In this document: positions 1-55,728 of the stretch, piece by piece
Position numbering within the stretch: position 1 is the first letter of the stretch
Layout of the letters: each line of letters opens with the position of its first letter
DNA from: Hondaea fermentalgiana
Taxonomy: Eukaryota; Sar; Bigyra; Thraustochytrida; Thraustochytriidae
Reading direction: 5' to 3'
Length of the DNA: 55,728 bases
NCBI GenBank assembly: GCA_014084085.1
Contig: NPFB01000084.1
Coordinates: forward strand, 231,066-286,793
Made by a program: the position numbers and the translations under genes
Notes under the pieces: model-generated
What the model was told of the DNA's origin: nothing
The model's input: the letters and a program-made list of their open reading frames with translations, nothing else
The model's database searches: none

Positions 1-1302
1 CCGCCCCCCCCCCCGAGCGCGCCTCACCGCGCTCATTAAAGATGTCTATATAAACGTACAGAATTTTGGGGGGTAGTGACGAACTCTATTATATAATATT
101 CAAGTTGCTATCATCGTAATGATAAGGGCGAAATTTTTCTGTACGATGCACGGTACCCCCACCCCCGACCCGGGGATAGTGGGAATGTGTACGAGTATAC
201 GTATACCCGACTCGGGGGTTTACCTAACTGTAATGAAATGCGCTAGGTGATGATGGTGGGTTTGTTTGTTTTTCTCCTTTGTTATTTGTTAGCTAAACTT
301 AGACGCGCTGCACTCCCTGCACTGCGCTCAACATTCCTCGATTTGCTTGCTTGCTTGCTTGCTGGTCTGGGACTGGCACCGTCCGAGCCGCCGTGCGTCG
401 TGAGCCGTGCGTGGCCAGGCCAGGCCGCCGGAGGCTGGCCCATGTGGTCGGTGGGTAGGGTCGGTGGGTAGGTCGGTGGGCGGCGGGTGGGCCCGACCGA
501 GCGAGGTCCGGTCGACCTGGGCTTCCACCCACGAGGCCGCTGCTTGCTGGCTTGCGTGCGCGCCCTGTGCTGCGGCCTTGGCGCAAACAAGGCCCGGGCT
601 TGACTGGGCAGGAGGGCAGGAGGTCCCGGGGCACGCGGGCGCTCTCGGGGTACTGCTGCTCCTCCAGGTCGACGACGGTGACCGGCGAGGTCTGACAGTG
701 AGTGAGAGACCGGGCGCCAGGCAAGGCCCGCGGGCTTGCTTGCCAGGGTACCCTCCCTCCCCGTGCGCCTCCTCCCTCTCCTCTCTCTCGCACGCACGAC
801 CGAGAGCCGCGGCACACGCTCGCGCCGCAAGCCTGCCCTGCGCGGCGTTGGCTCCAGGGCCTCTGCGAAGCGTCGCACGCACGCACGCACGCAAGCACGC
901 ACGCCAAGGCGAGGCGGTTCGCAAAGGCCCAGGTAGGCTGGGCAGGACAAGCTTGCGGCGCGCGCGCGCGCGCGGGACCCTCTCGTGCTCGCGGCCAAGA
1001 GCTTGGCTTTCGCTTGCCGCGAAGAGAGGAGGGAGGAGGCAAGGGGAAAGGAGTCCCTGGCAAGCCGGTAGGTAGGAGGAATACGAGCAACAGCACTACC
1101 GGAAGTGCTGCGCCGTCGAAAATCTACTTTGGAGAAAAAGCTAAACGCATAGGTGACGAAGCGAGCGAGGAGCGCGATCGCAGTGGTGAAGACGTACGAC
1201 GGCGGCTCGTGGAAGGGATACATGCAGTCGCGCTCGCGTTCTTGACCTTTTCTCGTCATCAAAAGCGCACGCAGCGTGTCTTGGCCAAACGAATGAGTGC
1301 GT
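1..1302. other. GC-rich low-complexity flank, no gene supported
   Basis: This stretch is rich in short simple repeats: a TTGC run near 342-362, an ACGC run near 874-892 and an alternating CG run near 957-974. Long open frames exist on both strands but consist of Arg/Ala/Pro-rich composition with no recognisable domain, as expected by chance in GC-rich DNA. The part from about 1130 to 1302 is less GC-rich and could hold 3' UTR of the candidate gene on the minus strand that ends at 1303. Confidence 0.5.
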
Positions 1303-1751
1303 TCACTTGTTCGCGGGGCGACGAAGGTGATGATCAAGGCGATCCCTACGAAGGTTTTGTACAATAGGGCCGGGCAGTTTGCAAATGATGAGTCTGTTGG
1401 GAGTACTACGACGACGACGGGAATTTGTGCGCGTCATGAACCTGGTTTCGAGTCCTACGCGATGCGTAACGACGCGAGAGGCCGCATTCCGTTGACGATT
1501 GGCAGGGGGCGCCGGAGGACTCGGTGGGCCGCCAGGAGGAGAAGGAGGATGGGGAGGGGCTCGCGGTACTCCAGGTTCCTCCGCCTTTGGAACGCACAGC
1601 GAATGCTCGAGGAGCAAAGAAGGCATCATCAGTTCATGCCCTCGAGCATCGGCACCTTTGGTCCAATCAAACTTACCTTCACGCCAGGTGTCTCATCCTG
1701 CGCATCGTCGAGAGCACCCTGTTCCACAGTGGGCTCTTCATCCGAGATCAT
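1303..1751 (-). CDS. Candidate small spliced gene, Pro-rich then basic protein (unrecognised)
   Basis: Proposed exons, minus strand: 1751-1677 (ATG at 1751, 25 codons, acidic, ending DETPGVK) and 1584-1303 (stop TGA). They are separated by a 92-nt interval that begins with a perfect GTAAGT donor at 1676 and ends in AG. The joined product is about 118 residues: an acidic N terminus, a run rich in PP doublets (PPHPPSPPGGPPSPP), then a basic tail (RTNSRRRRS and LRRDRL). Without splicing, the first frame would stop after about 42 residues, in MLEGMN. The reading frame of exon 1 stays protein-like upstream of the ATG (a Gln/Glu-rich stretch to about 1786), and a pyrimidine-tract CAG acceptor occurs further upstream near 1950, so 5' exons may be missing. 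I do not recognise the family. Only the donor consensus and the intron length, close to the 95-nt intron at 45425, support the model. Confidence 0.33.
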
Positions 1752-3011
1752 CTCTTGCTGCTGTCGACGTAGTTTCGCCTCGTGTTGCTCCTGATGACGG
1801 CCTCAATCCTCCCTCTCTCTCTCTCTGTCTCTCTCTTTCTCTCTCGCTACGCGGCGTCGCGTCGTGCTCTCGCGACGCACACAAAAGCTGCTGCGTGGCA
1901 CAAGCTAGCGCTACGCTGCGCGCGCCTATCTTGCTTCTGCTTTCAGTTAGCCTGAGAAAGAGAATAACAAAGGAGAGGAAGAAGTCTAGGTCAGTCTCAG
2001 TAGTTCAATCATGGGCGAGCTTGTTATCTTCTCGACAAGCACTCTTGCAGAGAAGAGTAGCGCAGAGCAGCGTTGTGCAAAGGCTCGTGCCGCGCCGCGC
2101 CGCGCCGCTCTCGCGCTGCTTTACCCCTGCTGCCCGCCTCCCCGCCCGCCTGCGCGCCTCCCCACCTGCCCCTGCCCGCGCGAGCTGCAAGCGTCAAGCA
2201 TGAGGCGTATAGTGGTGGTTGAACCATTGCCGATTGCGTTCGCGCGCGCGCGCGCGCGTGTCGGTCTTGCGCGCTCACGTCACGATCCTCGCGCGGTACT
2301 GCGCGCTCTCCGCGCGCTCTCCGCGCGCTCTCCGCTACTCTCCGCTGCGCGCACGCTCTCTCTCGCGCGCGCCCTCGCCCGCGGTATCATCGTTCGCTCA
2401 TACTCACGTGATGATTCGATTCTGCAAGCCAAGCCAGAAAAGCGGCGGACAACAAAGCACCTACCATGCATGCATGCAAGACTGGCGATCGCATCACGAT
2501 CTCACGCCTTATAATTATAGGGGAGAACGATTGAAAAGAAATGACTGGCTAGGCAGCGTCAGCAAGCTTTCCCTCGTTCGACTGCATCGCGTATCGCTCC
2601 CCGTCGACGGCGAGAGGGGCGGAGTCATATCTCTCTGTCTCTCTCTCTCTTCTCTCTCGGTCTCATTTCTCTAGATTCACGTTCAATGGCAGCAGCTGTA
2701 GATGTGCACGGACGCAGAGGTTGTGGGCGTCGACGTGATCGGCGCCTCGCCGTCGCCGTGGTTCTATAGAAGCTTAGTCACGAAGACACCACATCCTACA
2801 ATATCCAACTAGTTCGAATAGCTAGACGAGACGATGCCATGTGAGCTGGTGGCAAACGAAGAAAGAGAGAGACGAAGCTACGCGAGGCGACGCGAAGCGA
2901 CGCGCGCGACGGCGAAAGGGAGTGGAGGTTGGGGGAGGCTCGCGGACACGCAGCGCTTCGAGGGAGTGGCGTGATACAGCGACGCGCCGCGCGGACGCCC
3001 CGCGCAGTACG
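1752..3011. other. Intergenic, microsatellites, 5' flank of NIF3-like gene
   Basis: Contains a CT/TC-rich run (about 1806-1850), an alternating CG run near 2243-2258, and a tandem repeat of a 10-11 bp CGCGCGCTCTC-type unit near 2299-2340. A CGAAG/CGACG-rich stretch (about 2876-2915) resembles sequence beside the other promoter gaps in this window. On the minus strand a pyrimidine tract followed by CAG near 1950 could be a splice acceptor for the candidate gene at 1303-1751. No complete gene is supported. Confidence 0.4.
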
Positions 3012-3905
3012 ATGGCTAGCAAGGCGAAGATGGCGCAAGGATACAGGCGACGCCTGCAGGCCGAGCTCGAACGTCTCTTCCCGCTCAAGCTCGCGGAAAG
3101 CTGGGACAACACGGGCCTCCTCGTGGACCCAGGCGCAGAGCCTGCAGAAGAGCGGAGTGGCATCTTGCTCACCAACGACTTGACTGAAGCAGTCGTGCAA
3201 GAAGCTGTCGATCTCAACGTCGGCTTCATCTACACGTACCATCCAATGCCGTTTCGCGGCCAAAAGCGTCTCACGCAGGAGGACGCCACGCAGCGCATCG
3301 TGACTCGCTGCATCCGAGAAGACATTGTTGTTTACAGCCCCCATACGGCCTGCGACAACGCCTTTGGCGGCGTCAATGATTGGCTCGCCGCGTCTTTTGG
3401 CAGTGACGCTCAAGTCAAGCCCGTCGTGGCATTGGAAGGCGACGGAATCGCCGCGGGCAGCGGACGCGGCCGACGCATTACCTTGCCATCGAGCCGCACG
3501 CTTGGCCAAGCGATTGACGACGTTAAGCACCACGCACAAGTGCCGCACGCCAGATTCGCCCCGGCCAACAAATTACTTGAAGCCGGGGTGAAGCGCGACA
3601 GCACCTCCGTCCGCGAGATCTTGGACAGCACCAGCGTGAAAAGCGTTGCTGTGCAGGCTGGATCTGGCATTTCGGTCCTTGCAAATGTAGTCGACGTCGA
3701 TCTCTGGGTCACCGGCGAGGCCTCGCACCACGACGTCCTCGCTGCCAACGCCCAGGGCGTCTCTGTCGTGCTTCTAGAGCACTCCAACAGCGAGCGTGCC
3801 TTCTTGCCTACGCTGGCAAAACGACTTGCAGAAGCCTGCGATTTTGTGCCTGCACACGCTATCCACGTTTCCAAAGTCGACGCAGATCCCCTGCACGTTG
3901 TTTGA
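3012..3905 (+). CDS. NIF3-like protein (NIF3L1 / YbgI / DUF34 family)
   Basis: A 297-residue single-exon protein of the NIF3 family, whose members bind a dinuclear metal centre; the cellular role is unsettled (bacterial relatives have been called GTP cyclohydrolase 1 type 2). All family landmarks are visible in order: AESWDNTGLLVD near residue 27, a TND..EAVVQEA stretch, TYHPMPF (the metal-site YHP form seen in eukaryotic homologues rather than HHP), VYSPHTACDN..GGVNDWLA, and the C-terminal GEASHHDVLAA..GVSVVLLEHSNSER, which supplies the last His and Glu ligands. The ATG at 3012 is chosen because homology starts just after it; the frame is open further upstream but that extension is Arg-rich and unlike the family. 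The coding part is slightly shorter than the human protein. It lies tail to tail with the minus-strand gene ending at 4057. Confidence 0.93.
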   Translation: MASKAKMAQGYRRRLQAELERLFPLKLAESWDNTGLLVDPGAEPAEERSGILLTNDLTEAVVQEAVDLNVGFIYTYHPMPFRGQKRLTQEDATQRIVTRCIREDIVVYSPHTACDNAFGGVNDWLAASFGSDAQVKPVVALEGDGIAAGSGRGRRITLPSSRTLGQAIDDVKHHAQVPHARFAPANKLLEAGVKRDSTSVREILDSTSVKSVAVQAGSGISVLANVVDVDLWVTGEASHHDVLAANAQGVSVVLLEHSNSERAFLPTLAKRLAEACDFVPAHAIHVSKVDADPLHVV

Positions 3906-4056
3906 AATTCTAACAAGAAGCCATGCCAGCAGTAATAAATGTCGCTCGGCAAAAACAACGAGTACCGCAACGAAATCGACGACACCAATCAACACATGGC
4001 GAAGAACAATGCGACGAAAAAAAAAAATCGTAGTTCAAACTGGATCTATGGTACAT

Positions 4057-5460
4057 TTACTTTTGGCTCTTGCCATTGCGGCGCGAACGTTTCGAGGCCG
4101 GGGCCCCATCTTCGCCATTACGCTTCCGTTTGCGGTCCGCTGGGCGACCGAGGAGGGGAATCAGGCTGAACTCATCCGCCACGGGAGCGCCAAGGCCTTC
4201 CACGCACGCACGTTGGTGCTGTTCCAGCACGCCAATGTGCTTTCTCTTTTCGGTCTCGTATTTTTTCACTCTGCTGCTGGCGTGAAACTCGGCGTCCGTC
4301 TCGTTTTTACGCTTGTGCGGATTGTGAATCTTCGTGAGAAGTTCCAGCTGGTGGTTCTCGAGGAGTGGTTGCTTGCTCGAGTCCTCGTTCAAGGCCGTGA
4401 CGCACAACCTGAACTCATTGCCAGAGCGCTTGCTCACACCTTTGCCAGAGCGCTTGCTCACACCTTGAGGTTTGAAGTCGATCTGGAGCTCGAGGAGAAG
4501 TTTGCCGTCGTGGTACTGGGCATGTTGCTTCTTCAGAAAGAAGTCAAACTCGCCGCCTTTGCCAACGTACTTGAAAAGGGTTTCGGAGACCTTGACCAGC
4601 TCAATCTTCTCCCGGGATAAAAGGCCGTCCTTGTCCCAAGAGAAAAGATGCACGACAATCCTTTTCACCCCCTTCTGGCAAGGAAGGAGGAACACGATCG
4701 AACGTGTGATCGCCTCGGACGTGTAAACGGGACCCCATTGCAGGATTCCCTCGAAAAGCGTTGCGGCGACCTCCTGCATCGGGAGGCCACTGAAGGGTTG
4801 GAACCTTTGTCTGAGTGCTTCGAAGACTTTCTTGCAGTGCGGGCACCCCGGGCATGAGAACTCGTTGACGTTCAAGTCGTCTAGGTTGCCCGACAGAAAG
4901 AGGAACTCGGTAATGACGCTGTCCAGATACATCAGCGACCTGCAGGAAGATGAAGAAGACACCGTCGGCGGCGGCGGCCGCGAGGCAGGGGTCTCGGCAG
5001 TGATGGGACGTTTGGGGTCCTCGCAACGATCGACTTTGTCGTCCTTTCCATCAGACGGATGACCAGGCAAGGCGTTGTTGTCGTCGGCAAGCACGGTATC
5101 GCTCTGGCCCGCGTTTTCGGCAGGCACAGGATCCTTAAAGACTTCCGAAGGAAACGAAAGGTCGTCATGGTCAGAGACCGTTATGGGGAAAGGCTTCAAG
5201 TCGTCCTGGTCGTCGCTCTGGACAGGCGAAAGGCCGGAAAGGCCACTGTTGGAGAGAAGCAGCGCGCCAGCCGGCATGGCGCTCTGGAGAGGCACATGCG
5301 TACCATCCTGGTATTGGAGATCGTCCTGCAAATCACCATGGGCAGCGCAGCAAATGTCGACAATGGCAGCATACTCGTCGCCGGCATCCACCTCCTGCTC
5401 AGGCCCCTCTACGCCTGGCGCCTCGTCATTGCCGTGGTGCTGGTCTTCGACAGGCTGCAT
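4057..5460 (-). CDS. Hypothetical acidic/basic protein, paralogue A of a lineage-specific pair
   Basis: A 467-residue unrecognised protein with ATG at 5460. The first ~160 residues are acidic and disordered-looking, with many DD doublets. A Cys cluster CPGCPHC sits near residue 203. The region around residues 240-340 looks folded (VVHLFSWDKDGLLSREKIEL ... KLLLELQIDF). A 24-bp tandem duplication (about 4422-4470) encodes GVSKRSGK twice. The tail has a KKYETEKRKH helix and ends in KRKR/KRSRR clusters that resemble nuclear localisation signals. The folded core, the Lys-rich helix and the basic tail align in the same order with the protein at 8724-10136 (for example REKIEL.KVSETLF against TEEIEL.QTGTNVL), so I read the two as old paralogues. 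A nuclear role is inferred only from the basic tail. Confidence 0.72.
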   Translation of the reverse strand: MQPVEDQHHGNDEAPGVEGPEQEVDAGDEYAAIVDICCAAHGDLQDDLQYQDGTHVPLQSAMPAGALLLSNSGLSGLSPVQSDDQDDLKPFPITVSDHDDLSFPSEVFKDPVPAENAGQSDTVLADDNNALPGHPSDGKDDKVDRCEDPKRPITAETPASRPPPPTVSSSSSCRSLMYLDSVITEFLFLSGNLDDLNVNEFSCPGCPHCKKVFEALRQRFQPFSGLPMQEVAATLFEGILQWGPVYTSEAITRSIVFLLPCQKGVKRIVVHLFSWDKDGLLSREKIELVKVSETLFKYVGKGGEFDFFLKKQHAQYHDGKLLLELQIDFKPQGVSKRSGKGVSKRSGNEFRLCVTALNEDSSKQPLLENHQLELLTKIHNPHKRKNETDAEFHASSRVKKYETEKRKHIGVLEQHQRACVEGLGAPVADEFSLIPLLGRPADRKRKRNGEDGAPASKRSRRNGKSQK

Positions 5461-6557
5461 GCTTCTTGCGGCGAAGGGCGGTCTCGAGGACGTCGTGCTT
5501 GTCTTCTTCTTTGTTTGGCTTGTTGAGCTGAGTTTGCGGTTTGCTGTTCTGGCCGGGCCTTCCTCGCTCGCTGTGAACGTATGTCTCGATATTTAAGGTG
5601 CCTTCTGCACTCTGGATCTTTTCAGCCAGGATATCCGATCGGCCACCTGGAATTCCCGGTCCGCAGATCGTCTTCTTTCATTTTCCCCACATCGTCGCCC
5701 TCTCAGACATACCCCCCTTCTCATTTCTATTGGGGGCCTCCCAGTCATATAATGATCCGATGGTGTGAGCTTGGCAGATGTTATGCAGCCAGCCGCGCTC
5801 CGCCCGTCCGTCCATCCGTTCGGCCGTCCGTCTGTCTGTCTGTCTGTCTGTCCGTATATCAATCACCACCAACCAACCGACCAACCAACCAACACACCCA
5901 TAGAGCCTCAGGTCGCCCGCTTTGCTGCTGCGTTGATCGCAAGAGCAGGTAAGAATGTCGTTAAGGTGGTTGAATTGCCATTCGCCGAAGGTTCCGCAAC
6001 CGGTCTAGGCACATGCTCGACATTCCCCTCGCTCCTCCCTCCCTCCCACCACGCTGCCTTCCCCCTCCCTTTCCCGCCCGTGCGGCCCGTACATACAGCC
6101 CGCGCATTTCACTGTCCTTGCCATCGATTACCCTGGCGACGCACATCCCCCTGCGGCGTTTTCGACCCCAGAGGGCCAGGTGCGCACAGCCGCTGCGTGC
6201 CAGCTTCACGACGCGAAAAAAAGGGGGGGGGGGCGCGTCTGGACTTGTCAATCACGGACAGATATATCCAATATTTAGCAGCCGTGGCAGGTCGGTCGGC
6301 AAGAGGCCTGGAGTGGACACTTTTTTTTTATATTGTTCTCCCCGTCGCGTGCCCCACTGAGGCAATTTAATTTTTAAAAATTCGTGATATGCGCGACCAG
6401 AACCAGCAAGGAACTAAGCCAAGAGACCTGGAAAATCCTTGCATAGGCGCAGAACGGCGTATCAACGGCTGGTAGATCCATAACGCGGTGGTTAAGGGAG
6501 TGGAAGGCAAAAGAGCAGCGAGCACGAACGAACGAGCGAGCGTGCAACTAAGAAACT
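5461..6557. other. Divergent intergenic region with TCTG and CCAA microsatellites
   Basis: Presumed divergent promoter region between the minus-strand gene starting at 5460 and the plus-strand gene starting at 6558. It contains a TCTG/TCCG tetranucleotide run (about 5806-5852), a CCAA/CCGA run (about 5868-5897), pyrimidine-rich stretches near 6020-6075 and an 8-10 bp G run near 6222. No gene, tRNA or other element is supported. Confidence 0.45.
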
Positions 6558-7241
6558 ATGTCTGCGCGGACTGGAGCAGAACATTCTGTGCGGACCGGCG
6601 CATGCGAGGCGACGGGGACAACAAGCATTCGAATCGTTATACTACAAGAATTTATCGACCGATGCCGGCGCGACATTCACACGTATCGCCACAAGAACGT
6701 GAGACTTTGTCGCGACAATGAGATGCTTCTTCGCGATCTTCTTCGTCACGAGATGGCGCCGCCTCTTTGCGCGCTTCTTCGTCAGGAGAAGGAGATGCTT
6801 CATCGCGAGGTGGCACTTCGCCGCGAGAACAAGACGCTTCGTCGCGAGAACAAGATGCTTCATCGCGAGAACAAGGCGCTTCGTCGCGAGAACAAGACGC
6901 TCTGTCCATGCCGTGAAGAATCGAATTGCGAGAAACAGATCGAAGTTCTGAAAGACTTGCTCGGGAAATACCGGCGCGAGAGTCAAAGGTTTTGCCACGA
7001 CCACGAGATTCTCCGTCGCGAGAAGAAGACGCTTTTTCGCGCGCTTCTTCGTCGCGAGGAGGAGACGCTTCATCGTGCGCTTCTTTGTTGCGAAAAGGAA
7101 ACACGTAATCGCGAGGAGGCACTTTCTCGCGAGAACGAGATGCTTCGTCGCGAGAACGAAACGCTCCGTGCACGTCGCGACGAATCAAATAGCGAGAACC
7201 CACCCGGCGAAGAGCCGGAGTTGACTCTTGAAGCCCTCTAA
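6558..7241 (+). CDS. Heptad-repeat coiled-coil protein (unrecognised)
   Basis: A 227-residue protein starting at ATG 6558 and ending in TAA. From about residue 60 it is built of heptads of the type LRRENK (KTLRRENKMLHRENKALRR), interrupted by a short Cys-containing linker near residues 118-125 (CPCREESNCE) and resuming to about residue 210. The acidic C terminus ends in EELTLEAL-like sequence. Leucine recurs every seven residues with Arg/Glu/Lys between, so a long parallel coiled coil or leucine zipper is expected. There is no basic DNA-binding region of bZIP type immediately before the first heptads, although the whole protein is Arg-rich. At DNA level the unit CTTCGTCGCGAGAACAAGA repeats with a 21-bp period near 6830-6900, so the array grew by local duplication. 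Function unknown. Confidence 0.6.
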   Translation: MSARTGAEHSVRTGACEATGTTSIRIVILQEFIDRCRRDIHTYRHKNVRLCRDNEMLLRDLLRHEMAPPLCALLRQEKEMLHREVALRRENKTLRRENKMLHRENKALRRENKTLCPCREESNCEKQIEVLKDLLGKYRRESQRFCHDHEILRREKKTLFRALLRREEETLHRALLCCEKETRNREEALSRENEMLRRENETLRARRDESNSENPPGEEPELTLEAL

Positions 7242-7767
7242 GCACGGCGAAGGCACCAGATTCTCATCACGCGGTAACCACGACGTCCACGTGGCGAAGA
7301 TGCGAGAGCGCGATCGCAAATTGGATAGGAGGACAACATCGAGTTAGATCTCTAGATTGTACATAAATAAATGGAATTGACCTGATTGATCTCGAGCCAG
7401 GCAACCCAACGCTATCGTCAAGGGCCTTGCTGCTCGCAACCTTTCCCAACGGCTTGCGACGCACGCTGCGCCTGCGCGCTGCACAGACCAATACCAAGGA
7501 TACCAAAAGTGTCTCGCCGTCGCAATAAGAAGGCGCCGGCCAGACTCTTCTTTCTTGAATTCAAGAAGGCGCCGGCCAGACTGTCAATAAGAGTATGGCC
7601 GTCGCAGTTCTGGCCGTCGCAATAAGAAAACGACGGCCAGACTCTTCTTCTTTGACAACAAGAAGGCGACGGCCAGATTCCTCTTTATTGAAAGCGACGC
7701 CCTGCGAAAGTAAAGACTCAGTGCACCAAATGTTGGAGTGGTGTCGGGCGTCCAAGCCTTGGGATTA
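7242..7767. other. Intergenic with short dispersed GGCCGTCG repeats
   Basis: No gene is seen. Between about 7524 and 7690 the unit AAGAAGGCGMCGGCCAGA recurs four times (starting near 7528, 7564, 7624 in altered form, and 7660). The inverse CTGGCCGTCGC also occurs, giving a perfect 10-bp stem, 7610-7619 against 7631-7640, around an 11-nt loop. The right end borders the long inverted repeat. Confidence 0.5.
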
Positions 7768-8622
7768 GTACTTGGCGCACACGAGCGAGTCGAAGACCTG
7801 TGTTCTCTGCTGGTTTGCTAGCCTTGTCTGCAGCTAAGACAGCAACGAGCAATCAATCAACGATCTTATCTGATCGCTTTCCAGCCACCGACGGCAAGCA
7901 GGCGCGCGCGTAGGCTCGTGGGCGTCCCCACGGCTCTACACGCGGCGCTGCCGTCGGTGCTCACGCGCGCCTTCGCTTAGGCTAGCAAGCGCGCAGACGG
8001 ACAATCAAACGAGAGACGTGAAAGATGTCGCTAATTAGAGTTAGAAGCATGGGAGAGAAATTTCACGGATCAAGACCAGCCATGCATGCGAGGCTGCAAA
8101 ATGGGTTGCAGCAAGATGTGTTGCGGCAAACTGCGTTGCGGCAAACTGCGTTGCGGCAAACTACGTTGCGGCAAACTGCGTTGCGGCAAACTGCATTGCG
8201 GCAAACTGCGTTGCGGCAAACTGCGTTGCGGCAAACTGCGTTGCGGCAAACTGCATTGCGGCAAACTGCGTTGCGGCAAACTGCGTTGCGGCAAACTGCG
8301 TTGCGGCAAACTGCATTGCGGCAAACTGCGTTGCGGCAAACTGCGTTGTGCCAAGTTGCGTTGTGGCGCGGCGCAACTCTGATACCATCGCCTGCGCACT
8401 TCATTGCCTAAGCAAGGGCGTGCGCGAGCACCGGCGGCAACGCCGCGCGTAGAGCTGTGGGGACGCCCACGAGCCTACGCGCGCGCCTGCTTGCCGTTGG
8501 TGGCTCGGGAAGGGATCATACCTGTTCATTGATTGCTCAAAACTATCTTGGCTGCAGACGACACCAGGACACCAGCAGAGAAAGCGAGCGAGACTTTGGC
8601 TCGCCTGTGCGTGGGAAGCACT
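7768..8622. mobile_element. Long inverted repeat (about 215-bp arms) enclosing a minisatellite; possible foldback element
   Basis: Left arm 7768-7982 and right arm 8406-8622 are reverse complements of one another. The inner ~100 bp match with few differences: GCCTAAGC near 8406 against its complement at 7982, and the shared block GTGGGGACGCCCACGAGCC. The outer halves are more diverged but still align (shared GATTGATTGCTC, CTGCAGAC and CAGCAGAGAA). The spacer, 7983-8405, is mostly a 15-bp tandem repeat. The arms could be the ends of a non-autonomous foldback-type DNA transposon or a locally inverted duplication. I see no transposase and no convincing target-site duplication. The outer right arm has a protein-like frame (LAADDTRTPAEKASETLAR), and the left arm encodes a related one (LAADKASKPAEN), so the repeated sequence may have captured an exon. 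Confidence 0.6.
8106..8360. repeat. 15-bp minisatellite with 60-bp higher-order period
   Basis: Fifteen near-identical copies of TTGCGGCAAACTGCG run from 8121 to 8345, with degenerate copies on both sides. Every fourth unit ends in CTGCA instead of CTGCG (spaced 60 bp), so the array expanded as tetramers. Because 15 is a multiple of three, every frame is open, giving LRQTA or CGKLR repeats. I do not treat these as a gene. Confidence 0.9.
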
Positions 8623-8723
8623 GTTTCCGCAGACTTAGCCGCCCAACACACTCTAAAAGTGCAAGGTACCACGCTGAAGGAATACAAGGCAAGTAACAGG
8701 ATAAACTTTTTACATTTTTGCTT

Positions 8724-10136
8724 TCATTGTGTCGAGATAGCCCTACGAGACCGTTTCGGCGCAGGAAATTCGGGCTCCACTCGCTGTTTTCTCTTGGGCG
8801 TGCTTGAGGTAGACTTGACGCCGATTTTCTCTTCCTTAAAGCCGAATAAGTGATGGGGAGTACCGGGAAACTTGAGCTTGCAATCCAGTTGATGCTTCCG
8901 GGCCTCGGCAAAGATAGCATCGACTTTTTCGTCGTACGCTTTTTTGTTTGCGTAATACTTCTTAAGCTTACGCTCGTAATCGATATCGACCTTGGATGAA
9001 TCGGGCTTTGAGGGTTTGTTCGGGTTGGATGGTCGAATCTTGAAGACCATGGGATAGTCTTTGAGGAGGCTCTTTGTAGCACCCTGGGGAGTCACACCGG
9101 CGAACGAGATTTTGCATGGTCTACCTGCTTCTGATGCTTTTGAAGCCGGCAAAGCCTTTGGAGGAGACCTCAAACTGAGGTCAAGCTTCACGAGGAGCAA
9201 ATCGTTTAGAAATTGAGCAACCTGAACTTTCTGGAAGGCCTTTCCCTTCTCACTCTTGCGCTTTAGATTCGTCAAAACGTTTGTGCCGGTCTGCGTCAGC
9301 TCGATCTCCTCGGTATACACGACGTTTTCCTTTTCATCGAGGAATTCGAGAATGACAATAAGCTTTTCAAAGTTCGAGGTCGTCGATGGGCAAACCAGCA
9401 GCATTATAAGAGGTCTCACATCTTTCCAGTACGTGTAGTGCATTCCAGGCGGAAGCACGTGAGTATCCACCTTTGAAGCAGCCGGAACATGTTGATGAGT
9501 AGTTACTGTCTGCGCACGCTGCGCTTGAACGGGTTGCAAGATTGAGTCCAGCCGCTGTGCAAGGATGATGAGCTTGCGAAGCTCCCAGCTGACGGTTTCA
9601 TTACAACCACGAAGCACCTCCGTCGCAAGAGCGTCGGTCGCAAGCTTGGCTAAGCCATCAGCAGCAGACTGGTAAGAGCGGGATAGTGCCTTCAGATATT
9701 GAAGTATTTGCGATTGCGCCGAGGCAGGGTCGTCCTGGGGAGCACTCGCTTGAGGCGAGCTGTCTGAGAGACGCAAGGAGGCCTCAGTGCCCGTCTCGAC
9801 GTCAGTGCTGCTGCAATCGGAAAGCCCAGAAAGTGTAAGCGATTGCGACGAGGTAGGATCGTCCTGGGAAGCACTCGCTTGAGGCGAGCTGTCTGAGAGA
9901 CGCAACGAGGCCTCAGTGCTCGTCTCGTCAGTGCTGCTGCAATCGGAAAGCCCATAGATTGTATGCGATTGTGAGGAGGTAGAATCGTCCCGGGAGGCAT
10001 CCACTCGAGACGAGCTGTCTGCGAAAAGCGATAAAACCCATTTGCCCGTCTCGACGTCGGCGTTGCTAAGATTGGCAAAGATGCCATCGCCCGGACGGCA
10101 CTGGGTGTGATTGATTGGCTCGAGCGGATCCACCAT
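8724..10136 (-). CDS. Hypothetical acidic/basic protein, paralogue B, with internal Ser-rich repeats
   Basis: A 470-residue unrecognised protein; the first ATG in frame is at 10136 (MVDPLEPINHTQ). Residues ~30-150 contain three tandem copies of a 42-43-residue unit (SDSSPQASAxQDDPTSSQS ... LSDCSSTD), matching 129-bp and 126-bp DNA periods across about 9690-10030. A helical region follows, then a putative folded core around residues 240-330 (LIVILEFLDEKENVVYTEEIEL ... LLLVKLDLSL). A Lys-rich helix (YERKLKKYYANKKAYDEK) and a basic C-terminal tail ending PAPKRSRRAISTQ complete it. The order of core, Lys-rich helix and KRSRR tail matches the protein at 4057-5460. The core contains no catalytic motif I recognise. 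A nuclear scaffold or chromatin-associated role is possible but is inferred only from composition. Confidence 0.72.
   Translation of the reverse strand: MVDPLEPINHTQCRPGDGIFANLSNADVETGKWVLSLFADSSSRVDASRDDSTSSQSHTIYGLSDCSSTDETSTEASLRLSDSSPQASASQDDPTSSQSLTLSGLSDCSSTDVETGTEASLRLSDSSPQASAPQDDPASAQSQILQYLKALSRSYQSAADGLAKLATDALATEVLRGCNETVSWELRKLIILAQRLDSILQPVQAQRAQTVTTHQHVPAASKVDTHVLPPGMHYTYWKDVRPLIMLLVCPSTTSNFEKLIVILEFLDEKENVVYTEEIELTQTGTNVLTNLKRKSEKGKAFQKVQVAQFLNDLLLVKLDLSLRSPPKALPASKASEAGRPCKISFAGVTPQGATKSLLKDYPMVFKIRPSNPNKPSKPDSSKVDIDYERKLKKYYANKKAYDEKVDAIFAEARKHQLDCKLKFPGTPHHLFGFKEEKIGVKSTSSTPKRKQRVEPEFPAPKRSRRAISTQ
9690..10030 (-). repeat. Three in-frame tandem repeats of 126-129 bp inside paralogue B
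   Basis: The landmark AGCACTCGCT lies at 9741 and 9870 (129 bp apart), with a diverged third copy near 9995, 126 bp on. The units are in frame and encode a Ser/Asp-rich linker. Both period lengths are multiples of three, so copy-number changes would keep the frame. Confidence 0.8.
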
Positions 10137-12387
10137 GTTCAGGCAGTCTAGTCTTCTACCTCGCTCTTCTCGTTCGATCAAATCGGTTTTGCCTTCGAGA
10201 CGAACAAAGCATGCTTTCTGTCCTTCGGGTCGCTGGCCTCTAACCTATGAGGAGGTTTGCTGTGGCGCTCTCACATGGGGGGCATAGTCCGAGTCGAAGA
10301 TTGCCGCCCGATGCAAGGCTCGTGCGCGTCTGCACCAATTTGAATCGAGGCAAGCAGGTGCAGGCTACTCGGACGGCGCCTACTGCTCTGCCTCCGTTCA
10401 TCTCCGCTACGACCATCCGCTTGAGGCCAGTTGCCTGATGGCTTGTCGCTCAAGCACCAAGCCATGCCGATTTTCGTGCTAATCGAACGCCATGATGCGC
10501 GTTGGCGATGCCCGCGGTGCGAAAGGAGGCGCGCCGTCCGAAGTATCGTCGTCCTCCGGCACGCTCCGTCCCCGTTCGCACCTGGCGCGTTGGTCGCCCG
10601 CCCGCGCGCCTCGTGCGGCTCACGCGCGCGTCGCTTCGCAGCTCAAACACGTTTAAGTTTTGCTGCTTCTCTATTACGAGACCTCGACACGGCCATTTTT
10701 CTTCGAAGAGGCGACTTACTTACTAGTAGGGAAAAAGGCAGGCGCTATGATCTACGCGACTTGACCGCCGGGCTGGTGTCATGACGGGCGCTGCGATCTG
10801 CTTGAAAATGCGTGCTCTTGAGACATTTCTCTCCATTTGCTTTGGCCAACTGGTTGTCGATTACGTTCGGAGGAGCTTGGAGCGGATGATGCGCAATGGG
10901 TAGCCCAGGTCTGAGAGTCTGATTTGGTGGTCTTTTCGCTAAGAAGTCTGCAGCGGAGGAAATGTATCAGAGGCGAATACGCTGTCACCATCGTAGGGGC
11001 TGCCTCAAACTCCTAGGCAAGGATACTCGATAGCTTTTAATCATTTGCATTCTGTTTTTTTATCCGTTAACTAAAATCATTTGCCTCCCAGCCTCGAATT
11101 GGAATTGATTTGGCCCATTTTCACTCATCGCAGCCATTCCTTCCGTGAAAATCACCACTCTTTCAGCAATGTACTCATTTGGCATCTTTGGAGTGTTACC
11201 AGGAACAGCCGGCAGTGCGTAGGCATGCCCAGGCCCACATGCAAATTTCATGAAGACTTGCTGCTAAATTTTAGGCTAGCCGCACCGCTCGAAGAGCCCG
11301 CTCTCCGTAACGGCTAGCCTGGGGGCGCCCGACGCCACAGGGTCCTGTATGACAGTGCGGGCTCCTGCAGCGCACACCCCCCCCGCCTGCGGCCTCCGGG
11401 CCAGAAGCCGACCGGCAGCCACCACTGCCGAGAGCAGCGGCCGCGGGCAACGAGCGGTGGCCAACGAGGACCTAGCCGCGCCAGGCGCATTCGGCCGCAA
11501 GGGGCCCCTGCCTGCCCTGGGACGGTGCAAGGAAGCGACCGTTCGCCCCGTGCCGCGTCCTCGTAGCCGCGGTCCTCGGGACGTGGCCGCTCTCCCTCCC
11601 CGCGTCGAGCGCCGCGCCCCAGGCAGCCTGGATCGCGGAAGGCACTCCGCGTGCGTGCGTCGCCGCGTGCGTGCGTCGCCGCGAGCGGCAGCCGCTGGAA
11701 GCCGCGAGCCGCTGGACCGCCATTGCCAGCCCCGTGCGCGCGGCGGCTTGCGCGAAGCGGGGCCGGCTCTGTGGGACTCCGGGCGCGCGTGCGGGAGAAG
11801 AGACGGGTCGGGCGCCCCGCACGTGCAGTACCACAGAGCCCATCGGGCGCAGCACTGGGGGCGAGGAAATGGCCGCAGCTGGAGGGGGCATTCAAAGAGT
11901 CTTCGCGCGGTGTGGGACCCGCAGCGCACGTCTGAGCGAGGAGAGGGGCCGCGGCTGCTTTGTAAGGCCCTGACGCAGCCGTGTAAGAGGATACACTGCG
12001 CCAGTGTGGGGAGGCGTTCACTGACGGGCTGTGTGGACGAAAAGTCTTTGCCTGCTGTCCAGGTAAGAAGAGAAAATTTGAACCCATGCACAGTTTCTAA
12101 CCGCGACGAAGCGCGGCTGAGAGGCGGGGACGCCAGCGCGTATACAACGCGCGCGTGCAACAAGAGAGGTGCATGCTGAAACGATGAGCGGGTCTGCCAA
12201 ATGTCATTGCGCACGTCAGCGTCTCGTTTTCTCGCGTGAGGTGAGCTTGACTCGAAAGTCGCTCGTGCAGCAAAAGAGGAGCGCCTCCCTCTAAAACGAT
12301 CGACGGCCAAAAAAATTCTGCGCGCGAGAGCGAGCGGAATAGCCTGCGCAAAGGTGCTAGCAGTAGTAGCAATCCGAGAGCGAATAG
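10137..12387. other. Gene-poor 2.2-kb region
   Basis: I find no supported gene. A very GC-rich island spans about 11340-11960, and the long minus-strand frame over it (to 12415) has random-looking Arg/Ala/Pro/Ser composition without a domain. AT-richer DNA lies around 11040-11280. No tRNA or other RNA gene was recognised. Confidence 0.45.
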
Positions 12388-13170
12388 TCAGACAAACTGA
12401 ACGTGCGCGAAGCATGCAAGACGGCGCACGACATCGTCGTCTTGCTCTTTGAGGTTGGCGCTGCCAAACATGCTCGCCTTCAGGAACACGGGTGCAGAGA
12501 CGAAGTCACAGGTTGTGGCCTTGGAAACATACGCACCAATGCATTGTGCGGAAGCAACAAAGAAAGAATCCACACCTAGATCCCGCTCGGCCGCGTTTTG
12601 CACTCCAAGAATGCCATCGTGCAAGCACTCCAAAAGTTTTCCACCAGAGATACCGGACGTCTTGAGAGCACTCAAGTCCTGTGCCTCTCCAGCCTACATG
12701 GAGTGTTTGAAGTCGGGAATTCATTCGGCCACAAGGGTCTTTCTCGTCAATCTTGTGAGCAAGATCAGCCATGTATACAACGTGCGGGCTTTGATTCTCA
12801 GCCCCGATCCGGAGGGAGCAGTTCTAAGCACATCGAGAGCTTTTATCGCGTCATCATGCTTCACGACTTCGAAAAAAACACTTTCCATCTCGAGCGGCAC
12901 GCGTGTCCATCGTCACCTTGGGCAACAGCTGCCAATCAGCGGCTGATCTGCTGTGAACAAGCGGTCTACGCGCGCCCAGGGGGCAACCGGGCCGTGACGA
13001 TAGGGGCACATCGTTCCTTTCTTCATGGCAGCGAGATATTCCGTCGGGATTTGATCTGCTGCAGCAAGCAGCCTCGAAAGTCTTGCGGCGGGCTCTGTCG
13101 CGACGAAGGAGCCCTGAAATAGGTAGCCCGAGCAGAGTACGATCACCGTTTCCCGCGCTACTTTTCTGAT
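12388..13170 (-). pseudogene. Decayed protein-coding sequence with three in-frame stops
   Basis: One minus-strand frame reads as plausible protein over about 780 bp but is cut by three stops: a TGA near 12916 (after GSCCPR), a TGA near 12722 and a TAG near 12700. The segments are RKVARETVIVLCSGYLFQ..., MESVFFEVVKHDDAIKALDVL... and DLSALKTSGISGGKLLECL...CDFVSAPVFLKASMFGSA, ending at a TGA at 12388. All three segments keep the same phase, which favours point-mutation decay of one gene over unrelated open frames; retained introns are the alternative. I do not recognise the protein family. Confidence 0.4.
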
Positions 13171-14029
13171 TCAAAGCGTGAGCCGTCTATGTTTGCTTGT
13201 AAACCTCACAACTAAACAGCTTTTTCTATCCGCTTGTCTATCTTCAACGAGCTCAATTGGCCGTGTTTGACCAAAAGGAACCACGTTGTTCATCTTCTTT
13301 TTTCACTTCAACAACAACATCAACCACAAGAGAGACATCGTTGGGTTCTTCTCCTCTTGTTACGGTTGCTACTGCTCCTGCTGCTGCTCCTGCTCCTGCT
13401 CTACTCTTCTAGCCCTGCTGCAGAAGCGGCGACTGCTTCTTCAACTTTTTCCGTGCAAGATGGGAGTCGTCTCGATTTCGATCTCCGCTGCGACGGATAG
13501 TCAGTCGCTTGCGCTGACCGGCTTCCGAAACATAGGCGGGCGTTTACCGAAGACATCGGCCGCGCATACGTTCGCGCCGCTGGGTCGGCCAAGTGCCAGT
13601 TAGATACGCACGCTCGCACGCTCGCGCGCGACCTGGTTTCCTTGGTTGGGTCGACCGAGGGAAAAAACCTTGAAGTTAAAAATAGCTTTTTTCTTTTTTT
13701 TCACCCTTTACGGTCGCAGCCTGAGCTGCCTACAAGTAGTGGAGCAAGCAAAACGGCGTCGCGGACTTTTTGTCCACGCACGCGTACGCACGTACGTACG
13801 CGAGGAGGGGCGGGAGCCCGCCACAGGGACGGGAGCACGTCTGCAGCGGAGACGTTCGCTCTTTCTGCGAGGCAATCGCTTCGTCCGCTTTGGCAAAGCG
13901 GGCCTTTTGCTCGGAGAAGCGTGCAGATCACCACCTCCAGGTCGGCTTTGTGCACGCGCCCCGTCAGCGACTTGGCCAGGGGGAGCCCGGGGGCAAGCGA
14001 AACGGTCGCGAGGTATTTCAAAGGTTATC
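13171..14029. other. 5' flank of the poly-Glu protein gene
   Basis: Contains a CTGCTCCTG-type hexamer-like run near 13371-13405 and a CGTACG-rich stretch near 13781-13800. The frame of the next gene is open back to 13646, but no ATG precedes 14030 in it, so this is probably 5' UTR or promoter. Confidence 0.45.
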
Positions 14030-16722
14030 ATGTCTGCCAATGAAATTGCCAGCGGGTCGACCGAAGCGTCAAACGAGGTAAAGAAATCCAAACAGACGAT
14101 TTCGACCTCACGAAAAGAGTTATCCAAAAAGAATCCAAGGCGCGAGCCTAAAGTTGAAGCCAAAGCTAATCGTGCATCTGGCTCAGACGCTGACTCGGAC
14201 TCGGACTCGGACTCGGACTCGGACTCTGGATCGCAGGCGTCAAAAAATCTGCTGGAAATGCTGTCAAAATTTTCCTCATCTCCCAGTTCGTCCGACAGCG
14301 ATGATGATCTTTCCTCCTCCTCTTTCAGCGACAACGACGAGAAGAGCAACAACACCACCTCTTCAGACGACGCCTCCTCTTCAGAGGAAGATGAAAAAGA
14401 AGAAGAAAAAGAAGTTGAAGAAAAAGAAGAGGAAGAAGAAGAAGATGTCGCCAAGGCATCACAAGATCAAGCAGACAGTGACAAAATTGCAGAAGAAGAA
14501 GAAGATGAAGAAGAAGAAGAAGAAGAAGAAGAAGATGCCGCCAAGGCATCACAACATCAAGCAGACAGTGACAAAATTGCAGAAGAAGAAGAAGAAGAAG
14601 AAGAAGAAGAAGAAGAAGAAGAAGAAGAAGAAGAAGNNNNNNNNNNNNNNNNNNNNNNNNNNNNNNNNNNNNNNNNNNNNNNNNNNNNNNNNNNNNNNNN
14701 NNNNNNNNNNNNNNNNNNNNNNNNNNNNNNNNNNNNGAAGAAGAAGAAGATGTCGCCAAGGCATCACAAGATCAAGCAGACAGTGACAAAATTGAAGAAG
14801 AAGAAGAAGAAGAAGAAGAAGAAGAAGCAAGTCCTCCTCGGTCTCCAACAAAGCAAAGTGCACGGGAAGAAGCAGCTTTGGGTTCCAAGAGCTCAACAAG
14901 CAAAGCATCAGCGGCCCGAAGCGGCTCACCAAACGAAAAGACAGTTGCTCCCCTGGCCGCTGCGGCACCGGCGATACGGCGCAAGGCGGTATCCCCATCG
15001 CCAACGCGCAGCAAAGGAGAAAAAGCTTCTACAGCACCAACAGCAGTCCCAGCGTCACGAGCAAAGGAGCCCTACCCCTACGCGAGGTTGCGAATTTTGA
15101 GCAACTATTGCTTGGCTCTTCCTTGGCTTCCGGCCTTCAAAGGTAAACAAGTCGTGACAGCTTATTTCGTGTACAATCCTCTGGGAAGCCCACTTTACAA
15201 CACAATGTTGGGTTTTAAAGACGGCACTCGAATCGACATACCCAGAAAGCTCAGGTACCGCTTCAATACAACGGCGTTCTTTGATGCTCTCTTTGAGGAG
15301 AAATTGCCTGGTACATCCTTCAAGGACACCTTGAATAATGCTCTTATTGAAAAGGGCGAATCCATGAGGGTCACTCACTTGGATATCGAAAGAGATGAGG
15401 ATCTCGACTGCTATCTAGGCTCCGTGACAGTGCGAACACGCGAGGGCGCGACTTCGTCCGATCCAGAAGATGTACCCATACCAATGGCAGAAATTCGAAG
15501 AGTTGCTGTCAAAGCAGGATCCAAAGGACCAAAAGCAATCCACAGAGCAAGACTAGCACAAGAAAGAGCAAGAGAATTATTGGCTGCTGCTCAGTCGTCG
15601 TCATCGTCAACGGCGACTCAAGAAAGAGAACCCTCGGAGACTGTTGAGCCGCCAACATCCCCTTCGATGCCAGCCACTTCTGCGAACACCCCGCGACGCG
15701 CCGCCAAGGAGGCCGCCATACTTGCCTTTACAAATTCGGCACCCCCCAAGTCCAAGAGCACCAAACCCAGGCCCAGGATCGGCCATCCAACGCGCACGTT
15801 CCAATCCGCTCTGGCAAAGGATCGTTACGACCTATCGATTGACATGAACCGCAAGTCACTCGCCAAGGCCCGTGCAGTCAGAGCCCAGGAAAAAGCGGCC
15901 GCCTTGGCTCGTACAGACAACAAAGGCGCCGCTACAAGCCAAGAAGATCGGGCAAGATTTTCCGCTTCCTCTTCCACTTCCTCGGGCCTTCGCAAGCCCG
16001 TGCGCAAAACGCAAAGCAAGCATTCTGTGCCGACAATGACCGAGGCGACAGTTGAGGATGTGGAGGTCATGGACATGGATATGATAGACGAGGACGCGGA
16101 CGTGGCAAAGGTAATTTCCAAAAAAGCAGCAAAACAGAGGAAGCCTGCACATGCGGGTGACGAGGAAGACAAGACCGTGGCGGATGTGGGCGTGAGAGGC
16201 AAACGTCGTAACAATGGGAAAGATCCCAAGAGGCGCCGTGGAAGCGAGGTTGAAACCTCGGACGACGACGACGACGAGAGCGAACATGAAATCCAAAATG
16301 AGGACGTTGCCGATGCCGACATCTTGGCAAGCGAAGAGCTCTGCAAGAAGAAATTCGTTGAGTTTCGTCAAGTCATTTTTGGTGCAACCAGGGCGCGCAT
16401 GAAAACAATCGAGAAAGAGAAAAGGGCGCGCAAAATCGCCGAAAACAAAGTTCGCTTCCTCGAAGAAAGAATTGCCGAGCTCGAGGAAAAGCTCGAAGAC
16501 TCGCAAGATGCGATCGCGCGCAGCAAGGACGAGTCGGACCTCTGGTTCTTCCGCTTCAAGTCGCTCAAAAGAGAGGTCCGCACGCACATGAAGGACAATC
16601 CTTCGTGCGTCCTGCGCATACCCAACAAGCGTCCTTTCCAGGACGACTATGACAGCGTAGACGAGGACGGCAGGAACGGCATATCGTCGGTAACCAAGAA
16701 AAAGCGCACCACGTCGTCGTAG
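14030..16722 (+). CDS. Large acidic poly-Glu protein with a central folded domain and C-terminal coiled coil (unrecognised)
   Basis: Starts at ATG 14030 (MSANEIASGSTE) and ends at TAG 16720-16722; a 100-N assembly gap (14637-14736) interrupts it. The reading frame before the gap differs from that after it, as expected if the true gap length is not 100. The N-terminal third is Ser/Asp/Glu-rich with poly-Glu blocks. After the gap a central, folded-looking region begins at EPYPYARLRIL (about 15072) and runs to about 15500 (VVTAYFVYNPLG, YRFNTTAFFDALFEEKLPG). A basic, Ala/Ser-rich linker follows, then a coiled coil (ENKVRFLEERIAELEEKLED, about 16440-16500), and the tail ends KKKRTTSS. A nuclear location is likely from the acidic/basic blocks and KKKR tail; function is unknown. 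The central domain only vaguely resembles the cores of the proteins at 4057 and 8724. Confidence 0.7.
14444..14830 (+). repeat. 90-bp coding minisatellite with poly-GAA, spanning an assembly gap
   Basis: The unit begins GATGTCGCCAAGGCATCA (DVAKASQ.QADSDKI) and is followed by a GAA run. Copies start at 14444, 14534 and 14749. The first two are 90 bp apart; the gap lies between the second and third. GAA run length differs between copies, which explains why the assembly broke here. Confidence 0.85.
14637..14736. other. Assembly gap (100 N)
   Basis: A run of exactly 100 N, the usual placeholder for a gap of unknown length, inside the poly-Glu coding repeat. Confidence 0.98.
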
Positions 16723-16966
16723 CCATCTCGAAATCTAACAAACAATCAGGAACGAACAATAAAGAGAGAGACCAAGGGAGATTGATGAATTCCTACAGAA
16801 TCCGAACTTGGGCAGAAGCCAACTCGAACACACACGCACACCCGTCGCCAAGTCCCCCTCCCTGCCTCCGCACAAGCCGCGAAAGTCCAAAACAACACTC
16901 GAAAAAAATAAAAACTAACCGTCGCGATCGCATCTCTCACTTCACCAAACGAAAAATCAGGCAACC

Positions 16967-18097
16967 ATGGCCGCGCTCGGGAGCGGCCTAGGCTCGGGCC
17001 TGGTGCGGCAGCTGGAGGTGCTGCGCGCGCAGTCGGCCTCGCTGCAAGCGCGGCAAGAAGCCTCGCGGCGCAAGGTCGCGCAAAAGGCCAGGCTCCGCGA
17101 GCAGTTGGTCGAGATCGGGTCCTCCGAGCGTCGACTTCGCGCATCCTTGCGCAGGCGACGCGAGCGCGAGCTGCGCGCGAGCCGCGACGATGACGACGGC
17201 AACGACGCTCTTCGACTTGCACGCGGCTTTGGCTCCGCGCCAAGCTCGACTGCCAAGCGCGGGAGAAAGGAAGTCGACGACGCCGACACCGTCACCGTTG
17301 GCACCGTTGCCGACCTCATTCGCGAGCGCAAGCGCCAACGGCGGCGCAGCAGCAACAACATCGATGGTGACGATGAAGACCAGGATGACGAAGACGAGGA
17401 TGACGAGGATGGCCAAGACGCGCTGGGAAGTCTGCGTAGCAGCGCAGCGCTTGCAGACGAAATGTCTGGCGAGGCCCACGAAGCCGTCACGCATCGCGGA
17501 CTTGCAGAGCTGCAACTTGCGTACCGTCTCGCAGGTATCTCCATGTTTCGAACTCAGGCCGTCAAAGCGGTCGATCGCATGCTCGGTTTGCGCATCGACA
17601 CTTCGTTTCAGGGTCGCTACTACGAGCGTTACTATCTCATCTTCAAGACGCTCAAACGCGCTGGCACGAGCGAACTCATCCTACAACGTCACACGCTCCC
17701 GCACTTTATCCCGGCAGAAGACCTTTTTGCCGAGTTCGATCTCGCCGAGTTCGTGCGTCGCGTGCAGGCCTACGCCAACGCCTACGTAACGCGTCGTGAG
17801 CAAACCAATGCCATCGTGCAGGCCTATGGCGACGATGAGCTCCACGCAACATCAGGAGGGGCCTTTGACGTCATCACCTTTTCTGGGCCTGCGCTCGACG
17901 GCGGAGGGGCGCGAATTCGTGTAATCTACAAGACGCTTCTCGATACAGTGCCTGAGCGCGTCGAGGTGTATGGAAGGAAAACGGCCCGAGCGCAGGTTGC
18001 CAGTCTTGCTCAGCCGCCCATGGGCCTTGCACTCGCTCACGTTTTCAAGGAGTGCGTGAACATTCTCGACTCCTTTCATGATCAGGACGATGACTGA
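16967..18097 (+). CDS. CENP-O / Mcm21-like kinetochore protein
   Basis: A 376-residue protein with the start in a good context (ACCATGG). The N-terminal half is a basic coiled coil (QLEVLRAQSASLQARQE) followed by an acidic Asp/Glu stretch near residues 125-150. The C-terminal half carries the CENP-O/Mcm21 core: LAYRLAGISMF near residue 185, GRYYERYYLIFKTL, then the hallmark LQRHTLPHFIP near residue 240, an FDLAEFVRRVQAY helix and VTRREQ. In other eukaryotes CENP-O pairs with CENP-P in the COMA/CCAN inner-kinetochore complex that links centromeric chromatin to the outer kinetochore. Length and order (coiled coil, then paired RWD-like folds) fit the family. The assignment rests on these motifs alone, but the RHTLP.FIP block is distinctive. 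Confidence 0.82.
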   Translation: MAALGSGLGSGLVRQLEVLRAQSASLQARQEASRRKVAQKARLREQLVEIGSSERRLRASLRRRRERELRASRDDDDGNDALRLARGFGSAPSSTAKRGRKEVDDADTVTVGTVADLIRERKRQRRRSSNNIDGDDEDQDDEDEDDEDGQDALGSLRSSAALADEMSGEAHEAVTHRGLAELQLAYRLAGISMFRTQAVKAVDRMLGLRIDTSFQGRYYERYYLIFKTLKRAGTSELILQRHTLPHFIPAEDLFAEFDLAEFVRRVQAYANAYVTRREQTNAIVQAYGDDELHATSGGAFDVITFSGPALDGGGARIRVIYKTLLDTVPERVEVYGRKTARAQVASLAQPPMGLALAHVFKECVNILDSFHDQDDD

Positions 18098-18132
18098 CTG
18101 ACTGACTGACTGACTGACTGACTGACTGACTG
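18091..18132. repeat. TGAC tetranucleotide microsatellite carrying the CENP-O stop codon
   Basis: About ten copies of TGAC/CTGA begin at the last codons of the CENP-O-like gene; the TGA at 18095-18097 is its stop. Since the unit is 4 bp, TGA recurs in all three frames within 12 bp, so slippage cannot open a long extension. Confidence 0.9.
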
Positions 18133-18605
18133 GCCCCCATCAAAGCAAGCCAAGTACGCTCCTTTTTTGTTTGCCCTAAACTTATTGCTCCATGTTTCAT
18201 GTTCTTTGATCATTAACATCAAGGCTAGCCATCATCATGATCTTCGTACGTACACCTTGACCGACCCACTTTACCTTGTACTTGGTCTCGGGGCCTGCTC
18301 GGCAAAAGCATCCTCCCCAACCCCTCTCCCTCCCTCCGTTCGTGCCAGTGCACAGGTTTTCTCTTGAAACGACATCAAGGGAGAAAAGTCAAGAGACCTG
18401 CGCTAGGTAAGAAAGGAGGAGGTAGGCCATTGGACAGATCTTTGCAGGAAGCAGGTCCTTTGCGCTTTTTCTTTCTTTTCGTGTGCGTGTGTATGTGTGT
18501 CTTTCAGTCTCGCCGCTCAACGCCGCGGTACATACATGATGCGTCGCGAGCTCCGCAAGTCTCGAGGTCATTCATTCCCTCCAAATATCAAATGCATCAA
18601 TCCAG
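18133..18605. other. Convergent intergenic region
   Basis: Between the ends of the CENP-O-like gene (plus) and the SMIM4-like gene (minus). It has a GTGTGTGT-type tract near 18481-18500 and pyrimidine-rich patches. No further gene is seen. Confidence 0.5.
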
Positions 18606-19012
18606 TCATGCTTCTTGACCAGCTTCGCGAGAAGCTGCGAGCTCTACATTATACTTGGCCTCGAGGCGCTTGCGGCGCGCTTCACGCTCAGCCCTGGCGC
18701 GAGCTTCATTTGCAAGCTCCTCCTCGATGCGTTCCGCCTTTTTGCGTCGCGCAACATCATCTGTGAAATTGGCAAGATCAACAAAGAACGTCATGAAAAC
18801 AAAGCGCGTTAGTGTCAAGTGCTCGTCCGCATAGATAGATCTCGCAATCATGAGATGGCCCGCGCCGTGCAAGCAAGGTTAAGCAGCGTAGCACACGTAC
18901 AAAAGGTCTGGCCGCCAATCGGCACCTTGATCATAAACAGCTCCATGCCAGCGCCCACCACAAAGCACAAAGGCACGGCGCGTACAAGCGCCCGTCGCGT
19001 CGCTGCGTCCAT
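18606..19012 (-). CDS. SMIM4/UQCC5-like mitochondrial inner-membrane protein (complex III assembly), two exons
   Basis: Exons on the minus strand: 19012-18901 and 18760-18606, separated by a 140-nt GT-AG intron (GTACGT donor, TTTCACAG acceptor). The junction splits a Tyr codon and rebuilds GGQTFYDVARRKKAER, which matches the SMIM4 signature (ETFYDVYRRKASER in human). Before it, VPLCFVVGAGMELFMIKV gives one transmembrane segment like the human FFFVLGGTMEWIMIKV. The product is about 88 residues, slightly longer than human SMIM4, with a charged Arg/Glu helix at the C terminus. SMIM4 (also UQCC5) acts in assembly of respiratory complex III in the inner mitochondrial membrane. The ATG at 19012 is chosen by homology; a second in-frame ATG at 19240 would add 76 residues and could supply a presequence. 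It is divergent from the gene at 19655. Confidence 0.82.
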
Positions 19013-19654
19013 TGCTCTCGCGCCAGTGCGTCTCGCTACCTGCCCCGCGCAACGCGACACCCACGCGCCGGCCCGCCACGTAAACAAACTACTCGCCCAA
19101 AGGTCTGCCGCGCCGTCCCTGCCTACCAGCGTCTCCTCGGGCGCAACCCGAAATAGATCATTTTTGGGGTTGCGCACAATTGTGACTTCTCGTCTCACGT
19201 TTTCGAGACAGAGACACAACCGATTTCCAGCCAAACGCATTGTCAGATTTTGTCATACAGAGGGGAAACATGTTGAGTCGCTGGCCTCACGCTCGTCAGA
19301 GGGACACACACAGCAAATCGAATGAAAGCGATGGCCTCTTCATTTCCACTTTCTCCGCCGCCTGCCAGCATAGATCCGTTTAAAGGTGAGAACCCAGCAG
19401 CTGCATTCATTGCGGCCGAGCTCCTGCTTGTTTGCTTGCTCCAAATGATGGGCGCGACGTCAACAAACGTCAAGATTTTGCACCAAAGCGCGGGCAAAGA
19501 GCCCTTCCCGCTGGCTGCACCTCGCGCAGAGCGCTGAGAAAGCGCGCGGCTCGCTGTGCAAGCGAGCTCTGCTCAAAGCGTGCTTGCGTGTACTTTGCGT
19601 GCGAGCACAAGAGAGAAATCGCCTTGCAATATCCGCTCGACAGAGGAAGCGAGC
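19013..19654. other. Divergent promoter region, SMIM4-like and FAM194-fusion genes
   Basis: About 640 bp between two divergent starts. The SMIM4 frame is open to an ATG at 19240, so part could be coding for an N-terminal extension. Otherwise no gene, repeat or RNA is recognised. Confidence 0.45.
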
Positions 19655-21754
19655 ATGGAAGACCACAAGTACAGCAGCAGCGGACGAAAAGCGTTCTTGC
19701 TCGCCAATGGTCAAGTGAGCCAAGTGTACTACCCGGACGGGCGCGTGGCAGCGGTTGTCGCGCAGTCCAACACGGGCAATGGCGACAAGAACAAGTTTTA
19801 CTTTTATGACCGCGACGCCGCAGGAACGCTGGTGTGTTCGCTGGACGAAAACGCTGTCGGGTGTGCCAATGACAGCACGGGCAACCCCGAAGGAATGCGG
19901 CTCGTCATGACGAAAACGGGCGGTCTCCTCTCGCGCAACGAAGGCACCATTCTAAAGCGCTGGAAATGGGACAGAAAAGCGCAGCAGAGCGGTGAGCTAC
20001 CGGACATGCCCTTGCGCATTTGTCTCAATGATCACCTGGTCCTCACCTTTAATGGCCGCGATGACATTGAAGTGCGTTTCGTTTGCGAGGGCGTCTCGCA
20101 CCTATTCCAGTGTGGGCAGCAGCTGCGTCGCCGTCAAAGCTACCTAAGCACGTGTGAAATTGTGCGTCATGGCGCGCATCGTGGCAAGCTAATTCCGCGC
20201 ATTCCGACCAAATCGCTTCAGGATCGGCAGCGCGACCTCGTGCAAGAATTTGCAGCGCTGCGAAACATCAACAAACCCGCAAGCCGCAATATTCGACACA
20301 ATCCAGAGGTTCGCGAGGTCATGCACAAACTTGAAGACGCATTTGAGCCCTACCAGGAGCGCATCGAATCTGGTGCCTACACGACTCCATATCTCGATGG
20401 TGAGTGGCGGCGCGAGGCCTTCGAAAAGACCATGGCAGAAGTTCCGCGCATTTCCGAAACGGGTCACGAAACCGGCGGCCCGCCCACTCACGCAGAGTTA
20501 TGCGGCGTTGTACCGCAAGACAGACTCTTTGCCGAGGCGCAGGATGGTCGCATGTCCCCGCTCGGCCCTCTTCCCGTGACGTGGCCGACCGAACTTCAGG
20601 TCCGCCAAGAGCTGCGCAAGATCAATCCAGCCCTCAAACGAGGCTTCATGCTGCGGAGCGCCTCGGGACGATACTCGCGCGACCTTCCCGTCCATGTCGA
20701 CTTGCAAGGTTTGCGTAAACTACCGCCCGTGACGCCCGCGACACTCGACCAAACGCTCAACGCGCACCCCAACGAACTTGTCGTCGTGGTGTGTCTGCGT
20801 GAGGACGATCAGCTTTGCGTGCGCGCGCGTCAATTATTTGAAATGATTGAGGCAGATTTGCACACGCCTTCGACCGCATCAGGGCTGGCAGGTGCGTCTT
20901 CAAAGAGGTCCAATCAAAATCAGCAAGACGAGGAGGCAATGAATATTCCTCCGACAAAGGTCTACAGCTTTGCCATGACGCACTCCCGTTACATGACCAA
21001 CCGTTTTGGCGTGCAGACGTTGCCCGCGTACCTCGTCTTTTATCGCGCACGACTCGTTCGTGCAAACGTCATGGGTGCGAGACCCATCAACATTATCAAG
21101 GAGCGCTCTCCGCCTCGCGTGCTTATCGTCGACCCCGCCGATTTCAGGTCGCAATTGCAAATGGAAAAGCTTCTTAAACGGCATCACATCGAATCCGAGC
21201 TGGCCATCTCGACAAAGGACGCAATCGCGCACTTGCAGTTTCGTGCATCCATCACCACCGCCAACGCAATTACCTTTTACGGCATTGTTCTTCTCGACGC
21301 CTCTCTCGAGCCAACGCAGGCACGTGCCATTGCAGATCTGGCACGACGAACAGCCGCAGCAACCGAGCGAGGCGCCGTGATTGTGGTCTCGATGCTGCCA
21401 GCAGGATCTGTGGCCCGAGAGCGTCTCCAGGGCGGCGTTCTTCTCGAACCCGCTGCGGAAGAGCTCATCGCGTCAATATGCGATGTTGCCACAACCAAGC
21501 CGTTCAAGTCAGCCACGCTCGACAGTCTCCTCGAGCGCTTTGATCAGCATCTCCGCACCACGCGCGGCGGCGATGCTGCCGAGCCAGAGGAGAATACAAC
21601 GCATTACGGCTACAAAAAGGCTGATCTCGTGCGCATGCTCAAACTCGCTAGTCGTGATGCACAGCAGGGGACCTTTTTACCGCCATCGTTTCGCCTCGGC
21701 ATGCAACTGTCTGCAAATCGGGCCGTCTTTCGTGGCGTCAGGCTCGAGCGATGA
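19655..21754 (+). CDS. FAM194/ERICH6-domain protein fused to thioredoxin-like and receiver-like domains
   Basis: A 699-residue protein from ATG 19655. Residues ~1-160 match the FAM194 (ERICH6-type) domain: VYYPDGRVAAVV, a RLVMTKTGGLLS..GTILKRWKWD block and PLRICLNDHLVLTFNGRDDIEVRFVCEG. Residues ~340-480 resemble a thioredoxin fold: DLQGLRKLPPVTPATLDQTL, ELVVVVCLREDDQ, then RYMTNRFGVQTLPAYLVFYRARLV with the cis-Pro-like TLPAY. The usual CxxC is absent. Residues ~487-610 resemble a response-regulator receiver: PRVLIVDPADF, then YGIVLLDASLEP with an Asp at the phosphoacceptor position, then VIVVSML and GVLLEPAAEELI. FAM194 proteins are associated with cilia and sperm flagella in animals, so a flagellar role is plausible for zoospores. 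The redox and phosphorelay readings are fold-level guesses, and neither active site is complete by eye. Confidence 0.78.
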   Translation: MEDHKYSSSGRKAFLLANGQVSQVYYPDGRVAAVVAQSNTGNGDKNKFYFYDRDAAGTLVCSLDENAVGCANDSTGNPEGMRLVMTKTGGLLSRNEGTILKRWKWDRKAQQSGELPDMPLRICLNDHLVLTFNGRDDIEVRFVCEGVSHLFQCGQQLRRRQSYLSTCEIVRHGAHRGKLIPRIPTKSLQDRQRDLVQEFAALRNINKPASRNIRHNPEVREVMHKLEDAFEPYQERIESGAYTTPYLDGEWRREAFEKTMAEVPRISETGHETGGPPTHAELCGVVPQDRLFAEAQDGRMSPLGPLPVTWPTELQVRQELRKINPALKRGFMLRSASGRYSRDLPVHVDLQGLRKLPPVTPATLDQTLNAHPNELVVVVCLREDDQLCVRARQLFEMIEADLHTPSTASGLAGASSKRSNQNQQDEEAMNIPPTKVYSFAMTHSRYMTNRFGVQTLPAYLVFYRARLVRANVMGARPINIIKERSPPRVLIVDPADFRSQLQMEKLLKRHHIESELAISTKDAIAHLQFRASITTANAITFYGIVLLDASLEPTQARAIADLARRTAAATERGAVIVVSMLPAGSVARERLQGGVLLEPAAEELIASICDVATTKPFKSATLDSLLERFDQHLRTTRGGDAAEPEENTTHYGYKKADLVRMLKLASRDAQQGTFLPPSFRLGMQLSANRAVFRGVRLER

Positions 21755-22363
21755 TACCGACCGCACGGGATGTAGGACCATGTGACAAGTAGACTGGACG
21801 CAAGCCTTCTTTATTTCTGTTTTTTCAGGGGTGGGTAGGGAGAAAAGGAAACCTGGGGCAAGAGACACACATGCGAGTGACTGCGGTAGGCAGAAGACAA
21901 TCAAATCCTATCTTTTTGTTTTGTTTTGTTATTGCGATTGCGAATGAATTATGACTGACTGGACGAAATGAGCTGCCTCCACGCACCGCCAAACGAGTTC
22001 CTCGTCGTAGGCACTCGGTGCAGGTCGTCATTCTTGCGTCGATGGAACGAGTTGATACTTGACTTGCTTCCTCGCCCACTTGGTCCGCTGCTATAAAGGA
22101 GGATCAGAGGAGAGAGATATGGGGGAAAGAAGAAGCGAGCAAACATTCGTCAGATCCATCTTCGCGCGCGTGTGTCTTTTTTTTTGTGTGCTACCGTAGG
22201 TTTCATTCGCATCACCCTCTGTGTAACGGAAGGAGGTCGCAACAAAGGAATAGGAGTAGATGATGGAGTGAGGGTAAAATGTCGTGTGAGGTCAAAAGGA
22301 ATGGGGGAGGGGAAGGGGATGGAAAGAGTGAGTGAGTGAGTGAGTGAGTGAGAGGGAAAAAGG

Positions 22364-22399
<36 letters not shown>

Positions 22400-22407
22400 G
22401 AAATCAA
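21755..22407. other. Intergenic with a possible small spliced gene on the minus strand and microsatellites
   Basis: On the minus strand, a pyrimidine-tract acceptor ending TTTATAG at 22091 is followed by a protein-like frame (SGPSGRGSKSSINSF..., stop at 21949) or, in another phase, QRTKWARKQVKYQLVPSTQE ending near 22028. An ATG at 22159 lies upstream, but the implied intron (about 54 nt) is short and the donor is poor, so I do not call a gene. GTGA repeats (about 22327-22350) and a GA run (about 22371-22396) lie just 3' of the gamma-CA-like gene. Confidence 0.35.
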
Positions 22408-22977
22408 TCAGTGCGCCTCGACGTCACCAACAAAGGCGGCCGGGTTGCCGCCCCAGACCTGGTCACTCGGGATCCTCGACATGGACGGAACAACGGTGCC
22501 TGGAAGGAGCTCTGCGCCGCCCTCCACGTAGCTGCCAGCCGAGACGACGCAATCGTCGCCAATCTTGGCCCCGCTGCCCACAAGGCACGACTCGAGCACA
22601 CAGCGCTCGCCAATGACAACATCCGAGCCAATCTCCGTCGAGGTCGGGAGACCGGTCAGCGACCGCTTCGTCATGGACGTAATGACCGAGTCGCTGCCAA
22701 CTTTGACGGCAATGCCCAGGACGACCGTCTGGTCCTCGCCGTGGATCACCACATTTTCGCCGATCTCAGACCGAGCGCCAATCATGACCTCCTTGCCCAG
22801 GAGCGAGGCGCTCGGGGCCACCGAGACGCCGGGGCCCAGCGCGGGGGGCGCGACGCCCACCCAGTTGAACGGCTGGTGCGGCACCACCACGTGGTCCGCC
22901 GCGCGCAGGCCCGCGCGCTGCAGCGCCTGCCCGGACTCCACGAGCACGCCGCCCACGGCCTTGACCAGGTTGTTCAT
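22408..22977 (-). CDS. Gamma-carbonic-anhydrase-like protein (mitochondrial complex I subunit type)
   Basis: A 189-residue left-handed beta-helix protein. It opens MNNLVKAVGGVLVESGQALQRAG, close to the N terminus of complex I gamma-CA subunits, and continues with hexapeptide repeats (SVAPSASLLGKEVMIGARSEIGE ...). It ends VVPSMSRIPSDQVWGGNPAAFV, the family's C-terminal signature. In plants and many protists such proteins form a trimer on the matrix arm of respiratory complex I. One His remains (NVVIHGED near residue 77), but the paired zinc-binding His of the IGH...LHGC motif are replaced (IGSDVVIGERCVLESCLV), so it is probably a non-catalytic 'CA-like' subunit. The ATG at 22977 is set by homology; sequence upstream is GGGA-repeat DNA. 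Dynactin p25/p27 share the fold but not this C terminus. Confidence 0.86.
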   Translation of the reverse strand: MNNLVKAVGGVLVESGQALQRAGLRAADHVVVPHQPFNWVGVAPPALGPGVSVAPSASLLGKEVMIGARSEIGENVVIHGEDQTVVLGIAVKVGSDSVITSMTKRSLTGLPTSTEIGSDVVIGERCVLESCLVGSGAKIGDDCVVSAGSYVEGGAELLPGTVVPSMSRIPSDQVWGGNPAAFVGDVEAH

Positions 22978-24517
22978 CTTCGCTCGCTCGCGCGTCGCCC
23001 GTCTGCCTGCCTGCTGCCTGCGCGTCGCCGGGAGGGAGGGAGGGAGGGAGGGAGGGTCGGGGAGCCGCCGCCGGGGTCTCGCGCCTCTCCGCTCGGTCGC
23101 ACGCAGCCAGCCGCCTCGCGCGTCAAGAGCGACAAGTCGAACGGAGTCTACGCCGCGCGCCGCCTCCTGGCCAACTGCAGGTTTATCCGCACTTGAGCTC
23201 GCAGCAGCTCCCGCCACCTTACGTTTGCCACCTTAAAAATCTCTCTCCTCCGCTAGCAGGGCGGGCGGCTCCGCGAAGAAGCAGCAGCACGAGGACGGGG
23301 AGGAGGAGGACGGGGAGGATGGGCGCAGGAAGTCGAAGGCGAAAGCGAGGCCAAGAGCAAGTGGAGAAAGTGGGGCGCGAGAGGTGGACGCGGATGTGCC
23401 TGCGAGGCGGGAAATCTGCAGCGGAATGGGCCGACGGAGATGGCAAAACAAGCAGGAGGGCAGATTTGGTGAAATGTGAGGGCAAGGGGTCCTGTAGATT
23501 TTCAGGCGTGCTGCTGACGTAGGCGACGCTGCGACTTGGCAAAGAGCTCTTGCGTTCAGACACGGGCGACTTTGGCCAGCTCGATGAAGAGTCCAGGAAA
23601 TTCGGTTCCGACGACGACAACGACCAAGATGGACGATGACGACGACGACCAAGAAGAAGAAGATCTATCTCGCACAGTGAAGCAAGCACCGGTTGCTGCT
23701 GCTGCTGTGTTCACCAAGTCGAATTGAGAACCGAAGAGAGAGAGAGAGAGAGAGAGGACGAAGAGAGGTTGTCAAGGTGAAGCACCGAGTGAGCACCGCA
23801 AACACATTTGTTGGATGAAAAAATGGTGGCGATGACCAAGAATTGACCCCATCAAAGGTCGCGATGATGGATGATGCTTTTCTTCGCAAAGCCAGACCAG
23901 CTTTTTTCCTCTCAACACCAAGCATTTCATGGTATGGCATGCCGTCAAGCAAGCTGCAATGATGCTTTCCAGCCGATGAGGTGAAGTGAAGACCATCGCG
24001 ACCTGAAGAGGAGCCATCATTTTCATGGAGATTCCTCCTCTCGCGCAGTTCTCCCCCTTGCGGCGTCCTCGTCCGTCAGGTCGTAACTTCGCCCCTTCGC
24101 TCGGTGGACCTTTGTACTACGCAAGCCCAAAGAGAGAGAGAAGGGGGGGGGGGGATTCATGGCCCGGTCTTGGCCTTGCTTGGCCCAATAACTGTGACTA
24201 ACAAGAAATGGCGTGCCTAGATTCGCTTTGGGCGAGGTTGCGGCCAGCCGCAGACAGATTCTCAACGAAGCTTGCGGGGAGCGTCGAGGAGAGGACAAGA
24301 GACGCCACGCGGCGCCGCTTGACGCTGCGCCCATCTCCAGCACACAGAGAGACAGAGAGCTCGGGCGCAGGCAGTCCGGTCCATCGCCTCGGACCCGGTC
24401 GACCAGGGCGCAATTCGCGAGGCGCAGGCAAGCGAGCAAAGCAGAGCAAAGCAAAGCAAAGCAAACGAGCAAGCGAGCGAGGGCGGCGAGACCCACCTCG
24501 AGAGAGGAAGGAAGACC
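22978..24517. other. Intergenic; purine-rich, possibly coding stretch 23230-23730 (plus)
   Basis: A GGGA repeat lies at about 23033-23060 and GA/G runs at about 23739-23757 and 24128-24151. Between 23260 and 23480 a plus-strand frame encodes a hydrophilic sequence (SAKKQQHEDGEEEDGED..., then REICSGMGRRRWQNKQEG), and 23536-23727 encodes another ending TVKQAPVAAAAVFTKSN after a poly-Asp run. They could be exons of one gene (GTGAGG donor at about 23477, TAG acceptor at about 23520), but all frames of this purine-rich DNA look hydrophilic and no good start exists. I leave it as an unresolved candidate. The last ~300 bp are the 5' flank of the carrier gene, with an AGCAAAGC repeat near 24437-24465. 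Confidence 0.35.
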
Positions 24518-25441
24518 ATGACCGCTGGCAGCGGCGGGAAGACCAAGGCGACAGAAAGCGGGGGCAAGAACGACGACCATGCGTCGAGGTTTGGAGCCTC
24601 GCTCGTGGCGTCCGGCGTGGCCGAGTTCGTGACGTTGCCGATTGATGCGGCCAAAGTGAGGCTCCAAGTGCAACACAACGCCAAAGCTGGCGGCGTCGCG
24701 CTACGCTATGCGGGCATGCTAGACTGCATGGTGAAGATACAGCGCGAAGAGGGATCGCAGGCGCTCTGGAGAGGTCTCGCCCCGGCACTCGTGCGTCAGT
24801 GTCTGTACACATCCGCCAGCCTCGTCCTCTACGAACCCATCCGAGACTCCATCGTGGGCGTCACAGGCGGACTTGGCGACGATGGCGGGGCAACCTACAT
24901 GCAGCGTCTGCTCTCTGGCGGCACGGCGGGCGCCATCAGCATCTCTATTTTCAATTGGACCGAGGTCCTCAAGACCCGCATGCAGACTTCATCCACCAGG
25001 GTTTCGGTCTTTAGCATTGCTTCGCAGGTCATGAAGCAGGACGGTATCCTCGGCTTTTGGGCGGGTCTTAAGCCGAATGTCATTCGTACATTTCTCGTCA
25101 ACGCCGCAGAGCTTGGCACCTATGACCATGCCAAGCAGTCGCTCATTCCCGTGGTCGGAGACAATGCAGTCGCACACCTTGGTGCAAGCTCCCTTAGCGG
25201 CGTCTGTTCAGCCCTCGTTTCGACGCCCAGCGATGTCATCAAAACGCGTCTCATGAACGCTGCTGGCCAATCCGCTGGCGATCGCTACACGGGCATTTTT
25301 GACGCAATTCGCTGCATTGTGCGCGACGAAGGCGTCTCTGCGCTCTACAAGGGCTTTGTGCCAATCTGCACGCGCAAGGTCGCCTGGTGTTCTTCCTTTT
25401 TCCTCCTCTATGAGCAGCTTCGCTCTGCGCTCAATTATTGA
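24518..25441 (+). CDS. Mitochondrial carrier family (SLC25) protein, UCP/dicarboxylate-oxoglutarate-like
   Basis: A 307-residue protein with the three-fold carrier layout. Repeat 1 has FVTLPIDAAKVRLQ near residue 45, repeat 2 SIFNWTEVLKTRMQ near residue 150, and repeat 3 LVSTPSDVIKTRLMN near residue 240. Each is followed by a G..L(Y/W)(R/K/A)G loop (ALWRGLAPALVRQ, GFWAGLKPNVIR, ALYKGFVPICTRK). Overall similarity is to the uncoupling protein / dicarboxylate / oxoglutarate branch, which exchanges carboxylates or protons across the inner membrane; the substrate cannot be fixed by eye. Repeat 2 lacks the kink proline of the Px[DE]xx[KR] signature (Trp in its place), which is unusual because this proline closes the matrix gate. 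The start has an ACCATGA context and a hydrophilic N terminus of about 25 residues without a presequence, as is normal for carriers. Confidence 0.92.
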   Translation: MTAGSGGKTKATESGGKNDDHASRFGASLVASGVAEFVTLPIDAAKVRLQVQHNAKAGGVALRYAGMLDCMVKIQREEGSQALWRGLAPALVRQCLYTSASLVLYEPIRDSIVGVTGGLGDDGGATYMQRLLSGGTAGAISISIFNWTEVLKTRMQTSSTRVSVFSIASQVMKQDGILGFWAGLKPNVIRTFLVNAAELGTYDHAKQSLIPVVGDNAVAHLGASSLSGVCSALVSTPSDVIKTRLMNAAGQSAGDRYTGIFDAIRCIVRDEGVSALYKGFVPICTRKVAWCSSFFLLYEQLRSALNY

Positions 25442-26409
25442 AAACAACAATGACACCCGGGACTTGCGGCCGCCTTTCCCCCAAACTAGATGTGCGCCGT
25501 TTCTCGGCTTGAGAGTTTTCGTTTTGTGCATTATACAAGTTTGTTCATTTATTTCGTTTCTTTGGTTCCAGCAGGCAGACGTATACGACTTCATCATCCT
25601 TTGGTTGGCTCTTTGGAAGCTCAGACGTTGTCTCATAATGAGTCTGAGAGGGCTGATTTTTACACCAAGAGCTTTTTGTTTCTTCCCTTGCGGCGCTTTT
25701 CCCCGTTTCGCGTTTCGAAGTGATCCCGTCGCTGGCGTTACGTTTGCTGCTGTGTCCTCATGCGACCCGAAAGAAGCTTTCGACGCCTGGAAACTTATTT
25801 CTCCATTGCGCACAAGGTAGGAAAAAAAAGCCAAGAAATTTAAAAAAAAAATCACAATTTCCATCAACTTTGTTCCCAACAGCGAACATCAAGGTAAAAC
25901 AAAATAGGTCTCTCGACGGCGCAGCCCCATCGCAAGCCACACCTCTGGAGAGCCACGTCAGATCCACACGGACCAAAAAGCCCAATTCCTCCAGGCTCGC
26001 GACTGCGCCTCCTCCTCCTCCTCCTCCGCCAATCGACCGGCCATTTGGTTCACGGGAGGAGTCAATCGTGCCTCACAGTTGGTTGCAGTCGCCACCTCGC
26101 ATCTCTTTCATCTCTTCTCCTCTCTTCTCTTCGCCGGACCTGCATCTGCACTGCACTGCACGGATGTCGAAGCCCGTGTCGAAATCGCGCTCTCGCGGCA
26201 ATCCCGAGCAGACGCCTTCTCTCCAGCCCGTGCCGGCAGAAAACCCGCGCGCGGCGAGGACGATGCACGGCGGGGGCGAAGCCTTCGCCGACGCCGCGGG
26301 TTTGGTTGGAGCGGGCGCCGAGCTGCGGCGCGCGAGAGGCCTCTCGCGCATCCCGCCTCGAGACGCATTTCCGGGCGCCGCTTTCGATTTTTCCCTAGGC
26401 GCGGCGCGG

Positions 26410-26474
26410 CACTTGCAAGCGCGGCCGCAAGTGGAGAATGGGCGGCCGCAAGTGCGCTATGCGGCGCGCAAGTG
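26410..26474. promoter_or_regulatory. GCAAGTG array A (upstream of BRWD/PHIP-like gene)
   Basis: CACTTGC at 26410-26416 and GCAAGTG at 26427, 26448 and 26468 (spacing 21 and 20 bp). Two copies continue as GCAAGTG-N4-ATG. The array lies 410-475 bp before the start codon. CAAGTG is an E-box (CANNTG); binding by a bHLH-type factor is inferred. Confidence 0.6.
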
Positions 26475-26609
26475 CAGCTGTGGCGGCGCAAAGCGCGCCC
26501 TCGGAGCAAACAAAACCAGAAAGAGGAGGCGCGAGGCGACGCGAGGCGAGGCGACGCGAGGCGACGCGAGACGGCGCGAGGCGCGGCGCGGCTGCGCGGG
26601 GCGGGGCGG

Positions 26610-26709
26610 NNNNNNNNNNNNNNNNNNNNNNNNNNNNNNNNNNNNNNNNNNNNNNNNNNNNNNNNNNNNNNNNNNNNNNNNNNNNNNNNNNNNNNNNNNN
26701 NNNNNNNNN
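26610..26709. other. Assembly gap (100 N)
   Basis: A placeholder run of 100 N within GC-rich tandem repeats of the BRWD upstream region. Confidence 0.98.
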
Positions 26710-26882
26710 GCGCGGCCGCGCGCCTGTTCGCGCTCGCGCGGCGCGGCCGCGGGCGGGCTTTCCTTCCCGCGGAGGGGCCTGCGCGGGAGGGTTTGAAATT
26801 TGAAAAAAGAGGTCGTTGGGGCGCGATCTGGCATCCCCTCGCTCCCTCCCGACGGGGCAGAGCGCGGGAGCGCGCCGACGCG

Positions 26883-29800
26883 ATGGACGCGAGGATGCGC
26901 AGCAGCAGCAGCGGAAACAGTGGCGCAGGCGGCGCAGCGCGCGACGCCGAGGCGGGCTCTGTGGCGCTCCAGGGACGAGACACGCAAAGGGCGCTCGACC
27001 GCCAACTGCACTTCCTTATCGCGGACTATCTTAGCCACAGCGCCGCAAAGCTTGAGAGCGCTGCGCGCGTGAGCGCCGAAATGCGCGACAAAGGCTTCTT
27101 CGGGGAGGTCACGGGGTGGGACGGTCAGCAGCGCAAGGCCTCGCTCGAAGACTTGCGAGGACGGTACCACGAGGTGGCCCCCGACCAGCTCCGCAGACTC
27201 CTCGAGGAGGCCCTTCGCGCGCGAGCAGCAGCGCTCGAGAGCGGCGAGAAAGCCGCGCAAGAAGTCGCCGCGGCCACAGCCAGCTTGCGAGGCGGCAACG
27301 CCGAAAATGCTGTCGAAACATGCACTGAGGCCGCTCGTCTCCGCGCTTTGCGTAACAATCTCCCCTCCAGCTTGCTGCAGCGGCCCGAGGACCTCCTCGC
27401 GACGCGAGCTGCTGCCAATGCCGGCGTGCCCAGCTCAGAGCTCGCGCTGCCCGACTACGCCAGCAGCGCCACGCGCGCCGCGCGCCTTGTGCAGCTGCAG
27501 CGGGAGAAACGCGACATCGAGGCCGAACTTCGTCGCACGGGCAAATCGCTGCAAAAGGCTGGCGAAGCGATTCCCGTCTACCTTGCCAAACGCATCAAGG
27601 ACCGACGCGGGCGTCTCTCCCGCGTCGAGACGCTCATCGACGTTGCGCGCCGTAGCTTGCGCGACGATCTTGTCGCGCGACGCAGAACCGCCACGAGCGT
27701 ATCGGACATCTTTGCCAATGCCCAGCTCGGAGAGCGAATAGACCAAAAGCTCACCGGGCCAGCGCGCGACCTCGTTTGCAAGCGTCTCCGCGTCATGAAG
27801 AAGATTTATGGCCACAAGGCCTACGTCTTTTGTGTTGCAGTCGACAAAACGGGGCGATGGATTGTCACTGGGTCCGATGACGCGCTTTGCAAATTGTGGA
27901 ATGCTCGTACAGGAGAGCTACATGTTACCTTTCGTGCGCACGAAAAAATGATTTGCGATTTGGCCATTGACAAGACCAACCGCTACCTGGCCTCGGCATC
28001 TGTCGACGAGACCGTCAGGCTATGGGAACTGAAAACGGGCCGCCACATTGCCGTCTTGCGTCCTCATTGCAAGGTCATCAACGTGGTCAAATTCGATCCT
28101 CGTGAAAACCTTCTCATTTCCGCAAGCGACGACGGCATGATCTGCATTTGGGATACCGAACGCATCATCGAGGAGGACAACGAGCAGATCGCGCGCATGC
28201 GCGAGACAAATGAAGACTCTTCCAGTGCGGCGCCGCCAGCGCGCTCATCAGCCTCGTCGTCGCAGTCAGCCCAAGGGGGGCGCCCGTCGCTGGCGTCGCT
28301 TTCTTCAGCCTCCTCGACTTCGTCAATGACTTCGCAGCAGTCCGGTCCTGTTGTATCTGCCAACGCCGTGGCTGCCGCCGGAATCACAACGCGTTTTCTG
28401 TCCCCGCGTGTCCCCATTGTCTTGCCACACTTGCGGCACGACGCCACCGTCGAGGTCAATGTCATGTCGGTCGCCCCTCAGGGGGGGCTCATTGTGGCCG
28501 GCAGCGATGATGGCATTGCGCGCATCTGGGCCGTCTCGCGCCAAGCCCCCGAAGAGTGCAACACCGTTCCCAATGCTCTCACAAGACCAGACCTCGTCCA
28601 TGGTGAATACGTCGACGGAGCCTCCAGACTCGTCTGCACGTTACGCGGGCATACGGACTCTGTGACGCTAGCAGAATGGTCAAAGACGGGCGACCGTCTC
28701 CTCACAGGCTCTGTCCTTGACGGCTCTGTGCGCATCTGGTACTGGCCGCAACGTGCCGGCGCCGACGCCACCGACTACTTTTCGACACCGCATCAGCGGG
28801 TTCTCAGTCTGGCAAGAAATACAAATACGGCGTACGCCGGCGCCCAGGGTGGGCAGCCTGGTGACAGCCTTGGAGGCAGGCGGCGACCTCCGAATCGATA
28901 CAGACTGCCTTCGCTCGACGTGTGCGCCTGGAGCGGCGATGACCAGTTTGTCATTGTTCTCCAGTCCATGAAACTCCGCAAGAACTGGGACCAAAACGAG
29001 TACGAGGACCTTGCCGAGTTCTTTGACCAGCGTGTGCTCATCTTTGACTCCTATACGGGCGAACTTATCCACAACATTGGCGCACATCGAAAACCAGCCT
29101 TTGTCCTGCGCGCTCACCCCACGGACAAGACGCTCTTCATGACGGGTGGCCATGACGGCCAAATCTGTGTATGGGACGTTTACAGCGGCAAGCTCTTGCG
29201 GAAAATCTCCGTGGCTTCGCAGTACGGCCCGCTCACCATCCTCGACGGTGGCTTCACACCAGAGGGTTCCAGCTCTGCCGCCATCGTTGCAACCGATGTG
29301 GGCGGCAGACTCATTCTCATCGGATATCAGGATACGTCCGTCTACGCTGGCGCGTATCCGGAGCAGTTCTTCTCGACGGATTATAACGAGCTCTGGCGCG
29401 ACGCCTTTGGCAATGTCCTCGACGCCAGGACGCAAGTCGCGCCGCATCTCATCACCAATGTTCCGGTCGTGGACAGCCAAGGCGCAGAATACGCTGTGCA
29501 GTCGCGTCATGTGCATCGTTCGGCAGACAACGCGCAAGCCATGCTGGCGGAACGTCGCAGTCTCATTCGCCTGCTTGAGCGACAGCTGCGCAATAACGAA
29601 AAAACTGCCATGGACAAGTACAAGGATCGTTTTCGCGAAATCGACAACAAGATTGAGCACTCAAATCGCGAAGCCGAGCTCGCACCCTCGAGGCATGCCG
29701 CACGAGGTGCCACGCGGATTGCGCGCAATGGCATACCGGCTTCGGGTCGAGGTGGTGGAGGAACCCCTTCACGCGGGTCTGGCGGCAACCCTCCTCGAGG

Positions 29801-32660
29801 TGGTGGAGGCGGTGGTGGCGCCAGCGGCAGTATCATGGGGTACGCGCCTGCGCCAGGCAACAGCTCATCAGGTTTATTGGCCTGCGAACGCGCGGAACAA
29901 GAAATGCTTCAGCAGCAAATGGAAGAGCGAGCGCGGCAGCAAGCTGCGCAGGAAGCCGCCGATGGGGATCAAGCGGATCGCAACGACCGACGCAACTCGT
30001 CCCGACGACGAGGAAGGGCTGCCGCGCAGCAAGCACGCACACAGATTCGGCAATTCCAAGAGCTCGAGAGCCGCCCTGCGCCTGTGAGCGGACCCAATCT
30101 CAGCAGCGACAGCGAGGGCGATTCCAACGATGAACAGTGGGACGATAACCATGCTGTCGAAGCCGCCGATGACGATGACGACGATGATGACGCCATGGAT
30201 GTTTCGCACGAAGGTGGAACGCGATCCAGACGCTCACGCAGAGCCCAGCGGTCGCGCGCTCGTCGCGTCGCGCAGCGTCGTTCTTCGAGGCCACGCGCCG
30301 CTCGTAATGGACGGCATCGCGACTACGTGGAATTTGATGACGAAAGCGACGACATGCTTGACGAGAGTGAGGACGACCGCTTTGCGGAAGACGATGATGT
30401 CGATGACCGTGTGCGTAGCAGTCGCCGGGCGCGGCCGCAGCAGCGCTCGAGTCATGGCCGCCGACGTACATCGGTTGAGGAGCCCAGCAATGTTGTGTCC
30501 GTGTTGCGTTACTATGACCGCGAGTGGCTACGCAAGACGGAAGCCCGTCTTCTCAGCGACTCGTATTGCCCTCAGCTAGGAGATATTGTTGTTTACTGCG
30601 TGCAAGGCCACCACGAGTATCTCCGACACTTTCCTGTTTCAGAGGCAGCACCGTGGCAGCTTCCGTGGTGGCAAAATACTTGGCCCCTCGTTCTTTGCCG
30701 GCTCGACAAAGTGGACTACACTTTTCCTAGCGACGAACACCAGCGTCGCATGGCTGAAGGAGAAGAGCACAAGGTCGAGTCTTCACTCGAACTCACCGTC
30801 TTGGCGGTGCCTTCGCGTCACTTGCTGCAAGGAACCTTGCCAGTCGCGCGGGACGAGCTTTGGCAGCGCTCGCCGCCTGAAATTGTCGCCACGAAGCAGG
30901 CGCGCTTCAAGGTGACCTACCATGCTTTTTCTGGCGCCGAATTCATTCTCCTGCGTGAACGTTTCGAGTCGGGCATGGAACAACACCTTGTAGCCAACGA
31001 CGTCGTCCATGCCGTCTACGAGGACATGGGGGGCACGCCGGTCGTTTTTCCTGGCCGTATCACGGAGGTTGGCTTGACAGATCCGCAGTGGCCTGGATCT
31101 CCGTGGGAGACGGTGAACGTGCGTTGGGATGCCGAGGGCGAAGTTGAGCAGCAGTCTGCGTGGGAACTTCGCAAATCTTCGCGCGTGCAAGATTTCCAGG
31201 TTGATCTTGTTGACAACAATCAGGTCAGCAGCGCGCTAGCGCAGCGCTTGGCGCGCCGTTTTGAAAACATCAAGCTTGAATCGTGCGCGCAGCCCTTTAT
31301 CGAGCCCGTCAATCTGCAAGACGTCCCCATGTACGGGACACTGGTGCCGCTTCCCATGGACCTGCTCACAATTCTCAGTCGTTTGCGCGGGAAATACTAC
31401 CGTCATTTGCGCGCCATTGAGCGTGATGTGCGTCTGATTCGCGAGGACTGTTTTATTTACAATGACCACCGGGCTGGAATTTGTGCCTTTGCCACGGAGC
31501 TCGAGCAGATGCTGTTGCAAATCATTCTCGATGAAACGCGTGACCAGCAGATTCGCCAGCAGGAGCAGCAACTTCAACAACAACAACAACAACAACAACA
31601 GCAGCAACAGGTCACGGATGATGATGACGACGACGACGATGATGATGATAACAATGGATCTGGTATCGGAGGCAATAATGTTGGCCCCAACCACGCCCGG
31701 CAGCGCGCAACGAATAACCGCAATGGCCAGGGCAGCATGCCGCAACTTGCGCAGCTGCAGGGCCGACACGGTCGCCGTCGCGGTGGTGCCCTGGCGCCCG
31801 AGCACGGCGGCGGTACGATTTCTGCGAGTCGGGACATTGAGGACTCTGCTCTCACCTCGGCACTCCGGGCTGTGCTGAGAAAGCTGAAGCGCCAGGATCG
31901 GCACAGGATCTTTGCCGAGCCTGTGGACCCAATCGATGTGCCTGGGTACGACGAGATCATTAAACACCCCATGGACTTCTCCACCGTTACAGACAAATTG
32001 AACGCCGGTGCGTACAGTTCTCCCGACGGGTCGGAGACTCTTTCTCTTGCTGCCGCGACGGAAGGTGCCAAGGCATTTGAGGCTGATCTTACGCTTGTCT
32101 TTGACAATGCTACTCTCTTCAATGAGGAAGACTCGCCCGTGCACCGGGCGGCTTTGAACGGCAAAAACCTCTTGGATCGCGAAATGACTCTTGTTGGCCA
32201 GGGCATTCTCGAACACTCGAACTGGCAGTGTCCGCGTCTGCAAAATGCTGCCTCGGCTGCAGCGAATGGTGGCGGCTCGAAACAAAAGACCAAAAAGGCA
32301 GCACGACGCGTCACTGTTGATGACGATGACGACGACGATGATGAGGATGACGAAGCCTTTTCGGAAGCAGGCAGCGATAATGATGATGATGATGATGACG
32401 ATGACGATGAGGGCGATGAGGATTACGGTGGTGCGTCGCCCGCAGGCAGGCAACGGCGTCCTGCGAATCGAGGAACTAAACGTGCGCGAAGCAATGGAGG
32501 GCAGAGCTCTGCGCCTCGCTCCAAACGACGCGCAAATGGTCATGCTCGCGCTGCAGTCGACTCTGATGAGGGAGATTACGGCCTTCATGATGACGACGAC
32601 GACGATGACAACGACGAAGACGCTTACGTGCCCCGCGGCACGCGAAGCCGTGGGCGTTAG
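26883..32660 (+). CDS. BRWD/PHIP-like WD40-bromodomain chromatin protein
   Basis: A 1,925-residue single-exon protein. Residues ~35-80 hold the N-terminal BRWD helix block (LHFLIADYLSHSAAKL). WD40 repeats run from about residue 305 (KIYGHKAYVFCVAVDKTGRWIVTGSDD) to ~775 (DKTLFMTGGHDGQICVWD), with Ser-rich insertions. The BRWD-specific segment follows (TILDGGFTPEGSS...DVGGRLILIG..., ~783-835), then an Arg/Asp-rich linker with RGGGG runs. Near residue 1205 begins the family's middle domain (VLRYYDREWLRKTEARLL, DIVVYCVQGHHEYL). A first bromodomain-like unit spans ~1470-1555 (PMYGTLVPLPMDLLTI, DCFIYND), and a canonical one ~1653-1770 (VPGYDEIIKHPMDFSTV, with Asn in DNATLFNEED for acetyl-lysine contact). 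Poly-Gln and poly-Asp tracts separate and follow them. Family members bind acetylated or methylated chromatin and can be CUL4-DDB1 substrate receptors. The ATG at 26883 is the first good one before homology. Confidence 0.93.
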   Translation: MDARMRSSSSGNSGAGGAARDAEAGSVALQGRDTQRALDRQLHFLIADYLSHSAAKLESAARVSAEMRDKGFFGEVTGWDGQQRKASLEDLRGRYHEVAPDQLRRLLEEALRARAAALESGEKAAQEVAAATASLRGGNAENAVETCTEAARLRALRNNLPSSLLQRPEDLLATRAAANAGVPSSELALPDYASSATRAARLVQLQREKRDIEAELRRTGKSLQKAGEAIPVYLAKRIKDRRGRLSRVETLIDVARRSLRDDLVARRRTATSVSDIFANAQLGERIDQKLTGPARDLVCKRLRVMKKIYGHKAYVFCVAVDKTGRWIVTGSDDALCKLWNARTGELHVTFRAHEKMICDLAIDKTNRYLASASVDETVRLWELKTGRHIAVLRPHCKVINVVKFDPRENLLISASDDGMICIWDTERIIEEDNEQIARMRETNEDSSSAAPPARSSASSSQSAQGGRPSLASLSSASSTSSMTSQQSGPVVSANAVAAAGITTRFLSPRVPIVLPHLRHDATVEVNVMSVAPQGGLIVAGSDDGIARIWAVSRQAPEECNTVPNALTRPDLVHGEYVDGASRLVCTLRGHTDSVTLAEWSKTGDRLLTGSVLDGSVRIWYWPQRAGADATDYFSTPHQRVLSLARNTNTAYAGAQGGQPGDSLGGRRRPPNRYRLPSLDVCAWSGDDQFVIVLQSMKLRKNWDQNEYEDLAEFFDQRVLIFDSYTGELIHNIGAHRKPAFVLRAHPTDKTLFMTGGHDGQICVWDVYSGKLLRKISVASQYGPLTILDGGFTPEGSSSAAIVATDVGGRLILIGYQDTSVYAGAYPEQFFSTDYNELWRDAFGNVLDARTQVAPHLITNVPVVDSQGAEYAVQSRHVHRSADNAQAMLAERRSLIRLLERQLRNNEKTAMDKYKDRFREIDNKIEHSNREAELAPSRHAARGATRIARNGIPASGRGGGGTPSRGSGGNPPRGGGGGGGASGSIMGYAPAPGNSSSGLLACERAEQEMLQQQMEERARQQAAQEAADGDQADRNDRRNSSRRRGRAAAQQARTQIRQFQELESRPAPVSGPNLSSDSEGDSNDEQWDDNHAVEAADDDDDDDDAMDVSHEGGTRSRRSRRAQRSRARRVAQRRSSRPRAARNGRHRDYVEFDDESDDMLDESEDDRFAEDDDVDDRVRSSRRARPQQRSSHGRRRTSVEEPSNVVSVLRYYDREWLRKTEARLLSDSYCPQLGDIVVYCVQGHHEYLRHFPVSEAAPWQLPWWQNTWPLVLCRLDKVDYTFPSDEHQRRMAEGEEHKVESSLELTVLAVPSRHLLQGTLPVARDELWQRSPPEIVATKQARFKVTYHAFSGAEFILLRERFESGMEQHLVANDVVHAVYEDMGGTPVVFPGRITEVGLTDPQWPGSPWETVNVRWDAEGEVEQQSAWELRKSSRVQDFQVDLVDNNQVSSALAQRLARRFENIKLESCAQPFIEPVNLQDVPMYGTLVPLPMDLLTILSRLRGKYYRHLRAIERDVRLIREDCFIYNDHRAGICAFATELEQMLLQIILDETRDQQIRQQEQQLQQQQQQQQQQQQVTDDDDDDDDDDDNNGSGIGGNNVGPNHARQRATNNRNGQGSMPQLAQLQGRHGRRRGGALAPEHGGGTISASRDIEDSALTSALRAVLRKLKRQDRHRIFAEPVDPIDVPGYDEIIKHPMDFSTVTDKLNAGAYSSPDGSETLSLAAATEGAKAFEADLTLVFDNATLFNEEDSPVHRAALNGKNLLDREMTLVGQGILEHSNWQCPRLQNAASAAANGGGSKQKTKKAARRVTVDDDDDDDDEDDEAFSEAGSDNDDDDDDDDDEGDEDYGGASPAGRQRRPANRGTKRARSNGGQSSAPRSKRRANGHARAAVDSDEGDYGLHDDDDDDDNDEDAYVPRGTRSRGR
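31571..31652 (+). repeat. Poly-Gln (CAA/CAG) followed by poly-Asp (GAT/GAC) coding microsatellite
   Basis: A CAA/CAG run (about 31574-31611) is followed within 10 bp by a GAT/GAC run (about 31617-31650), in frame between the two bromodomains. Further Asp-coding runs lie at about 32316-32355 and 32378-32412. Codons are mixed within the runs, so selection on the residues is possible. Confidence 0.85.
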
Positions 32661-32974
32661 CTTGCTTTTGTCCGTGCTTGCCTGCACAATCAGCCAACAA
32701 ACAAACAAACAAACAAACGAACAGTAGACTCTCCGAAATGAAATTCTGAAATTGATTTTTGCCTCCTCAATGCTCAAGAGATTTCAATCGAAGAGACCAA
32801 ACAAGGGATGATTCTGATGAAAAAACACAGAAGAAAACATGAGTGATGAACTTTTTCCCTTCTTCGAACCCCATCTAGTAAAAATGTAGTGTTCACGATG
32901 CGACAGAGAAGGAAAAGGTGAAATGGCCAGAAAGACGACGGGAGAGAGACACGCACGAGGCTGCCACGTCAAAA
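32661..32974. other. Convergent 3' region, BRWD and myosin genes
   Basis: About 310 bp between converging genes. It has an AACA repeat (about 32697-32722) and AT-rich patches with no gene. Confidence 0.6.
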
Positions 32975-35900
32975 CTACTTGCGGGCCTTGCCGCGAAGAC
33001 CCCGAAATTTAGGCGTCACCTTGGGCATCTCAAAGGCCTGAGAAGCACGCTTTTGCTTTGCCTTCTCGTTGCGCAGCTTGATCGCTCGTGCGTTGAACTT
33101 TTCGGAAACTTGCACCCGGCGCAAGGAACTACGCGGGTCATCCCGGAGGGAGCGGCGCTTGCCTTTGGATCTGGAGCTGGCTCCCGAACGACGACGCGAA
33201 GGGGGGGGTGCCACGGCGCGGCGCGTTGCCCGGCGTGCTTTCTTCGCTTTTGATTTACGACGAGACGACGAAGGTGCAGTCATGGCCGAGCGGAATTGCA
33301 TAATCATTTCTTCCAAGTATTCAGATCCAGCCCCGCCCATGAGCGTGCCCGCGGCAATCATGGCCGCAAAGATGGGCATGAGATTGAGATGACGCACCAC
33401 CATGCCCACAATGCCCAGCAGTGTCGGCAAAAAGTATAAGCCGACAATGGGGACCAGCCAGACGAGGACGTCGCGGTTGTTTTCGACCCAGGGCGGCATG
33501 TGCCAACTGAACTTGAAGCGCTGCTGTTCGGCGCGGCGACGACGGCGACGGCGCTCTGCACGCGACTTGCGCATCACATAATCAAGCCAACGCTGGAAGT
33601 GCGGGTTGGTTTGAATGATCTCTGCGGCGAGTGCGCGGCGCTCCAGTACGAGCTCGGACTCGAGACGAACCAAGTATCCACGCACATTCCGCTGAATGAC
33701 GAGCGCTGCATATCGCTCGCGAAACTCGGCGCGATGGCGGCGAAAGGCGCGCTGGATGCGGACGATGCTGTCGTAAGTGCGCTCGGCTTTTTTCATTTCA
33801 ATGTAGGAGAGCGTGGCCTGGCGCAGAAACATCTTCGTCTGGCCAATCTGGTAGTCGACACCATGCTTGAGCTTGATATTTTTGCAGATCTTTTCGCAAA
33901 CGGCGCGCTGCGCCTTGCGGTCGCCACTTTTTGCGAGCTTCATGCCTTCCTTGGCAGCTTTGCGCAAACCAAAGCCCAGCACCGCGAATCGCTCGACAAA
34001 GTCACCCAACGTGAAACGAGAGGGATACCCAGCCTTGGTGACCCGGACCAACTCAATCACGCCCGAATAGCGCAGCTGATTGACCATGGGCACGCGCTCG
34101 AAGCGGCCGGCTTTGTTGGCTGCATTTGGTTTGAGACATCGGACATAGTGCGGGTCGCTGGCACGAATGACGGCCATGGCACTTGCGAGCTGGTTCTTAA
34201 AGTGCGAGCCCACAGTAGTCTTCAAAAGCTTGGTGCCTCGCTGCTGCGGCGGGGCAGCCGACAGCGATGCGCCTCGAGCGCGACGCGGGCCCTTGCCTCC
34301 GTCTGACATAAGGCTGTCAAAGTGTGCGGCCATGTCTGCGCCGCCCGCTGCGGCCTCGGCGCTTGCCGGGAGCAACATACTCACCAGTCGGTCGCTCGAG
34401 GAACGCAGCACATCAACTGCCTCTTGCCGAAGCTCATTCTTATTCTTGATGCAAAAGCCATCGATGCAGTACGAGACTTGGCCCGCGAAATGGCACACCG
34501 TGAACGACGAACTGATCCGGTCGCTACGCTTGACGAGAAAGTGCTCGGGGTACTTTTTGGGAAGGTTGCTGTAGAGCTTGGTCAAGAGCGTCGCGTCGGT
34601 GCCCTGCGGCCAGAGGCACTCTTCGTCGATGAGAGAAAGCAGGCCAATTGGCTTGGACTCGATCATGGCGATGCACTCTGAATTGTCGGGAAACTCGACA
34701 AAGGTCCAATCGATGCCTTCGCGGACGTACTCTTCCTGCTCGTAGCGGAAAACGAACTCATTGAATTGCTGTTGGAGCTGCTCGTTGGTGTAGTTGATGC
34801 AGAGTTGCTCGAACGAGTTGACTTCAAAGACCTCAAAGCCGAAAATATCCAGACAACCAATCAGATAGTCTTGCGAGGGCTCACGGTTTGCGTCTGCCTT
34901 CTTGCCAAGACCAGAAACACTGAGAGCTTGTGCAAAGGCCCGATTGACGCTGGCACGGAATGGATTCAGACTCGAGCCTCCACTCGAAGATGCCGCCGTG
35001 GCTGCGGGGGCCACAGGGGCGTCTGCGACGTCTTCTTCCTCACCGCGCCGGCGAGCGCGCTCCAAGTACTGGCGCTGTTGTTCCTGGCGCGCGAGCATGG
35101 CCTCATACTGTTTATCGTCCATGCCAATGCTCAGGTTCGTGCGCCACACGATCCAACCGAAGATGCGCTCGTACAGGTTCATGGCGAGCGCGTCGCGCGC
35201 ATCCTCGGCCTCGGCGAGACTCATGGCCTTGACCACAGTCTCACCGCGTCCAACGCTAATGACACGCTCCGTTAAGACGCGGGCGACCTCGCCGGCGTCC
35301 ACGCCGAGAAGTTCAGCCGCGATGTCGACGGACTCCTGCTCGTTGACGATCTTGGCGGTTGGAATACCTTCGCGACTGGTGTGCTCCTTGAAGTCGATGT
35401 TACCGAGATGGAGGACAGCGACAACGCTGCGGAAAATGCGCTCAATGTCAGAAGGCTGAAAGTTGAGCACTTCCATAGCGCCCACGGTGGTTTGAAACTG
35501 TGCAAGATCATCAATGTCGGAGCGACGCATCGTTCCGCTCTGGCCCGTATACCTGCACGACTTGAGAGATTTAGGGAATCGCCAACGACGTTTTTGCTCT
35601 GCGCTTGCACCCGCAGCAAGCTCGTAAAAGATGTGATAGTTGCGTTCGCCAGAGGTTTGGTGCACAACGCGTGCCTTTTCCAAGAGGTAGGTTTCCACGT
35701 AAGCGCCCTTGAGGTCGCCCTTGTTTTCGTCGAACATGACCTGGATGAACTTGCCGAAACGCGACGAATTGTCGTTGCGCAGCGTCTTGGCGTTGCCAAA
35801 GGCCTCGAGGACCGGGTTGGCGCGCAAAACACGCTCTGCTGCATACGCTCTGCCGCCGTGCTTGCGTCCGATCGAGCTAACATACGACAAGTAGTTGAGC

Positions 35901-37117
35901 ACAATCTTGACGGTCTCCGTCTTGCCCGCACCAGATTCGCCACTGACGAGGATGCTCTGGTTGCGTCCGTTGCGCTCAATAAGGGCGCGATAAGCGTCAT
36001 CGGCGAGCTTGTAGACGTGTGGGGGTAAGTCCACGGCCTTGAGGCGATCTCCAGATGACGTGAAGCCCTTGCTCGCTTCCATGTACCGGGAGGCTGTTTC
36101 TTTGCCGTAAATGTCGAGCGTCTTGAAGGGGTTGACGGCCAAGAGGATGGGGCCCGTGTATGTGTAGATGCGATCGCGCGCAAATCTGTCTTGCAGAGCC
36201 TGCAAAAGTGCTGGCTCGTGCAATGCCTTGAGCTTGGTGAGGTCGTCTACCTTGTAGAGGGTACTTTCACTTTCGAGAATAGGTTCAACGTCATCAGGCT
36301 CTGCGGTGACAACAGCACCCCTTCCTCGACCGCCAACTTCGACATTGACGCAGCCTTGGGTTGCGGTCTCCTTGGAAATAACTCCTGGAACCCACGCCTC
36401 GTCGGTGTCGCGCACCCACACCAGCGCGCCAGCCTTGCTGAGCTGTTTGGCCTTTTCGGCAACGGAGATGCTCACGTCAACATAGCCAAGACCGCGGTTG
36501 GCTTTGAGACCTGCCTTGCTGGTGCTACTCTTGGAGCTCTTCAGGCTCTTGCCGCTCGGGCGTCTGCCGGATTTGCTCGTGCGCTTGGAGCCCTTGGCAG
36601 ACGCCTTGGAAGGTCTCCGGGCCTTATCTTTGCTGGATCGCTTGAGTTTGCGTTCCTTGCTCTTGCGCGTCTCTGTAATTGTTCTGGGACGAGGGGGGCG
36701 TGCTTGAATTATGGCGGCTGCAGCGCGTGCCAAGTCCGCGGCCTTGGCCTTTTCGGATTTGAGAGAGAAGTTCAGCTCCTCCTCAATCTCGGGGTCGATC
36801 TCGTCATCAGAATAGTCGTCGTCGTCGTCAATATCGTCGACGAGATCGTACGTGTCGTCGTCATCGACTTCGGTGTACTCGTCATCGTCGTCGTCCAGAT
36901 AGTCATCCTCGTCGTCGAGAATCACGTCCTCAAAGGTCCCATCGCGGTGGAAGACGACCGAGTACTTTTCCTCCAAGGTTTCGATGAGGTCTTCCTCGCG
37001 CCCGGTGAAGTGGGTGATGACGCGGTCGAGGTCTGGGACCTTTTCGGGCGCGTACTCGGTGTAGAAGCCGAGCAGGACCTGTCTGAGGTCCCAGGTCTTG
37101 GTCTTGCCGCGGCCCAT
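32975..37117 (-). CDS. Unconventional myosin heavy chain with C-terminal membrane segments
   Basis: A 1,380-residue single-exon myosin with ATG at 37117. Residues 1-230 are a non-motor extension: a YxxYAPEKVPxLD..ITHFTGREEDLIETLEEKY block (~15-60), an Asp-rich stretch (~65-115), then a Lys/Ser-rich stretch. An SH3-like strand set (GALVWVRDTDEAWVPGVIS, ~232) precedes the motor, which has P-loop GESGAGKTE (~392), switch I NDNSSRFGKF, switch II/relay DIFGFEVFEVNSFEQ (~758), the converter-proximal DPHYVRCLKPN and KTMFLR-like lever start (KMFLRQA). Two or three IQ motifs (IVRIQRAFRRHR, LVIQRNVRGYL, ~1115-1145) follow. After a basic spacer, ~1212-1262 contains strongly hydrophobic segments (VLVWLVPIVGLYFLPTLLGIVGMVV and MPIFAAMIAAGTLMG). 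The tail is about 100 Arg/Lys-rich residues. This suggests an actin motor anchored directly in a membrane. The class is not assigned. Confidence 0.92.
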   Translation of the reverse strand: MGRGKTKTWDLRQVLLGFYTEYAPEKVPDLDRVITHFTGREEDLIETLEEKYSVVFHRDGTFEDVILDDEDDYLDDDDDEYTEVDDDDTYDLVDDIDDDDDYSDDEIDPEIEEELNFSLKSEKAKAADLARAAAAIIQARPPRPRTITETRKSKERKLKRSSKDKARRPSKASAKGSKRTSKSGRRPSGKSLKSSKSSTSKAGLKANRGLGYVDVSISVAEKAKQLSKAGALVWVRDTDEAWVPGVISKETATQGCVNVEVGGRGRGAVVTAEPDDVEPILESESTLYKVDDLTKLKALHEPALLQALQDRFARDRIYTYTGPILLAVNPFKTLDIYGKETASRYMEASKGFTSSGDRLKAVDLPPHVYKLADDAYRALIERNGRNQSILVSGESGAGKTETVKIVLNYLSYVSSIGRKHGGRAYAAERVLRANPVLEAFGNAKTLRNDNSSRFGKFIQVMFDENKGDLKGAYVETYLLEKARVVHQTSGERNYHIFYELAAGASAEQKRRWRFPKSLKSCRYTGQSGTMRRSDIDDLAQFQTTVGAMEVLNFQPSDIERIFRSVVAVLHLGNIDFKEHTSREGIPTAKIVNEQESVDIAAELLGVDAGEVARVLTERVISVGRGETVVKAMSLAEAEDARDALAMNLYERIFGWIVWRTNLSIGMDDKQYEAMLARQEQQRQYLERARRRGEEEDVADAPVAPAATAASSSGGSSLNPFRASVNRAFAQALSVSGLGKKADANREPSQDYLIGCLDIFGFEVFEVNSFEQLCINYTNEQLQQQFNEFVFRYEQEEYVREGIDWTFVEFPDNSECIAMIESKPIGLLSLIDEECLWPQGTDATLLTKLYSNLPKKYPEHFLVKRSDRISSSFTVCHFAGQVSYCIDGFCIKNKNELRQEAVDVLRSSSDRLVSMLLPASAEAAAGGADMAAHFDSLMSDGGKGPRRARGASLSAAPPQQRGTKLLKTTVGSHFKNQLASAMAVIRASDPHYVRCLKPNAANKAGRFERVPMVNQLRYSGVIELVRVTKAGYPSRFTLGDFVERFAVLGFGLRKAAKEGMKLAKSGDRKAQRAVCEKICKNIKLKHGVDYQIGQTKMFLRQATLSYIEMKKAERTYDSIVRIQRAFRRHRAEFRERYAALVIQRNVRGYLVRLESELVLERRALAAEIIQTNPHFQRWLDYVMRKSRAERRRRRRRAEQQRFKFSWHMPPWVENNRDVLVWLVPIVGLYFLPTLLGIVGMVVRHLNLMPIFAAMIAAGTLMGGAGSEYLEEMIMQFRSAMTAPSSSRRKSKAKKARRATRRAVAPPPSRRRSGASSRSKGKRRSLRDDPRSSLRRVQVSEKFNARAIKLRNEKAKQKRASQAFEMPKVTPKFRGLRGKARK

Positions 37118-37712
37118 GGTCCTCGGGCCGAGCCGAGGACAACGTAAGGTACAGCGCGCGTCGCTCAGCTCAGCGAGGCGTTCTCGGTGGCAGGCGCAGG
37201 CCAACCTTGTCTCGTGCAGGGAGCAGCGAGCCAGTTAAGCTTGGCCGTCTTCTGTCTCGGCCCGGCTCGGCTCGTCTCGCCGTGCCGCGCCGCGCTTCGC
37301 TGGCGTCGCCGCGCTTCGCCTCGCTCCGTTTCTGCTCGCTGCGGCGTGCGTTTCTGAACAACTTGAATTGAGAAGGACGAAGGAGCGCCGAGGAGCGAGC
37401 ACGTGCGTGCGTGTGTGCAGAGGATGACCGTATGCAGTCGTTCGTCTGCACGTCCACACGCCCGCGCGAGCTCCCGCCGCACCAGCGCCACGTCCCGCCG
37501 CGTCCGGCCGCCTCCCTCCTCGCCTGGCCGCCTGCTCGCCTCCCTCCCTGCCTCCGCCGCCGCCGCCGCGCGCGCAGCCTGGCCTGCTACTCCAGTTTGT
37601 TGCTTTCCCTCCCTCTCTGCTCTCTCTCTCTTTCTGCCCCTCTCTTCCACGCTGAGTTTTCGAGCTCACCTTGCGGACGCGCGCCATACCCGACTTCGGC
37701 GGCGCGCAGCGG

Positions 37713-37845
37713 CACTTGCGCGCGCGCGCCGCAAGTGAGGTATACGCCGGAGCCCACTTGCGCGGCGCGGGCGGGCGCGCGGCACGTGCCGGCGCGCACT
37801 TGCGGCGGGCGCGCGCAAGTGGCGCCTCGCGCATACCTCACTTGC
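37713..37845. promoter_or_regulatory. GCAAGTG array B1 (upstream of myosin gene)
   Basis: CACTTGC occurs at 37713, 37755, 37797 and 37839, exactly 42 bp apart, and GCAAGTG occurs at 37731 and 37815, 84 bp apart. A palindromic GGCACGTGCC lies at 37781-37790. Read on the minus strand, the copy at 37839 continues as GCAAGTG-N4-ATG, like copies in the other arrays. The array is 600-730 bp upstream of the myosin ATG. Confidence 0.62.
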
Positions 37846-37964
37846 CACCCCTAAGAGCCACTGTGGAACAGTAAGTGCCTCTCCCTTTAGGGTCGGCCGC
37901 GCACGTGCGCCAGCCCCGCCCCGACCTGGCCCCGCGCCGCTCGACGCGACGCGACGCGACGCGA

Positions 37965-38064
37965 NNNNNNNNNNNNNNNNNNNNNNNNNNNNNNNNNNNN
38001 NNNNNNNNNNNNNNNNNNNNNNNNNNNNNNNNNNNNNNNNNNNNNNNNNNNNNNNNNNNNNNNN
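37965..38064. other. Assembly gap (100 N)
   Basis: A placeholder run of 100 N between arrays B1 and B2, entered through a CGACG tandem repeat. Confidence 0.98.
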
Positions 38065-38217
38065 CGCCGCGCAGGAGGTACCGCGGCCGGCGAGGCGGCG
38101 GGGCTGGGCGGGGCGGGGCGGCGACGAAGATGAGGCCACTCTGGTATAGTAGTACTTCACGAGGCGGGACGGAGCGCGCGCGTCCCCCGCGGCGGGAAAG
38201 TGGACGCGGGGCGGCGC

Positions 38218-38266
38218 GCAAGTGGACGGGGCGCGGCGGCAAGTGGCGAATGCGAGGCGGCAAGTG
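38218..38266. promoter_or_regulatory. GCAAGTG array B2 (upstream of ABCG-fusion gene)
   Basis: GCAAGTG at 38218, 38239 and 38260, exactly 21 bp apart; the middle copy continues N4-ATG. The array is about 500-550 bp before the ABCG start codon. Confidence 0.62.
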
Positions 38267-38391
38267 CGGCCGGCGCGGGGTGGAAGCGCCGCGGCAGGGC
38301 TGTCTATTGCCGGGCGGGTTCGAGGTCAGAGTGGGTTTTGCATTGGGTTTGGGTTTGAATGTTTGAATTCAAGTTCGTTCTTTGGGTTTGG

Positions 38392-38441
38392 ATTTGAATT
38401 TGAATTTGAATTTGAATTTGAATTTGAATTTGAATTTGAAC
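38392..38441. repeat. TTTGAA hexanucleotide microsatellite
   Basis: About eight consecutive TTTGAA/TTGAAT units, preceded by imperfect GGGTTTGAATG copies from about 38340. It is an AT-rich island in a GC-rich promoter. Confidence 0.9.
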
Positions 38442-38768
38442 TGTCGGTTCAAATCTAGCGCAGGGCGAGCAAGCACGTTCATACATACCGCATACCCCGA
38501 ATAGGCCGCGCGCTGGCGCCAGGAGAGGCCGCGGCACGCACGCACGCACGGACGGACGCGAGCGAAGACGCTGCGTACGCTGGGCTACGTGGCGTCTGGG
38601 TTGGCGTCGAGGTCGGGACGTGCTCGCTCGCTTGCTTGCTCGCTTGCTTGCATCCCTGCATCTTCCACTGGTTTGCGTTCCATTGCGATCCATTGCGCGC
38701 TGTGCTGCACGGCGCTGCGCTGGGCGGCGCCCCCGAAGCGAGCGAGGGCTGGACGCCGCGCGCAGAGG

Positions 38769-41700
38769 ATGAGGACGTGGGCGGCGGCGACGATTGTGGC
38801 GGCCGCAACGGTGGCCGCCACGATCGAAGGGTCGCGAGGCGACAAATGTACGGCGGCGCAGCAGCTGGAACTGGAGGAAATTGACAAGTTCAACAAGACG
38901 CTGTACAATACATCGGACCTGTTCTACGATGGAGACGCCACGTGCGCGGACGGAAGCCCAATCGGGTTCTACTATGGAGAGGCGTCAAACAGCGGCATCG
39001 ACGAGGAGGGCGCCGCCGACTTTATTATCTGGCTTGGAGACTCGCCCATGTGCTCCGGGACAGACTGCGACGAGCTCTGCGATGGCACGGGCAAGTACCA
39101 GGAAACCACCAACAGTGCCGTCTGTGCAGGGTACTCGAACGAAGACTTTTTCGGCGGCGAGGACTTTGTCAACATCGCAGAGGATGGCCTCACCGAAGAG
39201 CTCGCGCGCTGCCTCTTCTCGCGCGTCGTCTGCACCAGCTCCTGGTGGGACGCATACCCCCGCGTCACGCCGCAGACGCTTCTTTGCCCGGACGACCCGG
39301 ACATTGCCAAGTTCCGTCGCGTCTACGTGCCCACCTGCACGCTTGACTGGTGGATGGGAAACGGAACGAGCGCCTCGAGCGAGAGCACGAGCAGTGATCG
39401 CGAGTTCAGACACCGTGGCCACCGCGTCCTTCGCAACGTGCTCATGGAGCTCGCATGGAATCACAACCTGACCATGGCGAGCCGCGTCATGATCGGCGGT
39501 ACGCGAGGCGCTGCCATTGGTGTCATGAACATGATCGAGCAAATCAAAATCGACCTCGACGATATTCACGCCGAGTTCGACGCCGTATACCTGACGACAC
39601 CCAAGTCCCGCGAAGTCTTTGCCGTGCTAGACTCGCCGTGGTTCTTTAACATTGAAGAGTTCACGCCAGAGACAGACGACGCGAGCCAGATTTTCGCCGT
39701 CGAAAACCTCTTTCGCACCCAGTCCGTCGACTGGATCGACAACGGCATCCTGAACTCTGAATGTGTCACGAACCAGGACCCAGGCAAGGAGTGGCGATGT
39801 TTCTTGCCTGGCGAGCTGCTCAAGACGCTCGAAGACACCAATGTGCTCGTGCTGCAGAGCCAGTTCGATCTGCTCCACCTCGAGCTGCTCGGACTCATGG
39901 ACGAGGACAAGAGGGAGTTCTACGTCGATGACACCTCTTTCGCGTCTTCGGCCATCTCCTACATTGAGACTTTTGGCGAGCTTGTTCGGGAAGACGTCGT
40001 GGCCGCAGCGGCGCTCTCGAGCGCGGCTAGCGCCAAGCACCACTACTTCTTACCGGCGTGCGGCCAGCATGGCTACATTGTGCCGACCTCGAACCATCGT
40101 GTGCAAGAGCGCACCGAGGAGATCAAGGGCTTTGGCACGGTCGATTTCCAACGAGATTTCGAGGTCTGGGAGACCGTGTCGATCCAGAACAATACCAGCG
40201 GCAGCAGCGGCTCGAACGCGTTTGTCGTGCGTGACATGGTCAAGTCCTTTCTTGCCTCGAACGGCGAGGACATTGGCGCCGGGGCCTCGTCGAGTCTCAT
40301 TGCCGACACTTGCGGCTCTTTTCTCTGCAACGACAAGTGTTTGACCGAGGTAGAACCGTTCAAGGTCGCCACCGATTTCAGCTCGTGCGTGCAGTACATG
40401 GTGCTCGCGTACGGCATCATGTCCGTCTTGATTTTCCACGTTGGCTTTGCACTGAGCTACGCGCAAGTGCGCGCCTTCCGAAAGAATGTGACCGCATACT
40501 GGAAGCGCATCAAGCTCATCGACAGTGGCGACAACGAGCAAGGTGTGCGCGAAGTCCAGCAGCAGCTCCTGAACGAGGCCAGCAGTACGGAGTACCGCAA
40601 GATCCACCTTATGGTCAAGAACCTGTCGTACTGGGCGCCACCGCGCTTTCGGCGCGAAAAGCCTCACCGCATTCTACACGAGGTCGATCTCTCGTTTGCG
40701 CCGGGTTCTCTGCATGCCATCATGGGCCCTTCGGGCAGTGGCAAGTCGACCTTGTTGGACCTTTTGACGCTAACTCGCGATACGGGCGCCATCGCCGGCC
40801 AGCATTACATTAATGGCGTGTCTTCTGACTCCAAGGAGTGCAAGTTTCTTCGTCAGTGGCTGCGCCACAACACGAGTTACGTGCGGCAGACCGATGTAAT
40901 TTTCCCGCTGCTCACGGTTCGCGAGCACTTGGTGCACGCAGCATGGATGATGCTCCCGCAGTACATGCCGGCGGAGGCCAAGCTGCGCCGCGTGTGGCAG
41001 GTCATTCGTCTGCTGGAGTTGAGCGAGTGCGCCGACACCATTTGTGGTGATGGCGGCGTTAGCGTGGAGGGCGGCATTTCTGGTGGCCAGCGCCGCCGCG
41101 TCTCGGTCGCCACCCAGCTGCTCAAGCTTCCGGCTGTCCTGCTGCTTGACGAGCCAACCTCGGGACTCGACTCGACCAATGCGCTGCTGCTCATCAAGTC
41201 GCTCCATGTCATGGCACATGAGGCCAGCGTGAACGTGATGATGACCATTCATCAGCCGCGCCGCGAGATCTTTGAGTACTTTGACAGTCTCAGCTTTCTC
41301 GTGGCGGGCCGCGTCGTGTTTTCAGGAGACGCTGCGCAGGCTGCCGAGCACTTTCGCATTCCAGACTCCTCGACCAATATTGCCAACGACATTCTCGATC
41401 TCTTGCAGACGGCGTCCTCCGAGACCGTGCAAGAATTTGAGGACATTTACCTTGACGGTGATCTTGGCGAAGCTGTGCAAGCCTCGATGGAGGCCGAGAT
41501 TGCCGATCTCACGCCAGGCATGCTTGCCAACCTCAAGGCGATTCTCGTGGAGAATGCCTTAGCCGAGGGTCGCTGGTCGTGGTCCGAGTCGTCGTCTGCA
41601 GCAACGCTGGCGTGGGTGCACTTGGCGCGATCGATGCGCCGCGGTGGCTTTGAGATCTTCTCCACAACGGCGCTCTCGCTCGTTGGTGGTGTTATTGTCG

Positions 41701-43775
41701 GCACTGTGTTTTACGACATTGACACGTATACCTCTCGCACGGCGCTCTCTTACCTGGCGGTCGCCACCATGACCTTCATTCAGGGTACCTTTTTGGGCGA
41801 CCGCTACCTTGGTGAGAAACGCATGTACGACCACGAGGCAGATGCCGGTACCTTTCGATCTTGGGTGGCCTTCCTGCTGAGTCAGTTCATGCGCGACGCC
41901 GTCACCTCGACATTTGAGGCCTTGGCCTTTGCAGCGCCCGTATACTGGCTTGGAGGCATGAACCCGGCGCTCGAACGTTTTGGGCTCTTTTTGCTCATCA
42001 TGACGCTCACATCCTTTGTGGTGCTGTGCCAGAACGTGCTCATCGAGATTGACCGCGATGACGTCCGCGTGGCAGCCATGTTGCAGATTGGTGTGCTGGG
42101 TCTTGGTGCGCTCTTCAACGGTTTCATTGTCAAGCTCGACGACCTTCCCGTGTATCTCTCGTGGGTGCCGTACACGATGGTCACGTACTGGTCATTCGTG
42201 GCGACGCTCATTAACGATTTGTCGGGTGAAAGCTTGCCCTGCGATTTGACCCGCCTTGAGTGCGCGGCGCGTACGGGTGACGTCGTGCTGCGGTCTCTAT
42301 CGTACGACAACCGTGATGTCTACATTTGCATTCTCATCCTCATCGTCTTTGTTTTTGTCTTTCGCATTTTGGCTGTCGTCGACTTTTATGTGCGCTATGT
42401 GCGCAAGCGCGGCGACCGCCTCAAGCGCAAGGAAGACTATGGCGTGGGCAGCTTCCGCACGGGCAGCTCTCCGGCCCTCATTATGAACCGCACGGGAAGC
42501 CGCGCGTCGCGCTCCGGCACACCGAACTCGCGTTTGACGCCTGGAAGCAAAAACACCATGGGTGCCATGCTTGAGACGCAGACACCCACGATGAAGCGCC
42601 AGGAGTCGAGCACCACGAAGAACTCTGGTCTCTCGACGCCTCGCACACCCTACGCCGGTGCTTCGCCGCAGATCCCGGTGTCCATGTTCGACCTTTCGGG
42701 TCCGCCTCCAGGTTCGCAGCCGCCGCACATGCGCCAGTACGGCCAGCAGAATGACGACCTTCCTGAGATGGAGCTCGGGTACTACGACGAGGAGCACGAG
42801 CAACTATCCTTTGTGATGAACCCGACAGTCGCCTTTTTTCTTGACCGAAACGTGTTCCTGCTCTTTTTCTTACTCGATTTCTACAGCTCGGTGTACATTT
42901 GCGGTTTCGAAGTGTCCACGGATGGCACCAATATCGGTCTCTTGGTGGCCTCACTGGGCACTTCGGTCATTTATGTGGGTGAGTTCTTTTTCCAGTTGTT
43001 CTTTCTTATTCCGACGACGCTGGACGGCAAGCTCGATTGCACGTGGTATGGCGCCCGCGACGCCATGATGGGTCTTCTCATGGTGATCGATGTGGCGCTC
43101 ACCTCGCAGGCAACGGCCACGAGCTCGGACTTTGTGATTCAGATCATTCTGGGCATGGTCGTGCGTCTCACGCGATTCCTGCGGGTCCTTCTCTACTGGA
43201 ATAAGGTCGACCACTATCACCAAGCGACAGCGCTCTCCTTTTTGGAGCTCAAGGATGAGCTCATCGAGGAGGTCGCGCAGAACCAGGGCCGACGCATCTC
43301 TGGCTTCGATTCTGCCCCGGCGCCCACCGGACCTGCGTCGATGCGTCGTCCGCCGCGCCCGCAGCGTCGCCGCAGTCCGCATCCGACGCAGGCCTACGAG
43401 TCCGCAGAAACTCACGTGCCAGCTGTGGTGCGCATGCAGGCTGGGTCTCGCATCTCGATTGGTGGTGCCCGTCGCATCTCCCTTACTGGCAACACCCCTG
43501 CGAGCAACCGCCCTTCGCGTCCCATGCGTCCCGCACGACCTGCGCGTCCTGGCGCCACGACTCTCGACCGCGCGACCGCTGCAAGCCGAGCAAATGCCAC
43601 TGCCAACGCGCCTGGTTCTCTGTGGCGTCCCGCAGGAAATGGATACTACTACAATTCGGCCACCGGTCAGATGTTGTCGATCAACCAGCTTGCTCAGCGT
43701 CGCGCGCCTCCTCCTCCTCCTCCGTCGCGACCCAGCGCCACCGGCTCGGCCAAGGGAGGTCGCGGCAAGAAGTAA
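38769..43775 (+). CDS. ABCG-type transporter fused to Notum/PAE-like ectodomain and C-terminal voltage-sensor-like domain
   Basis: A 1,668-residue single-exon protein. A signal peptide (MRTWAAATIVAAATVAATIEG) precedes an ectodomain (~25-520) with pectin-acetylesterase/Notum traits: CADGSPIGFYYG, RRVYVPTCTLDWWMGN, FRHRGHRVLRNVL, RVMIGGTRGAAIGVMN and LDSPWFF. The nucleophile Ser of GxSAGG is absent (Arg aligns there). A TM segment (~543-570) leads to a complete ABCG nucleotide-binding domain: Walker A GPSGSGKST (~653), signature ISGGQRRRVSVA (~770), Walker B LLLDEPTSGLDS (~795), His-loop TIHQPR. The six-TM ABC2 domain spans ~945-1215. After a Ser/Thr/Pro-rich linker come four more hydrophobic segments (~1345-1475), the last being MVVRLTRFLRVLLYW with Arg every third residue; segment 2 has an acidic Glu and segment 3 an Asp, as in voltage sensors. 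The C terminus holds a WW-like LWRPAGNGYYYNSATGQ, then poly-Pro. It is probably a dimerising exporter at the cell surface; substrate unknown. Confidence 0.88.
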   Translation: MRTWAAATIVAAATVAATIEGSRGDKCTAAQQLELEEIDKFNKTLYNTSDLFYDGDATCADGSPIGFYYGEASNSGIDEEGAADFIIWLGDSPMCSGTDCDELCDGTGKYQETTNSAVCAGYSNEDFFGGEDFVNIAEDGLTEELARCLFSRVVCTSSWWDAYPRVTPQTLLCPDDPDIAKFRRVYVPTCTLDWWMGNGTSASSESTSSDREFRHRGHRVLRNVLMELAWNHNLTMASRVMIGGTRGAAIGVMNMIEQIKIDLDDIHAEFDAVYLTTPKSREVFAVLDSPWFFNIEEFTPETDDASQIFAVENLFRTQSVDWIDNGILNSECVTNQDPGKEWRCFLPGELLKTLEDTNVLVLQSQFDLLHLELLGLMDEDKREFYVDDTSFASSAISYIETFGELVREDVVAAAALSSAASAKHHYFLPACGQHGYIVPTSNHRVQERTEEIKGFGTVDFQRDFEVWETVSIQNNTSGSSGSNAFVVRDMVKSFLASNGEDIGAGASSSLIADTCGSFLCNDKCLTEVEPFKVATDFSSCVQYMVLAYGIMSVLIFHVGFALSYAQVRAFRKNVTAYWKRIKLIDSGDNEQGVREVQQQLLNEASSTEYRKIHLMVKNLSYWAPPRFRREKPHRILHEVDLSFAPGSLHAIMGPSGSGKSTLLDLLTLTRDTGAIAGQHYINGVSSDSKECKFLRQWLRHNTSYVRQTDVIFPLLTVREHLVHAAWMMLPQYMPAEAKLRRVWQVIRLLELSECADTICGDGGVSVEGGISGGQRRRVSVATQLLKLPAVLLLDEPTSGLDSTNALLLIKSLHVMAHEASVNVMMTIHQPRREIFEYFDSLSFLVAGRVVFSGDAAQAAEHFRIPDSSTNIANDILDLLQTASSETVQEFEDIYLDGDLGEAVQASMEAEIADLTPGMLANLKAILVENALAEGRWSWSESSSAATLAWVHLARSMRRGGFEIFSTTALSLVGGVIVGTVFYDIDTYTSRTALSYLAVATMTFIQGTFLGDRYLGEKRMYDHEADAGTFRSWVAFLLSQFMRDAVTSTFEALAFAAPVYWLGGMNPALERFGLFLLIMTLTSFVVLCQNVLIEIDRDDVRVAAMLQIGVLGLGALFNGFIVKLDDLPVYLSWVPYTMVTYWSFVATLINDLSGESLPCDLTRLECAARTGDVVLRSLSYDNRDVYICILILIVFVFVFRILAVVDFYVRYVRKRGDRLKRKEDYGVGSFRTGSSPALIMNRTGSRASRSGTPNSRLTPGSKNTMGAMLETQTPTMKRQESSTTKNSGLSTPRTPYAGASPQIPVSMFDLSGPPPGSQPPHMRQYGQQNDDLPEMELGYYDEEHEQLSFVMNPTVAFFLDRNVFLLFFLLDFYSSVYICGFEVSTDGTNIGLLVASLGTSVIYVGEFFFQLFFLIPTTLDGKLDCTWYGARDAMMGLLMVIDVALTSQATATSSDFVIQIILGMVVRLTRFLRVLLYWNKVDHYHQATALSFLELKDELIEEVAQNQGRRISGFDSAPAPTGPASMRRPPRPQRRRSPHPTQAYESAETHVPAVVRMQAGSRISIGGARRISLTGNTPASNRPSRPMRPARPARPGATTLDRATAASRANATANAPGSLWRPAGNGYYYNSATGQMLSINQLAQRRAPPPPPPSRPSATGSAKGGRGKK

Positions 43776-44166
43776 GTACTACAGACCGAGCGTCGTTCGA
43801 TGCGCACATTTGTTTTGATGGCTCGCACGCCATCGTCAGTACTTATTGTCGTAATTGCATATTTTCTCAGATGTTTACTCTTTTAGGTCGAGCGTACACG
43901 ATCAAGCTGTCCGAGCATGGCACATTCCTTCAGTTGTTTTCTTATTTGATAGTTACGTGACCCTCTCGACGACACGCCAAGCAGATTCTTTTCCTTTTTC
44001 AGATTTTTCAGAATGAAAAACGAGATCCTTTTCCTTAGGTGCATGGTGTGAATGCCATACAGCTGTTTGCAAAAGAAACAGCAAAGAGTGAGAGGGCCTT
44101 TCTAATTTCCTTTTTTTGTTACACTTGGCTTTGGGCCACAAAAGCCAGACCCATGCTGCATAAAAA
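43776..44166. other. Convergent 3' region, ABCG fusion and four-TM gene
   Basis: AT-richer 390-bp spacer between converging genes. No gene or notable repeat is seen. Confidence 0.6.
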
Positions 44167-44925
44167 TCATCCTCCTCGTGAAAGCTCGAGCTGCGGATCC
44201 CATGCAATAGGATCATAAAAAGGTCTTGGCGTTCCCAAAAGGCAAAGGGCGACAAGAAACAGCAATAACGAGGTGATGGCGAGAACCCAAGAGAGAGAAA
44301 AGATTACAAGCATGGGCGTGCCCACGGATGCAAAGGTTGTCGCGGCACTTGAGCTGAGGCTCTGAATAGCCGAGAGGACCTCATTATAGCAGCCGTAAAA
44401 GTAAGCGTATGAGCTATCGGCTCCAATGATGAGCACGATAAAGTTGATGAGAACATAGGCTGCAATGTAAGCCAGGAGCAAAAAGCGATGGCCGCTCTCG
44501 AGCTCCTCGAGCGCGATATCGCCCTTGTACTCCTTGTAGGTAAACCATATAAGTGGGAAGCTCATCAACATGGCAATGACAAGGAAGAACATGAAGAGGA
44601 TCGACTTTGCGTTCCAGCCGGGCGTGCTCGTAAAGAGTACCGTAACATCCGAAGAGCCGACGCTACAGTTGCCGTACTCGGTGTACGTAACATAGTCTGA
44701 GAAGGAAGGCGCGAAAACGTCGAGATACTGCGTCGTGCCCGCGTCAACGTAGTCCACCACACGGTTCACAAGGAGTAGACCCATGAGCCCGAGCGTCAAG
44801 GCGAGGTTCACGATCGGGATCCCCAGCAGGTACGTGCGCTCGTTGTTGAAGCAGGCCCAAAGGTACCAGCACGGGCCTGGCGGGCGCTTGTGCCTTTTCT
44901 CGGTGCGGATCTCATTGCGCGCCAT
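44167..44925 (-). CDS. Four-transmembrane protein (unrecognised)
   Basis: A 252-residue membrane protein with ATG at 44925 (MARNEIRTEKRHKRPPG). The cytosolic-looking N terminus is basic. Hydrophobic segments lie near residues 31-56 (IPIVNLALTLGLMGLLLV), 108-130 (ILFMFFLVIAMLMSFPLIWF), 145-168 (LLLAYIAAYVLINFIVLIIG) and 205-235 (MLVIFSLSWVLAITSLLLFLVALCLL). The loop between segments 1 and 2 (~57-105) is long and polar with one Cys (YGNCSVGSS); the loop between 3 and 4 has another (FYGCYNEV), so a disulphide is possible if both are lumenal. Its topology resembles tetraspan/MARVEL-type proteins, but I see no CCG or other diagnostic motif. It diverges from the NUDCD2-like gene, whose ATG is 313 bp away. 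Confidence 0.75.
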   Translation of the reverse strand: MARNEIRTEKRHKRPPGPCWYLWACFNNERTYLLGIPIVNLALTLGLMGLLLVNRVVDYVDAGTTQYLDVFAPSFSDYVTYTEYGNCSVGSSDVTVLFTSTPGWNAKSILFMFFLVIAMLMSFPLIWFTYKEYKGDIALEELESGHRFLLLAYIAAYVLINFIVLIIGADSSYAYFYGCYNEVLSAIQSLSSSAATTFASVGTPMLVIFSLSWVLAITSLLLFLVALCLLGTPRPFYDPIAWDPQLELSRGG

Positions 44926-45238
44926 CGTTGGTCTGGGCCTTTCTTCGCACGCTCCGTGCGCGCGAAAATAGCCGTCTCGCTTTGCAGGCCTCGTTTCGCG
45001 TGACGCCCTCGATTCGGGATTCCGGGCTCCTGATCCGGAGTTCCGGGACGGCGGAGATGGCTTTTCGCGAGCGTAGACAGTCCGGAGACGTTGCTGCTGC
45101 TGCTGCTGCTGCCCAGGCACGGGACGCTGCGACGCGCGGTCCCGCATTGCATTTCGTTTGCTTGCTTGCTTGCTTGCTTGCTTGCGTGCTTGTTTGTACC
45201 GCGTATCACGCGCGAGAAAAAAAGGGGGTCGGGGAAAG
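44926..45238. promoter_or_regulatory. Divergent promoter, four-TM and NUDCD2-like genes
   Basis: A 313-bp spacer with a TGC/CTG run (about 45090-45112) and a TTGC tetranucleotide run (about 45159-45185) just before the NUDCD2-like start. The frame upstream of that start is open but has no earlier ATG in a good context. Confidence 0.5.
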
Positions 45239-45798
45239 ATGGGCGAGTCGAAGCGGCACCGGTTCGAGCACGACGGGCGCCTCGTGTACGAGTGGGAGCA
45301 AAACTTGGATGAGGTGCTCATTTACGTGAGGCCGCCAGAAGGCGTGACGGCCAAGATGATCGAGTGCAAGATCTCCAAGAACCACCTCACGCTTGGCATC
45401 AAGGGAAACCCGCCCTTTATTGACGTAAGTGCGCATTGAGAGAAAAAAGGTCGGTCGAGCGAGCGAAGAAGGGCGCTGACGACGAAATGCACACACGCTC
45501 GTGCATACGCATCACACAGGAGGATCTGGGCGACAGCTGTGAGGCTGGAGAGTCCATGTGGACAATGGACGATGGGGAGCTGGAGATTAATCTGAAGAAA
45601 ATGCGTAAAGCGTCGACGTGGGAATCTGCCCTCAAAGGTCACGGGGCGCTCGACCCCGTGGCCAAACAAGAAGTGCAAAAGAAGATGACCTTGGAGCGTT
45701 TCCAGGAAGAGCATCCCGGTTTTGACTTTAGTGGCGCCGACTTTAGCGGTGCAGCGCCGGATCCGCGCACCTTTATGGATGGCGTCAAGTATCAGTGA
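45239..45798 (+). CDS. NUDCD2-like CS-domain co-chaperone, two exons
   Basis: Exons 45239-45424 and 45520-45798 are joined across a 95-nt GT-AG intron (GTAAGT donor, ATCACACAG acceptor) in phase 0, giving 154 residues, close to human NUDCD2. Exon 1 starts the CS/p23-like beta sandwich (VYEWEQNLDEVLIYVRPP, then KNHLTLGIKGNPPFID). Exon 2 continues with the strand ESMWTMDDGELEINLKK and then WESALKGH, and the strongly conserved tail KKMTLERFQEEHPGFDFSGADFSG that identifies NUDCD2. Such proteins assist Hsp90 with WD40/propeller clients and dynein-pathway proteins such as LIS1. It could be relevant to the several WD40 proteins nearby, though neighbouring position is not evidence of interaction in a eukaryote. 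The gene ends 426 bp before the end of malic enzyme on the other strand. Confidence 0.93.
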
Positions 45799-46224
45799 CG
45801 AATGAGATCTGTTGTTATTTTGCTTTTGCTTTTGCTTTTTCTTCTCTTTTTCGTAGGGCATTGCCAGTAAATAATCTCGACATCGGAGTCAAAGACCAGA
45901 AGTGGCAACGTTTTCAGAAAAAGAAAAAATGCAGCATGGCATGCATGGTCAATCGTTCCGGGTCACGAAATGCCTCGTGATTGATAAAAAATGAAAAGAT
46001 CAAGTTGTAATTAGTATTGTTGTCGGCCGCGATACGAAAGGAGAAAATTGATCTCCGCGCTCTCAGGTTTGATACCTTGCATTTGTAGACGAAAAGACGA
46101 CACGGTCCTCTGAAACATGGATACGAGGAATCATTTGGCTTTTGAAGGAAGAAAGGAGGGGGAGGGATTTGGTGATGATGTATCATTCAAGCATCATACA
46201 GGTCTAAGCAACAGAGGTCCGAGC
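45799..46224. other. Convergent 3' region, NUDCD2-like and malic enzyme genes
   Basis: AT-richer spacer with a TTTTGC/TTGCTT repeat near 45819-45842 and nothing else recognised. Confidence 0.6.
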
Positions 46225-48138
46225 TCAGGTCCGAGTCCACATGCTCGAGTCAATTTCGACACGCTTGTAACGAGGGGTCCAAAAGGTTCGCTCGACAACA
46301 TCGAGCAGACGATCGCCATCGTCATCCTCGTCGTTGCGGGTGGTCTTGCCCTCGCGAATGGCTTCTTGGCAGACACGCACAGCAATGTATCGCGTGACCG
46401 TCTTGAGTTCTTCGTGCGGGGGGAGCAGCGGCGCATCTTGGTCACCATCGCGGCCGGGACTGCACTCGGCAAGTGCGCGCGCGGCGCCCATGAGCATGCC
46501 ATCCGTGACGCGCGTGGCGCCAACGACCTTGCATGCAAGGCCCACTGCAGGGAAGATCCACGAGTTGTTGGCCATGGAATGTACAAAGCGCTTCGTAGTC
46601 TGCGTGTACTTGGTCTTGGACACAACGACCTCGGTCGGCTCAAACATGGTTCCCGTGGCAACGACAGCGCGGTTGTTGCTCCAGGCCATAATATCGGCCG
46701 GCTTGCCCTCGGCACGCTCCGTGGGGTTGCTGAGAGGAAAGATGATGGGGCGGTCACAAGTCTCTGAGATGGCACTAACGACTTCCTCGTTGAAAAGGCC
46801 GGGCATGCCCGTGACACCAATCATGACCGAGGGCTTGGCGTTCTTGATGGTATCAACAAGACTAAAGTTACCATCCTTGCCGCCCTCCCAGTCGGCGAGG
46901 CGCTCCTGATCCTGTGCGAGTTCTTGCTGGAAGGGCAAGAGGCCTTCCTGACCCGAGTGCACGACACCATATCGGTCGACCATAAAAATTTGCTTTTTGG
47001 CCTCCTCTTCGGTAAGACCCTCTTGCATCATGGCCATTTTGATCATTTCGGCAATGCCGCAGCCAGCGCTACCCGAACCGACCATGACAATGTTGCGGTT
47101 CTTGAGCGGCGACTGGGTCTGCTGGCACGCGGAGAGGAGCGTGGCAAGGACGATCGTGGCGGTGCCTTGGATGTCATCGTTGAAGGTGCAGAGCTCGTTA
47201 CGGTACTTTTTCAGAATTGGAGACGCAGACTGAATGTCAAAGTCCTCCCACTGCAAAAGGGCACCAGGGAAGAATTCCTTGACGCATGAGACGAACTGGT
47301 CGACGAAATCAAAGTACTCCTTGCCTCGAAGACGCTTGCTGCGCCAACCAATGTAACTCGGCTGGTTGAGAATGGCTTCGTTGTCGGTGCCGACATCGAG
47401 GAAGACGGGCAGGGTCTCTGGGCCAGGGATGCCGCCAATGGCCGTGTAGAGGGACGCCTTGCCGATGGGGATACTTTGGCCATTTGCGCCAAGGTCGCCG
47501 AGGCCCAGGATGCGGCTGCCGTCGGTGACGACGATGGTGTTGACCCTGAGCCGGGTGTCGACGTCGACAGGGGCGCCCGTGTGGCCGCGAGCAATGAGGT
47601 TTTTGAACATGTCGCGCATTTGCGCACGAAGTGGGTATGAGATGAAGATGCCTCGAGGCCTGCGCCAAATTTGGCTAAATTGAATCGCGGCCTGGCCCAC
47701 GGTCGGGGTGTAGATGATGGGCATCATTTCCGAAATGTGACGCGAGAGAAGAGCGTAGAACATGACCTCGTTGGTGTCCTGAAGCTGGCGCAGCATAATG
47801 TGTTTCTCGAGGTCGGTAGTCTTGACCGAGTACGAGGCGTAGGCGCGGTCCAGCTGCTGCTCAAGGGTCTCGATGTGGGGCGGGAGCAGGCCGCGCAGCC
47901 CGAGGGCCTTGCGCTCCTCTTCATCAAAGGCGGTACTCTTATTGTAGATGGGGTTCTCGAGCAGCCGGTGTCCGGCCTCCTCCCATGCCACGTACTCAAT
48001 CTCCTCCTGAAAGGAGTCGTCCCTCGTGGCCGGGTCGCGGTGCTCGCGCAGCGACCCCGTCGTGCGCAGACCCCGCCGTCCGAGAGCGGCCACGGCGGCG
48101 CGGCGTTTGCCGAACCTCGCGGCGCGGGCGATCATCAT
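46225..48138 (-). CDS. Malic enzyme (NAD(P)-dependent), mitochondrial
   Basis: A 637-residue oxidative malate decarboxylase (malate + NAD(P)+ to pyruvate + CO2 + NAD(P)H). The N terminus MMIARAARFGKRRAAVAALGRRG is Arg-rich and free of acidic residues, as in a mitochondrial presequence. Landmarks are NPIYNKSTAF, IIYTPTVGQAAIQFS near residue 145, VVTDGSRILGLGDLGANG, FNDDIQGTA near residue 320, the dinucleotide fold VMVGSGSAGCGIAEM near 352, and PLSNPTERAEG. Length and order match eukaryotic/bacterial large malic enzymes. NAD versus NADP preference cannot be settled by eye. In oleaginous thraustochytrids malic enzyme is discussed as an NADPH source for fatty acid synthesis; a mitochondrial isoform would act indirectly. 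The start is a tandem ATG ATG (48138). GCAAGTG array C lies 430-495 bp upstream. Confidence 0.96.
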   Translation of the reverse strand: MMIARAARFGKRRAAVAALGRRGLRTTGSLREHRDPATRDDSFQEEIEYVAWEEAGHRLLENPIYNKSTAFDEEERKALGLRGLLPPHIETLEQQLDRAYASYSVKTTDLEKHIMLRQLQDTNEVMFYALLSRHISEMMPIIYTPTVGQAAIQFSQIWRRPRGIFISYPLRAQMRDMFKNLIARGHTGAPVDVDTRLRVNTIVVTDGSRILGLGDLGANGQSIPIGKASLYTAIGGIPGPETLPVFLDVGTDNEAILNQPSYIGWRSKRLRGKEYFDFVDQFVSCVKEFFPGALLQWEDFDIQSASPILKKYRNELCTFNDDIQGTATIVLATLLSACQQTQSPLKNRNIVMVGSGSAGCGIAEMIKMAMMQEGLTEEEAKKQIFMVDRYGVVHSGQEGLLPFQQELAQDQERLADWEGGKDGNFSLVDTIKNAKPSVMIGVTGMPGLFNEEVVSAISETCDRPIIFPLSNPTERAEGKPADIMAWSNNRAVVATGTMFEPTEVVVSKTKYTQTTKRFVHSMANNSWIFPAVGLACKVVGATRVTDGMLMGAARALAECSPGRDGDQDAPLLPPHEELKTVTRYIAVRVCQEAIREGKTTRNDEDDDGDRLLDVVERTFWTPRYKRVEIDSSMWTRT

Positions 48139-49711
48139 TCTCGCTCGGCTGGCTGCAGAGCGTGCGAACTACACCGACGACGACGGCAGCAGCAGCAGCG
48201 CCCTCTTCGACGACGGCGCGACCGACGAACGGGGTCTGGCAGGCAGGCGCGGCTCCCGCGGCTGCTCGCGGTGCACACGAGTCGTCCAGGTCTCTCCGCG
48301 TCCTGCGCCTGCGCGGTTGTCGCGCCTTGTATCCTGTTCGTTGCGCCCGCCCGACCGACCGACCGACCGACCGGCCCGACCGGCCTCGCGGGCGGCTGCC
48401 GCGTGCGCGCGAGGCGGCGAGCGCGCGCGCGGGGCGAGGGCGCGAGCGTGCGAGCGCGCGGGGGGCGAGCGCCTGAGCGTGCGTCCGCGCGGTGGGCGAT
48501 CGGCGTCTGGATTGTCTTTTTCCTGTCTCTCGCTGTGCCCTGCCTGATGCTTAGAGGCCGACCGGTGCAAGTGCGGAATGCGCCGCGCGCAAGTGCGGAA
48601 TGGCCGCGCGCAAGTGGCGCATTGCACTTGCGCGGGTTTGCGGATTTGTGTCTCTTTCTTGCCCGGGCCAGACTCCCTCTCTCTCTCTCTCTCTTCTATT
48701 GTATAGAACCTGACAGTGAGAACGCAAGCGAGAGTCCCGCGCGCACTGCACAGAACCCGAGTTCTGGGACCCAGCCCGGCCTGTTTTTCTGGGCAAGACC
48801 GCGCGAGTCGAGGCCGAGCGAAGATGATGCGTCTGCAGGCCGGCAGGTCGGCCGCCGGCGACGAGCGAAGAGGGGCTCGGGCCCGCCGAGCGAGCGAGCG
48901 AGCGGGCGAGCGAAGGTGCCAAGCGAGGTGGCCGTGGGGTTGAGTTTGATCAGGTGCGCGAGATGGGTGTGCGTCCACAAATGGCCGCTGGCTGGCGTGC
49001 GCAGTTTTGCCAGCTCAGGCGCGAGCGAAGCCGGCGAGACGAGGCCGCAGCGGAGGAAGGACGGAGGGGGCTGGTGCCGGCGCTCGTCGGGCGCAGCCGC
49101 AGCCGCGCCAAGCGACGAGGACTCGCCTCGACGGAGACTCGAGAACATTTGTTCGCGCAGTCCTCGACGAGGGAGGGCGACGAGGAGGACGACAATGGCG
49201 ACGACGACCATGACAGGAGCAAGCGAAGCCAGCAAGCAAACACATGTATTCACGGCAGCAGCAGGAGGCTGGCCATCGTCATCCGTGCGAGCAAGGTTCA
49301 CTTTCGCAGCCGCCGATGCCGCTGCCGATGCGGTTGGCCCCCGGTGCGGGTGACCAACTGCGCAGCGTCGAGATGGAAGCTCGCGCGTATGCGACTGCGA
49401 CAACGTATGCCACGCGACACCGCTGCCGGCACATTGGTGGATGAGGAGCTTCTGGGTCACGCACAGCCAACAAAGTTAGGACAGAGAGAGAGAGAGAGAG
49501 AGGAGGAGAGATGACGCCAACAACCTCGCCACCACTTGCTACCGAAGGGGCGGCCAATGTTTGGGGCTGACTCTGTGTTTTGCACGCACTGGCAAGGAGA
49601 AGAGGAAACGAAGTCGAATCCTGGCTTACGACACCAAGACTGACTGCGCGTCCTTGACAGAGAGGATACAAGTGGAGAGGATATGGAGACGAGGTAGTAC
49701 TATTTTAGACT
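48139..49711. other. Malic enzyme promoter region and 3' flank of the WD40 gene
   Basis: 1.57 kb without a convincing gene. It contains ACCG tetramers (about 48353-48373), CG-rich runs to 48500, GCAAGTG array C, a CT run (about 48673-48692) and a GA run (about 49484-49502). A minus-strand open frame (48696-49460) includes a hydrophobic stretch (VMVVVAIVVLLVAL), but it lacks an upstream ATG and any domain. A plus-strand frame (48954-49514) is Arg/Glu-rich and equally unsupported. Confidence 0.45.
48567..48631. promoter_or_regulatory. GCAAGTG array C (upstream of malic enzyme)
   Basis: GCAAGTG at 48567, 48589 and 48610 (spacing 22 and 21 bp), then CACTTGC at 48625. The first two continue as GCAAGTG-CGGA-ATG. 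The array is 430-495 bp before the malic enzyme ATG. Confidence 0.62.
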
Positions 49712-51745
49712 TTACATGGGTAACCAAAGGCGCACGGTGGCATCGGCAGAACAAGTCGCAAGCAGCGGAAAGTCCGTCAAAGGTGCGAAATCTGTGGCGT
49801 AAACTCGGCCAGAGTGGCCCTTGAGCTTGTGCAGCAGCTGCGCGTCCTCGGTTGTGAGACCGTACACGTAGACACTTGAGGAAGCACTACCCGTCGCCAA
49901 AAGCGACGCGAGTGGTCTCCCCAAAGCGTCGACACGAGGACCAAGGCCGCCTCGAGGCGAAACAGTGTTCGCGCTGGCAACGGAAATATCAGAGGCTCCC
50001 ACGGGGCTAAAAAAGGAAGCCCGAATGGGCCAATTCTTGTTCCGATGACCCAACAAGCTAAAAAGCGAGTGCGCGGGGGTCGGCGTCCCAAGCTTGGGCA
50101 CACTTTCACCACCGGACTTGTTCCCGCCCTCCTCGTCGTTACGCTCGCTCGACCCATCTCCAGATGACGGGGCGGTACGCTGACGTGAAAGAAGGCCCTC
50201 GGCGTCGTAGACGCGCAATACATTATCGTAACTGTTGACCGCGAGCAAGTGGCTGCCGTCCGCGGCAACGCCCGTGACGAGGTTGGTAACAGGTCGGCCA
50301 GCTGGATCGTTGAGCAACGGCGTAAATGTGTCGAGCGGCGTTTGCATGCGAAGGTCCCACGCGTGCACGACGCCCTTGGCGCTGGCACTAAAGAGCGTGT
50401 TGGGCGCATTCATGGGTATGTGCACCATGTTGATGGCGCCAATGTTTTCCTCTCGCGCCGTGCGAAAGTACACGACGGGAGCGTTGCTCGACCGACCATC
50501 GACTGCAACAAGACTGCCCTTGCTCGTACCGGCGTACGCCAGCATTGGCTGCGTGCGATCTGTTTCCACTGCATGCAAAAAGCCGTCCAACTTGAACGTT
50601 TGCATCGGACGAACCTCTGAGCCTGTCCTACGACCACCATCGTTAGACTCGTTATCATCGTCGCGACTTGCGCCATCCTTGTTGTTGTTGCTACTGCTGC
50701 CGTTTTGCCCGTTGCTATTTGCGCTGCCGTGGCTGGCACTGTTTGTTTGGCCGTTCCCGTCGCCAGTGGCAGCGCCTGTGCCGTCATTGTCATTGCCAAC
50801 GCTTTGGAGAGAAGTCTGAAATGCTGCGTGCGCGCGAGCGAGATCCCAAAAGCGCACCGTTTGGTCGAAACTGCCCGAAACGAGCATCGAGCAATCGCAC
50901 GTCCATTTGATGTCAGAGACGAGCTGACTGTGACCGACCAGGCGAAAGGCCATTTCAACGGGTGAAGGGTTCGAGGTTGTCTCAGCGCTCAAAGCGGTCA
51001 CGCGAAGCTTGGTGTCCGTGGTGAGACGCAAGGCCTCTGCGTTGACCGCACAGACGGCGATGGTGTGGTCGAAGGATCCAGAGGCGAGCCAGCGGCCGTT
51101 GGGAGCCCACTTGCAGCAGTACACGGCTCCGTCGTGGTGGGCGAGCTCGAATGTTTTATCGAGCGGGTTCAAGTACGAGACTGCCTGCGAGGTGCGTTGC
51201 GCCTCGAGTGGGAGCTTGAAGGCGTTCATGACGCGCTCCACTGCGCCCAAATTGCTTGCGCCAGGTCCAGCGATGCGAACGTCCTCAAAGCTCGTGGTGC
51301 TCTGCGAGCGTGCGAGGTGAGTCTCGGTGGAGAACCCCATGTCGACTGGGAAGGCAAGGCTCGAGTTGCGCGGTCTCATGCCGGCTATATGGTGGTGCTG
51401 CGGCTGCTGCACGCCGGTGGACATGTAGCTTGCGCCATAGCTCTCGCCGAGTTGTTCAAAGGCCTGCGGCATGCCGGCCGAGTTGAGGGGTCCGAGTGAG
51501 GGCGAGCCGCCCAGGAGCACGCTCGGCCGCAGCTGCGAGCCGTCTGCAGCGGTGCCGACGTCCGGCGCCTCCACCTCGAAGGGCCGCGTGTGCGCCTTCT
51601 TGAGCAGCCATTGCAGCTCGCCCAGCCGCGTTGACAGCTCAAAGACCGACCGTTTCAGCTCCCGGTTCTCGGCCTCGAGGTTGTCCACGCGTCGCTTCAG
51701 CTCCGCGGCCTCCTCGCCGCCTGCGCCCGCCCCGCCGCGGCCCAT
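49712..51745 (-). CDS. Coiled-coil plus WD40-repeat protein (WDR13-like?)
   Basis: A 677-residue single-exon protein with ATG at 51745. Residues ~14-50 form a coiled coil (AAELKRRVDNLEAENRELKRSV, then LGELQWLLKKAH). A His/Gln/Ser-rich linker leads to a helix (AVERVMNAFKLPLEAQR, ~175). WD40 repeats run from about residue 205 (HDGAVYCCKWAPNGRWLASGSFDHTI) through HSQLVSDIKWTCDCSMLVSGSFDQTVRFWD to the last blade (GHSGRVYATDFAPLTDFPLLATCSADATVRLW) at the very C terminus. A ~60-residue Asn/Ser/Gly/Asp-rich insertion interrupts the propeller near residue 315. The arrangement of a helical N terminus, an interrupted propeller and a terminal blade ending in RLW resembles WDR13-type proteins, but I cannot assign orthology by eye. 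It probably serves as a scaffold; location unknown. Confidence 0.85.
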   Translation of the reverse strand: MGRGGAGAGGEEAAELKRRVDNLEAENRELKRSVFELSTRLGELQWLLKKAHTRPFEVEAPDVGTAADGSQLRPSVLLGGSPSLGPLNSAGMPQAFEQLGESYGASYMSTGVQQPQHHHIAGMRPRNSSLAFPVDMGFSTETHLARSQSTTSFEDVRIAGPGASNLGAVERVMNAFKLPLEAQRTSQAVSYLNPLDKTFELAHHDGAVYCCKWAPNGRWLASGSFDHTIAVCAVNAEALRLTTDTKLRVTALSAETTSNPSPVEMAFRLVGHSQLVSDIKWTCDCSMLVSGSFDQTVRFWDLARAHAAFQTSLQSVGNDNDGTGAATGDGNGQTNSASHGSANSNGQNGSSSNNNKDGASRDDDNESNDGGRRTGSEVRPMQTFKLDGFLHAVETDRTQPMLAYAGTSKGSLVAVDGRSSNAPVVYFRTAREENIGAINMVHIPMNAPNTLFSASAKGVVHAWDLRMQTPLDTFTPLLNDPAGRPVTNLVTGVAADGSHLLAVNSYDNVLRVYDAEGLLSRQRTAPSSGDGSSERNDEEGGNKSGGESVPKLGTPTPAHSLFSLLGHRNKNWPIRASFFSPVGASDISVASANTVSPRGGLGPRVDALGRPLASLLATGSASSSVYVYGLTTEDAQLLHKLKGHSGRVYATDFAPLTDFPLLATCSADATVRLWLPM

Positions 51746-52199
51746 CGTCCCTGCCGGATTGCCAGCTACAAACGACCAGGCCTACTAGTAGTAGTAGCCT
51801 CGGTGCTGGGCCACGTTGTTGCATTCTTTACTTTCCCAGTCTGCTAATTGCCTAGCATGCGTTCTCGCGCAGATGCCACTGCGCACGCCATGATGCTTGT
51901 CATTGGCGCCCGGCTGCTTGCCTCTTTTGTGACTGCGATTCTTCTTCACAAGCATGACGTCTGAAGTGCGTAAGCAACTTGGACAATTGAGCAGCAGTGA
52001 GCACCCTAGAACGCCGACTGCATCCGCGTCCTCTGCTTCTTCTTCTTGTTTTGTTTCCTCTGCGGGAGCATTGCCCTCCAGTGGCAAGAAAAAACGACCT
52101 CCAACGACACTCGTGATTGATACATCTGGCTCTTCAAAACCTCCCACCTTGTACAAGTACAGAAAGACAAACCGCCCAGAACCTCTCCACGCAGACCTA
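51746..52199. other. Flank between WD40 gene and RNR pseudogene
   Basis: Contains a short AGT run (about 51783-51798). From 51954 an open plus-strand frame begins with ATG and a Ser/Ala-rich sequence (KQLGQLSSSEHPRTPTA) and runs into the ribonucleotide-reductase-like sequence near 52200. Its first ~80 codons do not resemble RNR and may be unrelated or chance. Confidence 0.4.
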
Positions 52200-53302
52200 C
52201 CGTCCAATCTATACAATGAGATCGTGGAGTATTCGTCGCCAGAGGAGTGCACTTCGTCCTCCATCATCCTCGGAAATTTTGCGGCGGAAGAAATGGACGA
52301 AACCTTCGGATTCCGCTTCGACTTTGAGAGGCTCACAGAGATCACGCGCGAGGTCGTGCGCAACCTCGACCTATGCATTGCATTGACCGCATGATTTACC
52401 CCATTGAGAGCGCGCGCACGTCCAGCCTCAGACATCGGCGAAAGGGCCTCGGCGTGTCGGGTTTGCACGGCGTCTTTATGCGGCTCAAGCTAGTCTGCGA
52501 CGCCCCCGAGGCAAAGAAGCTCAACAAGCTCATTTTCGAGACCATTTACCGAGCAGCGGTGCTGGAGTCCAGCGAGCTCGCGCGCGTCAAGGGGGGTACG
52601 AAACTTTCCCCGGCTCGCCTGCCAGCCAGGGCATCTTTCAGTTTGAAATGTGGAGCACGGAGGCTCTTTTTACAAAGACTGGGAGGTATCCGAAAGAATA
52701 TGGTGCGATACGGACTTCGCAATTCACTGCTCATGGCTCTCATGCCCACAGTCTCGTGTGCAAGCATTGCAAGCGTCACCGAGTCCTTTGAGATCCTCAC
52801 TAGCAACCTCTACAGCCGCAAGATCATGGCCGGCGAGCACAGCATTGTCTACAAGTACATGATGTGGGAGCTCGTGGATCTCGGACTCCGGAATAAGAAC
52901 CTCCCGGAAAGACTCCTTTCCAACAATGGGTCCATTCAACTTTCCAAGGGCGATATCCCCGCCGATGTGTGCCACCGCTACGGCACCGTCTGGGAGTACA
53001 AGATGCGAGACTAAATTGACATGTCCTCAGATCGCGCACCTTTTGTCTGCCAGACGCAGTCTCTTAACCTCTACATGGTGCGTCCGATCCCCAAGCTCAA
53101 CGCTATTCTATAGTACGCTCACCGAAAGGGGCTCAAGACGCTCCTCTACTATCTGTGCACCAAGGCCGTCACCGAGGCCATCAAGTTCACCACACCCGAA
53201 TAGAAAAAGATTAATGACGAAAATAAGAGCAAGAATAGCAAGCACGAGAAGGTCACAGTCACTGATGTCGACGACCAAGGATGTCTCAGCTGCAGCGCTT
53301 GA
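52200..53302 (+). pseudogene. Ribonucleotide reductase large subunit (RNR class I alpha), truncated and broken copy
   Basis: Homology begins at NLYNEIVEYSSPEE, which in intact class I RNR large subunits lies past the middle of the protein, so the 5' half is absent. It continues FDFERLTEITREVVRNLD, shifts frame near 52375, then reads RMIYPIESARTSSLRHRRKGLGVSGL and NKLIFETIYRAAV. It shifts again near 52590 (SPASQGIFQFEMW in another frame) and returns near 52685 with RYGLRNSLLMALMPT. In-frame stops occur at 53012 (TAA), 53111 (TAG) and 53201 (TAG). The C-terminal redox tail survives as GCLSCSA just before the final stop at 53300. At least six lesions plus truncation mean it cannot make a working enzyme. 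No introns are visible. An intact copy must exist elsewhere in the genome, because RNR supplies deoxynucleotides. Confidence 0.88.
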
Positions 53303-54357
53303 AATAAGATGATGCCCTACGGAAAACTTCAATTTGTTGTCATCCTGCATATCAAGTCGAGGTTCTACGTTACATTTTCTTTGCAAGCATGGCCAAGTGA
53401 TCCATTATCTCCCATTTTCGTCTTGGTTTACATTCAGCAAACGCATTGTTCGCTTTATTTTAGTGAGACAAAACATTGCAAGGAGGACCGTCATCGTTCG
53501 CTACATCATGGATACTGTGCCCTTTGACGTGTGCGTGTAGGGCCAATGCCACATCGTCAAGCCTGTTGTCGCCTGCAATGTTGCTCTGGCTTTTTTGGCG
53601 TACTCAAACAAGACAGCAGCGCCAGGGCGAAGTAGCTTCTTGCAATAGGTATGTGCCAGAGGAGCTTCGGCCTCACTGTCGACTTCGGGAAACTGTTCAG
53701 GCCAGTGGCCATGTGTCATTGAGTTACATCACGCTTACGGGTATAATCAGCCAGTACACTTTTTGTAGCAGTTGATGCAATGGAATGAGAGGCAGAGCCG
53801 CGACAGGGACGGAACTTGAGGATGGCCGTGGCTAGATGTGTCAAACTCAGTCGAGAATACGAGGCGCTCAGAGCAAGTCGCAGTCGGTCCCATTTAGCCT
53901 CCGCGCGTCGTATCCGGATTTGTATATTGAGTCATGATGCCGAGGAAATTCTTGCGCGGCTCTTTCATGCCAACAAAACGTTCTTTGCGGCCCCATTCTT
54001 GAGGGAAGGAACGCCGCTTTGATAACGAAGCACACTTGACAATGACACTCGAAAAGGTCGGTAGACGGAGGATTTAGTTACTTCTGATGTCATGGCTAGG
54101 TAAGTGTCGATAATGATCCTCGAGATAGCGCAAATAAGAATCCACTTTCGAACTTACACTCTTTCCGCGTAGCTTGCTCATGCTTCCGTTTCATGTTTCC
54201 ATTCAAAACTTGCGCAACCTAATAATCTAACTTTCACAACTTTCAATGCACATGCGCTCTTATCTACGTTTCATTTCCTCGATCTTATAGAGAAAGGCCT
54301 GTAGGCCTAAGTGAGATACCAATACTGCAGAGCAGTAAACAACGCAATGCCACGCGG
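53303..54357. other. Gene-poor kilobase; one weak small ORF
   Basis: AT-richer DNA without recognised genes. A minus-strand ORF at 53719-53501 (ATG start, 72 residues, containing YCKKLLRPGAAVLFEYAKKARATL) is protein-like but unrecognised and could be another relic. The last part is 3' flank of the WD40-array gene. Confidence 0.4.
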
Positions 54358-55728
54358 TTAGGTCGCAGGTTCCATTCCCCGGACATGCAAGATGTGTACC
54401 ATCCCGCTAACGTCGCCAACAACGTAAACACCTCCCTGGCAAGCTGTTCGTGTGACGCGGTGATCCGTGGTGAAGCCTGTGCCTTCGCTTAGCTTCACAT
54501 GTGTTCCATTCTCAACTTTCCCCAAAGTGTTTGTTACAGGTGTAGTCGATGCCTCCGCTTCATCCGCGTCGAGTGGCGCACGTGCCTCTCCCGTTCGAGC
54601 GTTCCAGTAATGGGTCCCGTTGACTGACTGTGTTATGATGGCGTCGCCCTGTATCGCCACGCGGTAGATTGCACCAGACAGCTCCTTCAACACGTGCTGT
54701 TCCTCGCCCGACGCAGCGTTCCAGATGCGCACCGTCTTATCCCCGGACCCAGACACGATGGTGTCGCCATCGATCGCCACGCAAATGACCATAGAAGAGT
54801 GTCCATTCAACACCTGCTGCTCCTCGCCCGACGTTGCGTTCCAGATGCGCACCGTGTTGTCCCTTGCGTAACTATCACCGGTCCCAGACACGATGATGTT
54901 GCCATCGATCGCCACGCTGTAGACACAGGAGGCCCCCCATATAGAATGACTCAACACATGCTGCTCCTCGCCCGACGTAGCGTTCCAGATGCGCACCGTA
55001 TTGTCCCAGGACCCACTGACGATGGTGTCGCCCTGTATCGCCACGCTCAAGACGTAACCAGAATGCCCCTTCAACACGTGCTGCTCCTCGCCCGACGTAG
55101 CGTTCCAGATGCGCACCGTCTTGTCATAGGACCCACTGACGATGTTGTCGCCCTGTATCGCCACGCTCCTGACCCGATGAGAGTGCCCCTTCAACACGTG
55201 TTTCTCCCCGCCCGACGTAGCGTTCCAGATGCGCACCGTCTTGTCACCAGACCCACTGACAATGGTGTCGCCCTGTATCGCCACGCAGTAGACCGAACCA
55301 GAGTGCCCCTCCAACACGTGCTGCTCCTCGCCCGTAGTAGCCTTCCAGATGCGCACCGTCTTGTCATAGGACCCACTGACGATGGTGTCGTCCTGCATCG
55401 CCACGCTCAAGACCCAACCAGAGTGTCCCTTCAAAACGTGCTGCTCCTCGCCCGACGTAGCGTTCCAGATGCGCACCGTGTTGTCATCGGACCCACTGAC
55501 AATGGTGTCGCCATCGATCGCCACGCTGTTGACGTCACCAGAGTGCCCCTTCAACACGTGCAGCAAGGGGTCGCGGGGATGAGCAAGGGTGACGCGAGTA
55601 GGCTCTAGCCATGGCTGATCAGGTGTCTGATCAGGTGCTTGAAGGCTGAGCGCCAAGGGATCTTTCGAGTTGTGACCAAGACGCGCAAGAACTTGCGACG
55701 CAAGTTCGTTGGGATCGTAGCTGAGGGC
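54358..55728 (-). CDS. WD40-array protein, 3' part (5' end beyond the window); possibly STAND/NACHT-type
   Basis: The frame is open from the window edge (55728) to the stop at 54358, 456 residues seen. The first visible residues (YDPNELASQVLARLGH) resemble the segment that links an NTPase/helical region to WD40 repeats in NACHT- or NB-ARC-WD40 proteins; this is an inference from one motif. Eight WD40 repeats follow, each of the form HVLKGHSGxVxSVAIxGDTIVSGSxDxTVRIWNATSGEEQ. The first five are close to identical and exactly 120 bp long; the sixth carries a 9-10-residue insertion (GTGDSYARDNTVRIW), and the eighth is degenerate. A ninth, poorly conserved blade may end the protein. No ATG is assigned because the 5' end is missing (a TTG at 55656 is not a credible start). 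The role would be protein-protein recognition; the near-identical repeats suggest recent expansion or gene conversion. Confidence 0.82.
   Translation of the reverse strand, partial: ALSYDPNELASQVLARLGHNSKDPLALSLQAPDQTPDQPWLEPTRVTLAHPRDPLLHVLKGHSGDVNSVAIDGDTIVSGSDDNTVRIWNATSGEEQHVLKGHSGWVLSVAMQDDTIVSGSYDKTVRIWKATTGEEQHVLEGHSGSVYCVAIQGDTIVSGSGDKTVRIWNATSGGEKHVLKGHSHRVRSVAIQGDNIVSGSYDKTVRIWNATSGEEQHVLKGHSGYVLSVAIQGDTIVSGSWDNTVRIWNATSGEEQHVLSHSIWGASCVYSVAIDGNIIVSGTGDSYARDNTVRIWNATSGEEQQVLNGHSSMVICVAIDGDTIVSGSGDKTVRIWNAASGEEQHVLKELSGAIYRVAIQGDAIITQSVNGTHYWNARTGEARAPLDADEAEASTTPVTNTLGKVENGTHVKLSEGTGFTTDHRVTRTACQGGVYVVGDVSGMVHILHVRGMEPAT
54961..55560 (-). repeat. 120-bp tandem repeats encoding WD40 blades
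   Basis: Five consecutive 120-bp units in exact register, each beginning CTGCTCCTCGCCCGACGTAG or a one-to-few-base variant (54961, 55081, 55201, 55321, 55441). Less regular copies flank them on the left (about 54703 and 54832). Differences cluster at the codons for the variable surface positions. Confidence 0.9.

Follow-up and report, generated by a model that had tools for sequence, protein, structure and literature searches.

The window analysed here, a stretch of 55,728 nucleotides from the genome of Hondaea fermentalgiana, a marine thraustochytrid of the Labyrinthulomycetes (contig NPFB01000084.1), contains on its forward strand a frame of 1668 codons plus a stop codon, which has no internal stop and translates into a protein of 1668 amino acids (Table 1). 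Upstream of the methionine that we take as its start, the frame remains open as far as a GTG at 38589. Three Pfam domains are found in this protein, PF03283 (PAE; best stretch 175-442, E 7.9e-18), PF00005 (636-798, E 3e-25) and PF01061 (954-1149, E 1.3e-17), and past residue 1149 Pfam matched nothing up to E 1. A preliminary description of the DNA had proposed a single uninterrupted frame joining an esterase-like ectodomain, an ABCG transporter and a voltage-sensor-like module, and both the frame and the order of its modules were borne out; the strings that it quoted (CADGSPIGFYYG, VYVPTC, FRHRG, GGTRGAAIG and MVVRLTRFLRVLLYW) are all present in the translation. The predicted layout is a Notum-fold ectodomain, an ABCG half-transporter and a four-helix bundle encoded by one gene. 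The proposed signal peptide fared less clearly, as the first residues look like one by eye although their hydropathy lies under the signal threshold in the window protein; the family members P0004, P0011 and P0012 exceed that threshold. The adjoining frame (44167-45321, reverse strand) has 384 residues, among which several hydrophobic stretches can be seen by eye, and matches nothing in Pfam at E 0.001; positions 32975-37204 of the reverse strand encode a myosin (PF00063) whose C-terminal part has hydrophobic stretches resembling membrane spans.

Table 1. Features of the fusion gene; positions refer to the window, and fractions to the 15 rows of the family alignment.
Feature	Residues	Position	Strand	Basis
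Whole frame: ectodomain - one membrane span - ABCG half-transporter - four-helix module - tail		38769..43775	+	frame, Pfam, family alignment
Likely signal peptide	1-24	38769..38840	+	by eye
Ectodomain, predicted Notum/PAE fold	25-541	38841..40391	+	Pfam, alignments, predicted model
Asp91, at the aligned position of Gly126 in Notum's oxyanion hole; acidic (Asp/Glu) in 15/15	91	39039..39041	+	alignment
Arg246, where Notum has its nucleophile Ser232; R in 11, G in 2, N in 1 and L in 1 of 15	246	39504..39506	+	alignments, model
Asp367, aligned to triad Asp; 15/15	367	39867..39869	+	alignments
His434, aligned to triad His; H in 9/15	434	40068..40070	+	alignments
Membrane span linking ectodomain to ATPase	544-562	40398..40454	+	hydropathy
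ABC ATPase domain (PF00005), motifs intact	636-798	40674..41162	+	Pfam, motif columns
ABC-2 membrane domain (PF01061)	954-1149	41628..42215	+	Pfam
Last span of ABCG core	1186-1204	42324..42380	+	hydropathy
Module helix 1 (S1-like); R1360, D1370, C1378 invariant	1360-1380	42846..42908	+	model, columns
Module helix 2 (S2-like); aromatic 1402 13/15, E1405 1/15	1389-1412	42933..43004	+	model, columns
Module helix 3 (S3-like); D1431, D1441 invariant	1429-1450	43053..43118	+	model, columns
Module helix 4 (S4-like) and long extension; R1466, R1469, R1472	1455-1499	43131..43265	+	model, columns
Pro-rich variable tail	1500-1668	43266..43772	+	translation, alignment, identity table

In a protein search that scored 7991 candidates and returned 59 proteins, PF03283, PF00005 and PF01061 occur together in 15 (P0001-P0015), the window protein included. 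With 14 further proteins sharing its set of Pfam domains, the window protein belongs to a conserved family; the recurrence of the three domains together also rules out a chance frame. Our alignment has 15 rows, namely P0001-P0014 and P0060, a paralog read from the genome, which replaces its annotated copy P0015 because the annotation joins a second gene to it. The first 60 residues are missing from P0006 and P0007, and most of those 60 from P0013 and P0060; P0006 and P0008 are 94% identical, so that the number of independent members is nearer 14 than 15. The C-terminal module could be aligned in all 15 rows. Averaged over pairs of rows, identity is highest in the ATPase (69%) and the membrane domain (53%), lower in the ectodomain (36%) and the four-helix module (32%), and lowest in the tail (24%) and the linker (20%). 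In P0006-P0010 a charged insert of roughly 200 residues separates the first span from the ATPase.

The paralog (locus L002, 706-4968, reverse strand, in a genome of 36.0 Mb and 238 contigs) is also encoded by one open frame. Its product P0060 is contained in P0015 of Hondaea fermentalgiana save for the letter of its first residue (a GTG start) and 15 residues, which are present in the genome frame and were probably removed from P0015 by a wrong intron. In the P0015 model the paralog has been merged with the EF-hand / GTP cyclohydrolase II gene that lies upstream of it. Besides Hondaea (P0015), the named carrier is Batrachochytrium salamandrivorans BASA81 (P0008 and P0011). These two proteins, filed under a chytrid, branch inside the family in the ABCG tree and may derive from a contaminant, a labyrinthulid-like protist.

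The core of the protein is a complete ABCG half-transporter, as had been proposed: PF00005 precedes PF01061 in one chain, the Walker A, Q-loop, ISGGQ signature, Walker B and H-loop motifs are intact in every row, and the best solved relatives are ABCG proteins. It shares this order and these motifs with ABCG2, ABCG1 and ABCG5/8, but adds an ectodomain with its own span in front and a four-helix module and tail behind. In a quick tree of 32 ABCG rows the family forms one clade (SH-aLRT 100) with the chytrid proteins P0019 and P0020 as sister (SH-aLRT 97; 97 without P0020 and 94 without P0019), a placement that we treat as a lead because the branches are long and the sample is small. The two chytrid proteins have the same succession of hydrolase ectodomain, span and ABCG half-transporter, but their hydrolase is a PF00135 carboxylesterase domain that keeps GQSAG, and the sequence listed for them shows no four-helix module. 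Since the sister group in this small tree has another kind of esterase ectodomain, the pairing of hydrolase and ABCG may be old or may have arisen repeatedly. P0021, P0018 and P0024, which we take to be Adp1-like / plant ABCG24-28-like proteins, also place an ectodomain and a span before ABCG; their ectodomain is Cys-rich (by eye) whereas that of the window family has a predicted esterase fold, and in the same quick tree, with its long branches, the Adp1-like rows and the window family are separate clades.

The predicted model of the C-terminal module consists of four helices, the last of which is 45 residues long (pLDDT 86.5). Residues marked invariant in Table 1 are identical in 15 of 15 rows, as are R1469 in helix 4 and K1479 and H1484 after it. 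Judging from the helix ends of the model, D1370, D1441 and R1466 would be positioned mid-membrane, and, going by loop charges and the ABCG core, both module ends would lie at the inside of the membrane. The preliminary description had read a voltage-sensor charge pattern into these segments, with Glu in the second, Asp in the third and Arg at every third position of the fourth, and the family alignment corrects the first two of these points. The Glu (E1405) is present in the window protein and in no other row, with Gln in 10 of the 15, and is therefore not a family feature. The third helix has two invariant Asp residues, D1431 and D1441, rather than one. In the fourth, R1466, R1469 and R1472 stand as described, column 1466 being Arg in 14 rows and Lys in one, but R1472 is kept in 12 of 15; basic residues occupy three of the every-third S4 positions in these 12 modules and two in the other three.

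In order to relate the module to known voltage sensors we compared it with 25 voltage-sensor domains taken from the 88 PF00520 matches listed for the genome, none of which falls in the window gene. A strict S4-like Arg triplet, a pattern written after the module had been seen, occurs in 12 of 15 modules, in 8 of these 25 same-genome domains and in none of 55 control transporters (9 MFS, 19 amino-acid, 10 TPT and 17 other ABCG); its two-Arg form, equally written afterwards, occurs in 7 modules, 8 voltage-sensor domains and 1 control. Aligned with hhalign, the 15-row module and the 25 domains score 28.3 (probability 43%, p 2.4e-4), against maxima of 16.6 among 37 control windows and 18.3 among 100 block shuffles. 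The score is 28.7 without P0001 and 17.6 for P0012, P0014 and P0060 alone, while five true voltage-sensor domains taken singly reach 73-131 in the same test. With helix 4 removed, the S1-S3 part scores 12.8, no better than controls, indicating that the resemblance rests mainly on the last helix. An alignment of 10 of 14 rows gave 32.5 (69%), with 21.9 and 23.9 for reversed-sequence controls, which were run with that alignment only; the 15-row comparison is the one that we rely on. The two comparisons differ in the register of helix 3, so that either D1431 or D1441 takes the place of the S3 Asp.

Taken together, the Arg triplets, the invariant Asp residues of helices 1 and 3, the aromatic residue of helix 2 in 13 of 15 rows and a profile score above controls support the proposed resemblance to voltage sensors, but they fall short of establishing kinship, as the fold search had no significant match, the profile signal disappears without S4, the helix-2 acid is unconserved and the third Arg is lost in 3 of 15 rows. 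From these sequence comparisons we lean slightly towards the four-helix bundle being a degenerate relative of voltage sensors. A serious and somewhat less probable alternative is that the four helices are no such kin and serve in packing, dimerisation or trafficking, their Arg-bearing helix conforming to the positive-inside rule. Foldseek found nothing for the module model at E 0.001 or better (best E 0.31) and ranked soluble four-helix bundles first, with TPC channels of plants and human at ranks 10, 11 and 13 and Ci-VSP at rank 15 (E 1.0, TM 0.53/0.59); a second fold aligner had no voltage-sensor chain among its 50 matches listed, which says nothing against such a match beyond them. When the module was searched by itself with all aligned members but P0008 (14 of 15), none of 6003 candidate proteins matched at E 0.001, and no match to a solved structure appeared up to E 10. 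A single member of 14 matched PF00520, at E 0.0093, which is under the cut-off of that family and hardly better than a YrhC match at 0.014, likewise in 1 of 14; the window protein has no such match. The Foldseek, module and Pfam searches agree with an unrelated bundle, but invariant mid-membrane Asp residues in helices 1 and 3, together with the Arg residues of helix 4, would be costly for a mere anchor, and the profile score exceeds that of the controls.

The claim that the ectodomain is a dead relative of Notum and PAE is strongly supported. Structural comparison of the predicted model indicates an alpha/beta-hydrolase fold of the Notum type, and the nucleophile Ser is found in none of the 15 rows. 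Gly126, an oxyanion-hole residue in the Notum numbering given in the text of PMC8172013, is replaced by an acidic residue throughout; the oxyanion-hole Gly pair is thus not kept, column 92 being Gly in 9 of 15. The triad Asp and His are both present in the window protein. The family differs from Notum and the plant pectin acetylesterases (PF03283, CE13) in having lost the nucleophile and acquired the acidic oxyanion position in all 15 rows, and in being tethered to a pump; a genome search found no free Notum/PAE domain. We consider it rather unlikely that the ectodomain, instead of receiving cargo, binds (sulfated) polysaccharide at the surface and thereby anchors the pump to the ectoplasmic net or to wall scales. 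Solved Notum entries are titled with a heparin fragment and with SOS, presumably sucrose-octasulfate, and sulfate-binding sites of Notum are implicated in glypican binding in the text of PMC8172013. A binding role of this kind would also suit the most divergent of the large domains, which changes faster than the pump (36% versus 53-69% identity). Fixation of the old active-site Asp and of acidic column 91 in all 15 rows nevertheless points to continued use of the former active site.

Known ABCG half-transporters move sterols and amphipathic molecules. The pocket of Notum accommodates a fatty acyl chain (text of PMC8172013), and from these two points together the cargo would be lipid-like. On balance we favour, by a small margin of belief, a pump that would export a lipid-like or acylated molecule and pass it to a non-cleaving ectodomain, with the C-terminal bundle as its regulator. 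Two copies would dimerise through the ABCG core, as ABCG half-transporters do, and ATP would drive the amphipathic, lipid-like or acylated cargo outward. The Notum-fold domain, held outside by its one span, would then bind the cargo without cutting it (or bind a surface glycan), and the four-helix bundle would adjust the activity of the pump, possibly by voltage.

That the bundle senses voltage at all is possible but improbable. The precedent for a transporter with an S1-S4 module is SLC9C1 (text of PMC10620092 and PMC13095418), whose charge transfer centre comprises Tyr743, Glu746 and Asp767 (PMC10620092). In this sperm Na+/H+ exchanger, much as in the window protein, an S1-S4 module whose S4 is long comes after the transporter core, but SLC9C1 is a secondary exchanger that also has a cyclic-nucleotide domain and whose sensor has been tested experimentally, whereas the window protein is a predicted ATP-driven pump with a putative sensor. 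A voltage-gated ABC exporter, in the way that SLC9C1 is a voltage-gated exchanger, seems to us unlikely. The window protein itself does possess the elements that make up a charge transfer centre in SLC9C1 (Y1402-x-x-E1405, D1431 and three Arg), and such an exporter would account for the Arg spacing absent from all control transporters and for the profile score above control windows and shuffles. Against it are the single occurrence of Glu1405, the absence of the third Arg in 3 of 15, an Arg pattern defined post hoc, the unstable helix-3 register, the low score of the P0012/P0014/P0060 branch, the far higher scores of true voltage-sensor domains, and reversed controls that reached 21.9 and 23.9 against 32.5 through 11 columns of Arg repeats. 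Equally improbable in our estimate is the fullest version of the proposal, a first ATP-driven pump with a built-in voltage sensor, in which S4-type helices of a dimeric ABC exporter set export by membrane potential and a Notum-fold pseudo-esterase receives the acylated cargo and keeps it shielded outside the cell.

It is very unlikely that the ectodomain is still an enzyme with a shifted nucleophile. Column 245 is Thr in 12 rows and Ser in 2, and P0014 combines Ser245 with the Asp and His, but ungapped alignments to Notum and two PAE proteins set column 246 at the nucleophile and 246 is the strand-to-helix residue in the model; moreover, the Gly two residues before it (column 244) is present in 15 of 15, whereas the position two before 245 (column 243) is A, S, V or M in 6, and the His is missing in 6 of 15. 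Least probable is an accidental reading of two or three adjacent genes as one, an error of which the annotated P0015 is itself an example, since 15 rows unite the three domains in a single protein and the paralog too is one open frame.

Among the open-licence papers listed by our searches there was no ABCG-PAE fusion, no voltage-sensing ABC transporter and, consistent with the preliminary description, no named family with the order esterase-like ectodomain, ABCG, four helices. The main text of a proteomic study of the thraustochytrid ectoplasmic net (PMC12221091) does not contain the terms ABC transporter, ABCG, Notum, pectin, voltage or transporter, and 'ABC transporter' is likewise absent from the main text of the S1-S4 transporter paper PMC13095418. 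If voltage control were true, this would be the second voltage-controlled transporter after SLC9C1 and now a primary pump, extending voltage control to ABC transporters; even without it, the family is a clear case of a hydrolase turned transporter ectodomain. Thraustochytrids are oil producers, and a candidate lipid exporter is therefore of interest in this group. Finally, the Pro-rich tail (43266-43772), which is also found in P0002-P0005 and has no Pfam match, ends in a conserved W..xGxGYYYNxxTGQ with a WW-like look.
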